From Rhodospirillales bacterium (GTDB lineage: Bacteria; Pseudomonadota; Alphaproteobacteria; Reyranellales; Reyranellaceae), in NCBI GenBank assembly GCA_009377525.1, contig WHTW01000017.1, forward strand, positions 1-64,000: 64,000 bases of DNA. Reading direction: 5' to 3'. A model generated the notes under the pieces. That model was given only the letters and a program-made list of their open reading frames with translations. It had not been told where the DNA came from and did not search any database. The position numbers and the translations under genes were made by a program. Positions 1 to 64,000 of this stretch are shown in pieces. Each line of letters opens with the position of its first letter. Position 1 is the first letter of the stretch.

Positions 1-1
1 A

Positions 2-123
2 GAGCACATTCCGTTCGGCTGGAATCAGCCGAACGGAATGTGCCCGTTGCAACAACTATCCCCCGTGCGCGCATTCGCGATATGATGGAACCGCTCGCGG
101 TTCCATCATATCGCGAATCTCTC
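2..123 (+). mobile_element. 122-bp double-hairpin TA-flanked element, copy 1
   Basis: Hairpin 1 (positions 4-43) has perfect 18-nt arms around a GAAT loop. Hairpin 2 (73-118) has perfect 22-nt arms around TC, with the core GGAACCGCTCGCGGTTCC. The element runs from GAGC to CTC and is followed by TA at 124-125; the left TA is cut by the window edge (A at 1). Length and layout match the copies at 9611, 11499, 30760 and 37829. No coding capacity. A non-autonomous mobile element is inferred from the copy that splits the acetamidase gene. Confidence 0.85.
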
Positions 124-238
124 TAGCGAAACTGTCGCCGATCGGGCCAGGACCGGCGCGCCGGGCAGCGCCGATCGCAAGAGCGGCCAGCTGCTCGCCC
201 GAGGCGCCGCCGGCCGGCCGGTGCCGGCAATCCGCCAT
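56..238 (-). CDS. Small hypothetical protein running into the repeat element
   Basis: A 60-residue frame opens with ATG behind a good AAGGAG Shine-Dalgarno and reads leftward. Its first about 38 codons are unique sequence rich in Ala, Gly and Arg. The last about 22 codons lie in the double-hairpin element, where a stop is met. It could be the 5' part of a gene cut by the element, the rest lying beyond the window edge, or simply a spurious frame in GC-rich DNA. No family is recognised. Confidence 0.3.
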   Translation of the reverse strand: MADCRHRPAGGASGEQLAALAIGAARRAGPGPIGDSFAREIRDMMEPRAVPSYRECAHGG

Positions 239-388
239 CAATCTCCTTGTCGAGTCAGCCGCGTATTGATCTAGTGGCGAAGGAGAGAGCGTTATCCGAG
301 TGCGTTGAGTTGTTCTACCGTTGCCAGCCCCGAGGCTGCGCACGACCCGCGTAAAAGAAGTCTGTGGTCAAATCGGGAGGAACCGACC

Positions 389-1549
389 ATGAAATACACT
401 GCAATGCTCGTTGCCGTCGGCGCGCTCAGCGCCGGGACGGCGTATGCCCAGGCGCCGATCAAGATCGGCGCCATGTATCCGCTCACCGGCGGCGGCGCGG
501 TTTACGGCGTGCCGGCCATGGCGGGCCACCAGCTCGCCATCGAGGAGCTGAACGCCAAGGGCGGAATCATGGGCCGCAAGATCGAATCGATCGAGCGCGA
601 CGACAAGATGAACCCGTCGGCCGCCTCCTCGACCATGAAGGAGCTCATCACCAAGGACAAGGCGGACATCATCCTCGGCGGCCTCTCCTCGGCGGTCGGG
701 CTCGCCATGTCGGAGGTCAGCAAGCAGGAGAAGGTCGTCTACATCTCGACCATCCCCAAGACCATCCAGATGACGACCGACAAGCTGCACAAGTACGTCT
801 TCCGCACCGCCTCGAACACCGACCTCGAAGGCGACACCATGGCGTTGCTGGCCGGCAAGAACAAACTCAGCAAGCTCTGCCATCTCGAGCTCGACTATGC
901 CTACGGCAACGACCTCGAGGCCGGCATCCTGAAGGCGCTGCCCAAGCATGCGCCCAACGCCAAGGTCGTGCTGACGCTGAAGCCGAAGCTCGGCGCCACC
1001 GACTTCAACCCGTTCATCCCGCAGGTCATGGCCGCCGGCTGCGACGGTGTCCTCTCAGGCTTGTGGGGACCGCACTTCGTGTCGTGGGTCAAGCAGGCTG
1101 CCCCGCTCGGCTTCTTCAACAAGATCAAGTGGATCTCCGGCGGCGAGATCGGCAGCCACGAGATCGCGGGCGAGCTGAAGGGCGAGTATCCCGACAACGT
1201 CATCTCCAACACCTACGAGCTCTGGTACCAGGGCAACGATCCCTCGCACAAGGAGTTCCAGGCGCGGCTCGCCAAGAAGCTCAACACCCCGGAGACGCCG
1301 CAATGGGCGGTGCTGGGCTATATCGGCGTGATGTATACCGCCGCGGCGATGGAGAAGGCGAAGTCGACCGATCCCGACAAGGTCGCGGCGGCGCTCGAGG
1401 GACTGACGATCGGCACGCCGGTCGGCAAGCTCACCATCGACGCCAAGACGCACCAGGCCAACATCGGCCAGTTCTGGGGGCCGATGGTCAAGAAGCCCGA
1501 CCGCGCCTACCGCATGATGGAGCCGGCGGAGTACATCCAGCCGAAGTGA
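389..1549 (+). CDS. livK: Branched-chain amino acid type ABC transporter, periplasmic binding protein
   Basis: Periplasmic ligand-binding protein of the Peripla_BP_6/LivK family, 386 residues. It would deliver branched-chain amino acids or a related amide or aromatic acid to the permease encoded downstream. A Sec signal peptide covers about residues 1-20, cut after AYA. The mature start (PIKIGAMYPLTGG) is typical of the family. ATG 389 is chosen because GGGAGG lies 8 nt upstream and the signal peptide begins there; a TTG at 305 would add an unconvincing leader. It is the first gene of livKHMGF, separated from livH by a palindromic repeat. The exact substrate cannot be read from sequence. Confidence 0.92.
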   Translation: MKYTAMLVAVGALSAGTAYAQAPIKIGAMYPLTGGGAVYGVPAMAGHQLAIEELNAKGGIMGRKIESIERDDKMNPSAASSTMKELITKDKADIILGGLSSAVGLAMSEVSKQEKVVYISTIPKTIQMTTDKLHKYVFRTASNTDLEGDTMALLAGKNKLSKLCHLELDYAYGNDLEAGILKALPKHAPNAKVVLTLKPKLGATDFNPFIPQVMAAGCDGVLSGLWGPHFVSWVKQAAPLGFFNKIKWISGGEIGSHEIAGELKGEYPDNVISNTYELWYQGNDPSHKEFQARLAKKLNTPETPQWAVLGYIGVMYTAAAMEKAKSTDPDKVAAALEGLTIGTPVGKLTIDAKTHQANIGQFWGPMVKKPDRAYRMMEPAEYIQPK

Positions 1550-1572
1550 CGACGGCGAAATCGCGCGTCATT

Positions 1573-1680
1573 CATGCTCTTCCGGACCGCGAGCCTCCAC
1601 GCCGAATCGACCGAAGGTCGATTCGACTCCCTGCGCTCATGATCATGAGCGCGCAGGATGCGCGCGGTCCGGAAGATCCA
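1573..1680. repeat. CATGATCATG-centred palindromic repeat (family II) between livK and livH
   Basis: Outer arms CTCTTCCGGACCGCG (1577-1591) and CGCGGTCCGGAAGA (1663-1676) are inverted. Inside are a smaller hairpin, GAATCGACC-gaa-GGTCGATTC (1604-1624), and the palindrome GCTCATGATCATGAGC (1635-1650). Close relatives lie at 22082, 57614 and 62281, and looser ones at 34456 and 36860. Lying between the binding-protein gene and the membrane genes, its RNA hairpin could protect livK mRNA or lower read-through; that is an inference from position. Confidence 0.75.
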
Positions 1681-1708
1681 TGACGTCTCCTGTACACGGA
1701 TCCCCCTC

Positions 1709-2587
1709 ATGACCCTCACGATGTTCACGCTGAACGCGTTCTATGGCCTCGCCCTCGCCATGAACATGTTCATCATCGCCTCCGGCCTGAACCTGATCTT
1801 CGGCGTGCTGCGGGTGATCAATTTCGCGCACGGCATGTTCTACATGTTCGGCGCCTACATCACCTTCACCGTGGCCAAGACCTGGGGCGCGCCGTTCTTC
1901 GTCGGCGTGCTGGCGTCGGCGGCGGCGCTGGCGGTGATCGCGCTGGTGATCGAGCGGCTACTGCTGCGCCGTCTCTACGACAAGGAGCACTTGATGCAGC
2001 TCCTGTTCACCTTCGCGCTCGTGCTCTTGATGAGCGATGCGGCGAAGATGATCTGGGGCACCGACCAGTACTCGGTCGGCTATCCGCCGGGGATGGGCGG
2101 CGCGGTCAACCTGGGCTTCGTCATGCTGCCGCAGTACCAGCTCTTCCTCTGCATGGTCGGTCCGCTGATCGCCGTCGCCATGTGGTTCGTGGTCGACCGC
2201 ACGCGCTGGGGCCGCGTCGTGCGCGCCGCCACCCAGGACCGCGAGATGCTGGCGGCGCTGGGCGTCAACGTGCCGATGGTCTATGCGGCGGTGTTCACCG
2301 CCGGTTCGGCGCTGGCCGGCGTCGGCGGTGCGCTCGCGGCACCGCGCATTGCCCTGGTGCCGGGCATGGACGCCACCATCATCAACGAGTGCTTCATCAT
2401 CGTCATCATCGGTGGGCTGGGCAACATGTGGGGCAGCTTCCTGGGGGCGCTCGCCTTCGGCTTCGTCGTGCAGTTCGGCACGGTCCTGGCGCCCAACTGG
2501 CAGGACGTGCTGCCCTACCTGCTGATGCTGGTGGTGCTGCTCATCCGGCCGTGGGGCCTTCTGGGCCGGCCCGAGACGGGGCACTGA
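1709..2587 (+). CDS. livH: Branched-chain amino acid ABC transporter permease LivH
   Basis: Inner-membrane permease of the LivH type (BPD_transp_2), 292 residues with about eight hydrophobic segments. It carries the family's typical N-terminal stretch (SGLNLIFGVLRVINFAHG, about residues 26-43) and the EAA-like GGLGNMWGS loop near residue 231. It pairs with LivM to form the pore. ATG 1709 precedes the hydrophobic start; an earlier in-frame start at 1658 lies in the upstream repeat. ATG 1721 is an alternative. Only 2 nt separate its stop from livM. Confidence 0.9.
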   Translation: MTLTMFTLNAFYGLALAMNMFIIASGLNLIFGVLRVINFAHGMFYMFGAYITFTVAKTWGAPFFVGVLASAAALAVIALVIERLLLRRLYDKEHLMQLLFTFALVLLMSDAAKMIWGTDQYSVGYPPGMGGAVNLGFVMLPQYQLFLCMVGPLIAVAMWFVVDRTRWGRVVRAATQDREMLAALGVNVPMVYAAVFTAGSALAGVGGALAAPRIALVPGMDATIINECFIIVIIGGLGNMWGSFLGALAFGFVVQFGTVLAPNWQDVLPYLLMLVVLLIRPWGLLGRPETGH

Positions 2588-2589
2588 CC

Positions 2590-3519
2590 ATGCCGCAACG
2601 TCGTCACCTGATCGCCTCGGCGATCGTCGTGCTGCTGCTGGCGCTGCTGCCGCTCGCCGGCAGCCGCTACGCCGTCGACCTCACGACCGAGGTCCTGATC
2701 TACGTCCTGTTCGCATTGAGCCTCAACGTCATCATCGGCTTCACCGGCAACATCTCGTTCGGCCATGCCGCCTATTTCGCGATCGGCGGCTATGCCTGCG
2801 CCATCCTGCTCACCACCTACGGCTGGCCGCTGGCGCTCGCCCTGCCGGCGGCGGTGGTGCTGGCCGGGCTGGTGGCCGCGGTGGTGGGCTATTTCTGCGT
2901 GCGGCTGACGCGGATCTACTTCGCCATGCTGACGCTCGCCTTCGCCATGCTGGTGTGGGGCGTCGCCTTCAAATGGAAGGAAGTGACCGGCGGCGACGAC
3001 GGCTTCACCGGCATCAAGATGCCGGAAATGATCAGCCATCACGTCGGCTACTTCTACTTCACGCTGGTGATGGTGAGCCTGGGCGTGGCCGCGCTGTGGG
3101 TGATCTGCCACTCGGCGTTCGGGCTCACCCTGGTGGCGGTGCGCGAGAACAGCGTGCGCGCGGGCTTCATCGGCGTCGACACGCGGCACATGCGCTGGGC
3201 GGCCTTCACCGTGGCCGGCACGTTCGGCGGGCTCGCCGGCGCATTGTTCGGCATGTACCACCGCGGCATGTACATAGAGAACGCCTTCTGGACCGAATCG
3301 GCGCAGGTGCTGATCATGGTGCTGCTGGGCGGCATCCATTCCTTCGTCGGGCCGATCATCGGCGCGGCTGTGCTGTACCTCCTGCAGACCTTCACCAACC
3401 AGTACACGCCCTACTGGCCGACCGTTCTGGGCCTGATCCTGCTGGTGATCGTGATGGTGCTGCCCGACGGGCTGATCGGCCTGGTGAGACGCGTGAAGGC
3501 ACGCGGAGGACGATCATGA
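2590..3519 (+). CDS. livM: Branched-chain amino acid ABC transporter permease LivM
   Basis: Second inner-membrane permease of the transporter, 309 residues, with many hydrophobic segments and the LivM hallmark FALSLNVIIGFTGNISFGHA near residues 40-60. The C-terminal half holds the ATPase-contact loop (GGIHSFVGPIIGA). ATG 2590 follows the livH stop by 2 nt; its own stop overlaps livG as ATGA, indicating translational coupling. Confidence 0.92.
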   Translation: MPQRRHLIASAIVVLLLALLPLAGSRYAVDLTTEVLIYVLFALSLNVIIGFTGNISFGHAAYFAIGGYACAILLTTYGWPLALALPAAVVLAGLVAAVVGYFCVRLTRIYFAMLTLAFAMLVWGVAFKWKEVTGGDDGFTGIKMPEMISHHVGYFYFTLVMVSLGVAALWVICHSAFGLTLVAVRENSVRAGFIGVDTRHMRWAAFTVAGTFGGLAGALFGMYHRGMYIENAFWTESAQVLIMVLLGGIHSFVGPIIGAAVLYLLQTFTNQYTPYWPTVLGLILLVIVMVLPDGLIGLVRRVKARGGRS

Positions 3520-4268
3520 CCGCCATGCTCAGCATCGGCGGTCTTTGGAAGTCGTTCGCGGGTTTCGTCGCCACGCGCGACGTCTCATTCGAGCTTCTGG
3601 CCGGCGAGACCCACGCGGTGATCGGTCCCAACGGCGCCGGCAAGACCACCTTCTTCAACCTGATCACCGGCCATCTGCGCCCGGACAAAGGCAGCGTGTC
3701 GTTCGAGGGCCGCGACCTGGTCGGGCTGCCGCCGCAGAAGATCGTGCGGCTGGGCATCGCCCGCTCCTTCCAGCGCATCAACATCTATCCCCGCCTCACC
3801 GTGTTCGAGAACGTCCAGGTGGCGCTGATCGCGCACGAAGGCCAGCAGTGGAACCTGTTCCGGCCCGGCCGCTCGCTGCATCGCGAAGGCACGCAGGAGC
3901 TGCTCGAGCTGGTCGGCCTGGCGCCCGAGGCCCTGGAGACCGCGGGCGAGCTCAGCTACGGCAAGCAGAAGCAGCTCGAGCTTGCGATCGCGCTCGCCTC
4001 CCAGCCGCGCCTGCTGCTGCTCGACGAGCCGACGGCCGGCATGTCGCCGCAGGAGACCGGCGAGACCATCGCCTCGGTGCGCGATATCGTGAAGGCACGC
4101 GGGCTCACGCTGCTCTTCACCGAGCACGACATGTCGGTGGTGTTCGGCATCGCCGAGCGCATCTCGGTGCTGCATCACGGCGTCATCATCGCCTCGGGCA
4201 CGCCCGATGCAGTGCGCAACGACCCGGAGGTCAGGCGCGTCTATCTCGGGGAGCACGGGCATGTCTGA
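3516..4268 (+). CDS. livG: Branched-chain amino acid ABC transporter ATP-binding protein LivG
   Basis: Cytoplasmic ATPase subunit, 250 residues. Walker A GPNGAGKTT lies at 37-45, the signature LSYGKQKQLE near 147, Walker B LLLLDEPTAG near 166-175, and the switch histidine in FTEHDMSVV. The signature has YGKQ in place of the usual GGQQ, as is common in LivG. ATG 3516 overlaps the livM stop (ATGA) and has AGGA upstream. It overlaps livF by 8 nt. Confidence 0.94.
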   Translation: MTAMLSIGGLWKSFAGFVATRDVSFELLAGETHAVIGPNGAGKTTFFNLITGHLRPDKGSVSFEGRDLVGLPPQKIVRLGIARSFQRINIYPRLTVFENVQVALIAHEGQQWNLFRPGRSLHREGTQELLELVGLAPEALETAGELSYGKQKQLELAIALASQPRLLLLDEPTAGMSPQETGETIASVRDIVKARGLTLLFTEHDMSVVFGIAERISVLHHGVIIASGTPDAVRNDPEVRRVYLGEHGHV

Positions 4269-4980
4269 GCTTGGGGCTGACCTCAAGGTCGACGGCATCC
4301 ATACCGCCTACGGGCTGAGCCAGGTGCTGTTCGGCGTGTCGCTGGAAGTACATGCCGGCGAATGCATCGCGCTGATCGGGCGCAACGGCGTCGGCAAGAC
4401 CACGACCATGCGCTCGATCATGGGGCTCACCCCGCCCCGGCAAGGCCACGTGATGTGGAAGGACCACGACATCGCGCGGCTGGGGCCGCACCGCATCTGC
4501 CGCCTCGGCATCGGCTTCGTGCCGGAGGATCGGCGCATCTTCCCCGAGCTGTCGGTATGGGAGAACCTCGACATCGCGCGACGCACCGGCGCCGGCGGCA
4601 AGACGACCTGGAGCGAGGAGCAGGTGTTCGCGCTGTTCCCCGACCTCGCCGAGATCCGCGACCGGCGCGGCGGCGTGCTGTCGGGCGGCCAGCAGCAGAT
4701 GCTGACCATCGCCCGCACCCTGATGGGCAACCCCGAGCTCCTGCTGCTCGACGAGCCTTCGGAAGGGCTGGCGCCGCTGATCGTCGAGCTGCTGCAGCAG
4801 CGCGTGGCCGAGCTCAAGGCGACCGGGCTGTCGATCGTGCTGGCCGAGCAGAACCTGCAGTTCGTGATGGCGCTCGCCGATCGCGTCTACATTTTGGAGA
4901 AGGGCGAAGTGTGCTTCACCGGCACGCCCGCCGATCTCAAGGCCGACGAGCGCATCGTGCACCAGTACCTCACGGTGTGA
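4261..4980 (+). CDS. livF: Branched-chain amino acid ABC transporter ATP-binding protein LivF
   Basis: Second ATPase subunit, 239 residues, forming the nucleotide-binding pair with LivG. Walker A is GRNGVGKTT (about residue 40), signature LSGGQQQM, Walker B LLLLDEPSEG, switch histidine replaced by Gln in LAEQNLQF, as usual in LivF. ATG 4261 lies inside the end of livG. It closes the operon; a GC-rich hairpin follows 27 nt after the stop. Confidence 0.94.
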   Translation: MSELGADLKVDGIHTAYGLSQVLFGVSLEVHAGECIALIGRNGVGKTTTMRSIMGLTPPRQGHVMWKDHDIARLGPHRICRLGIGFVPEDRRIFPELSVWENLDIARRTGAGGKTTWSEEQVFALFPDLAEIRDRRGGVLSGGQQQMLTIARTLMGNPELLLLDEPSEGLAPLIVELLQQRVAELKATGLSIVLAEQNLQFVMALADRVYILEKGEVCFTGTPADLKADERIVHQYLTV

Positions 4981-5007
4981 CGGGACAGTGTGACCGCGCA
5001 AACGAAA

Positions 5008-5033
5008 GGCCGCCGCCCTTGCAGGCGGCGGCC
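5008..5033 (+). terminator. Hairpin after the liv operon, probable terminator
   Basis: Perfect 10-bp stem GGCCGCCGCC / GGCGGCGGCC with a 6-nt loop, placed 27 nt after the livF stop and preceded by CGAAA. There is no clear T-run behind it, so it may need Rho or act with the palindrome at 5052-5093. Confidence 0.5.
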
Positions 5034-5051
5034 ATCGGTCGTTGCTGCCAG

Positions 5052-5093
5052 GGCACATTCTATCCGGCTGATTCCAGCCGGACAGAATGTGCC
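5052..5093. repeat. Solo hairpin 1 of the 122-bp element family
   Basis: Arms GGCACATTCTATCCGGCTG and CAGCCGGACAGAATGTGCC with a 4-nt loop and one A-C mismatch. It matches hairpin 1 of the 122-bp element, but hairpin 2 is absent. It begins exactly after the TAA stop of the leftward gene at 5094 and separates it from the convergent liv operon, so it may serve as a two-way transcription end. Confidence 0.7.
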
Positions 5094-5387
5094 TTAGCGC
5101 AGCGGAATGTTGATGTTGAGGCTCGGGCCGGACGGATAGCGATCGTAGCGGTCGTAACGCGGGTACACCGGCTCGTAGTAGACGGGCGCCGGGGCATAGA
5201 TCACGGGCGGCGGCGCGACATACACCGGCCGCGGCCGCACGATGCGAACGGGCTGCTCGACGATGAAGACCGGCGAGCCACGCCAGCGCTTGCCGCGGCC
5301 GCCTTCACCGCCCTCGGCCGTCGTCGCCACCGTCGCGGCAACGCCGATCACACCGATGAGCAGTCCAGCCTTTTTGGCTATCGACAT
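5094..5387 (-). CDS. Small exported Pro/Tyr-rich protein
   Basis: 97 residues. An N-terminal hydrophobic segment (AGLLIGVIGVAATVA, about 6-20) looks like a signal peptide. The rest is low complexity, rich in Pro, Tyr, Val and Arg, with PVYVAPPPVIYAPAPVYYEP and repeated YDRYD near the C-terminus. ATG 5387 is chosen for the AGGAGG 6 nt upstream. No enzymatic motif. Small exported proteins of this kind are common in alphaproteobacteria without known function. Its TAA stop abuts a solo hairpin of the element family. Confidence 0.65.
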   Translation of the reverse strand: MSIAKKAGLLIGVIGVAATVATTAEGGEGGRGKRWRGSPVFIVEQPVRIVRPRPVYVAPPPVIYAPAPVYYEPVYPRYDRYDRYPSGPSLNINIPLR

Positions 5388-5585
5388 TGCAGCCTCCTGT
5401 TTGATCGCCGGGGCAATAACGCACACGACGCCCGCCGTGTTCCGTTTGCTTGTTCACACGTTCCGCACCGATGATGCGGTGGAACGACTTCGGCTGGTGG
5501 TGGCTTTGCTGTGACCGGCGCAAGCCGGAATCATTCGCAAGAACGGCCGGCTTTACGCCGCCGCAATCCGCTGCATTCTGCGGGC

Positions 5586-6956
5586 ATGATCCTGCCGTTC
5601 GACAGCGCACTTCCCGACATCGCCTGGCCCGCCGCGGTTTCGGGCCGCGGCATGGCGACCCTCTCGCTGCTCTTCCAGCTCGAACGCACTGAGTGGTGGC
5701 CGGCCGATCGACTGCGTGACGGCCAGCAAGCGCAGCTCAAGCGCCTGCTCGACCATGCCACACGGCACGTGCCGTTCTATCGCCACCGCCTCAGCGAGCT
5801 TGCCGACGCCGACGGCGAGGCGTTCTGGCAGGGCTGGCGCGAGCTGCCGCTGCTGACGCGCCAGGACGTGCAGCGGGCCGGTGACGACCTGCTGAGCCAC
5901 GCCCTGCCCGATGGACATGGCGAGCTCACGGAAGTCTACACCTCGGGATCGACCGGCAAGCCGATCCATGCCGTGCGCAGCGACCTGTGGCTGCTGATGT
6001 GGAGCGCGGTGACGGTGCGCGAGCATCTCTGGCACGGCCGCGACTTCTCGGGGAAGCTCGCCGCCATTCGCGAATCGACGCCAGGCAAGGCGCCCCATCC
6101 CGACGGTGAGCGCCTCGAGAATTGGGGCTTCTCGACCGCGGACATCTTCCGGACCGGCCCGTGCGTCAGCCTCAACATCACGACGCCGGTCGACGACCAG
6201 CTCGAATGGCTCTGCCGCGAGGAGCCCGACTATCTGTTGACGCATCCCACGATGCTCGACCGCCTGATCCGGCGCAGCGCCGAGACCGGTCTGCGACCCA
6301 AACGGCTGCGGCAGGTGCTGACGATCTCGGAGATCTTGGCGCCCGGCCTGCGCCAGCTCTGCCGCGCCGAGTGGGGCGCGCCGGTCGTCGACACCTACAG
6401 CACGCGCGAGGCGGGCTACCTCGCCCTGCAGTGTCCGGACACGGACCACTATCACCTGCAGTCCGAGACGGCCCTGGTCGAGATCCTCGACCCCGCCGGC
6501 AAGCCCTGCGCGCCCGGCGAGATCGGGCGGGTGATCGTCACGCCCCTGCACAATCTCGCGATGCCGCTGCTGCGCTACGACGTCGGCGATCATGCCGAGG
6601 TGGGCGCCCCCTGCCCGTGCGGCCGCGACCTGCCGGTGATCCGCCGCATCCTGGGCCGGCGGCAGAACATGCTGCGCACGGCCGGGGGCGAGCGCTGGCC
6701 GCTCCTGTCGTCGGACGACATCGGCAAGCTTCTGGCGCTGGCGCCGATCCGGCAATACCAGTTCGCGCAAACCCATCCCGACCGCATCGAGGTGCGCCTG
6801 CAGGCCGCGCGGACGCTCACCGACGGGGAGGTGCGCGGCATCGTCGACTGGGCCCAGGCCAAGTTCGGCCAGGGATTCCGCATCGACCTCGCCTTCCCGG
6901 CCGAGCTTTTACGCACGGCATCGGGTAAGTTCGAGGACTTCGTCTGCCTGCTGTGA
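5586..6956 (+). CDS. Phenylacetate-CoA ligase-like (PaaK/CapK family) AMP-forming enzyme
   Basis: 456 residues. Carries the adenylate-forming motif YTSGSTGKP near residues 118-126 and a C-terminal acetyl-CoA-synthetase-like part with LLRYDVGD and CPCGRDLPVI. By family it would activate an aryl or acyl carboxylate with ATP, to CoA or another acceptor. The start at ATG 5586 is tentative; ATG 5652 is possible and neither has a strong Shine-Dalgarno. The VOC gene starts 17 nt after its stop and is probably co-transcribed. Substrate unknown. Confidence 0.78.
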   Translation: MILPFDSALPDIAWPAAVSGRGMATLSLLFQLERTEWWPADRLRDGQQAQLKRLLDHATRHVPFYRHRLSELADADGEAFWQGWRELPLLTRQDVQRAGDDLLSHALPDGHGELTEVYTSGSTGKPIHAVRSDLWLLMWSAVTVREHLWHGRDFSGKLAAIRESTPGKAPHPDGERLENWGFSTADIFRTGPCVSLNITTPVDDQLEWLCREEPDYLLTHPTMLDRLIRRSAETGLRPKRLRQVLTISEILAPGLRQLCRAEWGAPVVDTYSTREAGYLALQCPDTDHYHLQSETALVEILDPAGKPCAPGEIGRVIVTPLHNLAMPLLRYDVGDHAEVGAPCPCGRDLPVIRRILGRRQNMLRTAGGERWPLLSSDDIGKLLALAPIRQYQFAQTHPDRIEVRLQAARTLTDGEVRGIVDWAQAKFGQGFRIDLAFPAELLRTASGKFEDFVCLL

Positions 6957-6973
6957 GGAAGAGGAGAAGCCCG

Positions 6974-7513
6974 ATGAGCAATCCTGCCTTGCCATTGCGA
7001 CTGCATCACAACGCCTATGTCTGCGCCGACCAGGAGCGGACGCGCCACTTCTACGAGGACATCGTCGGCCTGCCGCTGCTGGCCGCCTGGATCGAGGAGG
7101 CCGAGTTCCCGGAGTTCCCCGGGCGGCGGATGAGCTACAGCCACGCCTTCTACGGCATCGGCGACGGCGGGGCGCTGGCCTTCTTCAATTTCGCCGATCC
7201 CGAGGCAGCCGCCGCCTACCAGGCGAAGAAGCAGCCGACGTTCGTCCATATCGCACTCGCCGTCACGAGCGAGACGCAGGATCGGATCAAGCAGCGCCTC
7301 GAGAGTGCGAGCCGCAAGGTGCGTGAAGTCGACCACGGCTACTGCAAGTCGATCTATGTCCAGGATCCGGACGGGCTGCTGGTCGAGTTCACTTCCGACC
7401 CGCCCGACGCCGGCGAGATCGCCACCCATCAGCGCGCGACGGCACACGAGACGCTGCGGCGCTGGGTGGCGGGCGACCGGACGGTCAACAACGACATCCG
7501 CCCGCACCGCTGA
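6974..7513 (+). CDS. VOC (glyoxalase/dioxygenase fold) family protein
   Basis: 179 residues. One vicinal-oxygen-chelate domain starting with LHHNAYVCADQERTRHFYEDIVG and ending with the family's IYVQDPDGLLVEFTSD, which carries the metal-ligand glutamate. ATG 6974 follows AGGAGA by 6 nt. It lies directly behind the PaaK-like ligase, suggesting a role in the same aromatic or acyl pathway, but the reaction cannot be named. Confidence 0.8.
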   Translation: MSNPALPLRLHHNAYVCADQERTRHFYEDIVGLPLLAAWIEEAEFPEFPGRRMSYSHAFYGIGDGGALAFFNFADPEAAAAYQAKKQPTFVHIALAVTSETQDRIKQRLESASRKVREVDHGYCKSIYVQDPDGLLVEFTSDPPDAGEIATHQRATAHETLRRWVAGDRTVNNDIRPHR

Positions 7514-7519
7514 TCCGGC

Positions 7520-8125
7520 TCAGCGGACGGCGCGTGCTTCCAGTTCCTTGACCAGCGGCTCGACCTGGCCGCCGTTGCTCTGAATATGGAGATTGAACTC
7601 CGACCGCTTGATCCGGGACATGCTGATGCCGGCGACCTTGAGGTCGGCGATGCGCGCGCCGCGGCCATTGTCGTGCACTTCCCATTCGATCCGGACGGTC
7701 TGGCCGTTGGCCCGCGTGAGAACGGCTTTGACCATCGACACGCCGTTGGGCCGCGCGTCGACCTGGTCGATGGTGACATCGGAGGCCGCGAGCTTGGCCA
7801 GTCGTTCGCCGTAGGCACGCGCCTCCGCGGCTTCCAGGGCCGCCAGAAAGCGTGCCCGCAGCGGCTCGCTGGCCGCGGTCCAATGGGTCCCCAGCGCCAC
7901 GCGCGCCATATGGGCCAGATCGAAATTGTTGCGCAGCACCTCGCGGACGGCGGCATCTCGGCTGGCGCCACTCTTGGTCCTGGCGATGTCGGCAAGTTGG
8001 CCGGTCACATTTTTGACGAATTGTCCGGGGTCGGCCGCCGCCCATACTGGTAGCAAGACGGCGGGCAGCACAAACAATAGGGCCGCCGCAGCGGCAGCCA
8101 ACAGACCATGAAAGACTTTGCGCAT
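7520..8125 (-). CDS. MlaC/Ttg2D-like periplasmic phospholipid-binding protein
   Basis: 201 residues. A long hydrophobic signal peptide (about 1-30) is followed by a domain matching the MlaC family in length and pattern (FVKNVTGQLADIA near the start; FDLAHMARVALGTHW; a C-terminal GQTVRIEWEV strand). MlaC shuttles phospholipids between outer and inner membranes. Other mla genes are not in the window, so it is an orphan paralogue here. It converges on the VOC gene with a 6-nt gap. Confidence 0.75.
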   Translation of the reverse strand: MRKVFHGLLAAAAAALLFVLPAVLLPVWAAADPGQFVKNVTGQLADIARTKSGASRDAAVREVLRNNFDLAHMARVALGTHWTAASEPLRARFLAALEAAEARAYGERLAKLAASDVTIDQVDARPNGVSMVKAVLTRANGQTVRIEWEVHDNGRGARIADLKVAGISMSRIKRSEFNLHIQSNGGQVEPLVKELEARAVR

Positions 8126-8390
8126 CGGGTCACCTGCCTTGGCCGCTCGGCGCGAGGGAACCGGTGAAGGTGACCGCCCGGGAGCGAAAATCGAAGGAGC
8201 ATGCCCCCGCCGAGAAAAGCGACGGGACGCCGGACAAGCGCGCCGGGCACGCGCTCATGCATTGGATGGATACGGTAGACGCCGCCCAGACGTCCCCGGA
8301 TCAAGCACAGGGCGCTGGAAGGTGGGCTGTTGGCGACGATATCGATCCAGGCCGGAGGCGGCAAAGCGACCGGGCGTCGCGGCCCTGTCG

Positions 8391-8816
8391 TCAATCGCCG
8401 AGGTCGCCCCAGCTCGCCACCCGCTCGATGCGGATGGCGATGACGGGCAGCTCCGCGATCTGCATGGCGGCGAGCTGCTGATAGCGCGCCTGCAACAGCG
8501 CCTGGGCCCGGCCGTGCTCGGGACCGTCGGCCAGGATCTCCACCCGCCCGCGCAGCATGACCCAGGCGAGCCGCCGCCAGTCCTCGTCATAGTGGTCGAA
8601 GACGATGGCCGCCTGCGGGTTTTCCAGGATGTTGCTCAGCCGCTTCAGCGGCCGGCCGCTCGCGCGCTTGGGCTTGCGGTCGATGGTGATGTAGAGCGTG
8701 TCGTCCACCAGCCCGAAACAGACCGGCACGACATGCGGCGCCGCACTCGCATCGGCGGTCGCCAGATGGCCGATCCGTCGCGTGTCGATGAAGTGACGCT
8801 CGCGGGCCGAAAGCAT
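8391..8816 (-). CDS. PPOX-class flavin/F420-type pyridoxamine-oxidase-fold protein
   Basis: 141 residues. Split-barrel flavoprotein: N-terminal FIDTRRIGHLATADASAAPHVVPVCF matches the TIGR03668-like PPOX group, followed by KPKRASGRPLKRLSNILENP and a C-terminal WVMLRGRVEIL strand. It likely binds FMN or F420 and reduces a small substrate. ATG 8816 starts the conserved domain. It is transcribed divergently from the M50 protease. The 265 bases on its other side, to the mlaC-like gene, hold nothing convincing. Confidence 0.8.
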   Translation of the reverse strand: MLSARERHFIDTRRIGHLATADASAAPHVVPVCFGLVDDTLYITIDRKPKRASGRPLKRLSNILENPQAAIVFDHYDEDWRRLAWVMLRGRVEILADGPEHGRAQALLQARYQQLAAMQIAELPVIAIRIERVASWGDLGD

Positions 8817-8905
8817 GCAGGGCCTCCAGGGTCGCCGCCGGCAGGATGACACGCCGGCGCTGCCGACGCCCTGTTCATCGTCGTCGTGCCTCAGTAGAAG
8901 AGTCC

Positions 8906-9598
8906 ATGGACCAGCAACTCGCGAGCACCCTCTACACCGCCTCGACATGGGTGCTGCCCGTGCTACTGGCGATCACCCTGCACGAGGCGAGCCACGGCTT
9001 CGTGGCGCATCTCCGCGGCGACGACACCGCCTGGCGGCTGGGCCGCGTCAGCTTCAATCCGCTGAAGCACGTCGATCCGTTCGGCACCATCCTGCTGCCC
9101 GGCCTGCTGCTGTTCCTGCATTCGCCCTTCCTGTTCGGCTACGCCAAGCCCGTGCCGGTCAATTTCCGCGCGCTCAAACACCCGCGGCGCGACATGGTGC
9201 TGGTCGCGGCGGCGGGACCGGGCATCAACATCCTGCTGGCGATCGCGGCGGCGCTGCTGGCCCACGCCGTCGGCTTCCTGCCGGCCGCCGCCCGGCAATG
9301 GACGCTGCTCAATCTCGAGAACGCCATCGTCATCAACGTCGTGCTGGCGGTCTTCAACATGATCCCGTTGCCGCCGCTCGACGGCGGCCGCGTCGCCGTC
9401 GGCCTGCTGCCGGACGTGCTCGCCCGGCTGCTGGCCGGCCTTGAGCCCTACGGCATGATGATCATCATCGGCCTGATTTTTGTTTTGCCGATCGTCGGCG
9501 CCCAGCTCGGGCAGAACCTGAATGTGATCGGCTGGCTGCTGGGCGGTCCCGTCGAAAGCATCATCGATGCCATCCTGCGGTTTACCGGCAACGGCTAA
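8906..9598 (+). CDS. Site-2-type (M50) membrane zinc metalloprotease
   Basis: 230 residues with several hydrophobic segments. The zinc motif HEASH lies at residues 26-30 in the first membrane segment, and the third ligand in NMIPLPPLDGGR near residue 152. No PDZ domain, so it is the compact M50B/Rv1733-like type rather than RseP. ATG 8906 is 25 nt before the hydrophobic segment. The 122-bp element starts 12 nt after its stop. Confidence 0.88.
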   Translation: MDQQLASTLYTASTWVLPVLLAITLHEASHGFVAHLRGDDTAWRLGRVSFNPLKHVDPFGTILLPGLLLFLHSPFLFGYAKPVPVNFRALKHPRRDMVLVAAAGPGINILLAIAAALLAHAVGFLPAAARQWTLLNLENAIVINVVLAVFNMIPLPPLDGGRVAVGLLPDVLARLLAGLEPYGMMIIIGLIFVLPIVGAQLGQNLNVIGWLLGGPVESIIDAILRFTGNG

Positions 9599-9610
9599 AC
9601 TGGCCGGCTA

Positions 9611-9732
9611 GAGCACATTCCGTTCGGCTGGAATCAGCCGAACGGAATGTGCCTGTTGCAACAACTAACCCCAGTGCGCGCGATTCCGATCAGATGGAAC
9701 CGCTCGCGGTTCCATCTGATCGGAATCCGCTC
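9611..9732 (+). mobile_element. 122-bp double-hairpin TA-flanked element, copy 2
   Basis: Flanked by TA at 9609-9610 and 9733-9734. Hairpin 1 arms are GCACATTCCGTTCGGCTG and its complement; hairpin 2 carries GATCAGATGGAACCGC and its complement. Its last base (C 9732) together with TA makes the TAG stop of the leftward PAS gene. Both hairpins pair perfectly in their core. Confidence 0.88.
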
Positions 9733-10304
9733 TAGGCCGAGGCGGCGAGCTCCGCGGCGGTCACCTCGTACTCCTCGGCCATGCGCTGCAGCGCCGCGAT
9801 GGTCCCGGGATCGTTGATGGTGCGGGAGAGCCTGCGGCAGCGCCGTGCGTGGGCCAGGAACTCGTCCCGCCGACGCGCCGCGGTGATGTCGACCAGGAGG
9901 TTGACGGCGCCGGTGAACTCGCCCGAGGCGTCGAACAAAGGCGTCGGATAGGGCTGGAAGGCCACCCGCCGACCGTCCGGACGCTCGGCGATGGCCGTAA
10001 CGCCGCGGATCGAGCGCTGTTCCTTGATCGCCGCCGCCATCGGGCACTGGTCGTGCGGCAGCGGCGCGCCGTCGTTGGTCATGAGCTTCCAGGCCACGCA
10101 CCAGCGGTCCTGGTTGGCCACCGGCGTGCGGCCGGCAAAGTCGACGCATGCCCGGTTGTACCAGGTGATCACCCCCGCCCGATCGGTCACGTAGAGGGCC
10201 GTCGGCAGGTCGTCCAATGTCGTTGGGTCGCCGTCGGGACGGCCGTCCAGGGCCCTCAAGGCAACCTGAACGATATCCTCGGCATCAAGAGCTTGGGACA
10301 CCAC
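9732..10304 (-). CDS. Stand-alone PAS domain protein
   Basis: 190 residues. One PAS domain (about 25-140): LPTALYVTDRAGVITWYNRACVDFAGR opens it and GEFTGAVNLLVDITAARR closes it as a PAC motif. A short helical tail follows. No kinase, GGDEF or HTH, so it is probably a sensor adaptor, as in general-stress systems. The start is a GTG with AGGAGC upstream; the next codon is also GTG. The stop TAG is formed by the TA and first base of the adjacent 122-bp element. Confidence 0.75.
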   Translation of the reverse strand: MVSQALDAEDIVQVALRALDGRPDGDPTTLDDLPTALYVTDRAGVITWYNRACVDFAGRTPVANQDRWCVAWKLMTNDGAPLPHDQCPMAAAIKEQRSIRGVTAIAERPDGRRVAFQPYPTPLFDASGEFTGAVNLLVDITAARRRDEFLAHARRCRRLSRTINDPGTIAALQRMAEEYEVTAAELAASA

Positions 10305-10417
10305 GCTGCTACCGCTCCTGGGGCCTACAACGCCTGGATTCCCAGAAGGTTTCAGCCGACGCGACCGCGGCCAACTTGTCACAGGTTGCGATGCCCCGTT
10401 TCGCCAGAAGGGTCGCG

Positions 10418-11239
10418 CTACGAGCGGGCTCGGCTGTTCCAGAACCGGTAGAGCCCGGTGGTATCGCCGGCGAACAGGTTGCGATCGGCATGGGTGACGC
10501 CGGCCACCGCGCGGGCCTGCGAGCCGTAGGCGACGTCGGCTTCGGTCTGGTTGGCGGCGTACTGCCAGAGCTTCCAGCCACGGTCGGCCCATGCATACGG
10601 GATTTCCGGATTCTCGCGATAGTCGGCAAGCCACAGGTCGCAACGCGCCAGCAGCGAGCCCGGCTGAATGGGCTGGCCGAGGCTCAGCCGGCGACGGCCG
10701 TAGACCTGGCCGTTGGCCCACTGCGGATGGGTATAGAGCAGCGGCAGGCGGCCGGTCGCCTGCTGCACGGTCAGCACGAAGGCCTCGGCCTGCGCGAGCG
10801 TCATGGTGTTGCGCGGGTTGCCGTCGTTGGGCTCGAGGTCGAGCGCGATCACCGTCGAGGGCGCGGGCCGCACGACCGACAGGAACAACTGCGCCTGCTG
10901 GGCGCCGGAATACTGCCGCGTGCCGAAGTGATAGGCGCCCCACAGCAGGCCCGCCTGCTCGGCCTGCGGCCGGCGGTCGGCGAAGGACGGATCGGTCCAG
11001 TCGCCGCCCTCGGTCGCCTTGTGAATGACGCCCAGGATGCCGCTGCGGCGGACCGAGGCGAAGTCGCTCACCTTGACGCCATGGCTGATGTCGATCACGG
11101 CATCCAGTCCCGTCGGCCCCGACGGCGGGTGATCGATATAGACATCTCCGCCGCGCCTCGCGACGGGCTGCTGCCCACCACAACCGGCCAATGCCAGGCT
11201 GGCCAGCCCACCGCCAAACACAACTCTGCGGGAAACCAT
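10418..11239 (-). CDS. GH25 lysozyme-like lipoprotein
   Basis: 273 residues. The N-terminus has SRRVVF (Tat-like) followed by a lipobox ending LALAGC at about residue 20, so it is likely a lipoprotein. The GH25 fold is marked by VIDISHGVKVSDF, the catalytic-type ALDLEPND, YTHPQWANG and LWQYA near the end. It would cut peptidoglycan. ATG 11239 has a G-rich site upstream; a TTG at 11266 is less likely. The 113 bases between it and the PAS gene show nothing. Confidence 0.85.
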   Translation of the reverse strand: MVSRRVVFGGGLASLALAGCGGQQPVARRGGDVYIDHPPSGPTGLDAVIDISHGVKVSDFASVRRSGILGVIHKATEGGDWTDPSFADRRPQAEQAGLLWGAYHFGTRQYSGAQQAQLFLSVVRPAPSTVIALDLEPNDGNPRNTMTLAQAEAFVLTVQQATGRLPLLYTHPQWANGQVYGRRRLSLGQPIQPGSLLARCDLWLADYRENPEIPYAWADRGWKLWQYAANQTEADVAYGSQARAVAGVTHADRNLFAGDTTGLYRFWNSRARS

Positions 11240-11326
11240 CCCCCACCCTTCATTTAGATTTAGCAATCGCTGGCATCATAGCACGGTTGGGCTGTGGGCT
11301 GTGCAGCGATGCGACCGTCGCGCGAC

Positions 11327-11364
11327 TGGAGCGGAATCCGGTCAGCTGGACGGATTGTGCCCTA
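11327..11364 (-). repeat. Internally deleted remnant of the 122-bp element
   Basis: On the leftward strand this reads from the acetamidase stop TAG into GGCACAATCCGTCCAGCTG and then ACCGGATTCCGCTCCA. The first part resembles the hairpin-1 end of the element and the second its hairpin-2 end, as if the middle had been deleted. The match is imperfect. Confidence 0.5.
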
Positions 11365-12363
11365 TTCCAGGACGATCCGCGGGAAGTAGAGCGACACCAC
11401 CCAGTTCGGCATGTCGACGACCGAGCTGATGCGCAGGTCGGCGCAGACGCTGCAGAGCATGTAGGCGTCGACCGCCGAATAGCCGAAACGGCGGCCTAGA
11501 GCATTATCCGTCCGGCTGAAATCAGCCGGACGGATAATGCCCTTTGGCATTCCTATCGACACAACGCGTTTCCGATCAGATGGAACCGCCAGAGCGGTTC
11601 CATCTGATCAGAAGCCGCTCTAGCAGGTCGATCATGCCCGAGACGGCCATGCGCGCCCCCTCCATCAGGTCGGGGCCGATGCCGGTGGTGACCTCGTAGC
11701 CCTTGCCGTCGAGATGTCGGGCGACCGGACCGGGCGTCGCGAAGCGCGGCGTCCTGAGGTTGGCGCCCTTCACCAGGTCGAACTTGAGCGCGACGTCGAT
11801 CGGGCTTTCGATCGCCGTGCCGCAGACCTCGCCATCGCCTTGCGCGGCGTGGGTATCGCCGACCGAGAACAGCGCACCCAGGACCTCGATCGGCAGCCAG
11901 AGCTCGGTGCCCTCGGCGATGTCGCGCACGTCCATGTTGCCGCCGACGTTGCGCGGCGGGACGATGCTGTGCAGGCCGGGCCGTACATCGCGGACTTGAG
12001 GCTGGCGTCATAGCTCCAGTGATGCAGTGCCGCCCCGGGGAACTGGTCGGCGAGCAGGCCGAAGCCCGGGATGTTGGCGGTCCAGCCCCAGCCTGAGGGC
12101 GTGAAGGAGAGCACCGTCACCTTCAGGGCATCGCCGCGCTCGGCGCCATCGACGAATACCGGGCCGGTGACCGGGTTGACCAAGCCGAAATCGAGCTTGG
12201 CCACGTCGGCCACGGTCGAGGCCCGGTTGAGCTGGCCGCCCGAGGCGTCGGCCGTCGCGAAACTCACGCTGTCGCCGGGCGCGATGGCCAGCCGCGGCGG
12301 GAAGGCGTTGTTCCAGCCGTGATGGATGTGGTGCTTGTGGATGGCGTGGCTGTGTCCGGTCAT
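11362..12363 (-). pseudogene. Acetamidase/formamidase family gene, broken by a deletion and by the 122-bp element
   Basis: Three pieces in order make an acetamidase. 12363 to about 12000 encodes the N-terminus (HSHAIHKHHIHHGWNNAFPP). 11990-11622 encodes the middle (GGNMDVRDI; LFSVGDTHAAQGDGEVCGTAIE) in another frame. 11498-11362 encodes the C-terminus (DAYMLCSVCADLRISSVVD, MPNWVVS). Between the first and second pieces a segment of the family is missing and the frame changes, near 11990-12000. The second and third pieces are separated by the element at 11499-11620. Removing the element plus one TA joins them in frame. The enzyme would hydrolyse short amides to ammonia and acid; it cannot be made intact. 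Confidence 0.88.
11499..11620 (+). mobile_element. 122-bp double-hairpin TA-flanked element, copy 3, inside acetamidase gene
   Basis: TA at 11497-11498 and at 11621-11622 flank it. Hairpin 1 arms GCATTATCCGTCCGGCTG and complement differ from other copies at several positions, yet still pair. Hairpin 2 carries GATCAGATGGAACCGC, with a slightly larger loop. It lies in the acetamidase coding sequence after a Leu-Leu codon pair; precise removal with one TA restores the frame. Confidence 0.92.
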
Positions 12364-12438
12364 GACGTTTGGTCCCCGATTGGTCACGCTATGGGCCTGC
12401 CCGGATATCGTATTTGCAGCAGGCGACGAGGTGCGATC

Positions 12439-13212
12439 ATGCCGGGCGATGGCACGATAGATTCATGGTGGCGCAAAGTCCGGCCGCATGGTGGTCGCCG
12501 CAGCAAAGCGCCGGCCAACGACGCCCTGTTCATCGACGTGATGGCCGATTTCTCGCGCAAGCTCGGCGAGCGGGTGGCGCGCCAGTCGGCCGGCGGCTTG
12601 ACCGCTGCGGCGCAGGAACGACGCGAGGCCATGAGGGCCTACGATCGTGCGCGCCGGCGCCAGCAGATGTTGACCGCCGGCGTCGCCGTCGGCGCGCTGA
12701 TCGCGCTCGGCATCGCCTCGCTTGCTCCGCCCATCGCCCCACCTGTCGCCCCCCCGCCGGCCGTCGCGGCCGCGCCGGCCGAACCGGCGCCGGCTGTCAG
12801 GGTGGCCGCCGCCCAGCCAACCGTCCTGCCCGACGCCGCGCCGACCACGCCGGCGCCGGTGCCTGCTCCGTCGAGCGCAGTGGCGCTGCCCGCGCCCCAG
12901 CCGCTGGGTGCCGACGAGGTGCGGGAAGTCCAGAGGCGACTGCAAGGCTTCGGCTTCAATCCCGGGCCGGCCGACGGCGTCGCCGGGCGCATGACCGCCG
13001 GCGCCGTCATGAGCTACCAGCAGAGCAGACGCCAACTGCAGACCGGCGAGGTCGACCGCGAGCTCCTGGAGCAGCTTCGCCAGGATCCCGCACCCCAGGT
13101 GGCGCCGCCACCGCCGCAGCGCACGGCTCAACGCACGCGGACACGGGGTACCGCACGCGGCTCCAGCCCATTCGATGATTTCGGGCGCTGGCTCAACTCG
13201 CTGGTACGCTGA
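12439..13212 (+). CDS. Membrane-anchored peptidoglycan-binding domain protein
   Basis: 257 residues. A basic cytoplasmic N-terminus (about 1-74), one membrane segment (about 75-95), a Pro/Ala-rich linker (about 95-150), then a PG_binding_1 domain (VREVQRRLQGFGFNPGPADGVAG, about 156-215) and a Pro/Arg-rich tail. It is likely inserted in the inner membrane with the binding domain in the periplasm. ATG 12439 is tentative since earlier in-frame starts exist. Divergent from the acetamidase remnant. Confidence 0.72.
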   Translation: MPGDGTIDSWWRKVRPHGGRRSKAPANDALFIDVMADFSRKLGERVARQSAGGLTAAAQERREAMRAYDRARRRQQMLTAGVAVGALIALGIASLAPPIAPPVAPPPAVAAAPAEPAPAVRVAAAQPTVLPDAAPTTPAPVPAPSSAVALPAPQPLGADEVREVQRRLQGFGFNPGPADGVAGRMTAGAVMSYQQSRRQLQTGEVDRELLEQLRQDPAPQVAPPPPQRTAQRTRTRGTARGSSPFDDFGRWLNSLVR

Positions 13213-13222
13213 CGTCGTTCAG

Positions 13223-15127
13223 TCACATCAGGTCTCGGGCAATCGCGCAGTCCCATTCGCGCTGACAGACATCCTTGTCGCCCTCGCGGGCGCTCAGGCT
13301 CGCCTGCAGGCGAAAGGCGTCGGCCGTGCAGGCGAGGCGCAGCCGGGTTTCGAAGCGCACCTGCCAGTCGCCACGCCGCCTGGTCTCGACCCGCCGCATC
13401 TCGGCGACGGCGCTGGTCGGATCATCGTCCTTGATGTCGAGGTGGTACTTGCCTTCCATGGCCAGCTCGAGCCCGAGCGTGTCACGGGCCGGCGGCGCCG
13501 TCTCGGCACTCGGCAAGGACGGCAGCGACGCATCCTCCGGCCGGGACGGCCGCGCCGGCAGGTCGAGCATGCCGGTGTGGATCGTCACGGTCGCGTCGTG
13601 CGGTGCGGGCCACACCATCGGCCAATAGGCGGTCGAGAGCGCGAGGCGGATGCGGTGGCCGGCCGGAAAGGCGGCGCCGCAGTCGTTGAGCTGCAGGCGC
13701 ACGCGATAGCGCTCGCCGGGCACCAGCGGCGATGGCGTCGCATGGCTGTCACGATGCGCGAGGTTCAGCACGCCGAAGCTCACGCGCAGCGATTCACCCG
13801 ACGGATGCACATCGCACAGGCGGACCACCAGATTGGCGACCGGCTTGTCGCAGGCGAGATCGAGCGTGACGACCGGCGCGCCCAGGATCTCGATGGTCTC
13901 GTCGAGCGGCGGCGTCTCGATCAGCAGCGAGCGGAGGTCGTCGGGGCGCTGGTCACCCGGCTGATCGCGGCCGCGGCCGAACGGGCACCATTCACCACCC
14001 TCGCTGCCGACCGTCTGCGGTGAGCGCACATCGCGCGGCGCGAGCGGCGTGCTCGCCGGCGCCAGACCTGAGTCGGTCAGGAACAGGCGACGCGCCTTGC
14101 GATCGCTGGGCGGCCAGACGGGCTCGGCCACCCAGCGTCCGGGCAGCGTCTCATGATGCGATGCAGGCTGATGGCTCGCGGTCATCCAGGCACGCAGCAT
14201 CGGTTCTTCCATGACGCCGGTCGGCTTGCCCTTCAGCCAGTGGTCCCACCAGCCCAGCATCTCCTGCAGGAAGCCGATCTGAGGGCCGGGCTTGGCGAAA
14301 TGCGGATAGGCGTGCGCCCACGGGCCGATCAGGCCCTTGCGCGGCACGTCGAGATGTTCGAGCAGGCGCGGAATGGCGTTTGTGTAGCCATCGGTCCAGC
14401 CGCCGACGGCATAGACAGGACAACGGATGGCGCTGAAATCCTCGCACACCGAGCCGTGCCGCCAGTAGGCGTCGCGCCGCTGGTGCTTCAGCCAGCGCTC
14501 GAGGAACAGCGGCACGCCCTCCAGCCGCTTTAGCCATATCTCGCGCCAGCGCTCGCCGACCAAAAGGGGATCGGGCGGATGGCACATGTCGGCGAAGAAG
14601 AAGCCGCCCCAGCCGAGGTCGGCCGAGGCGAGCTTGGCGCCGCCCATGTAATGCACGTCGTCGGCGTAACGGTCGTCGGTCGAGCACAATGTCACGATGG
14701 CCTTGAGCGCCGGCGGCTGCAGGGCCGCGACCTGCAAGGCGTTGAAGCCGCCCCAGGAGATGCCGAACATGCCGACCGCGCCGCTGCACCACGGCTGGCT
14801 GGCGAGCCAGGCGATCACCTCCAGCGCATCGTCGAGCTCGGCTTGGCTGTACTCATCCGTGAGCAGGCCCTCGGACTCGCCGCTGCCGCGGATGTCGACC
14901 CGCACGGCGGCGTAACCGTGCCCGGCCAGGTACGGATGAGTGAGCGCATCGCGCTCGCGCGTGCCGTCATGCTTGCGATAGGGCAGATATTCCAGCAGCG
15001 CGGGCACCGGGTCAGCCTCGGCATCCTCGGGCAGCCAGATGCGGGCGGCCAGCCGCGTGCCGTCCTTCAGCGGGATCGTCGTGTGCTCGATCTCGCGGAT
15101 CGCTCGGGGAAAGGACGTAACGATCAA
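13223..15127 (-). CDS. CocE/NonD family alpha/beta hydrolase
   Basis: 634 residues, the normal size of the family. An alpha/beta hydrolase domain has the nucleophile in GISWGG (Ser about 124) and a likely catalytic His in GPWAHAYPH, followed by the C-terminal jelly-roll domain (from about 420) typical of X-Pro dipeptidyl peptidase/CocE enzymes. It would hydrolyse an acyl or ester bond; substrate unknown. No ATG is near the start: TTG 15127 is preferred because AAGGGA lies 8 nt upstream; GTG 15145 is possible. A truncated element copy lies in its upstream region. Confidence 0.85.
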   Translation of the reverse strand: MIVTSFPRAIREIEHTTIPLKDGTRLAARIWLPEDAEADPVPALLEYLPYRKHDGTRERDALTHPYLAGHGYAAVRVDIRGSGESEGLLTDEYSQAELDDALEVIAWLASQPWCSGAVGMFGISWGGFNALQVAALQPPALKAIVTLCSTDDRYADDVHYMGGAKLASADLGWGGFFFADMCHPPDPLLVGERWREIWLKRLEGVPLFLERWLKHQRRDAYWRHGSVCEDFSAIRCPVYAVGGWTDGYTNAIPRLLEHLDVPRKGLIGPWAHAYPHFAKPGPQIGFLQEMLGWWDHWLKGKPTGVMEEPMLRAWMTASHQPASHHETLPGRWVAEPVWPPSDRKARRLFLTDSGLAPASTPLAPRDVRSPQTVGSEGGEWCPFGRGRDQPGDQRPDDLRSLLIETPPLDETIEILGAPVVTLDLACDKPVANLVVRLCDVHPSGESLRVSFGVLNLAHRDSHATPSPLVPGERYRVRLQLNDCGAAFPAGHRIRLALSTAYWPMVWPAPHDATVTIHTGMLDLPARPSRPEDASLPSLPSAETAPPARDTLGLELAMEGKYHLDIKDDDPTSAVAEMRRVETRRRGDWQVRFETRLRLACTADAFRLQASLSAREGDKDVCQREWDCAIARDLM

Positions 15128-15193
15128 GAAGGCAGTCCCTTGCACCCGGTTCAGTATGACGCGCTCGGCACGCAAAACATGAGCGGCATTGTA

Positions 15194-15245
15194 GAGCACA
15201 TACCGTCCGCCTGAAATCAGCCGCCCGGTATGTGCCTGCTGCAAC
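15194..15245 (+). repeat. Truncated copy of the 122-bp element (hairpin 1 only)
   Basis: Starts with TAGAGCACATACC (TA at 15192-15193) and holds a hairpin 1 with several mismatches, then the linker CTGCTGCAAC seen in the copy at 30760. The hairpin-2 half is absent. It lies between the divergent CocE-type hydrolase and TPR genes. Confidence 0.65.
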
Positions 15246-15298
15246 GACGACGCATGACCGTTTACAGGTTTTGTCGTCGGAGGCAGGGGGAGCCACCG

Positions 15299-16187
15299 GT
15301 GTCGGCAGGCAGCAAGTTCCTGATTTTTGCAGTGGTGCTCTTGGTCGCGGCGATCGGCTATCTCGCCGTCGACCACATCGCACGCGCTCCAGCGCCGGCA
15401 CCGCAGCAGGCCGCCCCGCAATCGCCCGGCCCTGCAGCGGCGACACCGCCACCCTCGCCCGCCCCTGCTGCTTCTCCGCCAACCGCACCGGTGGCCGCCA
15501 CCGGCGCTGACGAGGCGGCGACCAGGCAGGCCTACACCGACCGCGTGTCGGGCCTGTTTCCGACGCAGGCCGACGCCCAAAGCCGCGGCGCCGCCTGCTC
15601 CAGGGCGTTGCCGAGCCGCCGGCTCAAGCCCGACGGGATCGCGCTGGCGCGGCTGACGCGCGGCATCGCGCGCACCGCGCTCGGCGACAAGGCGCTGGCC
15701 GGCGAGGACTATATCGAGGTGGTGCGGCGCTACGACCGGCTGATCGACCCCGGCAACCCCGATTCGCTCGCGCTCTACCGGCGCGCCGTGGCGCTCGACA
15801 CCAGCGGGCAGACCGACAGGGCGCTGGAAGACTACACCGCAGCGATCAAGGCCGATCCGAAGTCGTCGCTCGCCTTCCTCGGTCGTGGCGTGCTGCTGGT
15901 GGCACGCAAACCGCGCCATCGAGGACTCCGACAAGGTGCTGGTGATCGAGCCCGACAATGTCGAGATACTGGTGAGCCGCGGCGACGCCTTCGGCCAGCT
16001 CGGCGACCTCGGCCGCGCCATGGCCGATCTCAACCGCGCCGTGGCGCTGGCGCCCGACAAGCCGACCGTCCTGCTGGCGCGCGGCCAGGTCGAGAGCCGG
16101 CGCGGCGACCTTGCGGTCGAAGCCACCTTGGCGGCAACCCGGTGGGGCGCCGCGGCATTCCTTCAAGGTCATGGGCGACCGAGCTGA
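15299..16187 (+). pseudogene. Membrane-anchored TPR protein, frameshifted
   Basis: One membrane segment (about 6-24), a Pro/Ala-rich linker, then tetratricopeptide repeats (SLALYRRAVALDTSGQTDRA; ALEDYTAAIKADPKSS). Near 15908-15910 (GCAAACC) one extra A shifts the frame. The TPRs continue in the next frame (NRAIEDSDKVLVIEPDN; RAMADLNRAVALAPDK) and end at 16187. Dropping one A joins both halves seamlessly. GTG 15299 with GGGGGAG upstream is the likely start. Either a recent mutation or an indel error. Confidence 0.75.
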
Positions 16188-16410
16188 CGAAACGGACCGG
16201 GCAGCGCGCGCCATGCGCGAGGACCTTGTGCGTGTGACCCGCGGCAGGCCTTGCCATTGGGTGACCGTGCGCGACATCGCCCAGCGACTGGGCTTGGGCG
16301 ATGAGGTCGGCGAGGCGGCCGTGCGGCGGGCGATCGAGCAGGGCTGGTTCGTCGCCGACGGCGAGCCGCCGCACAGCGTACGCCTCAGCGTCGCGGGGCC
16401 GGCAACCTGA
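16171..16410 (+). CDS. Small conserved hypothetical, winged-helix-like
   Basis: 79 residues, starting at ATG 16171 with AAGG upstream and overlapping the end of the TPR frame. The pattern EDLVRVTRGRPCHWVTVRDIAQRLGLGDEVGEAAVRRAIEQGWFV looks like a small helix-turn-helix or winged-helix fold. Short proteins of this kind are frequent in alphaproteobacteria. No function is known to me. Confidence 0.6.
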   Translation: MGDRADETDRAARAMREDLVRVTRGRPCHWVTVRDIAQRLGLGDEVGEAAVRRAIEQGWFVADGEPPHSVRLSVAGPAT

Positions 16411-16419
16411 CGGGACTGC

Positions 16420-16641
16420 TCAGTCGCGAGACCGGTCCTGCCTCAGCCACGCATCCGGCGCCGCGGCAACGGGAGATCCGCCGACCGGCGGCTGGGTCGC
16501 AGGCAGCACCTGCCGGCGCGCTAGCAACAAGGATTGAGTGCGCTTGACGGGGCGCGGACGGGTGGTTCGAAGACTGACGCCAAGGGCGCGCAGCAAGGCC
16601 AATTCGCGCAGCACCGCCTGGTGTGCTTGCAGGTTCCTCAT
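16420..16641 (-). CDS. Possible small hypothetical protein
   Basis: 73 residues from ATG 16641, Arg/Pro-rich after a short helical start (LQAHQAVLRELALLRALGV). No clear Shine-Dalgarno and no recognised family. It is the only candidate in the roughly 300 bases between the small winged-helix-like gene and the Crp-type regulator; the region may equally be non-coding. Confidence 0.25.
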   Translation of the reverse strand: MRNLQAHQAVLRELALLRALGVSLRTTRPRPVKRTQSLLLARRQVLPATQPPVGGSPVAAAPDAWLRQDRSRD

Positions 16642-16717
16642 GGACAGCTAATGCCACGGATGCGCCCGGCGTTGCATGCGGCGCGCGTTTTATCGGCTTG
16701 CGGACCGCACGATCAGC

Positions 16718-17539
16718 TCAGCGCCGCGCGGCCAAGCCTCGCGGGTCGAGCACCACGATGGCCCGCCGCGTCGAGTGGATCAGATGCCGGCCTTCCAGCG
16801 CCTGCAGAGCCGTGGTGACACTCGGTCGCCGCACGCCCAGGATCTCGGCCAGCGAGTCATGGGTGATCGCGAGCCGGCGCGAGTTCAGGCGGTGCGCGGC
16901 CTGAACCAGCCAACGCGCCAGCCGCTCGACGATCGTTGCGCGGCCACCGTAGGACGCGGCGTCCATGACCTGGCGGAGCGCCAAGCCGATATGGGCCAGC
17001 AAATGGTGGCGAAGAGCAGGATGGAGTTCCGCCAGTCGTTGCAGCGTGCCCGAGGCGATGCGCCAGGCGCTGCCGGCGGCCTGCACGAGGGCCTCGCCTG
17101 CCGTCAGGTCGCCCAGCAGCACACCCTGCCCGATCATGCCGTCGCTGCCGACGGTCGCAATCTCGATGCGCGTGCCGGCCGTGGCTCCGGTAAACATCGA
17201 GATCAATCCTTCGACGGGAAAGTAGACATATGCGGTCGGCTGGCCCGGCGGCTCGAGACGCTCGCCCGTACGCAACGCCACCCGTTCGAGGGAGGGCGCG
17301 AGGACGCAGCGCTCCGCCGGGCCCAGCATGTCGAGGATGGCATTGCCGAACGTCGTGCCGTCCGGCGCGACGGTCGGCGCGCCGATCAAGGTTTGAAGGA
17401 CGGATTTGAGCTGCGACGGCTCGAAGGGCATCGCGAGGTGGGGCGCCGCGCGGAACTCCCGGGGCGTGAGCGGATGTTGGTTGCCCCCAGCACTCAGGAA
17501 CAGGAATGGCACGCCCTTGTCGCGGAGCGCCCGACACAT
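16718..17539 (-). CDS. Crp/Fnr family regulator with a truncated N-terminal receiver domain
   Basis: 273 residues. From about residue 60 to 190 there is a cyclic-nucleotide-binding-like sensor (YVYFPVEGLISMF; IEIATVGSDGMIGQG). From about 190 to 270 there is a Crp-type winged HTH (LAITHDSLAEILGVRRPSVTTALQALEG). Residues 1-50 (CRALRDKGVPFLFLSAGG) are the last part of a response-regulator receiver. The reading frame continues upstream to about 17660 with the receiver's beta3 strand (ILDVDL), but has no start codon and the phosphorylation-site region is missing. ATG 17539 is the first possible start. A 5'-truncated gene is likely. Confidence 0.72.
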   Translation of the reverse strand: MCRALRDKGVPFLFLSAGGNQHPLTPREFRAAPHLAMPFEPSQLKSVLQTLIGAPTVAPDGTTFGNAILDMLGPAERCVLAPSLERVALRTGERLEPPGQPTAYVYFPVEGLISMFTGATAGTRIEIATVGSDGMIGQGVLLGDLTAGEALVQAAGSAWRIASGTLQRLAELHPALRHHLLAHIGLALRQVMDAASYGGRATIVERLARWLVQAAHRLNSRRLAITHDSLAEILGVRRPSVTTALQALEGRHLIHSTRRAIVVLDPRGLAARR

Positions 17540-17660
17540 CGCATAGCTGGGCTGCCCGGAAAGATCGACATCGAGGATGGTGCCTTCCAGCGGGCCGTCG
17601 GCAATCAGGGCCAGCCCGCCCTCGACCGAGGGTGCGGCACCGGCAACGCACTCGGTGGCC

Positions 17661-18074
17661 TCAGTGCTCGAGGTCGAGCTGCTCGGGCTGAGGCGCCTGC
17701 TTGAGGTTCATTCGCCCGTCGTAGATCGGCCGGGCGCCGGTGGTCGGACCGGGATACTGCACGAACAGCACCGTGCCGCCGGTCTCGGTGCGCATCTCGT
17801 GCTCGTAGTGCGGGTCTTCCATGTAGGCCAGCGTGCCGGGGCCGTAGGTCTTGCCGCCCATCTGGAACTCGCCGTCGATGATGTACCAGACCTGGGCGAA
17901 GTCGTGCCTGTGCAAGGGAAAGCCCGCGCCCGGCTCGTAGCGCAGGAGGCCGGCATTGGGCACGGTCGGCCGTTCGGGCGTCGGATGGAACAGGAACTTG
18001 GTGACGTTCCTGAATCGGCCGATTTCCCACTCCATCTCGTCGGGATGCCTGAACTCCGGGGCATGGTGAGTCAT
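17661..18074 (-). CDS. Cupin domain protein
   Basis: 137 residues, one cupin barrel: PLHRHDFAQVWYIIDGEFQMGGKTYGPGT is motif 1 with the metal-ligand histidines, and the second motif follows (DPHYEHEM). Probably a small metal-dependent enzyme or sensor. Start overlaps the stop of the upstream double-CMD gene by 4 nt, so they are co-translated. Its end directly abuts the receiver remnant of the Crp-type gene. Confidence 0.82.
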   Translation of the reverse strand: MTHHAPEFRHPDEMEWEIGRFRNVTKFLFHPTPERPTVPNAGLLRYEPGAGFPLHRHDFAQVWYIIDGEFQMGGKTYGPGTLAYMEDPHYEHEMRTETGGTVLFVQYPGPTTGARPIYDGRMNLKQAPQPEQLDLEH

Positions 18075-18841
18075 CGATTCCTCCTCGCTGGGTCGTCCAA
18101 CACCTCGCTGAGCCCGCCCAGCGCGTTCAGCGCCGGGGCAAAGCCGCTGAACGGTGCGGTCTGGATCACCGCCTCGATCACCTCGGTGCGGCTCAGCCCC
18201 ATGCTGAGCGCCGACTGGCCGAACTTCTTGACCTGGCCGTCGAGCTTGAGCGCCGTGAAGGCGGCCACGGCGACGAGGGCCCGCCGCCTGAGGTCGAGGC
18301 CCGGGCGAGACCAGATCTCGCCGTAGCCGTACTGGATGGCCAAGGGATAGAGCGCGCCGGTCACGGCATTGCCGGGCGCGGCGTAACCCTCGGCGGCACG
18401 ATCGCCATGCAGCTGCTCCATCAGCTTGCGACCACGGTCGCTCAGCGCCTCGGCTGAGTCCTCGCGCGCAGTCTCTTCCGGCATCGCCACGCCGCGTTCG
18501 GCGAACGCCGCAGCCGCGGCTTCGACCGCCTCCTCCGATGCCGCGAAGCCGGCGTAGATGCCGATCTGGATCAGGATCTCGACGATCGCCCGCGCCGACA
18601 GGCCGAGATCGAGCGCCGCCACGCCATGACGGCGAAGCTTTTTCAGGCGCTGCACGGCGCCCAGGGCGGCGAGCGCGCAGACCATGCGGTCCTCGATGGC
18701 GAGGCCCGGCCGGCTCCAGATCGCGCCGTAGCTCGCCTCGCTGTTGAGCGTGCGCATGATCGCGGGTGCGCCGTCATCATCGCCGAACAGGCGACGGCGC
18801 ATGGCCTCACCGTTCTCCCGAAGGGACGCGCGCGTGGTCAT
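18071..18841 (-). CDS. Double carboxymuconolactone decarboxylase (CMD) family protein
   Basis: 256 residues with two CMD domains: about 25-125 (IEDRMVCALAALGAVQRLKKLRRH) and about 160-250 (LRRRALVAVAAFTALKLDGQVKKF). It resembles 4-carboxymuconolactone decarboxylase-like proteins, but lacks obvious CxxC motifs of the AhpD peroxidase type. ATG 18841 starts a plausible domain. First gene of a two-gene unit with the cupin; the pair may act on an aromatic-derived lactone. Confidence 0.78.
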   Translation of the reverse strand: MTTRASLRENGEAMRRRLFGDDDGAPAIMRTLNSEASYGAIWSRPGLAIEDRMVCALAALGAVQRLKKLRRHGVAALDLGLSARAIVEILIQIGIYAGFAASEEAVEAAAAAFAERGVAMPEETAREDSAEALSDRGRKLMEQLHGDRAAEGYAAPGNAVTGALYPLAIQYGYGEIWSRPGLDLRRRALVAVAAFTALKLDGQVKKFGQSALSMGLSRTEVIEAVIQTAPFSGFAPALNALGGLSEVLDDPARRNR

Positions 18842-18953
18842 GCGAAAACAGGAGCCGCGATGCGAGGCACGTTTTCCTCCCGTCCTTGTTGCCGGCAATG
18901 CTGGGCGAATCGGCGAGGCTTTACCAGCGTCTTGGCGGGCGTAGACTTCGCCC

Positions 18954-19802
18954 ATGCAGATCGAACGGCCTCATCCCAAGATCGGCGCCCTGGTCACCGG
19001 CGTCGACGTGCGTTCGCTGGACGACGACCAGTGGAACACGCTCTACCGGACCTGGCTCGACAGCGTCGTGATGGTGGTGCGCGACCAGACCCTCGCCAAG
19101 GAGGAGTTCCTTGCCTATTCGCGCCGCTTCGGCCGGCTGAAGCCGCATCGCGTGCGCAAGACGCGCGACCCCGAGCATGCCGAGCTCACGGTCATGGGCG
19201 TCGGCACCAGGATGGCTGACGGTCAGGTCAACCAGGCGATCTACAATCGCGGCGGCCATTGGCACACCGATTCGCCGTGGGACAACGAGATCTGCAAGGG
19301 CACGCAGCTCCATGGCATCGCCATTCCCTCGACCGGCGGCGACACGGCGTTCGCCAGCATGTACGAGGCCTACGAGGCGCTGCCCGACAGCCTGAAACAG
19401 CGCATCGCCGGGCTCAGTGCCGAATACATCTATGGCGGCAGGAAGCGCGAGGGGCACGAACTCCTGGAACCGGAGGACCGGCAGCGGCCGCCGGCCGTCT
19501 ATCCCATCGTGCGCGTGCACGAGGAGACGGGCCGTACCTCGCTCTATGCCAATCCCCATCACATCGTGCGCATCCAGGGTCTGAGCGAGGCCGACAGCGA
19601 CGCGCTGGTCAGGGAGCTGACGCCCTACATGATCTCGACCCCGGCGCAGTACCAGCACAAGTGGCGAGTCGGCGATATCGTGATCTGGGACAATCGCTGC
19701 GGCCTGCACAAGGCTTGCGGTGGCCATCCGCCCGACGAGCCGCGCATCCACTGGCGCACCACCATCATGCAGGACGAGATCCAGCGGCGGCTCGCCGCAT
19801 AA
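18954..19802 (+). CDS. TauD/TfdA family 2-oxoglutarate-dependent dioxygenase
   Basis: 282 residues. Iron ligands HTD in GGHWHTDSPW (about residue 103) and the distal His near GLHKACGG (about 251), with the 2-oxoglutarate-binding Arg in RIHWRTT. Family members hydroxylate sulfonates, phenoxyacids or carnitine-like substrates. ATG 18954 lies 112 nt from the divergent CMD gene. First of three tightly spaced genes with a CoxG-type protein and a TPP enzyme, suggesting one catabolic pathway. Confidence 0.88.
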   Translation: MQIERPHPKIGALVTGVDVRSLDDDQWNTLYRTWLDSVVMVVRDQTLAKEEFLAYSRRFGRLKPHRVRKTRDPEHAELTVMGVGTRMADGQVNQAIYNRGGHWHTDSPWDNEICKGTQLHGIAIPSTGGDTAFASMYEAYEALPDSLKQRIAGLSAEYIYGGRKREGHELLEPEDRQRPPAVYPIVRVHEETGRTSLYANPHHIVRIQGLSEADSDALVRELTPYMISTPAQYQHKWRVGDIVIWDNRCGLHKACGGHPPDEPRIHWRTTIMQDEIQRRLAA

Positions 19803-19804
19803 CC

Positions 19805-20410
19805 ATGGTGGCATTGAGCGAGACCACGACGATTGCGCTGCCGGCCGATGAGGCCTGGCCGCTGCTGAGCGACCCGGCGCTGGTCGCCTCGTGCATTCCC
19901 GCCGCCACGCTCTCGCCCGAGACCCAGTCGCAAGATGGGGGCGACGGGCCGTGGCGCGGCTCGGTCCGCGTCAAATTCGGGCCGACCGTGGCGGTGTTTC
20001 GTGGCGAGGCGACGCTGGCCTTCGATCACGCCCAGCGCACCTGCACCATCGAGGGACGCGGCATCGACGGTCGTGGCGCCTCGCGCGCGCTCGCCTCGGG
20101 GACCGTCAAGGTCAGCGGCAAGGAAACGACCGAGCTCGCCATCGACGGCACCTTCAGCGTCAGCGGGCCGCTGGAAACCTTCGCCAATGCCGGCGGCGCG
20201 CATGTCGCGCGCGCCCTGCTCGGCGAATTCTCGACCAATCTCGCCAGGCTGGTGGCCGAGCGACGGCCGGCGGCGCCTGACGCTGCTGCTGCGGCGACGG
20301 AGACACCGCCAACGCCACCCGCCGCCGAGTTGAACGCGGGCAACCTCATGTGGCGCGCATTCCTGTCGTGGCTGCGCAGCCTCTTCGAAAAAAGGGAGAC
20401 ACCGAGATGA
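19805..20410 (+). CDS. CoxG-like SRPBCC family protein with C-terminal hydrophobic tail
   Basis: 201 residues. START/SRPBCC fold: LPADEAWPLLSDPALVASCIPAA is the CoxG-type N-terminus, and GTFSVSGPLETFANAGGAHVARALLGEFSTNL matches the C-terminal helix. After a Pro/Ala linker comes a hydrophobic end (MWRAFLSWLRSLF) that could anchor it to the membrane, as in CoxG. Usually linked to molybdenum hydroxylases or aromatic oxidation. It starts 2 nt after the TauD stop and overlaps the TPP gene (ATGA). Confidence 0.85.
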   Translation: MVALSETTTIALPADEAWPLLSDPALVASCIPAATLSPETQSQDGGDGPWRGSVRVKFGPTVAVFRGEATLAFDHAQRTCTIEGRGIDGRGASRALASGTVKVSGKETTELAIDGTFSVSGPLETFANAGGAHVARALLGEFSTNLARLVAERRPAAPDAAAAATETPPTPPAAELNAGNLMWRAFLSWLRSLFEKRETPR

Positions 20411-22071
20411 GCAAGCTGCAGGTGACCGACATGCTGGCCCGCGCCTTTGCGGCCGAGGGCGTGGAAGTGCTGTTCACCCTGATGGGTGACGCCAACATGT
20501 ACTGGTCGGTGGCGATGTCGAGGCTGCCCGGCATGAAGGTTGTGCATGCGCGCCACGAGCACTGCGCCGTCGCCATGGCCGACGGCTACGCCCGCGCCAC
20601 CGGCAAGGTCGGCGTGGCCTCGACGACCTGCGGGCCGGGCTTCACCCAGATCATGACGGCGCTCACCATCTCGGCGCGCAGCAACACGCCGCTGGTGGTG
20701 TTCGCGGGCGATTCGCCGCTCGCCGCCTCGTGGTACATCCAGCAGATCGACATGGCGCCGTTGGCACTGGCCTGCGGCGCGCACTATGTCGGGGTGAAGC
20801 ACGTCGACCGCGTGCTCGACAGCGTGCGCGAAGCCTTCCAGGTGGCGCAGGCCGAGCGCAAGCCGGCGGTGCTCTCGGTCCCGATGGACCTGCAGAAGCA
20901 GGCGTGGCCGCATCTCACCGACTACACGCCCTCGTCCGAGCTGGTGCCGATGGCGCAGCGGCCGCTGCCCGATCCCGCCATGGTCGACCGCGTCGTCGAC
21001 CTGATCGCCGAGGCCGAGAAGCCGGTCGTGCTGGCCGGCCGCGGCGTCATCCGCTCCAGCGCACGCCAGGCGCTGGAGGCGCTGGCCGAGCAGTCGGGCG
21101 CCCTGCTGGCGACGTCGCTCCTGGGCAAGGGGTTGTTTGACGGCAATCCCTGGACGCTCGACATCGCCGGCTCCTTCGCCAGCGACTTCGCGCGCGAGCG
21201 CTTCGCCGAGGCCGACCTGGTGATCGGCGTCGGCGCGGGGCTCGGCCATTACACGACCGAGGGCGGCTATCTCAATCCCGGCGCCCGCACCGTGCAGATC
21301 GACGTCAATCCGCGCGGCCTGTGGCAGGGCTTGCGCACCGCCGACCTGCATGTGCGCGCCGACGCCAAGGCCGCCGCCGAGGCGATCACCGCACGCCTGA
21401 AGGCGCGCGGCATCTCACGCACCGGCTTCCGCAACGGCGACATGGCCCAGCAGATCGCGGGCGATTCGCCCGACTCCAAGGAGTTCCAGGTCCAGCCCAA
21501 CACGGTCGACCCCCGCAAGGCGATCGTCGAGCTCGACCAGGCGATTCCCAAGGACTGGGACATCGTGGTCGGCGGCGGCCACTATTTCAGCATCGCCATG
21601 ACGCACATGAAGGGCCGGCCGGCCGACAAGTATCACGTGGTCAACGAATTCGGCGCCATCGGCTCGGGCCTGCCGGCGGCCGTCGGCATCGCCGCGGCGC
21701 GCGATGACGGCAAGGTCATGCTGATCGAAGGCGACGGCAGCCTGCTGATGCACATCCAGGAGCTGGAGACGATCCGCCGCCAGGGCATCCGCATGCTGAT
21801 CTCGGTGATGAACGACGGCGGCTACGGCGCGGAGTTCCACAAGTTCCGCGCCAACGGGGTCGATCCCGCCGAGGCCATGCATGGCCGCGGCGATCTCGCC
21901 GGCGTGGCGACGGGCTTCGGCCTGCGCGGCGCCGCCGTGACCGAGATGGGCCGCTTCGCGCCGTTGTTCCGCGAGCACCAGGCGGCGAACATCGGCACGG
22001 TGTGGGACATCCATACCGACGATCTCATCCCGTCACGCGCCTATCGGCGCGTCCACTACGGCGAGGCTTAG
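20407..22071 (+). CDS. Thiamine-diphosphate enzyme, acetolactate synthase/benzoylformate decarboxylase-like
   Basis: 554 residues with the three domains of the family. The cofactor-activating Glu is residue 51 (ARHEHCAVAMADGYAR), and the TPP/Mg motif is GDGS...NDGGYG (about 440-475). It lacks the strict ALS signatures and could be a 2-oxoacid decarboxylase or lyase. ATG 20407 has GAGA upstream and overlaps the CoxG stop. Together with the TauD enzyme it probably cleaves a 2-oxo or 2-hydroxyacyl intermediate; substrate unknown. A family-II palindrome follows 10 nt after its stop. Confidence 0.86.
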   Translation: MSKLQVTDMLARAFAAEGVEVLFTLMGDANMYWSVAMSRLPGMKVVHARHEHCAVAMADGYARATGKVGVASTTCGPGFTQIMTALTISARSNTPLVVFAGDSPLAASWYIQQIDMAPLALACGAHYVGVKHVDRVLDSVREAFQVAQAERKPAVLSVPMDLQKQAWPHLTDYTPSSELVPMAQRPLPDPAMVDRVVDLIAEAEKPVVLAGRGVIRSSARQALEALAEQSGALLATSLLGKGLFDGNPWTLDIAGSFASDFARERFAEADLVIGVGAGLGHYTTEGGYLNPGARTVQIDVNPRGLWQGLRTADLHVRADAKAAAEAITARLKARGISRTGFRNGDMAQQIAGDSPDSKEFQVQPNTVDPRKAIVELDQAIPKDWDIVVGGGHYFSIAMTHMKGRPADKYHVVNEFGAIGSGLPAAVGIAAARDDGKVMLIEGDGSLLMHIQELETIRRQGIRMLISVMNDGGYGAEFHKFRANGVDPAEAMHGRGDLAGVATGFGLRGAAVTEMGRFAPLFREHQAANIGTVWDIHTDDLIPSRAYRRVHYGEA

Positions 22072-22081
22072 CGGCTCATGC

Positions 22082-22150
22082 TCTTCCGGACCGCGCGCAT
22101 CCTGCGCGCTCATGATCATGAGGCGCGCAGGATGCGCGCGGTCCGGAAGA
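22082..22150. repeat. CATGATCATG-centred palindromic repeat (family II), perfect copy
   Basis: Perfect 28-nt arms at 22082-22109 and 22123-22150, beginning TCTTCCGGACCGCGCGC, around a 13-nt centre containing CATGATCATG. It starts 10 nt after the TPP enzyme stop and ends 16 nt before the end of the convergent lipoprotein gene. Strong enough to end transcription from both sides. Confidence 0.85.
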
Positions 22151-22166
22151 ACTTGAGTCCACGCCT

Positions 22167-22499
22167 CTAGTTCCCGGGCTTGGCGCGCGTGTAGCCGCGG
22201 CCTTCCATGCAACCGTTGAAGAACTGAAGCTCGGCGCTGCTGCGATCGATGTCGGCCTGCTGCTGTGCCGCCACCATCCCGGCGCCGCCCAACGTCGGAT
22301 TGCTGGACCCAAAGGGATAGAGCCGCGCGGCCTGCTGCTGGGCGGTGGTGCGGCACTGCGCCGTGTCGGCGGCGATGGTGGCGTCGGTCGCGCCGGCCTT
22401 CTGCCACGGCGCCGGCGCGCCTGAAGCCCCGGCGCAGGCGGCAAGGCCGGCCGACAGCGCGAGGGGAAGCAGTGTCCCGATCAGCGTGGCATTCGACAT
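22167..22499 (-). CDS. Small lipoprotein
   Basis: 110 residues. Signal peptide with lipobox ending GLAAC at about residue 22. The mature part has four further potential features only: TAQCRTTAQQQAARLYPFG and a C-terminal FNGCMEGRGYTR, whose pattern (C...C, last about 15 residues) recurs in small glycine-rich envelope lipoproteins. No known function. Divergent from the MFS gene. Confidence 0.7.
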   Translation of the reverse strand: MSNATLIGTLLPLALSAGLAACAGASGAPAPWQKAGATDATIAADTAQCRTTAQQQAARLYPFGSSNPTLGGAGMVAAQQQADIDRSSAELQFFNGCMEGRGYTRAKPGN

Positions 22500-22584
22500 A
22501 ACGGCCCAGTCTATTCCGAAAATAAATCCGGCGAGCCTGTATCTTCTCGATGTCGTCGTTCGTCTTCCAGGCTGAAAGGACGGG

Positions 22585-22617
22585 TTGCAATCGCTTAACC
22601 CAATGGTTAAGTATACA
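22585..22617 (+). promoter_or_regulatory. Putative promoter and operator before the MFS gene
   Basis: A perfect 18-bp inverted repeat, CTTAACC-CAAT-GGTTAAG (22594-22611), lies directly before TATACA (22612-22617), a good -10 candidate. The best -35 match, TTGCAA, is 21 bp away. A repressor bound there would block RNA polymerase. The regulator is not adjacent; ArsR-type sites are often of this AT-rich form (inference). Confidence 0.5.
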
Positions 22618-22642
22618 CTGACCCCCTCGTGAGGAGCCGTCG

Positions 22643-23869
22643 ATGAAAGTCTACTACGGTTGGATCATCGTCGCCGCCGGCGCGCTGTTGGGATGCGTGG
22701 CGATCGGTGCCGTCTTTTCCCTGGCGGTCTTCCTGCAGCCGATGGCGGCCGCGACCGGCTGGTCGCGCACCGGCGTCTCGAGCGCCATGACCATCGTGTT
22801 CCTCGTCATGGGCGTGGCCTCGTTCGGCTGGGGCGCGCTGACCGACCGCTTCGGTCCGCGCATCGTGGTGCTGAGTGGCGGGTTGTTGCTGGGCCTCGGC
22901 CTGTGGCTGGCCAGCCGGGCCCAGAGCCTGCTCGAGTTCCAGCTCGTCTACGGCATCCTCGTCGGCGGCGCCGCGGGCGCCGTCTTCATTCCGACCATAA
23001 GCACGATCACGGGATGGTTCGAGAAGCATCGCAGCCTCGCCGTCTCGCTGGTCTCGGCCGGCATGGGCGTGGCGCCCATGACCGTCTCGCCCTTCGCGAG
23101 CTGGCTGATCACCAATTACGACTGGCGCACCGCCCAGTTCACGATCGCCATCGTGGCCTGGGTGCTGCTGGTGCCGGCGGCCTTCCTGGTGCGGCGGCCG
23201 CCCGAGGCGCCCGACGAGCGCGAGCGCGTCGCGGTCGCGCCGGGCGTCATGATGGGCGCCGCCGATCCCGCCATGACCGCAGGCCAGGCGCTGCGCTCGC
23301 CGCAGTTCTGGGTGCTGTCGATCACCTACTTCTGCTGCTGCGCCACGCATTCCGGGCCGATCTTCCACACCGTGAGCTACGCCATCGCCTGCGGCCTGCC
23401 GATGATGGCCGCGGTCACCATCTACAGCGTCGAGGGCCTCGCCGGGCTCGGCGGCCGCATCCTGTTCGGCCTGGCCGGCGACCGCTTCGGCGCCAAGCGC
23501 GTGCTGGTGATCGGCCTGTTCGCCCAGGCGCTGGGCGCCGGCGCCTACTTCTTCGTGCGCCAGCTCGGCGAGTTCTATGCCGTGGCGGCGGTGTTCGGCC
23601 TGATCTACGGCGGGATCATGCCGCTCTATGCCGTGATCGCGCGCGAGTACTTTCCGATGCGCATCATGGGTACGATTCTCGGTGCCTCGACCGTGTTCTC
23701 CAGCCTCGGCATGGCGCTCGGCCCGGCGGTCGGCGGCTGGATCTACGACACCACCGGCAGCTACGGCTGGCTCTACATCGGCTCGTTCGGCATCGGGCTC
23801 GGCGCCATGGCGATCGCCCTGCTGTTTCCGCCTTTCCCCTCGCAGCGGCCGGTGGCGCAGCCGGCATAG
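22643..23869 (+). CDS. MFS transporter, oxalate/formate-antiporter or monocarboxylate type
   Basis: 408 residues, 12 predicted membrane helices. The N-terminus YYGWIIVAAGALLGCVAIG and the loop GWGALTDRFGPR fit the OFA/MCT-like group. A cytoplasmic loop lies near residues 185-215. Likely a proton-coupled exporter or importer of a small organic acid. ATG 22643 has GAGG upstream. A strong inverted repeat overlaps its promoter. Confidence 0.85.
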   Translation: MKVYYGWIIVAAGALLGCVAIGAVFSLAVFLQPMAAATGWSRTGVSSAMTIVFLVMGVASFGWGALTDRFGPRIVVLSGGLLLGLGLWLASRAQSLLEFQLVYGILVGGAAGAVFIPTISTITGWFEKHRSLAVSLVSAGMGVAPMTVSPFASWLITNYDWRTAQFTIAIVAWVLLVPAAFLVRRPPEAPDERERVAVAPGVMMGAADPAMTAGQALRSPQFWVLSITYFCCCATHSGPIFHTVSYAIACGLPMMAAVTIYSVEGLAGLGGRILFGLAGDRFGAKRVLVIGLFAQALGAGAYFFVRQLGEFYAVAAVFGLIYGGIMPLYAVIAREYFPMRIMGTILGASTVFSSLGMALGPAVGGWIYDTTGSYGWLYIGSFGIGLGAMAIALLFPPFPSQRPVAQPA

Positions 23870-23887
23870 CCGGCCGGCTGCGGTCGG

Positions 23888-24913
23888 TCAGGGCGCGCCG
23901 AACATCGCCCTGAGACGCGGCGCCACCTCGCGCGCGAAGCGTTCGAGGCTCGCTTTGGTGTCGTCGGGGCGCAGGCCCGGCGGCACCGCCCAGGTGACAA
24001 TATCGGTGAACCCGTACTCGCGGATGAAAGCGGCGAGCTCCTTCACGCAGTGCTCGACATCGCCCACCACCCAGGTCTGCGGAATGCGATCGGCCTCGAC
24101 GATGCCCTGCACGCCGCCGTGGCCTCCGGCTTCCTCCCGGAAGCGATGGTAGATATCCATGCGCCGCCGCTCGGCCACCCGCACCTTGGCCCAGTCGAGC
24201 TCGCGATCGTCGGTGACCAGGCAGGACTTGATGATGCCGATGCGGTGGCTGGACGGATCGCGGCCTTCCGCCTCGAGCTTCGCCAGCCAGGGATCGAGCG
24301 ACTGGCGGCGCGGTCCCTGCGGCAACAAATTGGCGCCGACCCGCGCGGCGCGCAGCGCGCCCGCTTCCGACATCGCCGCCACCCAGAGCGGCGGTCCGCC
24401 GGGCTGCACATAGCCCGGCGTGATCTTCACATCCGAGAAATTGTAGCGCTTGCCGGCATAGCTGAACGTCTCGCCGGTAAAGGCGCGCCTCAGCACGTCT
24501 AGCCCCTCGTCGGTCAGCGACACGCGGCGCGATACCGGCAGGCCGAAGCCCCTGAACTCGTGCGGTGCGTAGCCCATCCCCACGCCGATCTCCACGCGCC
24601 CGCCGCTGATGTTGTCGAGCACCGCAAGATCCTCGGCGAGCCTCAGCGGATGGTTGAAAGGCAGCAGGCAGACGTCGCAGGAGAAGCGCACGCGCCGGGT
24701 GCGGGCGGCCATGGCCGCGGCGACAGGGATCCACGACGGCAGGTAGCCGTCGTCGACGAAGTGATGCTCGGTGAACCAGACGAGGTCGAGCCCGAGCCCG
24801 TCGAGCCACGCCACCTGGTCCATGATCGCGGCATAGAGGGCCTGGTGGCTCAGGCTCGATTCAGGCGGATTGCGGAAATCATAGGCGACACCCAGGCGCA
24901 GAGGCTTGGCCAT
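23888..24913 (-). CDS. LLM-class flavin-dependent oxidoreductase
   Basis: 341 residues, bacterial luciferase-like barrel: FTEHHFVDDGYLPS near residue 47, FNHPLRLAEDLAVLDNISGGR and GVGMGYAPHEF. It would use reduced FMN or F420 to oxidise an organic substrate. ATG 24913 has GAGGGA upstream. It converges on the MFS gene with an 18-nt gap and diverges from the ABC-F gene. Confidence 0.88.
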   Translation of the reverse strand: MAKPLRLGVAYDFRNPPESSLSHQALYAAIMDQVAWLDGLGLDLVWFTEHHFVDDGYLPSWIPVAAAMAARTRRVRFSCDVCLLPFNHPLRLAEDLAVLDNISGGRVEIGVGMGYAPHEFRGFGLPVSRRVSLTDEGLDVLRRAFTGETFSYAGKRYNFSDVKITPGYVQPGGPPLWVAAMSEAGALRAARVGANLLPQGPRRQSLDPWLAKLEAEGRDPSSHRIGIIKSCLVTDDRELDWAKVRVAERRRMDIYHRFREEAGGHGGVQGIVEADRIPQTWVVGDVEHCVKELAAFIREYGFTDIVTWAVPPGLRPDDTKASLERFAREVAPRLRAMFGAP

Positions 24914-25054
24914 CGACGTTTTCTCCCTCGCTCGTCTTGAATATCGCGGCCTGCGAGCCTACGTTCGCGGCCGTTCCAAGGCCAACAGGATGTGCAGCGA
25001 TGGATTTCCAGCCGACGGCAAACCAACACCTTGCTCTCGGGGAAATCCGTCTTC

Positions 25055-26626
25055 ATGCCTGCTTCAATCACGCTCTCCAATCTCGCCTGGTCGACGCCTG
25101 ACGGCCGGCCCGTCCTCTCCAATCTCGATCTCAGCTTCGGCAGCGAACGTACCGGCCTCGTCGGACGCAACGGCGTGGGCAAGAGTACGCTGCTGCGCCT
25201 CATCGCCGGCGACCTTCCGGCGCAGTCGGGCGAGGTGTCGATCACGGGCACGCTCGGCATGCTGCGCCAGACCGTGCAGGCCGATCCGCACCACACGGTG
25301 GCCGACCTGCTCGGCGCGAGCGAGGCGCTCGCCTTGCTTGAACGCGCCGACCGTGGCGATGCCGATGCCGAGGAGCTTGCGCACGCCGACTGGACGCTCG
25401 AGAGCCGGATGATGGCCGCCCTCGGCCGGCTCGGCCTGCAGGCGGAACCTGAGACGCCGTTGTCGACGTTGTCAGGCGGGCAACGCACGCGAATGGGGCT
25501 GGCGGCGCTGGTCTTCAGCGAGCCCGACTTCATCCTGCTGGACGAGCCGACCAACAATCTCGACCGTGACGGACGACGGGCGGTCATCGACCTCCTGGCC
25601 GACTGGCGCACTGGCGCGATCGTCGTCAGCCATGACCGCGAGCTGCTCGAGACGCTCGACGCGATCGTCGAGCTGAGCGGGCTCGGCGCCACGCGGTACG
25701 GCGGCAATTTCAGCCACTACCGCGAGCGCAAGGCACTCGAGCTGGCGGCGGTGCGGCACGACCTCGTCGACGCCGAGAGGCGCGTGGCCGAGGTCGCCGA
25801 GCGCGCGCAGGCGACGGCCGAACGGAAGACGCGCAAGGATCGCGCCGGCCAAAGAAAGCGCGCCAAAGGCGACATCCCGCGCATCCAGCTGAACACGCTC
25901 AGGAACCGCAGCGAGGCCACCAGCGCCAGCAATGCCCGGCTGGCCGACCGACGCCGCGCGCAGGCGCTCGACGATGCCGCGGCAGCCCGCGAGCGCATCG
26001 AAGTCCTGCAGCCGTTGACGGTGGTCGTGCCGTCGACGGGACTGCCGGCCGGCAGGACGGTCCTGAAGATCGATACGGCAAGCGCCGGCTACGACGACCG
26101 GTCGGTGATCCGCGACCTCTCTTTCACCATCACCGGCCCGGAACGCATCGCCGTCACCGGGCCGAACGGTTCTGGCAAGACGACCCTGCTCGCGCTCGTC
26201 ACCGGGCGCCTGACGCCGTGGACGGGAACGGTGCGCCTGATGGCCGACTGGGCCATGCTCGACCAGCAGGTCGGCCTGCTCGATCCGTCGACGTCGATCC
26301 GCGACAACTTCCGGCGTCTGAACCCTGAGGCTGACGAGAATGCCTGCCGCGCCGGCCTCGCCCGCTTCATGTTTCGGGCCGACGCCGCGCTGCAGGTCGT
26401 GGGAAGCCTGAGCGGCGGGCAATTGTTGCGCGCGGCCCTCGCCTGCGTCCTCGGCGTGGCGCCGCCGCAGCTCCTGATCCTCGATGAGCCGACCAACAAT
26501 CTGGACCTTGAATCGATCGAGGCGGTCGAGGCGGGACTGCGCGCCTATGATGGGGCCCTCCTCGTGATCAGTCACGACGAGGCCTTCCTGGAGGCCATCG
26601 GCATTTCGCGCCGCCTCGACTTATGA
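25055..26626 (+). CDS. ABC-F family ATPase (duplicated ATP-binding domains)
   Basis: 523 residues with two ABC domains. The first has GRNGVGKST, LSGGQRTRMG and LLDEPTNNLD; the second has GPNGSGKTT, LSGGQLLRA and LILDEPTNNLD. They are joined by a charged linker (about 225-330, rich in Arg/Lys: ERKTRKDRAGQRKR). No membrane segments, so it is a soluble translation or ribosome-associated factor (Uup/YheS type) rather than a transporter. ATG 25055 is chosen over an upstream in-frame ATG because the domain begins there. Confidence 0.9.
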   Translation: MPASITLSNLAWSTPDGRPVLSNLDLSFGSERTGLVGRNGVGKSTLLRLIAGDLPAQSGEVSITGTLGMLRQTVQADPHHTVADLLGASEALALLERADRGDADAEELAHADWTLESRMMAALGRLGLQAEPETPLSTLSGGQRTRMGLAALVFSEPDFILLDEPTNNLDRDGRRAVIDLLADWRTGAIVVSHDRELLETLDAIVELSGLGATRYGGNFSHYRERKALELAAVRHDLVDAERRVAEVAERAQATAERKTRKDRAGQRKRAKGDIPRIQLNTLRNRSEATSASNARLADRRRAQALDDAAAARERIEVLQPLTVVVPSTGLPAGRTVLKIDTASAGYDDRSVIRDLSFTITGPERIAVTGPNGSGKTTLLALVTGRLTPWTGTVRLMADWAMLDQQVGLLDPSTSIRDNFRRLNPEADENACRAGLARFMFRADAALQVVGSLSGGQLLRAALACVLGVAPPQLLILDEPTNNLDLESIEAVEAGLRAYDGALLVISHDEAFLEAIGISRRLDL

Positions 26627-26633
26627 CTAACGA

Positions 26634-26930
26634 CTACCTGACGGGCAGCACCGAATTGCCGACGTTCTCAGCTCCCAGGGCGGCACGAACCCGGCAGCGC
26701 GACAAGGCGCCGGCGCCAGGCATGGATGGCCGGGAATTGCGCCTCGATATCGAACCCGGTCTCGGCTGCCGGCTCGGGCGTCATCAAGAACCGGTGCGGC
26801 GCATAGCTGCCGTTGAATTTGTGATTGTCGAACAGCTCCAGCGCAAGGCCTCGAAGCGCTGGTCATGGTCGGGAGCGAACTTGCCGATGGCGCGAGGGAG
26901 CCCTCCAGGAAGAAGGCTGACCTGGCACGC
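26634..26930 (-). pseudogene. Decayed glutathione S-transferase-like remnant
   Basis: Leftward, short stretches in three frames resemble GST C-terminal sequence: GKFAPDHDQRFEAL, then LELFDNHKFNGSYAPHRFLM, then FDIEAQFPAIHAWRRRLVALPG, and a final GNSVLPVR before TAG. Stops and shifts separate them and no start is visible. A few hundred bases of an old gene that no longer encodes a protein. The family call rests on short motifs. It fills most of the gap between the ABC-F and sodC genes. Confidence 0.5.
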
Positions 26931-26946
26931 CCTGGGCGCTGTCGCG

Positions 26947-27462
26947 CTACTCGCTAACGACGCCGCAGATGATCCTGTCGCCGGCATTGCCGGCGGGATC
27001 GCTCTTGTAGTCGTCGGCGCCGGCATGGATGACGATCGCCGAGCCGTCGGCATCGAACAGCGAGTTGGGCTGGCCCTTGGCCAGCGAGATCATCGGATTG
27101 GCGATCTCGATGACAAGTTCGCCGTTGGCCGGAATGTGCAGGTTCGGCATGTCGCCGGCATGGGCGCCCTCCTTGGCTTCCATGCCGTGCTTGTGGTTGG
27201 CGGGATTGAAATGCGGCCCCGCGCTGGTGAACGGCGGCTCGCACTTGCCAACCGCGTGGATATGGAAGGCGCGCTCGCCCGGTGGCGCCCCCTTCAGCGC
27301 CATCTTCAGGAGAACGCCGTGCGGGGTCTGAATCAACTGGACCTGACCGACCTCCTTGCCTCGGGCATCCTTCAATGCCGCCTTGGCAGTCTGCGCATGG
27401 GCGGGAAGCGACATCAGGCAGCCCATCATGAGGACTGCGCAGAACCATCGGACTGACGGCAT
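26947..27462 (-). CDS. sodC: Copper/zinc superoxide dismutase
   Basis: 171 residues, Sec signal peptide (about 1-22, cut after AHA). Copper ligands are in FHIHAVGKC and the zinc loop in GPHFNPANHKHG; the disulfide pair is C of GKC and C of IICG. Periplasmic removal of superoxide. ATG 27462 is chosen for the GGAGG 6 nt upstream; ATG 27474 is possible. Confidence 0.93.
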   Translation of the reverse strand: MPSVRWFCAVLMMGCLMSLPAHAQTAKAALKDARGKEVGQVQLIQTPHGVLLKMALKGAPPGERAFHIHAVGKCEPPFTSAGPHFNPANHKHGMEAKEGAHAGDMPNLHIPANGELVIEIANPMISLAKGQPNSLFDADGSAIVIHAGADDYKSDPAGNAGDRIICGVVSE

Positions 27463-27570
27463 CAAGACCTCCATGTGATCGCAACGGCTCGATTCATAAG
27501 CCATGAACGCCCGGGCCTGGATGCCGTTGCCAACATAGCGGGGCGACAGCTGTGAAGGCTTCTGCCGGCT

Positions 27571-28215
27571 TCAAGCACTGGCTTCCTCTTCCACCGTGGA
27601 GCGGCCGAAGCGCCTCTGGAACAGGCTCATTACCATGAAGCCCGCCTGCAGCGGAATGCCGAACAGCACGATGCCGATGGCGAACAGCACCAGCCGGTCG
27701 TCGAAGCTGGGGAGCTGCTCGGCCTGGCGCAGGATGACCGTGATGCCCTCGGTGACGCCGATCGCCGCGCCGACGCTCGACGACATCACCATCACGAGGA
27801 ACGCGCGGGTGAGGTTGGGGAAGAACAGCAGCGCACCCTGCGTCGCTCCGGCGCGCAGGTGCCGGATGCTGTCGACACCGGCATCGGCAACGTAGGCCGC
27901 CGAATAGGGCACGAGCGACAGCGCCACCGTCATGACGCCCGACAACGCAAAAGGCGTACCGAACAGGGTGGCGTTGCGCGGGATGGCGTTCAGCAGGAAG
28001 AACATGACGACGAAGGTCGGCGCCGCGCGCATCAGGGCGATGATCGAGACCGCGATGGCCGCTGCCACGCCACCGCTCAGCCGGCCCGCCGCCAGCAGCA
28101 GGCCGAGCGCCAGGCCGATGACGAGGGCGATGGCGGCGATCTGGAAGTTGATCGCCATGCCGGCCAGGAACTTCGGCAGGAAGTCGCCCGACAGGAGCTC
28201 CATCAGCTCGTTCAT
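27571..28215 (-). CDS. Polar amino acid ABC transporter permease
   Basis: 214 residues, BPD_transp_1 permease of the HisM/GlnP type: about 5 membrane helices, the conserved RAAPTFVVMFF near residue 63 and the EAA loop around GATQGALLFFPNLTRAF. It forms the channel with the preceding fused permease; start overlaps that gene's stop (ATGA). No ATPase gene is adjacent. Confidence 0.85.
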   Translation of the reverse strand: MNELMELLSGDFLPKFLAGMAINFQIAAIALVIGLALGLLLAAGRLSGGVAAAIAVSIIALMRAAPTFVVMFFLLNAIPRNATLFGTPFALSGVMTVALSLVPYSAAYVADAGVDSIRHLRAGATQGALLFFPNLTRAFLVMVMSSSVGAAIGVTEGITVILRQAEQLPSFDDRLVLFAIGIVLFGIPLQAGFMVMSLFQRRFGRSTVEEEASA

Positions 28216-29849
28216 GCCGCAGCCTGCCGATGCTCGAGGATCTGCTTGAGCTTGCCGCACAGCCAGACCACGACCAGCACCACGGCGGTGTAGAAGATCA
28301 GCAGGATGCTGTAGGTCGTCACCCGGCCGCTCGAGAACGAGGTGATGTCGGTGAGCGAGCTCAGGAGCTCGGGCGCGCCGATGAAGCTCGCGACCGGCGT
28401 GCCCTTGGCGGCGTTGATCAGGAAGGCCACGATCTGCGTCGCCGCGCGGCTGAGCGCGCGGCCGAACAGCCCGCTTTGCATGCCTTCGGCGCGCAGGCTC
28501 CACATCGCTTCGCCGATCGCCTGGCCGGCATTGCTGCCGTTGGCCAGCCCCAGGGCGGCGATGGCCGCGCCCAGCACCGTCGCGGTCGACAGCGCGAACA
28601 GGCCATGGGCGATGGTCGCGGCGATCACCAGGGTCAGCACGATGGGCGAGGACTGCAGCGCCACCGTGAACAGGCGCGCCGGCCAGCGCAGCAGAAACGA
28701 GCGCGAGCCCATGGCCGCGCCCAGCACGAGCGCGAAGGCCAGGGTCGCGGCGAGCGCACCGGCGATCAGGACCAGCGAGTAGACGACGCCGTCCTTGAAC
28801 AGCGACCAGGCCGGCGCCGTCTTGAGCATCGGCAAAGCGAGATCGATGCCGGTGCAGGCATCGACCCAGCGCTCGAAGCGGGTCACGTCAGGCGCGAAGC
28901 TGGTCGGCTGGAGCGCTATGTTGAGCGGCGGCAGGATGCAGCTGGGGTTGGTGGAGCCGGCATCGGTGTTGCACTCGGGCGTGCGCCAGACCTCCTGCTG
29001 CTGGCGAAGGAAGCCCAGCCGGATGCTATGCAGGCGGCCGATGTCGATGAACAGGCCGTCGCGATGGAAGACCTGGGTAATCAGCTCGAGAGCGCGCGCG
29101 AGCTCGGCGCTGCCCTGGCGCGCCACCGCCATTCCCCACGGCACCTGGGCGAAGCCGAACTTCTGGAAGTAGCGGGCGTTGAAGTCCGCGTCGGCGAAGT
29201 ACTTGGCGAAGAAGCTGTCGTCCTGGGCGGCCAGCGTGCAGGTCTGGTCTTTCAGCCGGTCGGGCAGCACGCCGGCCTCGTCGAACAGCATCAGGCGGGC
29301 GCCCTGTGACACCAGCTCGGCGTTCGAGCCGTTGCCGACGGTGACGCACACGGTGCGGCCGGGCAGGTCGAGCATGCTGGCCACGGGAAGCTCGCGCGGA
29401 CCGACGACGGTCGTCTCCGACCGGTAGTAATGCGGGCGGATGAAGCGCACCTGGCCGTCGCGCTGGGTGTTGTGGCCCATCGTGGCGATGATGAGGTCGA
29501 TGCGGTCCTCGGCCAGCAGCGGGATGCGGGTGGCGGCGTTGACGCGCACGAAGTCGACATCGACGCCCAGCATGCGGCCGATCGCCAGCGCCACGTCGAC
29601 CTCGTAGCCCTCTCGCCTGTCGCCCTTGCGTTCGGCAAACAGCGGATAGTAGTCGCGCACGCCGATGCGGATCTTCTTGGCGCACAGGATCTTGATCAGC
29701 CGGTCGACATCGGGCTGCGTGCAGGCTGCCGGCACCTCGGCGCGCGCTTGGCTGAGCAGCTCGGCCAGGGCGGCATCGGGTGGTTCGGCGTGAGCGGGGG
29801 AGAAAGCGAACAAAGCTGCGAACACCGCGACCACGCGGAACAGCCTCAC
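28212..29849 (-). CDS. Fused periplasmic binding protein and permease of an amino acid ABC transporter
   Basis: 545 residues. Signal peptide about 1-20 (ending AHA). Solute-binding domain family 3, about 30-280 (KIRIGVRDYYPLFAERKGDRREGYEVDVALAIGRML). Then about 340-540 a BPD_transp_1 permease with about 5 helices and the RxxPIVL and GTPVASFIGAPELLS motifs. Such SBP-permease fusions occur in some amino acid importers. The GTG start 29849 overlaps a dispersed repeat and has only a weak ribosome site, so it is uncertain. The downstream permease is translationally coupled; no ATP-binding gene is adjacent. Confidence 0.85.
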   Translation of the reverse strand: MRLFRVVAVFAALFAFSPAHAEPPDAALAELLSQARAEVPAACTQPDVDRLIKILCAKKIRIGVRDYYPLFAERKGDRREGYEVDVALAIGRMLGVDVDFVRVNAATRIPLLAEDRIDLIIATMGHNTQRDGQVRFIRPHYYRSETTVVGPRELPVASMLDLPGRTVCVTVGNGSNAELVSQGARLMLFDEAGVLPDRLKDQTCTLAAQDDSFFAKYFADADFNARYFQKFGFAQVPWGMAVARQGSAELARALELITQVFHRDGLFIDIGRLHSIRLGFLRQQQEVWRTPECNTDAGSTNPSCILPPLNIALQPTSFAPDVTRFERWVDACTGIDLALPMLKTAPAWSLFKDGVVYSLVLIAGALAATLAFALVLGAAMGSRSFLLRWPARLFTVALQSSPIVLTLVIAATIAHGLFALSTATVLGAAIAALGLANGSNAGQAIGEAMWSLRAEGMQSGLFGRALSRAATQIVAFLINAAKGTPVASFIGAPELLSSLTDITSFSSGRVTTYSILLIFYTAVVLVVVWLCGKLKQILEHRQAAA

Positions 29850-29955
29850 CCTGAGGAGCACGCCGAAGGCGTGCGTCTCGAAGGGTGGGAACGAGCACCT
29901 TGTCTGTTGCCCATCCTTCGAGACGCATCGCTTCGCGATGCTCCTCAGGATGAGG
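29845..29955. repeat. CCTGAGGAGC...GTCTCGAAGG-type dispersed repeat
   Basis: Left part has CCCTGAGGAGCACGCCGAAG and GTCTCGAAGG. The right part is the inverse (CCTTCGAGACGCATCG and GCTCCTCAGGATGAGG). Similar repeats are familiar from Bradyrhizobium and related alphaproteobacteria. It lies upstream of the fused permease and abuts the end of the methyltransferase gene. Confidence 0.7.
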
Positions 29956-29965
29956 TGTGCGCGCA

Positions 29966-30682
29966 TCAACTCACAGCCCCATGTCGTGCGATCTCGACGA
30001 TGTGCATCTCGCCGAACGCGTAGGGTCCGTAGCGGTGGATGGTGCGGCCGTCCTGGGCGGCGAGCACGCTCGCGGTCATGCGCGAAAGCTTGTCGTCGGG
30101 AATGTAGACCAGGGTGGTGAGCGCCATGCTGAGTGCCAGGCCGTGCCTGGCCAGGAGCTCGCGCGAGCAGTCGAGGTCGACGAAGGCGTTGTGGGTGATG
30201 ATCGCGCGCCCATCGGCGGCCAGGTGCGCATCCAGCCCCTCGAGGAAGGGATCGAGCAGGACGCGGCCGTTGCTGCCGCCGGCGCTCCAGCTCGGCAGGC
30301 GGCCGGGCACATCGCTGCGCTCCATGGGAAAGTGCGGCAGGTTGGCCACGATCAGGTCGAAGCGGCGCCCGGCGACCGGCAGCCACATGTCGCCGAGGTA
30401 GAGCTCCGCCGTCTCGCCGTGGCCAAGCTCGGCCAGCAGCAGCATGCCCGAGGTGACAGCATCCTCTTCGATGTCGATGCCGCAGAGCGAGGCCGCGCCC
30501 AGCTCGCCCAGCGCCGCCAGCACGACGCCGCTGCCCGAACCGATCTCGAGCACCTTGCCGCCCCGCACCGTGGCAGACTTCGCCTGCAGCACCTGGATCA
30601 GGGCCGCGGTATACTCGCTCGGTCGCAAGGCCGCGAGCACCAGCTCGGCCTTGGCGTCCGGCACCAGTCTAGGCTTCGACAC
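29966..30682 (-). CDS. Class I SAM-dependent methyltransferase
   Basis: 238 residues. SAM motif I VLEIGSGSGVV near residue 45, acidic motif II CGIDIEEDAV, and motif IV NLPHFP resembling the NPPY of HemK/RsmC-like N-methyltransferases, so the target may be a protein glutamine or nucleic-acid base. GTG 30682 is chosen because GGGGGT lies 7 nt upstream; upstream sequence runs into an element copy. Confidence 0.8.
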   Translation of the reverse strand: MSKPRLVPDAKAELVLAALRPSEYTAALIQVLQAKSATVRGGKVLEIGSGSGVVLAALGELGAASLCGIDIEEDAVTSGMLLLAELGHGETAELYLGDMWLPVAGRRFDLIVANLPHFPMERSDVPGRLPSWSAGGSNGRVLLDPFLEGLDAHLAADGRAIITHNAFVDLDCSRELLARHGLALSMALTTLVYIPDDKLSRMTASVLAAQDGRTIHRYGPYAFGEMHIVEIARHGAVS

Positions 30683-30759
30683 GTCAGTTACCCCCAAAGC
30701 ACACACTTCCCGGGCACAGTCCCCACCAATGCCCTTCGGACGGACGGCAATCTCTCCTA

Positions 30760-30881
30760 GAGCATATTCCGTTCGGCTGGAATCAGCCGAACGGAATATG
30801 CCTGCTGCAACAACTAACCCCAGTGCGCGCATTCCCGATTTGATGGAACCGCTCGCGGTTCCATCAAATCGGGAATCGCTC
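30760..30881 (+). mobile_element. 122-bp double-hairpin TA-flanked element, copy 4
   Basis: TA at 30758-30759 and 30882-30883. Hairpin 1 arms GCATATTCCGTTCGGCTG and complement; hairpin 2 core GATTTGATGGAACCGC and complement. Its last base with the TA forms the TAG stop of the leftward cyclase gene. Confidence 0.88.
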
Positions 30882-32956
30882 TATGCCGTGACAAGCCGTT
30901 TGACTAACGTCGACGCAACCGGATCGTCGGGAAACTCCGCCAGTATCTCGCGGTAGCGGCGCGATGCCAAAGCGTAGTCTTCCTTGACCAGAGCCTCATA
31001 GGCGAGCCGCGTCAACTTGCACAGCCGCTGGGTCTCGGGACCGGGCTCCAGGCCGGGATCGTCGGCGCCGTAGACACCCATCAGCTCGTAGATCGGCACC
31101 TTGGCGCGCCGCCCCTTGACCGTGACGTCGTCGATCGGCCGCACGCACAGCCGCTCGCCCGCCTCCTTGAACACCGAATGGCTGATGAGGATGCGGGTAT
31201 GGAACTCCTTGTTGGTGCCCTCCAGGCGGGCCGCGACGTTCACGCCGTCACCCATCACGGTGTAGCTCATGCGCTCCTTGGAGCCGATGTTGCCCACCAG
31301 GACGGCATCGCTGTGAATGCCGATGCGGACGTTGAGCGGCTTCAGCTCCTCGGCGTGCCAACGCTCGTTCAGCGCATCCATGCCGCGCTGGATGCGCATC
31401 GCCGCCACGCACGACCGCCAGGCATGGTCGTCGAGCAGCGCCGGCGCGCCCCAGAAGGCCATCACGCCGTCGCCGATGAACTTGTCGATGGTGCCGTGCT
31501 CCTGGTTGACGGTCTTGGTCACCAGCTCGAGATAGGCCGACACGCGCAGCAGCAGCTCCTGCGACGGCACCTCCTCGGACATCGTCGAGAAGCCTTCGAG
31601 GTCGGAGAAGAAGATGGTGAGGAAGCGGCTATGGCCGCCCAGCTCCAGCTTCTGCTCCGAATGCAGGAGCTGCGTCACCAGGCCGATCGGCACGAAGGCG
31701 GAGAACGACTTGACCGCGGCGTCGAGCGTGTCGATCGCCTTGGACAGCACCGAGATCTCGCGGATCGGCGAATTCACCGACGGCAGGTGCTCGGTGCCCA
31801 GTTCCTGGATCTTGCCGACCTTGAAGGCGAGCTTCTCGAGCGGCGAGGAGACCACGCCGGTCAGGAAGAAGATGACGACGACCTGCAGGGCCATCGCCAT
31901 CAGGCCGAAAATAGCCAGCCGGATGTTGTTGGCCTGGAACCCGCTGGTGAAGTCGGCGAGCGGCGTGATGATGAAAAGCTGCCATTTCTTGCCGAACTCG
32001 GCCGGCATGGTCGCCAGACTCGCGACATAGTCCTTGCCGCCATGCGTGAAGGTGTATACGCCCTCGCTGCCGCGCGCGCGGGCGCTGTAGGCGAAAGCCG
32101 GCAGAGCATTGTCGAGCGCGGTGACGTGCAGCAGCTCGAGCTTGCCGGCCACGTTGGCGTAGGTCTTGGACAGGTCCGAAGCCGCGATCACCCGGCCCTG
32201 ATGGTCGAGCATGTAGCTCACCGTGCCGGGACTGATCTTGCGCTCGGCGAGATACTCGCCGAGCCCGGTCAGCGTCATGTCGATCGCCGCCACGCCCTGC
32301 AGCTTGCCACTTGAATAAAACGGCGCGGCCACCGTGAACCCGATCAGGCCCAATGTCGCAAAGACGTCGGGATCGGAGATCATCTCCGTGCGCGCCTCGG
32401 CGGCACTGCGGTACCATAGCCGGCTGCGCGGATCGTAGGCGGTGGGCTGTTCGCTCGAGCCCAGCTCCTTGAGGTCGGCGCCCAGATAAAGGAAATGGTC
32501 GAGAGTCCGCTCGCCTGCCTTGGGGACGATCCAGCGGTAGGCATAGCGCGAGCCCTTTGGCGGCAGCTTGTCCTGGACCTTCACTTCGGGGTCGATGCGG
32601 CGCGTCTGGCGGAAGCTGCCGTCTTGCAGGCCGACATAGGCGCTGACGATCTTGGGACTGTGCACCAGGATGGTCTGGAAATACTTGAAGCAGCGACTGG
32701 ACGCGTAGAAGTCGGGGAATTCGTCGCCGATCGCCGCGGCCGAGCGGGCCAGCGACTTGATGGGATTGAAGTCGTCCTGGATGTTGTCGATCGCCTCGTT
32801 GCGGAAGCGCTCGACCAGCTCCTGGGCATTGGCCCGGGCGATGCGGTCGTTCGAGATATATGTGACGGCGATGATGGTGAAGAAAACGGGGACGGTGAGC
32901 ACCACGAACGACGTCAGAATGCTGGGCTTGAGCCGCATATTGCGGAAGATGTTCAT
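30881..32956 (-). CDS. Class III adenylate/guanylate cyclase with CACHE sensor
   Basis: 691 residues. First membrane helix about 11-33; periplasmic double-CACHE-type sensor about 40-340 (DPRSRLWYRSA, VAAIDMTLTGLGEYL); second helix about 345-372; HAMP-like linker; cyclase domain about 435-625 with metal aspartates in FFSDLEGFSTM and FIGDGVMAFWGAP and the VMGDGVNVAARLE segment. It would turn ATP or GTP into a cyclic nucleotide in response to a small periplasmic ligand. The stop TAG is made at the junction with the 122-bp element. Confidence 0.9.
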   Translation of the reverse strand: MNIFRNMRLKPSILTSFVVLTVPVFFTIIAVTYISNDRIARANAQELVERFRNEAIDNIQDDFNPIKSLARSAAAIGDEFPDFYASSRCFKYFQTILVHSPKIVSAYVGLQDGSFRQTRRIDPEVKVQDKLPPKGSRYAYRWIVPKAGERTLDHFLYLGADLKELGSSEQPTAYDPRSRLWYRSAAEARTEMISDPDVFATLGLIGFTVAAPFYSSGKLQGVAAIDMTLTGLGEYLAERKISPGTVSYMLDHQGRVIAASDLSKTYANVAGKLELLHVTALDNALPAFAYSARARGSEGVYTFTHGGKDYVASLATMPAEFGKKWQLFIITPLADFTSGFQANNIRLAIFGLMAMALQVVVIFFLTGVVSSPLEKLAFKVGKIQELGTEHLPSVNSPIREISVLSKAIDTLDAAVKSFSAFVPIGLVTQLLHSEQKLELGGHSRFLTIFFSDLEGFSTMSEEVPSQELLLRVSAYLELVTKTVNQEHGTIDKFIGDGVMAFWGAPALLDDHAWRSCVAAMRIQRGMDALNERWHAEELKPLNVRIGIHSDAVLVGNIGSKERMSYTVMGDGVNVAARLEGTNKEFHTRILISHSVFKEAGERLCVRPIDDVTVKGRRAKVPIYELMGVYGADDPGLEPGPETQRLCKLTRLAYEALVKEDYALASRRYREILAEFPDDPVASTLVKRLVTA

Positions 32957-33052
32957 GGACCAGCCGTCATGGAGCGCAATGTCAGCAACTTTCAGGGGGA
33001 CCCCTGATCGTACCCCATCGAGCTTTCACCGTCCATGCAACGATCGCTCAAG

Positions 33053-34438
33053 CTACAGCGGCGGACGTCTCGCATGCCAGTCGGTGACCTGCTGGAAGGC
33101 ATGACCGGCGCCCAGAATCCCGGCCTCGTCGAAGGCGCGGCCGACGATCTGGAAGCCGACCGGAACGCCGTCGGCCGTCATGCCGCCCGGCAGGGTGAGC
33201 GTCGGATGGCCACTCATGTCGATGGGCGCGGTATAGCGCAGCCGGGAGGCGATGGTCTGAGGCGTGCGCGCCTTCATGGCTGCCAGCGACGGTGCGGCCA
33301 CCGCCATGGCCGGCAGCAGCAGCAGATCGATCGACGCGAGGAGCAGATCGATCTCGCCGGTCACACGCGCGCGCGTGAGCTGCAGGCGGCTGAGCTCAAG
33401 GCCTGAAAGACCGCGGCCAAGGTCGAGCAGGGCCGCGAACTCGGCGCCGTATTCGGCGCGCCGCGACGGAAATGTCGCCTCATGTGCCAGTGCCGCCTCG
33501 ACGCCGCACTGCGCCAGCCATTGCACCGCCGCCTCGTCGAGGTCCGGCAGCGTGACGTCGACCAGCTGCGCGCCCTGCCGCCGCAGCGCCGCCGACGCAC
33601 CGTCGAGCGCGCGTTGGCAGTCGGCATCGGCACCGATCAGGTTTTTGGGCACCCCTACCCGCTTGCCCTTCACCCCGGCGCCGGTCGCCGCGGCATAGTC
33701 CGGCACGGGTTGCGGCGCGGCGGTCGGATCGTCGGGATCGGCACCGGCGATGATGCCGAGGACAATGGCGGCATCCAGCGCGCTGCGGCACATCGGCCCG
33801 ACATGGTCGAGCGATTCGGCGAGCGGAAAGACTCCGGCGCGGCTGACGCGACCCCAGGTCGGCTTGAGGCCGCTGAGGCCATTCATCGTCGAGGGAAAGC
33901 GGATCGAGCCGCCGGTATCGGAGCCCAGCGAGGCAAAGCAGAGGCCCGCCGCGGTCGCCACGCCCGAGCCCGAGGAGGAGACACCGGTCCAGTAGACGGC
34001 GTTGAACGGGTTCACCGGCGGATCGACCGATGGATGATGCAAGCCGTAGGCGCCCTCGGTCATCTGCAGCTTGCCCAGGATCACCGCGCCCGCATGCTTC
34101 AGCCGGGTCACCACTGTCGCGTCCTTGGCCGGCACATGGCCGCGCCGGATCGCCATGCCAGCGGCGGTCGGCACGCCTTCGGTGTCGCAGAGATCCTTGA
34201 TCGCGATGGGAACGCCATGCAGAGGCCCGCGCGACTTGCCGGCAGCGGTTTCGGCATCGAGGCGCTTGGCGTCGGCCAGCGCGTGCTCAGGCGTGACGGT
34301 GGCGTAGCTCTTGAGCTTGGGATCGAGCTTGCCGATGCGATCGAGCATCGCCTCGGTCGCTTCGACCGACGAAAGCTTGCGCGCCCTCAGGCGCCGGGCG
34401 ACCTCGTCGAGCGACAGATAATGCAAGTCGTCCGGCAT
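33053..34438 (-). CDS. Amidase signature family enzyme
   Basis: 461 residues. Ser-cisSer-Lys triad: Lys in IAIKDLCDT (about 80), cis-Ser in SSSGSGVATA, nucleophile Ser in GSDTGGSIRFP. Near the length of GatA but without the gatCAB neighbours, so a general amidase. ATG 34438 lies 17 nt from a palindromic repeat upstream. Confidence 0.9.
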   Translation of the reverse strand: MPDDLHYLSLDEVARRLRARKLSSVEATEAMLDRIGKLDPKLKSYATVTPEHALADAKRLDAETAAGKSRGPLHGVPIAIKDLCDTEGVPTAAGMAIRRGHVPAKDATVVTRLKHAGAVILGKLQMTEGAYGLHHPSVDPPVNPFNAVYWTGVSSSGSGVATAAGLCFASLGSDTGGSIRFPSTMNGLSGLKPTWGRVSRAGVFPLAESLDHVGPMCRSALDAAIVLGIIAGADPDDPTAAPQPVPDYAAATGAGVKGKRVGVPKNLIGADADCQRALDGASAALRRQGAQLVDVTLPDLDEAAVQWLAQCGVEAALAHEATFPSRRAEYGAEFAALLDLGRGLSGLELSRLQLTRARVTGEIDLLLASIDLLLLPAMAVAAPSLAAMKARTPQTIASRLRYTAPIDMSGHPTLTLPGGMTADGVPVGFQIVGRAFDEAGILGAGHAFQQVTDWHARRPPL

Positions 34439-34455
34439 AAGACTTCCCTCTTCAT

Positions 34456-34520
34456 CGGAGCGCGGACCTCCAGATCCGCATCATGAGTCATGAGCGGACC
34501 TGGAGGTCCGCGCTCCGAAG
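34456..34520. repeat. Palindromic repeat, ATGAGTCAT-centred (family II relative)
   Basis: Arms CGGAGCGCGGACCTCCA (34456-34472) and TGGAGGTCCGCGCTCCG (34501-34517) with imperfect inner pairing and the centre TCATGAGTCATGA. It lies between the start of the amidase gene and the end of a decayed GNAT gene. Confidence 0.7.
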
Positions 34521-34521
34521 A

Positions 34522-34845
34522 CTACAGCGCCTTGTCCATCACTTGGATATGTTCGCCGCGATACTCGCGTCGCTCAAGGGCACGCCATCTGATAGCTGGC
34601 GAGCCACGGGTTGCGCGGATCGCCCTCGAGATCGTCGAACAGAAGGGAAGCAGTGCCGACCATTGGGCCGGCGTCATCGAGAGCGACGAGCACGATCGGC
34701 ACGCGATCGATGTTCATCCGCTCGCGGATCCAGGCCGTTCGCGATTTCAGCGTTTGCCCGGGATTGAGATGCCCCCCTCGGCGAAGCCCCAGACCGCTAC
34801 TTGGTCGACGAGCCCGGGACGTTCGACGAGGGGCACGATCTGCAA
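34522..34845 (-). pseudogene. Decayed GNAT acetyltransferase
   Basis: Leftward pieces: IVPLVERPGLVDQVAVWGFAE in one frame; then HLNPGQTLKSRTAWIRERMN and VPIVLVALDDAGPMVGTASL in a second; then WRALERREYRGEHIQVMDKAL before TAG. A small frameshift near 34770 breaks the first, and the middle with the acetyl-CoA-binding loop (the R/Q-x-x-G-x-G/A region) is deleted after NPWLAS. No functional enzyme can result. It lies right behind cspA. Confidence 0.72.
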
Positions 34846-34848
34846 GCG

Positions 34849-35055
34849 CTATTCAGCCGCCTTCAGATTCACGGCCGCCGAACGGCCGCGCTCAGTGGCG
34901 ATTTCGTAGCTGATCTTCTGGCCCTCGTTGAGGCCGTTCAGGCCCGAACGCTCGACCGCGCTGATATGCACGAACACGTCCTTGCCGCCGTCGCTCGGCT
35001 GGATGAATCCGAAACCCTTGGTGGCGTTGAACCACTTGACCGTACCAGTAGCCAT
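34849..35055 (-). CDS. cspA: Cold shock protein
   Basis: 68 residues, one cold shock domain with RNP1 KGFGFIQ and RNP2 VFVHIS, preceded by TGTVKWFN. Nucleic-acid chaperone. ATG 35055 follows GAGAGAG. The 227 bases upstream, up to the uxaA-like gene, hold no gene and are long enough for the extended 5' UTR typical of csp genes; no specific element could be defined. Confidence 0.94.
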
Positions 35056-35282
35056 CACTCTCTCTCCTCGGCAGTCTAGCCTAGACAAATACGCGCGCAG
35101 CCCGCGCGCTCGTTGCAACGGTCCGCGACAACTCGAAGAATTTGGGAATTAGCGCGTGGGGGTAGTCCGTAGCCGCTGTGGGCTGGGCCGCCAAGGCAAG
35201 GCCAAGTTCGCAGATTCGTAAGTCGTAGGGCCGCATATGGAACCCTAACGCCGGCAAGTCAAGTTGGTTGCCTAATCACTGT

Positions 35283-36794
35283 TCACATTGTGGCGCCGAT
35301 CTTCCACGGCTCGAATTCGTCGTCACCGATGCCCAACGCCTCGGATTTGGTCTTCTGTCCCGAGGCGGTCCGCAGGATCAGGTCGAAAATGCGCTGGCCA
35401 TTGTCCTGAATCGTCTCCTCGCCGTCGACGATGGTGCCGCAGTTGATGTCCATATCGTCAGTCATGCGCCGATAGAGGGAGCTATTCGTTGCAAGCTTGA
35501 GTGACGGCGTAGGCTTGCAACCGAACACGCTGCCGCGGCCGGTGGTGAAGCAGAGCACGTTGGCGCCACCGGCCACCTGGCCGGTGGCCGAGACCGGGTC
35601 ATAGCCGGGCGAATCCATATAGACGAAGCCCCTGGCGGCGATCGGCTGGGCATATTCGTAGACGTCGACCAGGTTGGTCGTGCCGCCCTTCGCAACCGCA
35701 CCCAGGGATTTCTCCAGGATGGTCGTGAGACCGCCGGCCTTGTTGCCGGGCGACGGATTGTTGTTCATCTCCCCACCGGTGCGCGCGCAATGGTCTTCCC
35801 ACCATTTGATGCGCCGGACGATCTTCTCGCCGACCTCGCGACTCACCGCACGGCGCGTGAGCAGATGCTCGGCGCCGTAGATCTCCGGCGTCTCCGACAG
35901 CACCGCCGTACCGCCATGTCGCACCAGGAGGTCGACCGCCGCACCCAGCGCGGGATTGGCCGATATGCCGGAATAGCCATCCGACCCGCCGCACTGCAGC
36001 GCCAGGATCAATTCGCTGGCCGGGATCGGCTCGCGCTCGACGTTGTTGGCCTCGGGCAGCAGTTCCTTCAGGAAGCCGATGGCACGCATCACGGTCTTGG
36101 ACACGCCACCCTCGTCCTGAATGGCCATCGGAATCAGCTTCGGCCCTTCCTTCAATCCCTCAGCGGCCAGCAGGCCGGCGATCTGGTTGGTCTCACAGCC
36201 GAGACCCAGCACCACGACGGCCGCCATGTTGGAATGGCGCGTGTAGCCCGCGAGCGTGCGGCGCAGCACGTCCATCTCGAGGCCGGCCGCCGCCATGCCG
36301 CAGCCGCCGCCATGCGTCAGCGGCACGACGCCGTCGATGTTCGGATACTGCGCAAGCATCGGCTCGAGCTTGCCCGCGATCATGCGGCTGGTCGCGGCCG
36401 AGCAGTTCACCGTGGTGACGATGCCGATGTAGTTGCGCGTCGCCGCCCGGCCATCGGCGCGGCGATAACCCATGAAGGTTGCGGCCGGCGAGATGTGGTC
36501 GGTCGGCCGGGCGTCGGCGCAGAAGGCGTAGTCGCGCTCGAAATCGCCCATGACGCAGTTATGCGTGTGGATGTGCGCGCCGGGCGCCATGTCCTCGGTG
36601 GCGAAGCCGATGATCTGGTTGTACTTGCGCAGCGGCTCGCCCTGCTTGACCGCACGGGTCAGGATCTTGTGCCCGGGCGGCACGCGCGTCGCAGCCGCGA
36701 CCTCACCCTCGACCTTGGTGCCGGGCAGGATGTCCATGCGCGCCACGACGACGTTGTCGGCCGGATGCAGCCGGATGGTGAGCGGTGCCGCCAT
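35283..36794 (-). CDS. UxaA-family altronate/galactarate-type dehydratase
   Basis: 503 residues. N-terminal SAF domain (about 1-95) followed by the UxaA catalytic domain with TRNYIGIVTTVNCSA, HGGGCGM and CGGSDGYSGISANPA. Such iron-dependent enzymes dehydrate sugar acids (altronate, galactarate and relatives) to 2-keto-3-deoxy acids. ATG 36794 has AGGA upstream. A DapA-family aldolase lies just upstream on the same strand and would cleave such a keto acid. Confidence 0.88.
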   Translation of the reverse strand: MAAPLTIRLHPADNVVVARMDILPGTKVEGEVAAATRVPPGHKILTRAVKQGEPLRKYNQIIGFATEDMAPGAHIHTHNCVMGDFERDYAFCADARPTDHISPAATFMGYRRADGRAATRNYIGIVTTVNCSAATSRMIAGKLEPMLAQYPNIDGVVPLTHGGGCGMAAAGLEMDVLRRTLAGYTRHSNMAAVVVLGLGCETNQIAGLLAAEGLKEGPKLIPMAIQDEGGVSKTVMRAIGFLKELLPEANNVEREPIPASELILALQCGGSDGYSGISANPALGAAVDLLVRHGGTAVLSETPEIYGAEHLLTRRAVSREVGEKIVRRIKWWEDHCARTGGEMNNNPSPGNKAGGLTTILEKSLGAVAKGGTTNLVDVYEYAQPIAARGFVYMDSPGYDPVSATGQVAGGANVLCFTTGRGSVFGCKPTPSLKLATNSSLYRRMTDDMDINCGTIVDGEETIQDNGQRIFDLILRTASGQKTKSEALGIGDDEFEPWKIGATM

Positions 36795-36859
36795 TGTCGT
36801 TTCCTCCGAAGTCAAAGCGTATCCGCTGAGGGCGCGCCGCTCCAGTGGCGTGTCTTCGT

Positions 36860-36926
36860 CTTCCGGAGCGCGGGCCTCTGGCCCGCTCATGATTCATGAG
36901 GCGGGCCGGAGGCCCGCGCTCCAAGG
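36860..36926. repeat. Palindromic repeat, CATGATTCATG-centred (family II relative)
   Basis: Arms start CTTCCGGAGCGCGGGCCTC and end GGCCCGCGCTCCAAGG around TCATGATTCATGA. It lies between the DapA-like and UxaA-like genes of the same operon, starting directly after the DapA-like stop, a place where it could separate expression of the two. Confidence 0.75.
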
Positions 36927-37817
36927 CTAAGCCGCGCGCTTGCTGCGAATCGCATCGATTGTGGCGCCGAGCTTGCGGACATCGGCTTCGCTGAGCGACG
37001 CAAGCGGTGCACGCATGCGGCTCCAGGCGACGAGGTCGTTGCGGCGCAGGCCGACCAGGGCCTTCACCGCCGCTGTGACGGGATGGGCCAGCACGGCCTC
37101 GACCATGCCGTTGACCCGCGGCTCCTCGACGCCGTCGAGCAACGGCTGCATCAGGTCGGGTATCACGTTGAGCATGCCGCTGATCGCACCAGAAGCACCG
37201 AGCGTCATGGCGCGGGCCAGCAGCCGCTCGTCGCCGATCAGGATGTGCAGGTCGCCATGATGCTTCAGCAGGGCCTCGGCATTGTTCCAGTCGCCGGATG
37301 AATCCTTCACGCCAGTGACCTGTTGCGGAAAGGCCTTCTTCAGGCGTTCGATCAGCTCGACCGACAGGCCGACCGAAGTGACCTGCGGGATGTGATAGAG
37401 GATGACGTTGCTGGCACCGGGTCCCAGCACCCTCAGCACGGCGTCGAACCAGTCGAACAGGCCTTCGTCGCCCGCTCCCTTGAAATAGAAGGGCGGCGCC
37501 AGCAGGAAGCTCGGGCAACCCAGCATCAGGCCGGCACGGCCTTGCGCCACCGCATCCTCGACCGACGAGGCGGCGATGCCGACCACGAGCTGAGTCTTGG
37601 GATCGATGCCGGCGCCCACCAGGGCACCCAGCGCGCGCTGGCGCTCGTTCAGGCCAAGCGAAGCGCCCTCACCCGTCGTGCCGAATGCGGTGACGCCGGT
37701 GCAGCCATCGGCCAGCGACTGGCGGGCATGTGCCACCAGGCGCGGCAGGTCGATGGCGCGGTCTTCGGTGAAGGGCGTGGCCAGCGCGACGGACAGGCCG
37801 AAGCGGTTCTTGCGCAT
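36927..37817 (-). CDS. DapA-family aldolase/dehydratase
   Basis: 296 residues, TIM barrel. Schiff-base Lys in VTGVKDSSGDW (about 165), Tyr in ILYHIPQ (about 137), and GTTGEGASL near residue 46. Length and neighbours favour a 2-keto-3-deoxy-sugar-acid aldolase or 5-dehydro-4-deoxyglucarate dehydratase over lysine synthesis; the exact substrate is open. First gene of a pair with the UxaA-like dehydratase; an element copy starts 11 nt upstream. Confidence 0.87.
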   Translation of the reverse strand: MRKNRFGLSVALATPFTEDRAIDLPRLVAHARQSLADGCTGVTAFGTTGEGASLGLNERQRALGALVGAGIDPKTQLVVGIAASSVEDAVAQGRAGLMLGCPSFLLAPPFYFKGAGDEGLFDWFDAVLRVLGPGASNVILYHIPQVTSVGLSVELIERLKKAFPQQVTGVKDSSGDWNNAEALLKHHGDLHILIGDERLLARAMTLGASGAISGMLNVIPDLMQPLLDGVEEPRVNGMVEAVLAHPVTAAVKALVGLRRNDLVAWSRMRAPLASLSEADVRKLGATIDAIRSKRAA

Positions 37818-37828
37818 GGCCCATGATA

Positions 37829-37950
37829 GAGCGATTTCCGATCTGATTGAACCGCTCGCGGTTCAATCAGATCGGAAATGCGCGTGCGGGGGTTGGCTGT
37901 TTCGACGGGCACAATTCGCTCGGCTGATTCCAGCCGAGCGAATTGTGCTC
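37829..37950 (-). mobile_element. 122-bp double-hairpin TA-flanked element, copy 5 (reverse orientation)
   Basis: Starts with hairpin 2 (GATCTGATTGAACCGC core) and ends with hairpin 1 (GCACAATTCGCTCGGCTG and complement). TA at 37827-37828; on the other side TG at 37951-37952, one substitution from TA. Exactly 122 bp. It lies directly upstream of the DapA-like gene, so that gene's promoter must lie in or beyond it. Confidence 0.85.
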
Positions 37951-37983
37951 TGGGCCGCCCGCCATCAAAGGAAGTAGGGCGAA

Positions 37984-38012
37984 GAAAAGCGGGCCCGCTT
38001 TCGCGAGCCCGC
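37984..38012 (-). terminator. Rho-independent terminator of the calcium-repeat protein gene
   Basis: Read leftward: GCGGGC stem, 12-nt loop containing a GCGAAAGC mini-hairpin, GCCCGC, then TTTTCTTC. It lies 38 nt after the stop of the gene at 38050. Confidence 0.65.
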
Positions 38013-38049
38013 GTTCCCTACATTAACTCTGACGCTACTCTATGCGTGA

Positions 38050-38553
38050 CTACCGGCGTCGGTTGTCCCAGGCGTCGAACACGTTGGGCACACCGTCGCG
38101 GTCGCGATCGCCGAACGCGCCCTGTCGGTTGTCGTAGCGATCGTACCTGTTGGGGACGCCGTCGCGGTCACGGTCGCCGTACGGGCCGCTGCGGTTGTCG
38201 GTCCGGTCGTAACGGTTCGGGATGCCGTCGCCGTCACGGTCCCAGCGGCTTGGCGTATACTGCCAGCGGTTGTTGACCTGCACCCAGCTGGGCGCAACGT
38301 AGCGATAGCCCGGCCGCGCGGTCAGCCACTGGCCCGGACGCCAGACGTACTGGTCGCGGATCAGTTCGTAGTGGCCCGGCGCCCACACATGGCCCGACCG
38401 CGGCGGCGGCACGACCTCATAGCGAGGCGGCGGCGGCGAGCCGAAGGTGATGCTCACTTGTGCGTCAGCCGGCGCGAACGGCGCCGCAACGACCGTCGCC
38501 GTCGAGAAGAATGCGGCGGCGGCAAGGGACGTGATCGCCATACGCTTCAACAT
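38050..38553 (-). CDS. Exported protein with YXWXXG-type region and calcium-binding Asp repeats
   Basis: 167 residues. Signal peptide about 1-30 (AQV). The middle carries RSGHVWAPGHYELIRDQYVW and RPGQWL, the WxPGxY/W pattern of small YXWGXW proteins. The C-terminal third is three tandem 22-residue units of the form DRDxDGxPNRYDxxDN, like thrombospondin type-3 or EF-hand-like calcium loops. ATG 38553 has AAGGAGG upstream. Probably a cell-envelope or extracellular structural protein. Confidence 0.82.
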   Translation of the reverse strand: MLKRMAITSLAAAAFFSTATVVAAPFAPADAQVSITFGSPPPPRYEVVPPPRSGHVWAPGHYELIRDQYVWRPGQWLTARPGYRYVAPSWVQVNNRWQYTPSRWDRDGDGIPNRYDRTDNRSGPYGDRDRDGVPNRYDRYDNRQGAFGDRDRDGVPNVFDAWDNRRR

Positions 38554-38683
38554 GACTTGCCTCCTTCTGCGCGGCCCCATGGCGGGCGCCACGCTGGTGA
38601 AGGGTAATACGCAAGCCATCCCCCGGGCGTTTCGGACGCATCGGAGGAATTCAGGCGCCCATTCCGCCGCTTTTCCGCCACCA

Positions 38684-39547
38684 TCAGGTTCCCACCAGCA
38701 GCAAGACGACGCCGGCGACGCTGACGACAATGCCCAGCAGGCCGAGCGCATGCAGCTTCTCGTCGCGCAGCAGGAGATAGCTCAGCACCACGGCGATCAG
38801 CGGGAACACCGCGACCAGAGGTGCCACCACGGTGATCGAACCCAGGCCCAGCGCAGCATAGAGAAGAAAGGTCGCCGTGCCGTTGGCCATGCCCACGCCG
38901 ACGAACCACCAACGGCCGACGCGATCGGGCGGGCCGGCGGCAAGCGCGCGCCGGCCGGCCAGCGACAGGATCACCACCGTCGACAGCGAATAGCCGATCG
39001 CGGCCGCGGCCAGCGGCTCGTGCCAGATCGCGAGCGCGGCCTTGATCGTGGGCTGGATGGCGCCGCGCACCAAGGCAGCAGCAAGCGGCAGGGCCAGGAC
39101 CCAGACCGGCCACTGGCGGCCGCCGGCGCCGCCGCGCAGCGCCATCAGCACCACGCCGGCGACCACCAGCATCAGGCCCACGACCTGGCCCAGCCCGATG
39201 CGTTCGCCCAGGAACAGCACCGCGCCCAGCACCGCGAACAACGGTGTGATGTTGCCGACTGCGCCCGAGACGGCAGGGCCCAGCCGCTCGTTGCCGCGCA
39301 CTGCCAGGATCGTCACGACGACGGGGAAGACACAGCCCACGCCGGCAAAGATCAGGGCGGCGGGCCAATCGAAACCATTCCAGTCGACGAAGATCAGTGC
39401 CGCGACCCAGGCCGCCGCGGCAGAGCTGCCAATGGTGTAGAGCGGTGCGCGCCAGGACGGCACAGTGCGCAGCCCGAACTGCGTCAGGATCAAGCCCAGG
39501 GCGAAGCAGAATGCCGCACCTAAGGCGAGGATGGCCGCGCTCGTCAT
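38684..39547 (-). CDS. EamA/DMT-family transporter
   Basis: 287 residues, ten hydrophobic segments in two EamA repeats (LTQFGLRTVPSWRAPLYTIGSS; ALGLGSITVVAPLVAVFPLIAVVLSYLLLRDEK). Likely exporter of amino acids or metabolites. Divergent from the aminotransferase with 42 nt between. Confidence 0.85.
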   Translation of the reverse strand: MTSAAILALGAAFCFALGLILTQFGLRTVPSWRAPLYTIGSSAAAAWVAALIFVDWNGFDWPAALIFAGVGCVFPVVVTILAVRGNERLGPAVSGAVGNITPLFAVLGAVLFLGERIGLGQVVGLMLVVAGVVLMALRGGAGGRQWPVWVLALPLAAALVRGAIQPTIKAALAIWHEPLAAAAIGYSLSTVVILSLAGRRALAAGPPDRVGRWWFVGVGMANGTATFLLYAALGLGSITVVAPLVAVFPLIAVVLSYLLLRDEKLHALGLLGIVVSVAGVVLLLVGT

Positions 39548-39589
39548 GGTCTGCTAGAAGCGCCGGCTTCCGACCGGAGAATTGGGGAA

Positions 39590-40447
39590 ATGGACACGCT
39601 CACCTACTGGAACGGCACCTGGCACGAGGGTAACCCGGCGATCCTGGGCCCGCGCGACCACGCCTTCTGGCTGGGCTCGATGGTATTCGACGGCGGCCGC
39701 GCCTTCGAGGGCTGCGGGCCGGATCTCGACCTCCATGCGGAACGCGTCGTGCGCTCGGCGCGCTCGCTCGGTCTCAAGCCGACCAAGACGGCCAAGGAGA
39801 TCCTCGACCTGATGCACGAGGCGGTCCGCCGCTTCGGCCCCAAGACCGAGCTCTACGTGCGGCCGATGTTCTGGGCAACCAAGGGCGGCCAGGGACCGAT
39901 CTCGGTCGATGGCGATTCCACGCAGTTCCTGCTCTGCGTCTATCATTCGCCGATGCGCGCCGGGACGCCGCTGACGCTCGGCCTCTGCCGCTCGATCCGC
40001 CGGCCGACGCCGGAGAGCGCGCCGACCGACGCCAAGGCAAGCTGCCTCTATCCCAACTCCAGCCGCGGCGTCGCCGAGATGCTGAAGCGCGGCTTCCAGA
40101 ATGGCATCGTGCTCGATGCGCTGGGCAACGTGGCCGAGACCTGCAGCTCGAACCTCTTCCTGGCAAAGGATGGCATCGTCAGCACGCCGGTGCCGAACGG
40201 CTCGTTCCTCGCCGGCATCACGCGCAACCGCACGGTGAAGCTGCTGCGCAATGCCGGCGTGACAGTCGAAGAGCGCACCGTGACCACGGTCGATCTCGAC
40301 AAGGCCGACGAGATGTTCACCACCGGCAACGCCGGCAAGGTGCAGCCGGTCAGCCGCTACGAAAGCCGTGACCTGCAGCCCGGCCCGATCGGCTGCCAGG
40401 CGCACGAGCTCTACATGGCGTTCGCGCGCACGCAGCGGGTGATCTGA
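39590..40447 (+). CDS. Branched-chain-amino-acid-aminotransferase-like (class IV PLP) enzyme
   Basis: 285 residues. PLP Lys in TDAKASCLYPNSSRG (about 148), with GMVFDGGRAFEG-type N-terminus (SMVFDGGRAFEGCG) and ETCSSNLFLAKDG. Typical of IlvE/Dat-like enzymes that transaminate branched-chain amino acids or D-amino acids; the YxxGIR-type substrate signatures are not clear. ATG 39590 has GGGGA just upstream. Confidence 0.85.
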   Translation: MDTLTYWNGTWHEGNPAILGPRDHAFWLGSMVFDGGRAFEGCGPDLDLHAERVVRSARSLGLKPTKTAKEILDLMHEAVRRFGPKTELYVRPMFWATKGGQGPISVDGDSTQFLLCVYHSPMRAGTPLTLGLCRSIRRPTPESAPTDAKASCLYPNSSRGVAEMLKRGFQNGIVLDALGNVAETCSSNLFLAKDGIVSTPVPNGSFLAGITRNRTVKLLRNAGVTVEERTVTTVDLDKADEMFTTGNAGKVQPVSRYESRDLQPGPIGCQAHELYMAFARTQRVI

Positions 40448-40457
40448 GGCGTGGCGG

Positions 40458-40835
40458 CTACGCTGCGCGTTTGATACGGGACTTGCGAATCAGTACGTCT
40501 GCCGGGATGCCGAGATCCTCGTGGAGACGCCGAATCATATTGATCGATAGTCCGCGGCGGCGGTTCAGCACTTCCGCGACGCGCGTGCGAGTGCCAAGAA
40601 TATTCTCAAGGTCCTTCCTCGTAAGATTCTGCTGTTCCATGCGGAACTTGATCGCCTCGATGGGATCAGGCGGGTCAATCGGATGGTGCTCGCCTTCATA
40701 TGCGTCGATCAGTGTCGCAAGCACGTCGAGCCGATCGCCTCGAGGTGTCCCCAACTTCGCACCCCATAGACGCTCGACTTCCTCCAGCGCCGCCTCGTAG
40801 TCCGCCTCGCTGCGGATCGGCTTTACATCAGCCAT
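40458..40835 (-). CDS. higA: HigA-type antitoxin with Cro/C1 HTH
   Basis: 125 residues. IRSEADYEAALEEVERLWG and the PIDPPDPIEAIKFRMEQQ segment are HigA hallmarks; HTH about 80-120 (LTRKDLENILGTRTRVAEVLNRRRGL). It neutralises HigB and represses the operon. ATG 40835 lies inside the end of higB (overlap 8 nt), toxin first. Confidence 0.9.
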   Translation of the reverse strand: MADVKPIRSEADYEAALEEVERLWGAKLGTPRGDRLDVLATLIDAYEGEHHPIDPPDPIEAIKFRMEQQNLTRKDLENILGTRTRVAEVLNRRRGLSINMIRRLHEDLGIPADVLIRKSRIKRAA

Positions 40836-41148
40836 GTCGCACACTCCTGACGTCGATCCTGTCGTAGTCCCTGTGAGTCCCGAGCCACTTGATCCAGACA
40901 ATGCCCTTTTCGAAGTCCACCGACACGACCAACCGATAATCGTTGCCTTTGACGTTGAACACGATGCGATCGGCACTGACAACGCTCGCCGATGCATATA
41001 GTCGCTTCACGTCGGCAGTACTTTTCCAGGTCGCTTTGCGTACCTCGGCAAACCATGCATCCAACGCCGCCTTGAGGGCTGTTTGATCTTTGTGCCCGGC
41101 TCGGGTTTCGACGAAACGTCGAAGCGTCCGCCGGGCGATGATTCTCAT
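40828..41148 (-). CDS. higB: HigB-type mRNA interferase toxin
   Basis: 106 residues, HigB_toxin family: MRIIARRTLRRFVETRAGH at the start, the KRLYASASVV segment, and DYRLVVSVDFEKGIVWIKWLGTHRDYDRIDV. RelE-fold ribosome-dependent RNase. First gene of the pair; a small inverted repeat lies 18 nt before its start. Confidence 0.9.
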   Translation of the reverse strand: MRIIARRTLRRFVETRAGHKDQTALKAALDAWFAEVRKATWKSTADVKRLYASASVVSADRIVFNVKGNDYRLVVSVDFEKGIVWIKWLGTHRDYDRIDVRSVRHG

Positions 41149-41165
41149 ACAATATCTTAGCATGC

Positions 41166-41178
41166 GCCCATTTTGGGC
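41166..41178 (-). promoter_or_regulatory. Inverted repeat before higBA, possible operator
   Basis: GCCCA-TTT-TGGGC, perfect 5-bp arms, 18 nt upstream of higB and next to an AT-rich TAAGATATTGT stretch that could hold the -10 box. A HigA-binding site is plausible; it could also be the end of the exporter transcript. Confidence 0.4.
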
Positions 41179-41202
41179 ACAACGGCAACAGCATGCGCCG
41201 CT

Positions 41203-42735
41203 TCAGTCCTTGCGGATTGTCTGATGCACCACCAGCGGCAAGGCCAACAGCGACAGCGCGGTGATCGCCGCCAGCATCGCCCAGGCCTCGTTGATGGCGC
41301 CGACCAGGCCGGCGCGCTCGACCAGCGGGCGCACGGTCTCGATCAAGGCGGCATCGATCGTGCGTGTCGCGGCGGTCGCGACGGTCTCCGGCGGAATACC
41401 GACCAGGGGCGACATCGAGACGTCGCCGCGCTTCAGGCGCTGGCCGATCTCCTCGGCCAGGATCGGCGCGCGGCCGTAGATCACCGTGTCGATCAGGGCG
41501 AGTCCGATGGCGCCGCCCAGGTTTCGCATCAGGTTGAAGAGGCCGCTGGCGTCGGCGACGCGGTCGGGCGGGAATTGGCCGAGCGCCAGCCGCGTCGGCG
41601 GCAGCAGGCAGAACATGATGGCCGAGCCGCGCAGGATCTGCGGCAACAGCATCTCGTCGAAATCGGTCTCCCAGGTCTGGAAGGCACTGAGGCCAAGGCC
41701 GACGGCAAACAGGGAGAAGCCGCCCAGCATCAATATCCGTCCATCGACACGGCGCTCGAGCTCGACGGCGATCGGCGCGGTGACGAGCTGGGCTGCACCG
41801 GTGACCAGCATGATGCGGCCGATCTCGAGCGGTCCGTGCTCGCGGGCGAAGGCGAGGAACACCGGCATCAGATAGACCGAGCCGTAGAGGCCGATGCCCA
41901 GGGTGAAGGAGAGCCAGCAGCCGATCGCGAAGTTGCGGTCGGCGAGCGCGCCGAGGTCGACGATCGGCTGCGACCGGCCAAGGCTGCGGCGGACGAAGGC
42001 GAAGCCTGCGACCAGCGACAGGAGAAGCAGGCCGAGCACCCTGAGCGAGGCCCAACCATGCTTGGGCGCGTCCTTCAGGCCGATCTCCAGGGCGGCAAGG
42101 GCCACCGCCATCAGGATCAGGCCGGCCATGTCGATCGTGCGGGCATGGGTGTATTCGCCGGCCTCGCGCGGCAGGAAGCGGGCGGCGATTCCGGCCGCAG
42201 CGACGCCGGGCAGGACGTTGACCAGGAACAGCCAGTGCCAGGACCACGTCTGGGTGATCCAGCCGCCGACCAACGGGCCAACCGTCGGCGCAAGCACGGC
42301 CATGACGCCGGCCAGCGTCGTCGCCACGCCCTGCTGGCGGAAGGGAAACAGCAGGAACACGGCGGAGAACACCGACGGGATCAGGACGCCGCCGGCGAAG
42401 CCCTGCACCACGCGCGCGATGACGAGGGTCTCGAAGCCGCCGCTGGCGGCGCAGGCCGCCGAGGCCACGGTGAACAGGCAGAGCGCGCCGACGAACAGCC
42501 GGCGCAGGCTGAGCACGCGCGTCAGCAGGCCGGTCAGCGGAATCGCGATCACCTCGGCGATGAGATAGGCCGTCTGCACCCAGCTCATCCGATCGGGTGC
42601 GATGGACAGCGCCTCGCTGATCTCGGGCAGCGACGTGACGACGATCTGGATGTCGAGCACGGCCATGAACATGCCGAGCGTCATGGCCGAGAAGCCGACC
42701 CAGGTGCCGGCGCCTGCTCCTCGCTCGTCCGTCAT
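41203..42735 (-). CDS. DHA2-family MFS drug/metabolite exporter
   Basis: 510 residues, about 14 helices. LDIQIVVTSLPEIS and the GGWITQTWSWHWLF motif C region mark the EmrB/QacA (DHA2) family. Last gene of the operon with the type III polyketide synthase and methyltransferase (4-nt overlap), so it probably exports or gives resistance to their product. Confidence 0.88.
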   Translation of the reverse strand: MTDERGAGAGTWVGFSAMTLGMFMAVLDIQIVVTSLPEISEALSIAPDRMSWVQTAYLIAEVIAIPLTGLLTRVLSLRRLFVGALCLFTVASAACAASGGFETLVIARVVQGFAGGVLIPSVFSAVFLLFPFRQQGVATTLAGVMAVLAPTVGPLVGGWITQTWSWHWLFLVNVLPGVAAAGIAARFLPREAGEYTHARTIDMAGLILMAVALAALEIGLKDAPKHGWASLRVLGLLLLSLVAGFAFVRRSLGRSQPIVDLGALADRNFAIGCWLSFTLGIGLYGSVYLMPVFLAFAREHGPLEIGRIMLVTGAAQLVTAPIAVELERRVDGRILMLGGFSLFAVGLGLSAFQTWETDFDEMLLPQILRGSAIMFCLLPPTRLALGQFPPDRVADASGLFNLMRNLGGAIGLALIDTVIYGRAPILAEEIGQRLKRGDVSMSPLVGIPPETVATAATRTIDAALIETVRPLVERAGLVGAINEAWAMLAAITALSLLALPLVVHQTIRKD

Positions 42736-43226
42736 TGCCTGAGTGCCGCTTCTTCCGCGCGGATCCGGACCCACAGCACCAGCGCGTTCAGGCCTGAGAA
42801 CACGATGCCGTACCACACCAGGCCGAAGCAGAGCGGCAGCACCAGGATCTCGGCGGCGACGATGCAGTAATTGGGATGCGACACGAAGCGGTACGGTCCC
42901 TCCCTCACCAGCGGCGCGCCGGGCAGCACGATGATGCGCGTCGTCCAGCGCGGCCCCAGGGTGGCGATCACCCAGACGCGCAGTCCCTGGAGGACGACGA
43001 ACACCGCCAGCCAGCCCCCGCTCACATCAACGTCGCCGTGCCAGACAGCCAGATACCACAGGCCGAAAAGCCACGCGGCATGCAAGGCCACGATCAGCGG
43101 ATAGTGGCCGGCGGCGGCCTCGCGCGCACCCTGGGCAAGCAGGCGCTCGGTGTTGCGCCGCGACAGGACCAGTTCGCCAAGACGCTGCAGGGTCACCAGG
43201 CCGAGGATGGCCCCCGCCAGGACCAT
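42732..43226 (-). CDS. ICMT/NnrU-like membrane methyltransferase (BpsB-type)
   Basis: 164 residues with about 4 membrane segments. The SAM-site region HPNYCIVAAEILVLPL and the acidic C-terminal RIRAEEAAL match isoprenylcysteine carboxyl methyltransferase-like proteins. In Bacillus the partner of the type III PKS BpsA is such a protein (BpsB/YpbQ), which O-methylates alkylpyrones. Overlap of one base with the PKS gene (TGATG). Confidence 0.82.
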   Translation of the reverse strand: MVLAGAILGLVTLQRLGELVLSRRNTERLLAQGAREAAAGHYPLIVALHAAWLFGLWYLAVWHGDVDVSGGWLAVFVVLQGLRVWVIATLGPRWTTRIIVLPGAPLVREGPYRFVSHPNYCIVAAEILVLPLCFGLVWYGIVFSGLNALVLWVRIRAEEAALRQ

Positions 43227-44290
43227 CACGCCGCCTGGGCGAGCGACAGGCAGCTGCAGGTGAAGCCCGGCCCCAGCGCGGTCAGCACGGTACGCCTGGG
43301 CAAGCCCTGCTTTACCAGCCGGTCGAGCACGAACAGCACGGTCGGCGCCGACATGTTGCCGTACGCCTCCAGCACGGCGCGCTCGTGATCGAGTGCACCC
43401 TGGTCGAGTCGCAGCGTCGCCTCCAGCGCGGTGATCACCTTGGCGCCGCCGGGGTGGCAGGTGAAGCGGTCGACCGACGCACGCTCGACGCCGATGCGCG
43501 CCAGGATGCCGTCGACCGCCGCGCCGACATGCTCCTCGGCGAACGGCGGAATGGCGCGGTCGAAGATGACGCCCAGCCCGGTCGGATCGACCTTCCAGCC
43601 CATGATGTCGAGGCTGTCGGGCCACAGGTGCTCGCCCGCGCCCTCGATGCGCGCGAGGCCCGCCTCGCCGGTGCGCACGACGCAGGCCGCCGCGCCGTCG
43701 CCGAACAGCGCCGTCGCCACCATGTTGGCGCTGGTGAGCTGGTCCATGCGGAAGGCCGCGGTGCAGATCTCGATCGCCACCATGAGCACGGTCGAGCCCG
43801 GCCGCGCACGCGCCAGCCGATCGGCGACGGCCAGTCCCGAGACGCCGCCGGCGCAGCCCAGGCCGAACACCGGGACGCGCTCGACGGCGGGCCGGAAGCC
43901 CATGCGCCCGGCCACCCGCGCCTCGAGGCTGGGCGTGGCGACGCCGGTCGAGGAGATGGTCACGATGGTGTCGACGTCGCGGGCCTCGCAACCGGCATTT
44001 TCAAGGGCGCGGCTCGCTGCCTCGACGAACAGGTCCTGCGCGCCGGCAAGATAGGCCGCGTTGCGCTCCGGCCAGCCGAGCGCGGAGAAATACCAGTCGA
44101 TCGGCTTCACCGTGTAGCGCGTGCGGATGCCGGAGGTCTCGAATACCGGCGCCATGCGCTCGAAGGCAGCATAGCGATGGGCGAAGATACGGCGGGCCGC
44201 CGCCGCGGCATCGGACTGCAGCAGGCGGTGCGGCGGCACGGCATGGCCGACAGAGAGCAGCGCCGCGGAGTGGCTTGCATCGATCGACAT
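43226..44290 (-). CDS. Type III polyketide synthase (chalcone/stilbene synthase fold)
   Basis: 354 residues, the normal size. Catalytic triad: Cys146 (VFGLGCAGG), His279 (FTCHPGGAKV) and Asn312 (YGNMSAPTV). It would condense malonyl-CoA with an acyl-CoA starter to an alkylpyrone or resorcinol; long-chain starters are usual in bacteria. ATG 44290 starts the operon with the methyltransferase and exporter. The 187 bases upstream, to the divergent OmpA gene, hold the promoters but no clear boxes. Confidence 0.92.
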   Translation of the reverse strand: MSIDASHSAALLSVGHAVPPHRLLQSDAAAAARRIFAHRYAAFERMAPVFETSGIRTRYTVKPIDWYFSALGWPERNAAYLAGAQDLFVEAASRALENAGCEARDVDTIVTISSTGVATPSLEARVAGRMGFRPAVERVPVFGLGCAGGVSGLAVADRLARARPGSTVLMVAIEICTAAFRMDQLTSANMVATALFGDGAAACVVRTGEAGLARIEGAGEHLWPDSLDIMGWKVDPTGLGVIFDRAIPPFAEEHVGAAVDGILARIGVERASVDRFTCHPGGAKVITALEATLRLDQGALDHERAVLEAYGNMSAPTVLFVLDRLVKQGLPRRTVLTALGPGFTCSCLSLAQAA

Positions 44291-44477
44291 CGGCTTCCTT
44301 TTGTACAGCGCGGATTGCAGCGCGACGTACCCTAAATGGGCGGAGACAGTACTGGTTGCCAGCCGTGATCATTGACCACAACGGTAACGGCAAGTCACGA
44401 TTTCCGGCGCGAGGCATCCATCAAAACCCGCTAGGATCGTCGTTGGACACACGGCCCTGTGTAGCGAAGGGGGATTG

Positions 44478-45467
44478 ATGAACACGTTCTGTCGGATCGT
44501 TCTCGCATCCATGGCGATTTCCGCAGCGTCGGCTTCGACGGTGCTGGCCCAGAAGGACATCGCAGGCTCCGCGGACCACGGGCTGGTCGGGCGCTACGAA
44601 GGCTCGGTTGTGACCTTCTACCAGGCCAAGGCCTATGACGAGGTGAAGCTTCCGTTCAAGCCCGTGGGGCGCAACGAGAAGGACAAGGCGGCCTGGCAGG
44701 CCGACCTGGCGGGTCGCCTCACCTCGATCCGCTATGAAGGTCCGGGGGGGCGGTCGATCCTCGAGGTCATGCGCAACTATGAAGCGGCGCTGAAAGCGAA
44801 GGGGTTCGAGATCAGGCTGTTCTGCCGCGAAGCAAAGGAGTGCTCGCCCGGGCGCTCGCCCTCCGACTTCTGGAACGCGGCGCGAGGACGAGTGGGCATG
44901 CCCACCACCTGGGACACGACCGTCTACCTGCTGGCCGAGAAGCAGGCCGACAGTGTCAAGACCACCGTCGGCATCCTCGGCGTGGAGACCAAGGCGACGA
45001 ATACGAAACCGATGACACCGCACGTCGCCGTGACCGTGGTCGAAAGCAAGCCCATGGAGTCCGGCAAGATCGCCGTCGTCGAGGCGACGGAGATGCAACG
45101 GGCGATCGAACGCGACGGTCGGATCGCGATCTACGGCATCTATTTCGATTTCGACAAGTCCGACGTCAAGCCGGACTCGGCGCCGCAAATCGAGCAGCTG
45201 GCGGCCTTGCTGAAACAGAACCCGCGGCTCGAGGTGCTGATCGTCGGGCACACCGATGGGCAGGGTGCGTTCGACTACAACCTCTCGCTGTCGCAGCGCC
45301 GTGCGCAGGCCGTCGTGGACACCCTCGTGTCGGGCCATGCCATCGAGCGCAAGCGCCTGACGCCCGCCGGCGCCGGCATGGTGGCGCCAGTCGCCACCAA
45401 CCGGACCGAGGAGGGCCGGACGAAGAACCGGCGGGTCGAGATCGTCGAGCGCTATGTCGGCCGCTGA
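44478..45467 (+). CDS. OmpA-family outer-membrane protein
   Basis: 329 residues. Signal peptide about 1-24 (VLAQ). The N-terminal region about 30-190 resembles DUF4892 (TFYQAKAYDEVKLPF, ILEVMRNYEAALKAKGFE). The C-terminal OmpA peptidoglycan-binding domain covers about 210-325 (YFDFDKSDVKPDS; VGHTDGQGAFDYNLSLSQRRAQAV). It ties the outer membrane to the wall. ATG 44478 has AGGGGG upstream. Confidence 0.9.
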   Translation: MNTFCRIVLASMAISAASASTVLAQKDIAGSADHGLVGRYEGSVVTFYQAKAYDEVKLPFKPVGRNEKDKAAWQADLAGRLTSIRYEGPGGRSILEVMRNYEAALKAKGFEIRLFCREAKECSPGRSPSDFWNAARGRVGMPTTWDTTVYLLAEKQADSVKTTVGILGVETKATNTKPMTPHVAVTVVESKPMESGKIAVVEATEMQRAIERDGRIAIYGIYFDFDKSDVKPDSAPQIEQLAALLKQNPRLEVLIVGHTDGQGAFDYNLSLSQRRAQAVVDTLVSGHAIERKRLTPAGAGMVAPVATNRTEEGRTKNRRVEIVERYVGR

Positions 45468-45482
45468 AAGCAGGTGATCCAA

Positions 45483-46088
45483 ATGCTGCTGATCGGCGTG
45501 AATCGCTCGCCCTACACACGTCGAGTCGCGATCACTCTCAAGGCCTATGGCCTCGCCTTCGAGCAGAGCGATCTTTCGGGATTCGGCAACCGCTCCGAGG
45601 TGCGGGCCGCCAATCCCCTGGGCCGCATCCCCGCCCTGGTCCTCGACAACGGCGAGGCCCTGGTCGACAGCGCCGCCATCATCGACCATCTCGATGAGAT
45701 CGTCGGCCGCGAACGGGCGCTGACGCCGCCGGCCGGTGCCGAGCGGCGCGCCGTGCTGCGCGTGGCGGCACTGATGATGGGCGCCTGCGACAAGGGCCTG
45801 CACGCCGCCTACGAACGCAACCACCATCCACCGGAGAAAGTGCATCAACCCTGGATCGACGACTGCATGGCGCAGATGAAGCAGGCGCTGGCCGCCGTCG
45901 AGGCGAAGGTCGAGCCGGGGCAAGGCTACCTGCTGCTGGGCCGCCTCACCCAGGCCGACATCACCGCCTTCATCGCCGAGCGCCTGGCGCGCGGCCTCAA
46001 GGTCGACACGCCGACCGAGATGCCGCGCCTGCATGCGCACTGCCGCAAGCTTCTCGAGCAGGAAGCCTTCCGCTCGACCGAGCCCTGA
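45483..46088 (+). CDS. Glutathione S-transferase family protein
   Basis: 201 residues. N-terminal thioredoxin fold with NRSPYTRRVAITLKAYG (active Ser or Tyr region), cis-Pro RIPALVLDNG, and EALVDSAAIIDHLDE; C-terminal helical domain. ATG 45483 is preferred; GTG 45474 is possible. It follows the OmpA gene by 15 nt. Confidence 0.85.
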   Translation: MLLIGVNRSPYTRRVAITLKAYGLAFEQSDLSGFGNRSEVRAANPLGRIPALVLDNGEALVDSAAIIDHLDEIVGRERALTPPAGAERRAVLRVAALMMGACDKGLHAAYERNHHPPEKVHQPWIDDCMAQMKQALAAVEAKVEPGQGYLLLGRLTQADITAFIAERLARGLKVDTPTEMPRLHAHCRKLLEQEAFRSTEP

Positions 46089-46092
46089 GGGG

Positions 46093-46795
46093 CTATGGCC
46101 GGTGCTTGCCGGTGTTCCGGTAGAGATTGGCCAGGCGGGCGACCAGGAAGGCGACATACATCACGCCCAGCACCTGCTCGATCACGATCAGGGTGCGCGC
46201 CATCTTGGTGACCGGCGTGATCTCGCCGAAGCCGGTCGAGGTCAGCACCGTGAAGGAGAAGTACATCAGCGTCGCCCAGTCGAGATGTTCCGACGGCGTG
46301 TGCACGGTCGAAGCGTGGAAGGCATGCGGCTGGACCTGCTGCAGAAGGCCGAACAGGCAGGAGCAAGGTGAAGGCGATCAGCACGTAGGCCGCGACCGCG
46401 CCGAACACCTTGTCGGTCGTGATGGGATGCCAGTCGAGCACGTAGTAGAGCAGCGCCGCCGTCACCGCGCCCATGAAGGCCGCCGTGGCGAGAAGCGTCG
46501 CCGGCCGCAGCCAGTGCTCGCCCAGCCGATCGGCCGCGATGCCATGGATGGTGAGCAGCGCCAGGATGCCGACGATCAGGAGCGTGCGACGGCGCGCGTG
46601 CAGCGCCCACAGCGCGAGGAAAAGGATGCCGAGCGTTCCGAAAGCGAGAAACGTGGCGCCGATCGCCGAATCAGCGACCAACGGTTGGACCAGGATGAAC
46701 GCCAGCAGGCCGGCCAGCAGCCCGCTGCAACGGTTGCGGCGCAGATAGGCGATACGGCGCAGCAACCGTCGCCGCAGCCTTGTGGTCACTTCCAT
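46093..46795 (-). pseudogene. Two-pore-loop type ion channel, frameshifted
   Basis: N-terminal part: a basic start and about four to five hydrophobic helices (about 23-150). Near 46357-46360 one extra base (GCCTG for GCTG) changes frame. The remainder continues with FGLLQQVQPHAFHAS and then the pore FTVLTSTGFGEITP (filter TGFGE) and the last helix. Without the extra base the two halves read as one Ion_trans_2 potassium-channel-like protein of about 233 residues. Its start overlaps the VOC gene upstream. Confidence 0.78.
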
Positions 46796-47219
46796 TCAGC
46801 GAGCTCGACGGTGGTGCCTTCCGGCCCTTCCAGGAACACCAGCTTGCGATCATGGAAGGTCATCGGTTGGTTGCGCAGCCGCACGCCCGCCGCCGTCACC
46901 TTGCCGATCAAGGAGTCGATGTCCGAGACGGCGAAGCAGATATGGTTGAAGCCGATGCGGTCAAGCCGGGCGATGTCGCTCGCGGGCTTCACCGGCGGCT
47001 TGAGGAAATGCAGGAGCTGCACCTCGAGCCGCGGCCTGGCGTCCTTCAGGCCAGGGTGATGTGGCGGGCCTCCAGGCCGGCGATGCCCATGTACCGGTCC
47101 ATCCTCGGACCCTTGATCACCACGTCCTTGTCGAGCTCGAAGCCCAGCAGGGCGAAGAAAGCGATGGCGGCGGCAGGATCGGTCACGGCCACGGTGACGT
47201 GGTCGAAGTGCTTCAGCAT
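46786..47219 (-). pseudogene. VOC family protein, frameshifted
   Basis: Starts at ATG 47219 with MLKHFDHVTVAVTDPAAAIAFF and reaches a stop after RHITLA near 47049. One frame over the domain resumes as LKDARPRLEVQLLHFLKPP, then FNHICFAVSDIDSLIGKV and GPEGTTVELAEWK. Adding one base near 47049-47053 makes one intact VOC domain of about 144 residues. Stop overlaps the channel gene by 10 nt. Confidence 0.78.
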
Positions 47220-47237
47220 CCCGTCATTTTAGCCGCT

Positions 47238-47639
47238 TCACGGCCAATGCACGAACTCAAGCTTGAGCCCGTCGGGATCGGCGAAGAACAGCGCGTAGTA
47301 GCCCGCGCCGTAGGCCGGATATTCGGCCGGCGCATCGAGGATGCGCGCGCCGAGGCGCACGAGCAGCGCGTGCAGGCGGTCGACGTCGTCGCGGCCAGCG
47401 GCATGCCAGGCGAGATGATGAAGGCCCGCGCTGTAGCGATCGTGATCGCGATCCGAGCGCGCGGGTTTCAGACCGATCGAGCAGACGAGATGGCCTGCGT
47501 CGCGCAGATCCCAGTCGACACCGGTCGCATCGCCGCGTGACCGGCGATAGCCCAGGAAGCCCAGCACCTCCTCGTAGAAGGCGGCGGACCGGGCGAGGTC
47601 GCGGGCTGTGAGGTCGATATGGTGGACGGCGCCGCGCAT
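47238..47639 (-). CDS. VOC family protein
   Basis: 133 residues, one complete VOC domain: VHHIDLTARDLARSAAFYEEVLGFLGY; metal-ligand pattern H..H in LHHLAWHA and E in FFADPDGLKLEFVHWP. ATG 47639 has GGAGGGA upstream. It precedes the frameshifted VOC gene by 18 nt, so the two may be duplicates in one transcript. The 208 bases upstream hold no gene. Confidence 0.85.
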   Translation of the reverse strand: MRGAVHHIDLTARDLARSAAFYEEVLGFLGYRRSRGDATGVDWDLRDAGHLVCSIGLKPARSDRDHDRYSAGLHHLAWHAAGRDDVDRLHALLVRLGARILDAPAEYPAYGAGYYALFFADPDGLKLEFVHWP

Positions 47640-47847
47640 GCTCCCTCCGGACCGGAAGCGGCCACTATGGCGTTGTCGGCGGATGCAAATCCAGGTCGTG
47701 TGCGGCCACCCCCTCACCGGCAGTTGCGACCACGCGCTCTTCCGGCTGGTCGGCCGAATGTGGGGGAAGGTTCGGCGCCGCAGCGCCCGCATCTGACCAC
47801 GCAACCAAGCAGCCGGCCCGGCGTTCCTGTCGGTGACGGAGGCCGTC

Positions 47848-47973
47848 ATGTGGCGTAAGTGCCTGATTTCACTGGGACTTTCGGCGATCATATTGACCGC
47901 CTGTGATCCCCAGCTGCTGATCGCCGGGCCCGATCCCAGTGACTACGAGGTGGTCGCGCTGATCGCCCAGTAG
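47848..47973 (+). CDS. 41-residue lipoprotein
   Basis: Starts at ATG with GACGGAGG 6 nt upstream. Residues 2-18 form a short signal peptide (WRKCLISLGLSAIILTAC) whose lipobox ends LTAC. The mature peptide has about 24 residues, DPQLLIAGPDPSDYEVVALIAQ, before TAG. Too short for most gene finders, but the ribosome site and lipobox support it. Function unknown. Confidence 0.6.
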   Translation: MWRKCLISLGLSAIILTACDPQLLIAGPDPSDYEVVALIAQ

Positions 47974-47977
47974 GTCC

Positions 47978-48292
47978 TTAGCGGTCGAGCAACAGCCCGA
48001 CGGCGGCGCCGACCCCGATGCCTAGCAACGTCAGCGCGAAGAACGCGCCCAGCCAGATGAACGCCCGCTTGAGATGGTGGCGTCCATGATCGGTCAGTTC
48101 ATGCCATCGCAAGCCTTTGGAAAATGCCGCGGAAAATGCCGCAGGTTTGCGCACATGGCCTGCCGCCTGGGCGCGTCGGGTCCCCAACCACGCATGCGCC
48201 ATGTGCCACAGCCCGCCGATCAGGGCGGCGGTTCCCAGCAGCCAGAACGGCGCGAACAGCAGCCAGACTTCGATGTCGTCGCTCACGATCAC
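47978..48292 (-). CDS. Small membrane protein with two transmembrane segments
   Basis: 104 residues. Hydrophobic helices at about 9-30 (LLFAPFWLLGTAALIGGLW) and about 80-102 (FIWLGAFFALTLLGIGVGAAVG), with a basic, His-rich loop between. The start is a GTG (48292 or the in-frame GTG at 48286). No known family. Confidence 0.6.
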   Translation of the reverse strand: MIVSDDIEVWLLFAPFWLLGTAALIGGLWHMAHAWLGTRRAQAAGHVRKPAAFSAAFSKGLRWHELTDHGRHHLKRAFIWLGAFFALTLLGIGVGAAVGLLLDR

Positions 48293-48364
48293 ACTTAGGC
48301 CACAGCACGAAGCCCTCGTCGATACGTAAAGCTAAACGACAATATCCAAACGGGGTATCTTCAC

Positions 48365-48574
48365 ATGACGAAATATCTGGTCCTGGCCGCCATCCTCCTC
48401 GGCACCACGGCCTGCGGCGATACCTGGGGCCAGCGCGCCGTCACCGGCGGCGGCATCGGCGCCGGCTCAGGCGCGATCATCGGCGCGCTGACGCCGATCG
48501 GTATCCTGCCGGGTGCCCTGGTCGGCACCGCGGTCGGCGCCGGCGTGGGCGCCGCGACGGCACCCCGCTACTGA
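48365..48574 (+). CDS. Small glycine-zipper lipoprotein
   Basis: 69 residues. Lipobox ending GTTAC at about residue 17. The mature part is a glycine zipper (GGGIGAGSGAIIGALTPIG and AVGAGVGAA), as in OsmB/Rick_17kDa-like outer-membrane lipoproteins. ATG 48365 directly starts the signal peptide. Confidence 0.72.
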   Translation: MTKYLVLAAILLGTTACGDTWGQRAVTGGGIGAGSGAIIGALTPIGILPGALVGTAVGAGVGAATAPRY

Positions 48575-48590
48575 TCCCCTTTACCCTGCG

Positions 48591-49316
48591 TCACCACGTC
48601 TCTTTCCACGGCCTGAGATCCATCTCGAAGGTCCAGGCCGAACGCTTCTGCCGGTGGATCTGCCAGTAGACCTCGGCGATGTCGTCCGGATCGAGGACGG
48701 CGTCGGGACCGGCGTCGTAGCGCTCGGGGAAGTTGACCTTGATCCATTCGGTGTCGATGGCGCCGTCGATCACGACATGGGCGACGTGGATGTTCTGCGG
48801 CCCGAGCTCGCGCGCCATGGATTGCGCCAGGGCGCGCACGGCATGCTTGCCGCCGGCGAAGGCCGAGAAGCCGCGGCCGCCGCGCAGGCTCGCCGTGGCG
48901 CCGGTGAACAGCATGGTGCCGCGGCCGCGCGGCACCATCGCCTTCGCGGCCTCGCGCGCCGTCAGGAAGCCGGCGAAGGCCGTCATCTCCCAGACCTTGC
49001 GGTAGACGCGGGCCGTCGTGTCGCGGATGTCGAAGCGCACGTTGCCGCCGATGTTGAAGACGAAGACTTCGACCTCGCCGATCTCAATCTCGATCTCGCG
49101 GAACAGTTCCATCACCTGCTCCTCGTCGCGCGCGTCGGAGCCGAAGGGATGGACCCTGCCGCCCGCCTCGGTGATCTGACCGACCAGGTGCTTCAGCTTG
49201 TCGGCGCTGCGCCGCGTCACCACCGCCGTGTAGCCCTCGCGCGCAAAGCGACGGGCGACAGCGCCGCCCGTCGCATCACCCGCACCGATCACGACACAGA
49301 CCTTGTCTCTCGCCAT
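48591..49316 (-). CDS. Short-chain dehydrogenase/reductase, atypical
   Basis: 241 residues. NAD(P) site VIGAGDATGGAVARRF near the start, and catalytic-type Ser and Lys in GATASLRG and AFAGGKHAV. The position of the usual Tyr (four before the Lys) is Phe, so classical SDR chemistry is doubtful; a group of SDRs with AFA..K exists. ATG 49316 has AAGGAG upstream. Converges on the small lipoprotein gene. Confidence 0.82.
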   Translation of the reverse strand: MARDKVCVVIGAGDATGGAVARRFAREGYTAVVTRRSADKLKHLVGQITEAGGRVHPFGSDARDEEQVMELFREIEIEIGEVEVFVFNIGGNVRFDIRDTTARVYRKVWEMTAFAGFLTAREAAKAMVPRGRGTMLFTGATASLRGGRGFSAFAGGKHAVRALAQSMARELGPQNIHVAHVVIDGAIDTEWIKVNFPERYDAGPDAVLDPDDIAEVYWQIHRQKRSAWTFEMDLRPWKETW

Positions 49317-49371
49317 GGGCGATCTCCTTTGCCGCCAATCTGTCGATGGCAAAGGGACCACTCAAGGGAGA

Positions 49372-50289
49372 TTACGTCATGACCGGCTGAGACGGCTGAT
49401 TGCTGCCGACCAGGCCGGCGCGGCGGCGGATTTCCGCCGTGGTCAGGCCTTCGCCGTCCGGTCGCCAGCCCGGCGGGCCGAACATGTACATCCAGACCTC
49501 GTGCGGCGAGCGCGCCGTGCGCAGGTCCTTGAAGAGCCTGATCCAGGGCGAGAAGTTCACGATGAACGGATTGCGCGAGGAGACCGTGGGCGTGATGGTG
49601 CCGTAGTCGCACGGCACGTCCTCGCGCTCGGGAATGTAGGTGCCGAACAAGCGGTCGAAGATCACCAGCACGCCGCCGAAGTTGGCATCGAGATACTCCG
49701 GATTGCGCGCGTGATGGACGCGATGGTTGGACGGCGTGTTGAAGATGCCTTCCAGCCTGCCCAGCCGGGGGATCCAGTCGGTGTGCAGCCAGAACTGATA
49801 GAGCAGGTTCAGCACCAGCGACGCCAGCACGACCGTCGGCGTGAAGCCCAGCAACACCAGCGGCGTGAAGAACAGCGTCGAGCCGGTCAGCCTGCCGAAC
49901 CAGCCCAGCCGATAGGCGGCCGAAAGATTGAGCTGGTTGGGCGAATGATGAGGCGAATGCCCGGACCAGAACCAGCGCGTGGTGTGGCTGAAGCGGTGGT
50001 ACCAGTAGTAGAGGAATTCGAGGCCGAAGAAGAGCAGCAGGATCGAGCCGACATTGTCGAGCGGCTGGGTGAAGAAGCGATACTCCCACGCCCAGGCGAG
50101 CCACGGCGCGATGATGGCGAGTGGAACGAAGCGCAGCAGCTGGCGGCCGGCCAGGTCGGCGAGCGAGCAGGCCGACGCCTTCCAGTCGTAGCCTTCTGTC
50201 CGGCGACGCGAGAGCCACACACCCTCGACCAAGGCGGCTGTCAGCACGAGCGGCAGGATGACCATGTAGATCTCGGAGAGGTCGACCAC
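49372..50289 (-). CDS. Sterol desaturase/fatty acid hydroxylase family protein
   Basis: 305 residues, about 4-5 membrane helices. Di-iron His boxes HRFSH, HSPHH and HRVHH. It would hydroxylate or desaturate a lipid such as a fatty acid, hopanoid or carotenoid. Divergent from a TetR regulator that may control it. Confidence 0.86.
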   Translation of the reverse strand: MVDLSEIYMVILPLVLTAALVEGVWLSRRRTEGYDWKASACSLADLAGRQLLRFVPLAIIAPWLAWAWEYRFFTQPLDNVGSILLLFFGLEFLYYWYHRFSHTTRWFWSGHSPHHSPNQLNLSAAYRLGWFGRLTGSTLFFTPLVLLGFTPTVVLASLVLNLLYQFWLHTDWIPRLGRLEGIFNTPSNHRVHHARNPEYLDANFGGVLVIFDRLFGTYIPEREDVPCDYGTITPTVSSRNPFIVNFSPWIRLFKDLRTARSPHEVWMYMFGPPGWRPDGEGLTTAEIRRRAGLVGSNQPSQPVMT

Positions 50290-50323
50290 AGCGGCTCCTT
50301 GTGACTTGCCTGCCGGACAATAT

Positions 50324-50338
50324 ATGAGCGATGCTCAT
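50324..50338. promoter_or_regulatory. Inverted repeat between desaturase and TetR genes
   Basis: ATGAGC-GAT-GCTCAT, a perfect 6-bp inverted repeat, 35 nt before each of the two divergent starts. Shape and place fit a TetR operator controlling both genes. Confidence 0.5.
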
Positions 50339-50373
50339 GTTCCCGTACTCGCCTTTGCCCAGCCCTGACCGCC

Positions 50374-51018
50374 ATGGCCGCACGCCGACAACCCGCTGAA
50401 ACCAAACGACGAATTCCCCGCCAGGCACGCGCGACCGAGACTGCGGCGGCGATCCTGGAGGGCGCCGCTCAGATTCTGGAAGCCGGTGGATTGGCCGGCT
50501 TCACCACCAACGCCGTGGCCGAGCGCGCCGGTGTGAGCATCGGCACGCTCTATCAGTACTTCGCCGACAAGAACGCGATCCTGCTGGCGCTCGCCAAGCA
50601 GCAGGTCGAGCTCGGCCTGGCGGAGATCGCTCGGGCGCTGAGGGGCGAGATCGATCCCACGCCGGCCGGCCGGGTGCGCGCCATGGTGCGGGCGGCGGTG
50701 CACGCCTTCCGCGGCCGTCAGCGCGCGCGCAAGGCGGTGATGGAGGCGGTCCTGACGCAGGGTCTTCATGCCGAGCTGATGGTGCCCGTCGTCGCCTTCA
50801 TCGCCCGGCACGGCGCGCTCGTCGGGGCGACATCGCGGCCGGTCTTTGCCATGCTGACGCCCCTGCAGCTGTTCGTGATGTCGCGCGCCATGATCGGCGT
50901 GCTGCGCGCCGCCGTCCTGGAGGAACAGCCGTTCTTCAAGAGCCGCCCCTTCGAGGACGAGCTGGTGCGGCTGGTGATGGCCTATCTGCAGGCAACGACA
51001 GCAGAGGCGCGCGCGTGA
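50374..51018 (+). CDS. TetR family transcriptional regulator
   Basis: 214 residues. HTH about 45-72 (TNAVAERAGVSIGTLYQYFADKNAIL); ligand-binding helices after it. ATG 50374 starts a basic leader (RRQPAETKRRIPRQARA). It is divergent from the sterol desaturase gene and likely represses it and itself. Stop is 2 nt from the convergent DUF3987 gene. Confidence 0.9.
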   Translation: MAARRQPAETKRRIPRQARATETAAAILEGAAQILEAGGLAGFTTNAVAERAGVSIGTLYQYFADKNAILLALAKQQVELGLAEIARALRGEIDPTPAGRVRAMVRAAVHAFRGRQRARKAVMEAVLTQGLHAELMVPVVAFIARHGALVGATSRPVFAMLTPLQLFVMSRAMIGVLRAAVLEEQPFFKSRPFEDELVRLVMAYLQATTAEARA

Positions 51019-51020
51019 TC

Positions 51021-52442
51021 TCACGGGGTGCGGTCCATCGGGGATTCTGCGGAATTATCGGAATTTCCGAGAGACCCTCTTGTGATCAGAGCGGGATTGA
51101 CCCACCACCGATTGGGTGGCCGACCTCTCGATAGCGAGTCGTAGTTGATGCGCTGCACGATGCCGGCGTCGCGCAGCCGATAGAGCAGCTGCTCGGCGTC
51201 ACTCGCATTGACGCTGTAATGCAAGGCGTCGCATCGGATTTCCTCGCGAGACACGTCCGAAGGACCATGCTGCCGTAGCCAGCGAACGACCTTCCGCACT
51301 TGGCGATCGCGTGCGCTGGGCACCATGCGATGGAACAGGGCGCGGGCATGCGGACGGAAGTAGTCGGACCACAGCCGGGCCGCCCCGTCGATCCGCTCGG
51401 CCCCGATATGGGCGGGCGGGCCGGCCGGTCCGAGCTCCGACCATGCGAGCAATTCGAGAATCCCGGCCAGTCGCGCTACCGTGCCGGATCCCTTGCCCAG
51501 CCAAGCGGCCTCGACGCCGTCGGCCTCGCATTGCTCGGCATGCAAGCGCGCCAGGAAAGCATCGAAGGCTTTTTGGCCGCGCTCGTCGACGATCAGCTCC
51601 AGCGGATCTGCCGGCGTGCCGGCCTTGCGAGCGATGCGCCGGAGGTAGGCGAGCGCGTCGCCGTCGCGCGCGGGCTTGCAGCCGACCAGCGGGCCGCGCG
51701 GCGCCAGAACCGGCCAGGCGAACAGGAAGCGGCCGGCAAGCTCCTCGCTCGCCATCATCTCGCCGAGCCGCTCGGGCGCGAACGCCAGCAGCAGGCTCGC
51801 GGCAAAGCGTTCGATGCGGCGCGCGCCGAGGGACAACGGCTGGGCCGACCAGGCTTGCAGCCAATGGCCGCGCGCGGCATCGGCGAGGCCGGCCAGCCAG
51901 TCCGCGCCGTCGTCGCGCCACAGGACGACGCCGCGCGGGTTGGCCGCGACGGCGTCGGCGACGGCGCTCAACGAGGTCTCGCTGACGACGCAGGCCCGCT
52001 TGTCCTCGCCCTGCTCCGCGTCGAGGGTGGCCAGCAGCTCGCGCATCGGCGCGATCGCCGGCGACTTGCCGCTGGACGGCGGACCGACCAGGGCCTGCCA
52101 TAGCACCAAGGGCTCGTGCCAACGCGGCCCGAGACGCACACGCGCACCCGCGCCGGCGAGGCCGGCGACGGCCGCCAGCAGTGACAGCACGACATAGTCG
52201 GCCGCAGCACCGGTCGAGCGCGCGGTGTCGCGGGCCCAGTCGCGCCAGAACGGCGTCAGCAGATCGAGCGGAAAGGCCGGGACCGGCAGCCGCGTCTCCT
52301 CGAGCAGCGCGGCGTCGATTTCGCCCCAGTCGCCGGGCGGCGGCGAGGACCGCGGCCGCGCGTGGCGCAAGGCAAAGGCGAGGTTCCGCGGATTGACGAT
52401 CTCCTCGGCTTCATCGTCATCGTCGTTTCTGCGGCGCGGCAT
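51021..52442 (-). CDS. DUF3987-family ATPase-like protein
   Basis: 473 residues. Acidic start (RRRNDDDDEAEE), then PVPAFPLDLLTPFWRDWARDTARSTGAA and Walker A-like GPPSSGKSPAI (about 117-127) as in DUF3987/YfjI proteins; a winged-helix-like C-terminal region (LRQHGPSDVSREEIR). Family members sit on plasmids, phages and islands with primase-helicase genes. Here no such genes are adjacent. ATG 52442 has AGGAGG upstream and two direct repeats before it. Confidence 0.75.
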   Translation of the reverse strand: MPRRRNDDDDEAEEIVNPRNLAFALRHARPRSSPPPGDWGEIDAALLEETRLPVPAFPLDLLTPFWRDWARDTARSTGAAADYVVLSLLAAVAGLAGAGARVRLGPRWHEPLVLWQALVGPPSSGKSPAIAPMRELLATLDAEQGEDKRACVVSETSLSAVADAVAANPRGVVLWRDDGADWLAGLADAARGHWLQAWSAQPLSLGARRIERFAASLLLAFAPERLGEMMASEELAGRFLFAWPVLAPRGPLVGCKPARDGDALAYLRRIARKAGTPADPLELIVDERGQKAFDAFLARLHAEQCEADGVEAAWLGKGSGTVARLAGILELLAWSELGPAGPPAHIGAERIDGAARLWSDYFRPHARALFHRMVPSARDRQVRKVVRWLRQHGPSDVSREEIRCDALHYSVNASDAEQLLYRLRDAGIVQRINYDSLSRGRPPNRWWVNPALITRGSLGNSDNSAESPMDRTP

Positions 52443-52453
52443 CGGGTCCTCCT

Positions 52454-52484
52454 ATAACCATAGTCGGTATGAGATAACCATAGT
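52454..52484 (-). promoter_or_regulatory. Direct repeats upstream of the DUF3987 gene
   Basis: ATAACCATAGT occurs at 52454-52464 and again at 52474-52484, starts 20 bp apart, i.e. about two helical turns, in an AT-rich island just before the start codon. It looks like a tandem operator or a small iteron set; the binding protein is unknown. Confidence 0.45.
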
Positions 52485-52591
52485 ATCATAGAACATACCA
52501 CGAACGCAAGCCCGACGACTCATCGCTGAATCAGGCTCCTCTCCCCCCTAGCGGGCGAGAGGAACATAAAGCTGTGTCGAGGGTGAGGTCT

Positions 52592-53244
52592 TTAGAGCGC
52601 CTGCGGCAGCGGCACGTTGAGCAGCACCCCGAGCTCGCTGGCGAGATCGCAGCTCACGCGCGCATGCACCCTGCCCTGCTTGTCGAAGAAGCGGCCGGTC
52701 GGGCTCACGGGAAAGACGCCCTCGTGCCAGATGCCAGGATGGATGTAGATGCCGAAGCTGCCGTCGGACCACAGCGCGATGAAGTCCTCGGCCCTGAGAT
52801 CATCGCCCGGCCTGGCGACGGGCACGACGAACGGCTGGCCGTCGAGCGGGAAGAAGAGCTGGCCGCCGTCGGGATGGTAGTTGCAATGCCACAAGAGCAC
52901 GCGATCACCCGCCAGTGCCACGCCTGCCGCCGCCTGTTCGGGCCGCTCGCGGAAGCCGATGACATAGTGCCCGCCGACGGCTTCGTTGCGGCCCAGAAGC
53001 TCGTTGTCGCGCCATTGGCAGGCGAAGATGCCCTCGGTCGTGCCGCCCTCGATGCCGGTGCCGGCATCGAGCTTGCGCCAGCCGGCAAGCGGCCAGGGCA
53101 CGATCTCGACGCGATGGTCGCGGGTGTGGGCGATCTCGCCGTAGCCCTTGATCGACTGCTCGGTGGCGCGCACCAGCGGGACGTCGACGAGCCGAAGGCC
53201 CGCGGGGATCTTGGGTTGAGATAGTCGAAGGCGACGTCAGACAT
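52592..53244 (-). pseudogene. Ureidoglycolate-lyase-like protein, frameshifted near its start
   Basis: ATG 53244 opens MSDVAFDYLNP. Within a C-run near 53213 the frame breaks, and in the next frame KIPAGLRLVDVPLVRATEQSIKG continues to a full C-terminus with GIYIHPGIWHEGVFP and LLNVPLPQAL. One more C restores a single protein of about 217 residues. The family acts in ureide or allantoin breakdown; other ureide genes are not nearby. If the shift is a sequencing error the gene is intact. Confidence 0.7.
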
Positions 53245-53254
53245 GTAAGCCGCC

Positions 53255-53421
53255 GTCATCCCGACCGGAGCCGCCCGAGGGGCGGCGTAGTGGAGGGACC
53301 TCCTCTTGTCGATGCGGCACCAGAACAGGTCCCTCCGCTGCGCCTCGCTGCGCTCGGCTCCGGTCGGGATGACGGGTTGATCCACTTCGCCGCCCTTCGG
53401 GCGGCTCCGCTCGGGATGACG
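53255..53421. repeat. GTCATCCCGA...GGAGC-type dispersed repeat
   Basis: GTCATCCCGACCGGAGCCGC and its inverse CGGCTCCGGTCGGGATGAC bound a block with GGAGGGACCTCC and GGTCCCTCCGC. A second half-copy ends in CGGCTCCGCTCGGGATGAC. Repeats of this type are familiar from several alphaproteobacteria. It lies upstream of the ureidoglycolate-lyase-like gene and behind lysS. Confidence 0.7.
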
Positions 53422-53427
53422 TTCATG

Positions 53428-55029
53428 TCACGCCGCCCGGCTGAGGTCCTCGCCGGCCAATGCACGCTCGATCAGCCTCACGACATTGTCCCGGCCGTAG
53501 AGCTTGATGAAGGCGCCCATGCGCGGCCCCTGCTCGCTGCCCAGCAGGACCTCGTAGAGCGTCTTGAACCACTGGCGCAGCTCGGCTTGCGCGAAGTGGC
53601 GCTTGCCCGCCTCGTAGACCTCGTTCTGGATGAACTCGGCGGTCGACTCCTCGGGCAGCTTGCTGAGCGTGTCGGCGAGGTCCTGCAGCGCCTCGCGCTC
53701 CTTGCCCACGGGCAGGCGGAACTTCTTGGAAGCCTTCACGAAGTCCTGGTAGTAGGCCACCGCGCCCGTCAGCAGGCGGTCGAGATAGGGCGCGTTCTCC
53801 GGCGTGGCGCCGGGCACATAGCGGCGCAGGTACTGCCACAGCACGTCCTTGCTGTCGGTATGCGCCACGCTCGCGAGGTTGAGCAGCATGCCGAAATTGA
53901 CGCCGGCCGCGCTGTTGGTCGGCGCCTTGCCGTCATGGATGTGCCAGGCCGCGTTCTCCAGCGCCTTGGCCGGCTCCTCGGCGGGCAGCTTTTCGATGGC
54001 GGCAAGATAATCGTCGACCGCGCGCGGGATGACGTCGAAGTAGAGCCGCTTGGCGCGGCGCGGCTGCTGCTGCATGTAGAGCGCCAACGATTCGGGCGGC
54101 GCATAGCGCAGCCATTCCTCGACCGACAGTCCGTTGCCCTTGGACTTGGAGATCTTCTTGCCTTCCTCGTCGAGGAAGAGCTCGTAGTTGAAGCCCTCCG
54201 GCGGACGGCCACCCAGGATGCGGATGATCTTGGCGCTGAGCTCGGCCGACGGGATGAGATCCTTGCCGTACATCTCGTAGTCGACGTCGAGCGCGTACCA
54301 GTGGCCGGCCCAGTCGGCCTTCCATTGCAGCTTGACGTTGCCGCCGGTGACCGGCGTCTCGACCAGCGTGCCGTCCTCGTCGCGATAGACAATGGTGCCT
54401 GCCGCGGCATCGGTCTCGATCACCGGCACCTGCAGCACGCGGCCGGTCTTGGGCGAGATCGGCAGGAAGATCGAGTAGGTCGCGCGGCGCTCCTCGCCCA
54501 AGGTCGGCAGCATGACGGCCTGCACCTCGTCGTAGTGCTGCAGCATGGCGAGCAGCATCTTGTCGAAGCGGCCGGACTTGTACCAATCGGTCGCCGACTG
54601 GAACTCGTACTCGAAGCCGAAGGAATCGAGGAAGGCGCGCAGGCGCGCGTTGTTGGCCGCACCGAAGCTCGGATGTTCGTTGCCGAAGGGATCGGGTACC
54701 GAAGTCAGCGGCTTGCCGAGGTTGGCGGCCAGCATCTCCTTGTTGGGCACGTTGTCGGGCACCTTGCGCAGCCCGTCCATGTCGTCGGAGAAGCAGAACA
54801 GCCGCGCCGGCACATCGCTCAGGCGCTTGAACGCCTGGCGCACCATGGTGGTGCGCACGACCTCGCCGAAGGTGCCGATATGCGGCAGGCCCGACGGTCC
54901 GTAGCCGGTCTCGAGCAGCACGTATCCCTTGGCCGGCGCTTTGCCGCCGATACGGGCAACCAGCTTGCGGGCTTCTTCAAACGGCCACGCGCGCGCGGCC
55001 TCGGCGAGGGAACGATCAATCTGGGACAT
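53428..55029 (-). CDS. lysK: Class I lysyl-tRNA synthetase
   Basis: 533 residues. HIGH motif in GPSGLPHIGTFGE (about 44-56) and KMSKS-like KKISKSKG (about 290-297); the C-terminal anticodon-binding region follows. It charges tRNA-Lys with lysine. The class I form is widespread in alphaproteobacteria. ATG 55029 begins the family N-terminus. Confidence 0.95.
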   Translation of the reverse strand: MSQIDRSLAEAARAWPFEEARKLVARIGGKAPAKGYVLLETGYGPSGLPHIGTFGEVVRTTMVRQAFKRLSDVPARLFCFSDDMDGLRKVPDNVPNKEMLAANLGKPLTSVPDPFGNEHPSFGAANNARLRAFLDSFGFEYEFQSATDWYKSGRFDKMLLAMLQHYDEVQAVMLPTLGEERRATYSIFLPISPKTGRVLQVPVIETDAAAGTIVYRDEDGTLVETPVTGGNVKLQWKADWAGHWYALDVDYEMYGKDLIPSAELSAKIIRILGGRPPEGFNYELFLDEEGKKISKSKGNGLSVEEWLRYAPPESLALYMQQQPRRAKRLYFDVIPRAVDDYLAAIEKLPAEEPAKALENAAWHIHDGKAPTNSAAGVNFGMLLNLASVAHTDSKDVLWQYLRRYVPGATPENAPYLDRLLTGAVAYYQDFVKASKKFRLPVGKEREALQDLADTLSKLPEESTAEFIQNEVYEAGKRHFAQAELRQWFKTLYEVLLGSEQGPRMGAFIKLYGRDNVVRLIERALAGEDLSRAA

Positions 55030-55177
55030 GGATCGGCCAAACTAGGTGCGACGGCGATTTGCGTCAATGCGACCCAGAGCGCGCAACGAACAACAGTCCA
55101 TCACCCCTTCCGGCCCCCGTGGCGATCCCCCTTATGGCGCTTGACGCCATAAGCCTGTCTATGGCATCAAAGGCCAT

Positions 55178-55462
55178 ATGAAGGCTAGGCTGTCGTTCCG
55201 CTTGAAGTATGAGCTGGACGACGGCGCCATCGTCGAAATGGTCATCTGGGATCTGCTGCAGCCCGTTCCGGGAAGCCGACACAAGTTCAAGTACAGGCTT
55301 TACTTCGGCAAGGGCGGCAAGAGAACCGTCGGCTACGACAACGAGCGCAGAAAGGGCGACCATCGCCATCTGCGAGGCGCCGAACAGGCGTACCAATTCG
55401 TGTCGCCCGAGAGGCTGATCGAAGATTTCCTGGCGGACGTCGAGGAAGCGAGGAGAAGATGA
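55178..55462 (+). CDS. tumE: TumE-type (DUF6516) toxin
   Basis: 94 residues. ELDDGAIVEMVIWDLLQPVPGS, YRLYFGKGGKRTVGYDNERRKGDHRH and the C-terminal RLIEDFLADVE match the TumE family. TumE-TumA is a recently described type II toxin-antitoxin pair; biochemistry of this copy is not known. Stop overlaps the next gene as ATGA. Confidence 0.8.
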   Translation: MKARLSFRLKYELDDGAIVEMVIWDLLQPVPGSRHKFKYRLYFGKGGKRTVGYDNERRKGDHRHLRGAEQAYQFVSPERLIEDFLADVEEARRR

Positions 55463-55818
55463 TGAAGAAACGACGGAAGATGCAGGTACATGTCGAAGAC
55501 TTGGCGACATCCGGCCGGCGCTTCGTCGATGCGTGGCGCCGCGCGGAACGCGGTGAGACAGTTCATGAGGAACATCTCTCCTTCGAGAGTTTCGAGGGGT
55601 TGTTGGCAACCTTGACGCCCAAACGCATCGAGCTGGTGCGCTTCGTCCGTCGTCATCCCCATCTTTCGATTGCCGCCGTCGCGCGTGAGCTCGGCCGGGA
55701 CTACAAGCGCGTGCATGGCGATATCCGCGCCCTGGAAGCGGCAGGGTTGCTGGAGGAGGATGAAGACGGGCTGTTCGCACCTTTTGCCGGTGTCGAGGCG
55801 CAGCTTTCGTTCTCTTGA
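55459..55818 (+). CDS. tumA: TumA-type HTH antitoxin
   Basis: 119 residues. Winged HTH about 55-105 (LTPKRIELVRFVRRHPHLSIAAVARELGRDYKRVHGDIRALEAAGLL), as in the HVO_A0114-like family. It would bind TumE and repress the operon. Start ATG 55459 is within the end of tumE, with GAGGAGA upstream. Confidence 0.8.
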   Translation: MMKKRRKMQVHVEDLATSGRRFVDAWRRAERGETVHEEHLSFESFEGLLATLTPKRIELVRFVRRHPHLSIAAVARELGRDYKRVHGDIRALEAAGLLEEDEDGLFAPFAGVEAQLSFS

Positions 55819-55864
55819 GGACCAAACCAGGAGCAGGGCCTTTCGCTCGGGGGGCCGAGCCACA

Positions 55865-57013
55865 ATGAACAAAAGCCCTCTCACACTGGCCTTTGGCGGC
55901 CTTTTAGCGATGGCCGCCGGCATCGGCGTCGGCCGCTTCGTCTACACCCCCATCCTGCCGCCGATGGTCGAGGCGCTGTCGCTCAGCAAGGCGGAGGCGG
56001 GCCTGATCGCCTCGGCCAACTTCGTCGGCTACCTCGCCGGCGCGCTGCTGGCGGCGGTGCGCCTGCCGGGCTCGCGCCGCGCCTGGCTGCTGGGCGGGCT
56101 GGCGCTGAACGCGCTCTGCCTGGCGGCGATGGCCGCCACGACATCCCTGACACTCTTCCTGCTGCTGCGGCTCGCCGCCGGTATCGCCAGCGCCTTCTGT
56201 CTGATCTTCAGCTCCGCGCTGGTGCTCGATCGGCTGGCCGCCACGGGCCGCAGCAGCTTGTCGGCACTGCACTTCTCGGGTGTGGGGATCGGCATCGCCG
56301 TGTCGGCAGCCCTGGTCGCAATGCTCAGCGACTGGCGCAGCATGTGGCTCGCGAGCGCGGGCCTTGCCGTACTCGCAGCCGTCGCGGTCGCGATGACGGT
56401 GCCGGCCGAAGCCGCTCCTTCGCCGACCGCCGGCCGCGCTGCGCGCACGAAGCTTTCGCCCGCCTTCATCATGCTCGCCGTCGCCTACTTCCTGTTCGGC
56501 ATCGGCTACATCATCACCGCGACGTTCCTGATCGACATCGTGCGCGGCTCGCCCGCCATCCGCCATCTCGAGCCTTATGCCTGGGTGCTGGTCGGCGTGG
56601 GCGCCGCGCCTTCCGTCGTGCTGTGGGTCGCGCTCGGCCGGCGCATCGGCATCCTGCCGGCCTTTGCCGTGGCGAGCCTGGTCGAGGCGGCCGGCGTCGT
56701 CGCGAGCGTGCTGTGGCTGCAGACCCTGGGCGTGGTGATCGCGGCGCTTTTCCTCGGCGGCACCTTCATGGGCCTGACGGCGCTCGGCCTGATCGGCGCG
56801 CGCGAAACGGCCGAGGGCGATCCGCGCGGACGCATCGCCCTGATGACGGCGTCGTTCAGCCTGGGCCAGATCATCGGTCCCGCCTTCGCCGGCTTCGCCT
56901 ACGACGCCACCGGCAGCCTCACGGTGCCGTCCCTGGTGGCGGCGGCAGGCCTCGTGCTGGCAGCGCTGTTCTCGCTCGCGGCGGAGATGCAGCGACGTCG
57001 TCAGCTTTCGTAG
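55865..57013 (+). CDS. YbfB/YjiJ-family MFS transporter
   Basis: 382 residues, about 12 helices. AAGIGVGRFVYTPILPPMVEAL at the start is typical of the YbfB/YjiJ group. Substrate unknown. ATG 55865. Its last 13 bases overlap the 3' end of the convergent RelE-type gene. Confidence 0.85.
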   Translation: MNKSPLTLAFGGLLAMAAGIGVGRFVYTPILPPMVEALSLSKAEAGLIASANFVGYLAGALLAAVRLPGSRRAWLLGGLALNALCLAAMAATTSLTLFLLLRLAAGIASAFCLIFSSALVLDRLAATGRSSLSALHFSGVGIGIAVSAALVAMLSDWRSMWLASAGLAVLAAVAVAMTVPAEAAPSPTAGRAARTKLSPAFIMLAVAYFLFGIGYIITATFLIDIVRGSPAIRHLEPYAWVLVGVGAAPSVVLWVALGRRIGILPAFAVASLVEAAGVVASVLWLQTLGVVIAALFLGGTFMGLTALGLIGARETAEGDPRGRIALMTASFSLGQIIGPAFAGFAYDATGSLTVPSLVAAAGLVLAALFSLAAEMQRRRQLS

Positions 57014-57270
57014 ATGTCCTTTCGATGCCTGATCGCGGTGATTATGACGACCCGCTGAGGCACGTCGACAAGATACACGACGCGCCAGTCACCCACGCGC
57101 AGCCGCCAACGACCCTTCAAGCTGTGTCTCAGTGGCTTTCCGTAGGCAATCGGATCGACGGTCAAGCGCGAATTGATGGTGCGCCTGATCATCGTCGCCA
57201 TGGCTGTCGGGAACTCGGGAATGTCTTCGGTCACTACGCCTTCGAGATACACGACCCGAAAGGCAGTCAC
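57001..57270 (-). CDS. RelE/ParE-type toxin
   Basis: 89 residues. RelE fold: LKGRWRLRVGDWRVVYLVD and VVIITAIRHRKDIY near the end, the conserved basic and tyrosine positions of RelE/ParE toxins. Start overlaps the antitoxin stop by 4 nt. Confidence 0.85.
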   Translation of the reverse strand: MTAFRVVYLEGVVTEDIPEFPTAMATMIRRTINSRLTVDPIAYGKPLRHSLKGRWRLRVGDWRVVYLVDVPQRVVIITAIRHRKDIYES

Positions 57271-57500
57271 CCAAGCTTCCCTTTCCAGGCCTCTTCATCC
57301 GAGTAGGTCCGCTTGCTCGTCTTCTCCCTACGCTCGGACAAGCGAGCCAGGAACAGATCTTCATCGCGTTCGAGCGCATCGCGCAGCAGCTCTGCCGCCG
57401 CGGCAGAGAGCGACTTTCCACGCTTCTTCGCTGCAATCCGCAAATCCTTCTGCAGCTCGCGATCGAGGACGACGTTCAGTCGAGGGTTTGAAGAAGGCAT
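57267..57500 (-). CDS. RHH/RelB-type antitoxin
   Basis: 77 residues. Ribbon-helix-helix N-terminus (RLNVVLDRELQKDLRIAAKKRGKSLSAAAAELLRDAL) followed by a charged tail. Antitoxin and autorepressor of the RelE-type toxin, antitoxin first. ATG 57500. Confidence 0.85.
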   Translation of the reverse strand: MPSSNPRLNVVLDRELQKDLRIAAKKRGKSLSAAAAELLRDALERDEDLFLARLSERREKTSKRTYSDEEAWKGKLG

Positions 57501-57613
57501 CGGTTTTCTCCAATCCGGAAAGGTGTATCACTTCCGGCACACCTTGCGAAGTTTTCGCCAAGGTAGGTCAGCGGTCGCTCAGCTGCTCGGTGAGGTGATC
57601 ACCCTCGGCTGAG

Positions 57614-57691
57614 GTCATGGTCTTCCGGACCGCGCGCATCTTGCGCGCCTCATGATCATGAGCGCGCAGGATGCGCGCGGTCCAGAAGATT
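57614..57691. repeat. CATGATCATG-centred palindromic repeat (family II)
   Basis: Arms TCTTCCGGACCGCGCGCATC and GCGCGCGGTCCAGAAGA around CATGATCATG, slightly imperfect. It ends 6 nt before the end of the amine oxidase gene and can act as its transcription end. Confidence 0.8.
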
Positions 57692-57696
57692 CCGAG

Positions 57697-59004
57697 CTAC
57701 TTCTTGCCCAGCACCGCCAACGCCTCGCGCGCCGCGCGCACGCCCGAGGCATAGGCGCCGCCGACCCGCGTCGCCCAAACCGGATCGGTCGCCTCGCCGG
57801 CGAAGAACACGCGGTCGTGGTGCGGCTGGGCCAGCACCAGCCGCTTGTCGGCGTTGCCGGGCGTCGCCATCGACCATGAGCCGCGGGCGAACGGGTCCTT
57901 GCCCCAGCGCGTGATCGAGGAGCGCGCCAGCAGGCCGCGCAGTTCGTTGCCGTAGATCTCGGCCAGGGCCGACATGGCGAAACCAAGGGCCGCCCCCGTG
58001 CCCTCCTCCTCGAGCTGTCGCGCCTGCTCGCCGCCCACGAACACGACGGCGGCGTCGCGGTCGTAGGGCCGCACGATGGCGTCGAACGCCTGGTCCTTGC
58101 GGGTCAGCCCGATGACGCTGCGGCCGGCCGGCGCATCGATCACCTTGCGGCCGAACGACAGCGCGATCTTGTTGTAGAGCGCCATCGGCAACTGGGCGAT
58201 CGCCTCGCGCCTGGCCGCGCCGAGCTGCGGGGCGAAGCCGAACGGGCCGGCGGCCAGCACGCCGGTCGGCACCGTGACGATGACGGCCTTGGCCGACAAC
58301 TGGCCGTTGGTGGTGACGACCAGCACCTGCGCGCTCGTCGAATCGATGCGCACCACCCGCGCGCCGAGCTTCACCGGCACCTTGGCGCCCCAACGGGCGA
58401 CCAGCGCACCCAGGCCCTCGGCCACCGAGTATTGCGGCTCGGTCTCGGGCTGGCGCATGAAGTCGCGCGCCGACAGCTCGCCCAGCTCGACGCCCGATTC
58501 CAGAGGTCCGACCATGGCATAGGCCAACCGCTCCAGCGGATCCTGCGCCACCAGCACGCGGCCGACCGGCACGTCGGGCGCCTTCCTCAGGGCCTCGACC
58601 AGCTTGCGCGAGGCGTCGATGGCGATCTTCTCGAAGCGTGCGTATTCCTCCTTCGGTGCCTCGGTGCCGCCGATGTAGATCGCCTGCTCCAGGCGGTCGG
58701 GCACCGGCCGCACGTTCATCTCGCGCAGGATCGCCATGGCGGGATTGGACCTGCCGGCCTCGATCCATTGCGCGCCGAGATCGAAGGGAAAACCGAAGGT
58801 GGTGCTGTCAGTGACGGCACGGCCGCCGATGCGCTCGCGCGCCTCGACCACCAGCACGCTCTTGTTGGCCGCCATCAGGCTTCTGGCGGCGGCAAGGCCC
58901 GCGACACCCGCCCCGACAATGACCACGTCAGGTTCGGCGGCCCGCGCCGGAAATGCTGTTCCTGCCATCAACATGGACAGGAAGAGACGACGACTGAGCG
59001 TCAT
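57697..59004 (-). CDS. FAD-dependent amine oxidase, Tat-exported
   Basis: 435 residues. Tat signal SRRLFLSML with the cleavage region ARAA (about 1-23). FAD-binding VVIVGAGVAGLAAARSL (about 26-42), GGRAVTD and ESGV; C-terminal FAGEATDPVWATRVGGAYASG. Oxidises an amine, giving an aldehyde and ammonia. ATG 59004. Divergent from the helicase; a degenerate element copy lies between. Confidence 0.88.
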   Translation of the reverse strand: MTLSRRLFLSMLMAGTAFPARAAEPDVVIVGAGVAGLAAARSLMAANKSVLVVEARERIGGRAVTDSTTFGFPFDLGAQWIEAGRSNPAMAILREMNVRPVPDRLEQAIYIGGTEAPKEEYARFEKIAIDASRKLVEALRKAPDVPVGRVLVAQDPLERLAYAMVGPLESGVELGELSARDFMRQPETEPQYSVAEGLGALVARWGAKVPVKLGARVVRIDSTSAQVLVVTTNGQLSAKAVIVTVPTGVLAAGPFGFAPQLGAARREAIAQLPMALYNKIALSFGRKVIDAPAGRSVIGLTRKDQAFDAIVRPYDRDAAVVFVGGEQARQLEEEGTGAALGFAMSALAEIYGNELRGLLARSSITRWGKDPFARGSWSMATPGNADKRLVLAQPHHDRVFFAGEATDPVWATRVGGAYASGVRAAREALAVLGKK

Positions 59005-59017
59005 TTGCCTGACAGTG

Positions 59018-59135
59018 TATGCTAAACGGCTGGAATCAGCCGGACGGAATATGCCTGTTGAAACCCCAAATTTCCCGCGCGCGATTTTCCGATATGGTGG
59101 AACCGCGAGCGGATCCACCCTATCGGAAAACGCTC
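59018..59135 (+). mobile_element. Degenerate copy of the 122-bp element
   Basis: Hairpin-1 region (CGGCTGGAATCAGCCGG then ATATGCC) has lost its outer left arm. The linker and hairpin-2 region (TTTTCCGATATGGTGGAACC with GATCCACCCTATCGGAAAA) are present with mismatches. It ends CGCTC before TA at 59136-59137, 11 nt before the helicase start codon, between two divergent genes. Confidence 0.7.
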
Positions 59136-59148
59136 TATCGGGCTGTTG

Positions 59149-61947
59149 ATGGTGTTGCCCTCGCACAACTGGACGGCCCTGGTCGCGACCGCGCGCGGCG
59201 CGCTGTGGCGCGGGCCCGACGGCACGCCCAATGGCGACAGGGTCGAGCGGTTGTCGGCGGCCGACGCCGCGATGCGCGCGGCGCCCAACCCGCCGCTGGT
59301 CTGCCACGCCCCGGCGGTGGCCGCGCGGCTCGGCCTTGACCGCCTGCCGGCGCTTGATCTTCTGGAGCTCTTCGCCTTCGTGCGGCCGGCGAAGTTCTGC
59401 CTGCCGACGCCGCGCGGCCTCTGCGAGGCGCTCGACCTGCCGGTGCCGGCAACACCCGAAGAAGAGGTCGCCGCCTTGCCGCAGGCCGCGACCGCGCTGC
59501 TCGACGAGCTCGAGGACATGGCGGCCCTCGCCTCGCGCGAGATCACCGAAACCGCGCTCGCCATGGCGCGCGGGCAATGGCCGTGGGGCGACGCCGTGCT
59601 GGCCGCGCTGGGCATCGATCCGGCGGGCAAGAAGCCGAGGCCCGGCGTCGGCCTCGATGTCTGGAAGAGCCTGCCGCAATGGGAGGAGCCGCCGCCCGCG
59701 CCACCGCCCTCCAGCCAGCCGGTCGAGCCGCGAGAGGCGCGCCTGCGGCTCGCCCAGATGGTCGCGGCCGGCGCCAACATCGCCGAGGCGCGGCCGACAC
59801 AGAGCGACTACGCCTCGGCCGCCAGCCAGGCCTTCGCGCCGCGCGAGCGCGAGGACCAGCCCAATGTCGTGCTGGTCGAGGCCGGCACGGGCGTCGGCAA
59901 GACCCTGGGCTATGTCGCGCCGGCCAGCCTGTGGGCCGAGAAGAACGGCGCGCCGGTGTGGATCGCCACCTACACCCGCAACCTGCAGCGCCAGATCGAC
60001 AACGAGCTCGATCGCCTTCACCGCGATTCGGCCGAGAAGCGGCGCAAGGTGGTGATCCGCAAGGGCCGCGAGAACTACCTCTGCCTGCTGAACTTCCAGG
60101 AGGCGGTGATGCGCACCGGCCTCGCGCCCGAGAACGCCGTTGGGCTCGGCCTGCTGGCGCGCTGGGCGCTCAACAGCCGCGACGGCGACATGGTGGGCGG
60201 CGACCTGCCGGCCTGGCTGATCGACCTTCTGGGCCGCGGCCGCATCACGCGGCTCGCCGACCGACGCGGCGAGTGCATCTATTCGGCGTGCGAGCACTAC
60301 CGCAAATGCTTCGTCGAACGCACCATCCGCCGCGCGCGGCAGGCCGACATCGTGATCGCCAACCACGCGCTGGTCATGGTGCAGGCGGCGATGGGCGGCC
60401 TCGACGACGCCACGCGGCCCCTGCGCTACGTGTTCGACGAGGGCCATCACCTGTTCGACGCCGCCGACAGCGCCTTCGGCGCGCATTTGAGCGGCATCGA
60501 AGCCTCCGACCTCAGGCGCTGGCTTCTGGGCGCCGAGGGACGCCGCGGCAGCCGCGCGCGCGGCCTCGAACGACGCCTCAACGACCTTTTGGGCGACGAT
60601 CTCGAAGCCCACAGGGCGCTGCGCCGCCTGCTCGACCTCGCCCAGCAACTGCCTTCGCCCAACTGGCAGACGCGGCTGGTCGACGGCACGGTGCTGGGCC
60701 CGGCCGAGGAGTTCTTGGCCCTGCTGCGCCAGCAGGTCAGAGCGCGGGCGTCGGGCGAGGACCAGGGCTTCGGCCAGGAATGCGACGTGCGCCCGCTCAA
60801 CCCCGGTCTGATCGAGGCGGCGGACCGGCTGGGCGAGACGCTGGAGCAGATGCTGGTGCCGGTGCGCCGGCTGCGCCAGGCGCTGCGGACCAAGCTCGAG
60901 GCCGAAGCCGACAAGCTCGACTCGGGCCAGCGCGCGCGCATCGAGGGCGTGGCGCGTTCGCTCGCCAACCGCTGCGAGCTGACGCTCGAAGCCTGGCGCG
61001 CCATGCTGCGCGGCCTGCACAACGAGCCCAATCCCGCCTTCGTCGACTGGTTCGCCATCGAGAAGAGCCAGAACCGCGAGATCGATGTCGGCATGTACCG
61101 CCACTATCTCGATCCCACCGAGCCATTCGTGAACTCGGTGATCGTGCCGTCGCATGGTGCGGTCATCACCTCGGCGACCTTGCGCGATTCGCTGGGCGTG
61201 CCGGCCGCCGCCAACGACGAGCTGGCCGAATCGCTGGCCGACTGGATGGTGGCCGAAGCGCGCACCGGCACGCGCCATCTGCAGGCGCCGGCGATCCGCG
61301 CGGCCATGGCCTCGCCGTTCGACTATGCCGAGGCCACCCGCGTGCTGATCGTGCGCGACGTCAAGCGCGACGACGCCGACCAGGTGGCCGCGGCCTATCG
61401 CGAGCTGTTCCTGGCGGCGGACGGCGGCGCGCTCGGGCTGTTCACCGCCATCGGCCGCCTGCGTGCGGTGCACCAGCGCATCGCGCCCACACTCGAGGAA
61501 GCGGGACTGCCGCTCTACGCCCAGCATGTCGGCGGCATGGATGCCGCGACCCTGGTCGACATCTTCCGCGCCGAGGAGCATTCCTGCCTTTTGGGCACCG
61601 ACGCGGTGCGCGACGGCGTCGACGTGCCGGGCCGCTCGCTGCGCCTGATCGTGTTCGATCGCGTGCCCTGGCCGCGGCCCGACATCCTGCACCGCGCCCG
61701 CAAGGCTTCGTGGAAAGAGGCGGGCGCCGGCGCCAACGCCTATGACGACATGCTGGCGCGCTTGCGGCTCAAGCAGGCCTATGGCCGCCTGATCCGCCGG
61801 GCCGACGATCGCGGCGTGTTCGTCATGCTGGATTCGCGCCTGCCCAGCCGCCTGCTGGGCGCCTTCCCGCCGGGCGTCGCCGTCGATCGCATCGGGCTCG
61901 CCGAGGCGGTCGCGGCCGTGAAGGCGTTCCTCGAGCCGTCTATTTGA
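59149..61947 (+). CDS. DinG/XPD-type ATP-dependent DNA helicase
   Basis: 932 residues. Non-conserved N-terminal region about 1-220; Walker A EAGTGVGKTLG (about 243-253); cysteines C311 (YLCLLNF) and the cluster GECIYSACEHYRKC (about 375-388), as for an iron-sulfur domain; DEAH-type FDEGHHLFD (about 427-435); C-terminal helicase motifs LLGTDAVRDGVDVPG and QAYGRLIRRADDRGVFVMLD. 5'-3' helicase of DNA repair. ATG 59149 is preferred over TTG 59146. The element copy lies directly upstream, so the 5' end of its mRNA probably carries or begins near it. Confidence 0.9.
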   Translation: MVLPSHNWTALVATARGALWRGPDGTPNGDRVERLSAADAAMRAAPNPPLVCHAPAVAARLGLDRLPALDLLELFAFVRPAKFCLPTPRGLCEALDLPVPATPEEEVAALPQAATALLDELEDMAALASREITETALAMARGQWPWGDAVLAALGIDPAGKKPRPGVGLDVWKSLPQWEEPPPAPPPSSQPVEPREARLRLAQMVAAGANIAEARPTQSDYASAASQAFAPREREDQPNVVLVEAGTGVGKTLGYVAPASLWAEKNGAPVWIATYTRNLQRQIDNELDRLHRDSAEKRRKVVIRKGRENYLCLLNFQEAVMRTGLAPENAVGLGLLARWALNSRDGDMVGGDLPAWLIDLLGRGRITRLADRRGECIYSACEHYRKCFVERTIRRARQADIVIANHALVMVQAAMGGLDDATRPLRYVFDEGHHLFDAADSAFGAHLSGIEASDLRRWLLGAEGRRGSRARGLERRLNDLLGDDLEAHRALRRLLDLAQQLPSPNWQTRLVDGTVLGPAEEFLALLRQQVRARASGEDQGFGQECDVRPLNPGLIEAADRLGETLEQMLVPVRRLRQALRTKLEAEADKLDSGQRARIEGVARSLANRCELTLEAWRAMLRGLHNEPNPAFVDWFAIEKSQNREIDVGMYRHYLDPTEPFVNSVIVPSHGAVITSATLRDSLGVPAAANDELAESLADWMVAEARTGTRHLQAPAIRAAMASPFDYAEATRVLIVRDVKRDDADQVAAAYRELFLAADGGALGLFTAIGRLRAVHQRIAPTLEEAGLPLYAQHVGGMDAATLVDIFRAEEHSCLLGTDAVRDGVDVPGRSLRLIVFDRVPWPRPDILHRARKASWKEAGAGANAYDDMLARLRLKQAYGRLIRRADDRGVFVMLDSRLPSRLLGAFPPGVAVDRIGLAEAVAAVKAFLEPSI

Positions 61948-62188
61948 CGAAGCGCTGCAGGGCCCAGAACAGGGCGGCGCCGAATGCCGCTCCATAGACG
62001 CCGAATTCGACCGTGGTCATCAAGCGCTTGCGGCGGCGGCGGGCCAGTATCGAAGACCGGATGCGTTCCTTGGGGATGATGTCGGTCGACCATTTCGAGC
62101 CCGGACGCCGGTAGAGGATCCGCGTGTCCTTCCACCAGCCCAGGCTGGCGCCGATCAGGCCGAAGACCGTGGAGATGATGATCAGCAC
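61940..62188 (-). CDS. Small membrane protein
   Basis: 82 residues. Hydrophobic segments at about 1-17 (MLIIISTVFGLIGASLGW) and about 60-78 (FGVYGAAFGAALFWALQ), with a very basic middle (ILARRRRKR). It overlaps the helicase end by 8 nt, convergent. No known family. Confidence 0.6.
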   Translation of the reverse strand: MLIIISTVFGLIGASLGWWKDTRILYRRPGSKWSTDIIPKERIRSSILARRRRKRLMTTVEFGVYGAAFGAALFWALQRFVK

Positions 62189-62230
62189 GACTGATGATTG
62201 TAGCCGATTGTACGGTTTTGTCTTTGCCGG

Positions 62231-62419
62231 GAGCGCGCCACTAGAGGCGGAGTAAACTCCGCCGTAGGTGGCGCGTCATGTCTTCTGGACCGCGCGCTGG
62301 GTCGCGTTTGACGCGACCTTCCCGCGCGCTCATGAGCGCGCCAGAGGCGCGCGGTCCGGAAGAGCATGAGAAGACGCGCCACTTACGGCGGAGTTTACTC
62401 CGCCTCTAGTGGCGCGCTC
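62231..62419. repeat. Nested palindrome: outer 47-bp inverted repeat around a family-II repeat
   Basis: Outer arms 62231-62277 and 62373-62419 are inverted with one mismatch; each contains the palindrome GGCGGAGTAAACTCCGCC. Between them lies an inner family-II unit (TCTTCTGGACCGCGCGC ... GCGCGGTCCGGAAGA, 62281-62366). The whole could fold into a long hairpin of hairpins. It separates the small membrane protein gene from the SDR gene; no coding sequence. Confidence 0.8.
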
Positions 62420-62429
62420 CGGCAAGAGG

Positions 62430-63341
62430 TCAGCGATAGCCCGTGACGTCGGCAGGCTTGCCGGCGTCCTGGACCTCGACCACGTAGCGCCAGGCGTCGG
62501 GCCGGCTGCCGTCGAGGTCGGTGAAGCCATAGACCTTGGCCAGCCCGCCGCTCGAGAGCGACTGACCGTGCCAGCGCGCCCGCTCGGGATCCCGGGCAAG
62601 CGCGGCCACGGCGCGGCCGACGAAGTGCGGCGTCTCGGCGATGGCGAAATGCGGCTGGCGCTTGATCGCGTCGCGCCAGTTGGCCTCGCTCACCTGGTAG
62701 GCGTCGAGCATGGCCTCCGAGCGCAGCCAGCCCGGCGTCAGCGACACCACCGTCGTGCCGCGCCCCTCGAGCTCGTGCGCCAGCGCGAAGGCCACGCGGT
62801 CGATCGCGCCCTTGCACAGGTCGTAGAAGAACGAGACGCGGTAGTGCTCCGAATTGTACTCGGCTGTGCCGTCATTGATCTCGACCACGAGTCCACCCGG
62901 CTGGCGAAGCATCAGAGGCAACGCGAAGTGGCTGGTGATGACATGCGTGTCGATCGCGCGATGGAAGAGGCGCAGCCCCTCTTCCAGGTCGGACTCCCAG
63001 ACCGTCTTGCTCCATTCCATTTTGGTGAGGCCGAAGATGTCGTTGACCAGGATGTCGAGCCGACCCTGCTCGCGCTCGATGCGTTCGACCAGCGCACGCA
63101 CCTCGGCCGGCACGAGATGATCGACCCGGGCCGCAAAGCCGCGGCCGCCGGCCTGGTCGACGAGCGCCGCCGTCTCCTCGATGGTCTCGGGCCGGTTCAT
63201 CTCCGAGCGCCTGCCCTCGCCCGAACGGCCGGTGCAGAAGACGGTGGCGCCGGCCGCACCTAGTTGTACGGCGATACCGCGCCCGGCACCGCGCGTTGCG
63301 CCGGCGACCAGGGCGACCTTGTCCTTGAGAGACTGTGCCAT
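62430..63341 (-). CDS. Short-chain dehydrogenase/reductase
   Basis: 303 residues. VALVAGATRGAGRGIAVQLG near the start (NAD(P) site), LDILVNDIFG and the Tyr/Lys region YRVSFFYDLCKGAIDRVAFALA. A group of SDRs of about 300 residues; substrate unknown. ATG 63341 has AGGGGG 7 nt upstream. Its start codon overlaps the divergent GNAT start codon by two bases. Confidence 0.87.
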   Translation of the reverse strand: MAQSLKDKVALVAGATRGAGRGIAVQLGAAGATVFCTGRSGEGRRSEMNRPETIEETAALVDQAGGRGFAARVDHLVPAEVRALVERIEREQGRLDILVNDIFGLTKMEWSKTVWESDLEEGLRLFHRAIDTHVITSHFALPLMLRQPGGLVVEINDGTAEYNSEHYRVSFFYDLCKGAIDRVAFALAHELEGRGTTVVSLTPGWLRSEAMLDAYQVSEANWRDAIKRQPHFAIAETPHFVGRAVAALARDPERARWHGQSLSSGGLAKVYGFTDLDGSRPDAWRYVVEVQDAGKPADVTGYR

Positions 63342-63768
63342 GCTGTCGCCCCCTTTCTCCGTCCTCTACGCCGCCGAACCCCACCTCGACGTTGACGAGT
63401 TCTGCCGCGTGCTGCTCGAGTCGGGCCTCGGCGCCGCGCGACCGACCGGCGACCGGCCGCGCATGCAGCAGATGCTCGATCAGGCTGACCTCGTGGTCAC
63501 GGCGCGGCTCGACCGGCCCGATCGCGCTCTGGTCGGCGTGGCGCGCTGCATCACCGACTTCTCCTGGTGTTGTTACCTCTCCGAGCTCGCGGTCTCCACT
63601 TCGGCCCAGGGCCTGGGTGTCGGCAAGGGCCTGATCGACGAGACGCGCCGCCTGCTGGGGCCGCGCGTCAGCCTGGTCCTGGCGTCGATGCCCGACTCGG
63701 TGGGCTTCTACGAACGCATCGGCATGCCGCGACAGCCCGACGCCTTCTGGTTCAAGCGCAGCGAATAG
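63340..63768 (+). CDS. GNAT-family acetyltransferase
   Basis: 142 residues. Acetyl-CoA motif LAVSTSAQGLGVGKGLIDETRRLL (Q-x-x-G-V/L-G/A), then LASMPDSVGFYERIGM. Acetylates an unknown small molecule or protein. The ATG at 63340 overlaps the divergent SDR start codon. The TAG stop coincides with the TA-G junction of an element copy. Confidence 0.85.
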   Translation: MLSPPFSVLYAAEPHLDVDEFCRVLLESGLGAARPTGDRPRMQQMLDQADLVVTARLDRPDRALVGVARCITDFSWCCYLSELAVSTSAQGLGVGKGLIDETRRLLGPRVSLVLASMPDSVGFYERIGMPRQPDAFWFKRSE

Positions 63769-63890
63769 TGCGCGGCTTGCGATTGGATGGAACCGCTCGC
63801 GGTTCCATCCAATCGGAAACGCGTTGCGCGAAGAACCTCGACTGGTAGGCACATTCCGTCCGGCTGATATCAGCCGGACGGAATGTGCTT
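63768..63890 (-). mobile_element. Near-complete copy of the 122-bp element, reverse orientation
   Basis: Hairpin 2 core (GATTGGATGGAACCGCTCGC and complement) first, then hairpin 1 (GCACATTCCGTCCGGCTG and complement, loop ATAT-like). About 123 bp with some decayed bases. TA at 63766-63767 and 63891-63892. It fills the space between the convergent GNAT and dehydrogenase genes, the GNAT stop being at one junction and the other stop 1 nt beyond the other TA. Confidence 0.78.
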
Positions 63891-63893
63891 TAA

Positions 63894-64000
63894 TCAGTAG
63901 CCGGCCGAGCGGTCGACGACTTCCTTGAGGGGCGCGCCGTCGAGGAAGCGGCCGAGATTGTCGACGAACAGGCGGGCGACGAAGCGGTCGCGCTGCGGAT
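63894..64000 (-). CDS. C-terminal end of a D-2-hydroxyacid dehydrogenase (partial)
   Basis: The last 34 codons of a leftward gene that enters from the right edge: RFVARLFVDNLGRFLDGAPLKEVVDR before the end, the usual C-terminal helix of NAD-dependent D-isomer 2-hydroxyacid dehydrogenases. Only the tail is visible, so the substrate cannot be judged. Confidence 0.65.
   Translation of the reverse strand, partial: PQRDRFVARLFVDNLGRFLDGAPLKEVVDRSAGY

Follow-up and report, generated by a model that had tools for sequence, protein, structure and literature searches.

The 122-bp element at 11499-11620 (forward strand) of the window, the whole stretch of 64 kb that was analysed, is very probably a non-autonomous transposon, a MITE that belongs with the ISRm2011-2-type elements in the IS630 family of the Tc1/mariner superfamily, a reading that takes in the putative steps of transposition and methylation proposed for it here. 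The element is an insertion in an acetamidase gene. As described in the first-pass annotation, it is bracketed by TA, at 11497-11498 and 11621-11622, and contains two hairpins. It begins with GAGC and ends with GCTC, and the hairpins have 95% complementarity each, formed by the arms 11498-11519 and 11522-11543 (hairpin A, 11498-11543, forward strand) and by the arms 11570-11589 and 11594-11613 (hairpin B, 11570-11613, forward strand), which are joined by a linker. A covariance model of the MITE built from 27 copies (R1) matched the element with 121.8 bits. The first-pass observation that removal of the element together with one TA restores the reading frame was likewise borne out: the acetamidase flanks fused with one TA gave GMIDLLGRRFGYSAVDAYMLC, which reads in a single frame.

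The acetamidase pseudogene lies on the reverse strand and is composed of an N-terminal piece (11978-12363), a middle piece in another frame (11623-11977) and a C-terminal piece beyond the element (11362-11496), all three of which matched the Pfam family FmdA_AmdA (PF03069) in order, namely at profile positions 11-135, 213-330 and 329-369. The change of frame between the first two pieces is due to a 61-bp deletion near 11977, as judged against 15 relatives; this second lesion had already been recognized as a deletion with a frame change, although it had been placed 10-20 bp away. In all 15 aligned relatives (14 of the same genus and one of the same class) the gene is uninterrupted and lacks the element. 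Gene order was compared in four relatives, G014, G012, G004 and G033, in which acetamidase is located near the equivalent of window positions 18842-18914, and the genes flanking the pseudogene here are adjacent to each other in G012, G004 and G033. Taken together with its two lesions, this indicates that the gene changed its position besides decaying, and the relocated stretch (11300-12366) has nearly clean gene boundaries with respect to the relatives compared. Moreover, what is probably the remnant of another copy with an internal deletion was seen by eye at 11329-11362 on the reverse strand, abutting the TA in the stop codon of acetamidase, where the covariance model gave a weak match (11329-11377, E 0.52).

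Duplication of the TA target was seen at sister copies of the element in the window, most cleanly at 30760-30881 (forward strand): this copy is flanked by CTCTCCTA and TATGCCGTG, and the empty site in G020, G033, G014 and G004 reads CTCTCCTATGCCGTG, with exactly one TA, while the equivalent site in G012 differs slightly from CTCTCCTATGCCGTG. Two further empty sites with a single TA were less clean, that of the copy at 9611-9732 (forward strand) in G012, where some 14 bases of the left flank are different, and that of the copy at 37829-37950 (reverse strand) in G020, where the right side in the window is TG. Among 78 distinct copies in the own genome, TA was found on the left of 55, on the right of 59 and on both sides of 40; against a background in which TA makes up 1.24% of dinucleotides, the number with TA on both sides excludes chance. 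The wider flanks were CTA on the left in 48 copies and TAG on the right in 42. The first-pass annotation had claimed a TA duplication at the acetamidase locus itself, had expected an empty-site allele with a single TA in relatives and had taken uninterrupted relatives lacking this TA to argue against insertion. Target duplication is upheld by the sister copies and the uninterrupted allele by all 15 relatives, whereas the exact insertion site in acetamidase lacks TA in every one of the 15 and reads TCA, TGA, ACA, AGA or CCA instead. The insertion of 11499-11620 is nevertheless supported by the exact restoration of the frame, the absence of the element from all 15 relatives, the empty sites of the sister copies and the IS630-type ends.

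The element belongs to a family of at least 150 full-length copies of 107-138 bp in its own genome, as estimated with the covariance model (150 of 4029 candidates were scored, and all 150 were full-length); in the BLAST search for the element in the same genome, 40 of 240 candidates were scored. Twenty stretches taken from every tenth contig, 367 kb in total, contained six copies, which extrapolates to about 120, and the true number probably exceeds 150 by little. In the window, seven full-length copies score above 70 bits, comprising, besides the acetamidase copy and the three with empty sites, one at the very start of the contig (2-123, forward strand), a decayed one at 59013-59135 (forward strand, 70.8 bits) and one at 63770-63890 (reverse strand). 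Since the family is short, dispersed in many copies and without a transposase of its own, it has the properties of a MITE. The window start (1-123) and contig C85 both begin at a copy, and breaks in the assembly apparently fall on these repeats. A partial match to the element (5004-5094) was found at the edge of a 1.9-kb stretch (4988-6927) that G033 has and G004 lacks. The window also contains two short palindromic repeats of another kind, at about 29835-29962, with many matches in G033, G012, G014 and G020, and at about 36825-36922, with many matches in G020.

The changes in the hairpin stems are paired: 99.1% of cells are paired, and 18 of the 42 stem pairs show changes on both sides, a value reached by none of 500 shuffles. 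Furthermore, the copies are almost wholly intergenic, as only three of 74 copies were in a coding-like context in a rough GC3 test, compared to 366 of 600 random positions; these 74 remained from the set of 78, from which L011 had been excluded for its internal deletion, after four copies without enough flank were left aside. The three include the acetamidase copy, which, being intragenic, is an exception in its family. Both observations would suit a conserved intergenic structure, such as a terminator or an RNA element, whose fold is maintained by selection and which is not a transposon at all. We assign only a very slight probability to this explanation: it is contradicted by the exact insertion in a gene and by the empty sites, by the absence of Rfam matches in the window, and by the patchy distribution of the MITE, which was matched in 32 of 146 genomes, the own genome included, and not in the complete genome G016 (24 candidates were scored per genome). 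The paired changes can also be explained by template switching between the hairpin arms. The perfect state in which each hairpin is kept may reflect either template switching or selection on the fold.

The parent group of this MITE was recognized in IS630-type elements that are 1033-1067 bp long, encode a DDE_3 transposase and have TA-GAGC...GCTC-TA ends. They were found in the same genus and class, and one named representative of the group is ISRm2011-2 of S. meliloti. Nineteen non-identical elements were retained from 67 loci, after removal of duplicates and of loci without a match to the three transposases or lacking TAGAGC and GCTCTA ends at a distance of 1000-1120 bp. The base before the left TA is C in 17 of the 19 and that after the right TA is G in all 19, neither of which was required by the search. 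Hairpin A is the counterpart of the transposase-side (5') terminal repeat of these elements. The likeness of the terminal repeats is partial: the ends, the CTAG context and a GANTC at position 21 are common to both, and the left 25 bases of a common MITE variant were identical to the 5' ends of the 19 elements at 12-17 positions (highest for L239 and L209), nine of the 25 being the group-defining GAGC and GAATC. Among the IS630-type elements compared, none was a parent whose ends closely match those of the MITE. The IS630-type ends, together with the symmetric C-TA...TA-G flanks and the TA duplication, also speak against a REP/BIME-like or PATE-like element whose mobility depends on recognition of both hairpins by a single-strand (HUH, Y1) transposase. 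The two hairpins near the two ends and the variable linker would fit such an origin, and a two-hairpin layout resembles relics of the IS200/IS605 type; given its ends and flanks, we consider this origin to have hardly any probability and retain the IS630-derived MITE.

A transposase of the parent group was not matched in the own genome, a draft of 208 contigs, at E 1e-10 (14 of 17 candidates scored), and the two DDE_3 loci of this genome showed only distant similarity to it. Matches to DDE_3 (IS630, seven) and to DUF4096 (IS5-type, three) in the own genome were considered as parents and rejected, as no end pair resembled that of the element. Across the genus, MITE and transposase were not associated: the transposase was present in 15 of 24 MITE-bearing and in 22 of 40 MITE-free genomes (Fisher p 0.61), in a set of 64 that takes G061-G088 as belonging to the genus and unlisted genomes as negative, with a limited number of candidates scored per genome. 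MITEs can outlive their parent, and therefore the absence of the parent transposase and of an association neither refutes the parentage nor helps it. We propose that an IS630-type transposase acting in trans would have cut the element out and pasted it at TA, and that the acetamidase copy would have landed in a C-TA-G site within the gene.

GANTC occupied the 5' (transposase-side) positions 21-25 in all 19 IS630-type elements of the relatives and the same place of the 3' end in none. Plasmid-borne elements were drawn from 60 spread rows out of 806 records, 15 of which were fetched first and a further 13 held out as a test. From the first 15, ten named elements were obtained, since no 5' end could be identified for those of Bradyrhizobium and Paracoccus, and three non-alphaproteobacterial ones were set aside for comparison; nine of these ten have GANTC at 5' position 21. 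For the 19 and the ten taken together this amounts to 28 of 29 at the 5' end and 0 of 29 at the 3' end, the sole exception being a Komagataeibacter element with GGTTC. The N of the site was A in 24, G in two, C in one and T in one of the 28 elements, whereas over the 29 elements the G, T and C were invariant and the A was kept in 28; positions 5-20 reached only 0.07-0.69 bits. The site is not the sole constrained stretch, as positions 26 and 30-32 of the 5' end are fairly conserved too (1.06-1.21 bits), and most elements have additional GANTC sites near 33 and 56. In the held-out set, Acidiphilium, Skermanella and Microvirga VF16 gave no end pair, and all ten remaining elements (nine distinct, as those of S. 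medicae and S. meliloti RRI128 have the same first 30 bases) carried GANTC at 5' position 21 and none at the 3' place; the lone 5' end from Acidiphilium has it as well. Both sets together thus yield 38 of 39 at the 5' end versus 0 of 39 at the 3' end among elements with both ends found. The transposase start was placed by eye further inward, and protein coding therefore does not explain the site. In the IS630-type 5' leaders (about positions 65-95), inspection by eye suggested that GGCTGG...GGAGGCCAGC, which lies immediately before the start of the transposase, could form a fold that masks the ribosome-binding site. The fixed, one-sided GANTC in the end of this IS630 group appears to be new: among the open-licence papers listed in the searches, no title or abstract links this IS group or CIRs (CcrM-associated intergenic repeats) to GANTC in an IS630 end, which is not proof of novelty, and the passages of PMC9296519 in which IS630, GANTC and CcrM are named concern separate contexts.

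In the MITE itself, GANTC stands at the tip of hairpin A, at position 21, in 60 of the 78 copies (58 GAATC, one GAGTC and one GACTC), and the tip of hairpin B is without it. The acetamidase copy has lost the site: its positions 21-25 (11519-11523, forward strand) read AAATC. The own genome encodes one homologue of the methyltransferase CcrM, 67% identical over residues 7-357. According to the relevant passages of two papers, promoters with methylated GANTC attract GcrA and RNA polymerase in Caulobacter (PMC3667746), and Dam methylation of GATC in E. coli confines expression of the IS10, IS50 and IS903 transposases to the time just after replication (PMC9296519). By analogy, the GANTC at position 21 might make the expression of the transposase or the recognition of the end depend on CcrM methylation and hence on the replication cycle. 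This step of the mechanism is weaker than the transposition step, because the N base within the MITE copies is no freer than its neighbours and because the site at 21 often has an inverted partner in a GATTC near position 33. The comparison of the 78 copies detected two single changes at the middle base of GANTC and ten elsewhere in the loop, and selection on GANTC within the MITE is therefore not supported by it.

The same two observations, the pairing of GATTC near 33 with the position-21 site being seen in many elements, together with the conserved bases just downstream of GANTC, would be accounted for if the element were an IS630-derived MITE with a GANTC unrelated to CcrM, which would then be part of the transposase promoter or of a protein-bound inverted repeat (GGGAATC...GATTCCC) and would have been inherited by the MITE. 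Such an explanation contests the methylation step only and shares the derivation from IS630, and we regard it as a serious possibility with a chance somewhat below even. It is at odds with the retention of GANTC at 21 where the partner at 33 has been lost (L209, L227 and L239), with the occurrence of all four bases at N across elements in an otherwise near-invariant site, and with the finding that three non-alphaproteobacterial homologues, from Serratia symbiotica, Brasilonema and Piscirickettsia, are without GANTC at 21, although these are distant and their ends less sure. A MITE copy was also observed just upstream of the ccrM homologue in G000 (contig C10, element 796-917, ccrM 1300-2361), as was an element-like match in G024 (contig C42, match 134839-134965, ccrM homologue 135122-136186); the proximity in these two genomes may be a coincidence or an old shared insertion.

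The end grammar of the MITE was found in Caulobacter as well. The pattern TAGAGC-N16-GANTC-N75..105-GCTCTA was searched in 16 genomes, with the reversed pattern as control, and had matches in eight of them: 49 in the own genome, 18 (at 16 sites) in C. vibrioides DSM 9893, 49 in OR37, 12 in Asticcacaulis and one to three in four others. It was absent from the other eight, three Caulobacter genomes included. The control gave no match save one each in two genomes, and none in DSM 9893 or OR37. The flanks of five Caulobacter copies were inspected and were C...G in four and T...G in the fifth, and for one Caulobacter copy an empty site with a single TA and small local differences was read by eye in OR37. 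The retention of GANTC at the tip of the MITE and the presence of the same design in C. vibrioides appear to be new. We put forward, as a hypothesis with not quite an even chance, that the IS630 group would be wired to the cell cycle across Alphaproteobacteria by a CcrM site 21 bp inside its transposase-side end, that CIRs would be its miniature offspring, that at the hairpin tip of the MITE duplex and cruciform would differ in their marking by CcrM, and that transposition would follow the replication fork. Jumping may be timed to cell division, and we infer a timing of CIR and MITE movement by methylation on the model of Dam control of IS10.

Among known systems, RIME of rhizobia and Bru-RS of Brucella are, like the MITE, short palindromic intergenic repeats of Alphaproteobacteria, a likeness at the level of description. 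The ISRm2011-2-type IS630 elements share with the MITE the CTA-GAGC...GCTC-TAG ends and the 5' GANTC at 21; they differ in their length of about 1.05 kb with a transposase, in having no long hairpin per end and in the extra GANTC near 33 and 56, which is absent from the MITE. RUP of Streptococcus pneumoniae, a MITE of the IS630-Spn1 type, is comparable in its size of about 107 bp, its TA target and its IS630-like ends, and in the proposal that an IS630-family element moves it in trans, with some copies in genes, as described in passages of PMC2229807 and PMC3049150. In contrast to the MITE, no DNA motif is reported for RUP in these passages, and bacterial repeats other than CIRs are stated in the former, a review of 2007, to form a stem from their two ends and not from two arms.

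The closest counterparts are the CIRs (Chen and Shapiro, 2003), which the passages of the same review devoted to them describe as two arms and a linker, with GANTC in the loop of one arm and TA termini (PMC2229807). They resemble the MITE in the two linker-joined hairpins, the GANTC at one tip, the TA termini, the intergenic location and the occurrence in Alphaproteobacteria, with the end grammar found in C. vibrioides. The stem sequences differ, the comparison being with the description in the review. CIRs are moreover reported there as not found inside genes (PMC2229807), whereas the acetamidase copy lies in a gene and is one of the few coding-like copies; intergenic location is an observation on CIRs and not a defining feature. 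Because of this architecture and its presence in Caulobacter, the MITE is classed as a CIR-type repeat, and the view that CIRs would be MITEs of this IS630 group is well supported. The parent group, the GANTC site and the connection to CIRs go beyond the first-pass annotation. In the review the role of the CIR GANTC was given as undetermined, with more needed on how CIRs move (PMC2229807); an IS630 group with GANTC at a fixed 5' place is a candidate answer to both questions, and it predicts that transposition in many Alphaproteobacteria would be timed by DNA methylation, as Dam does for IS10, IS50 and IS903.
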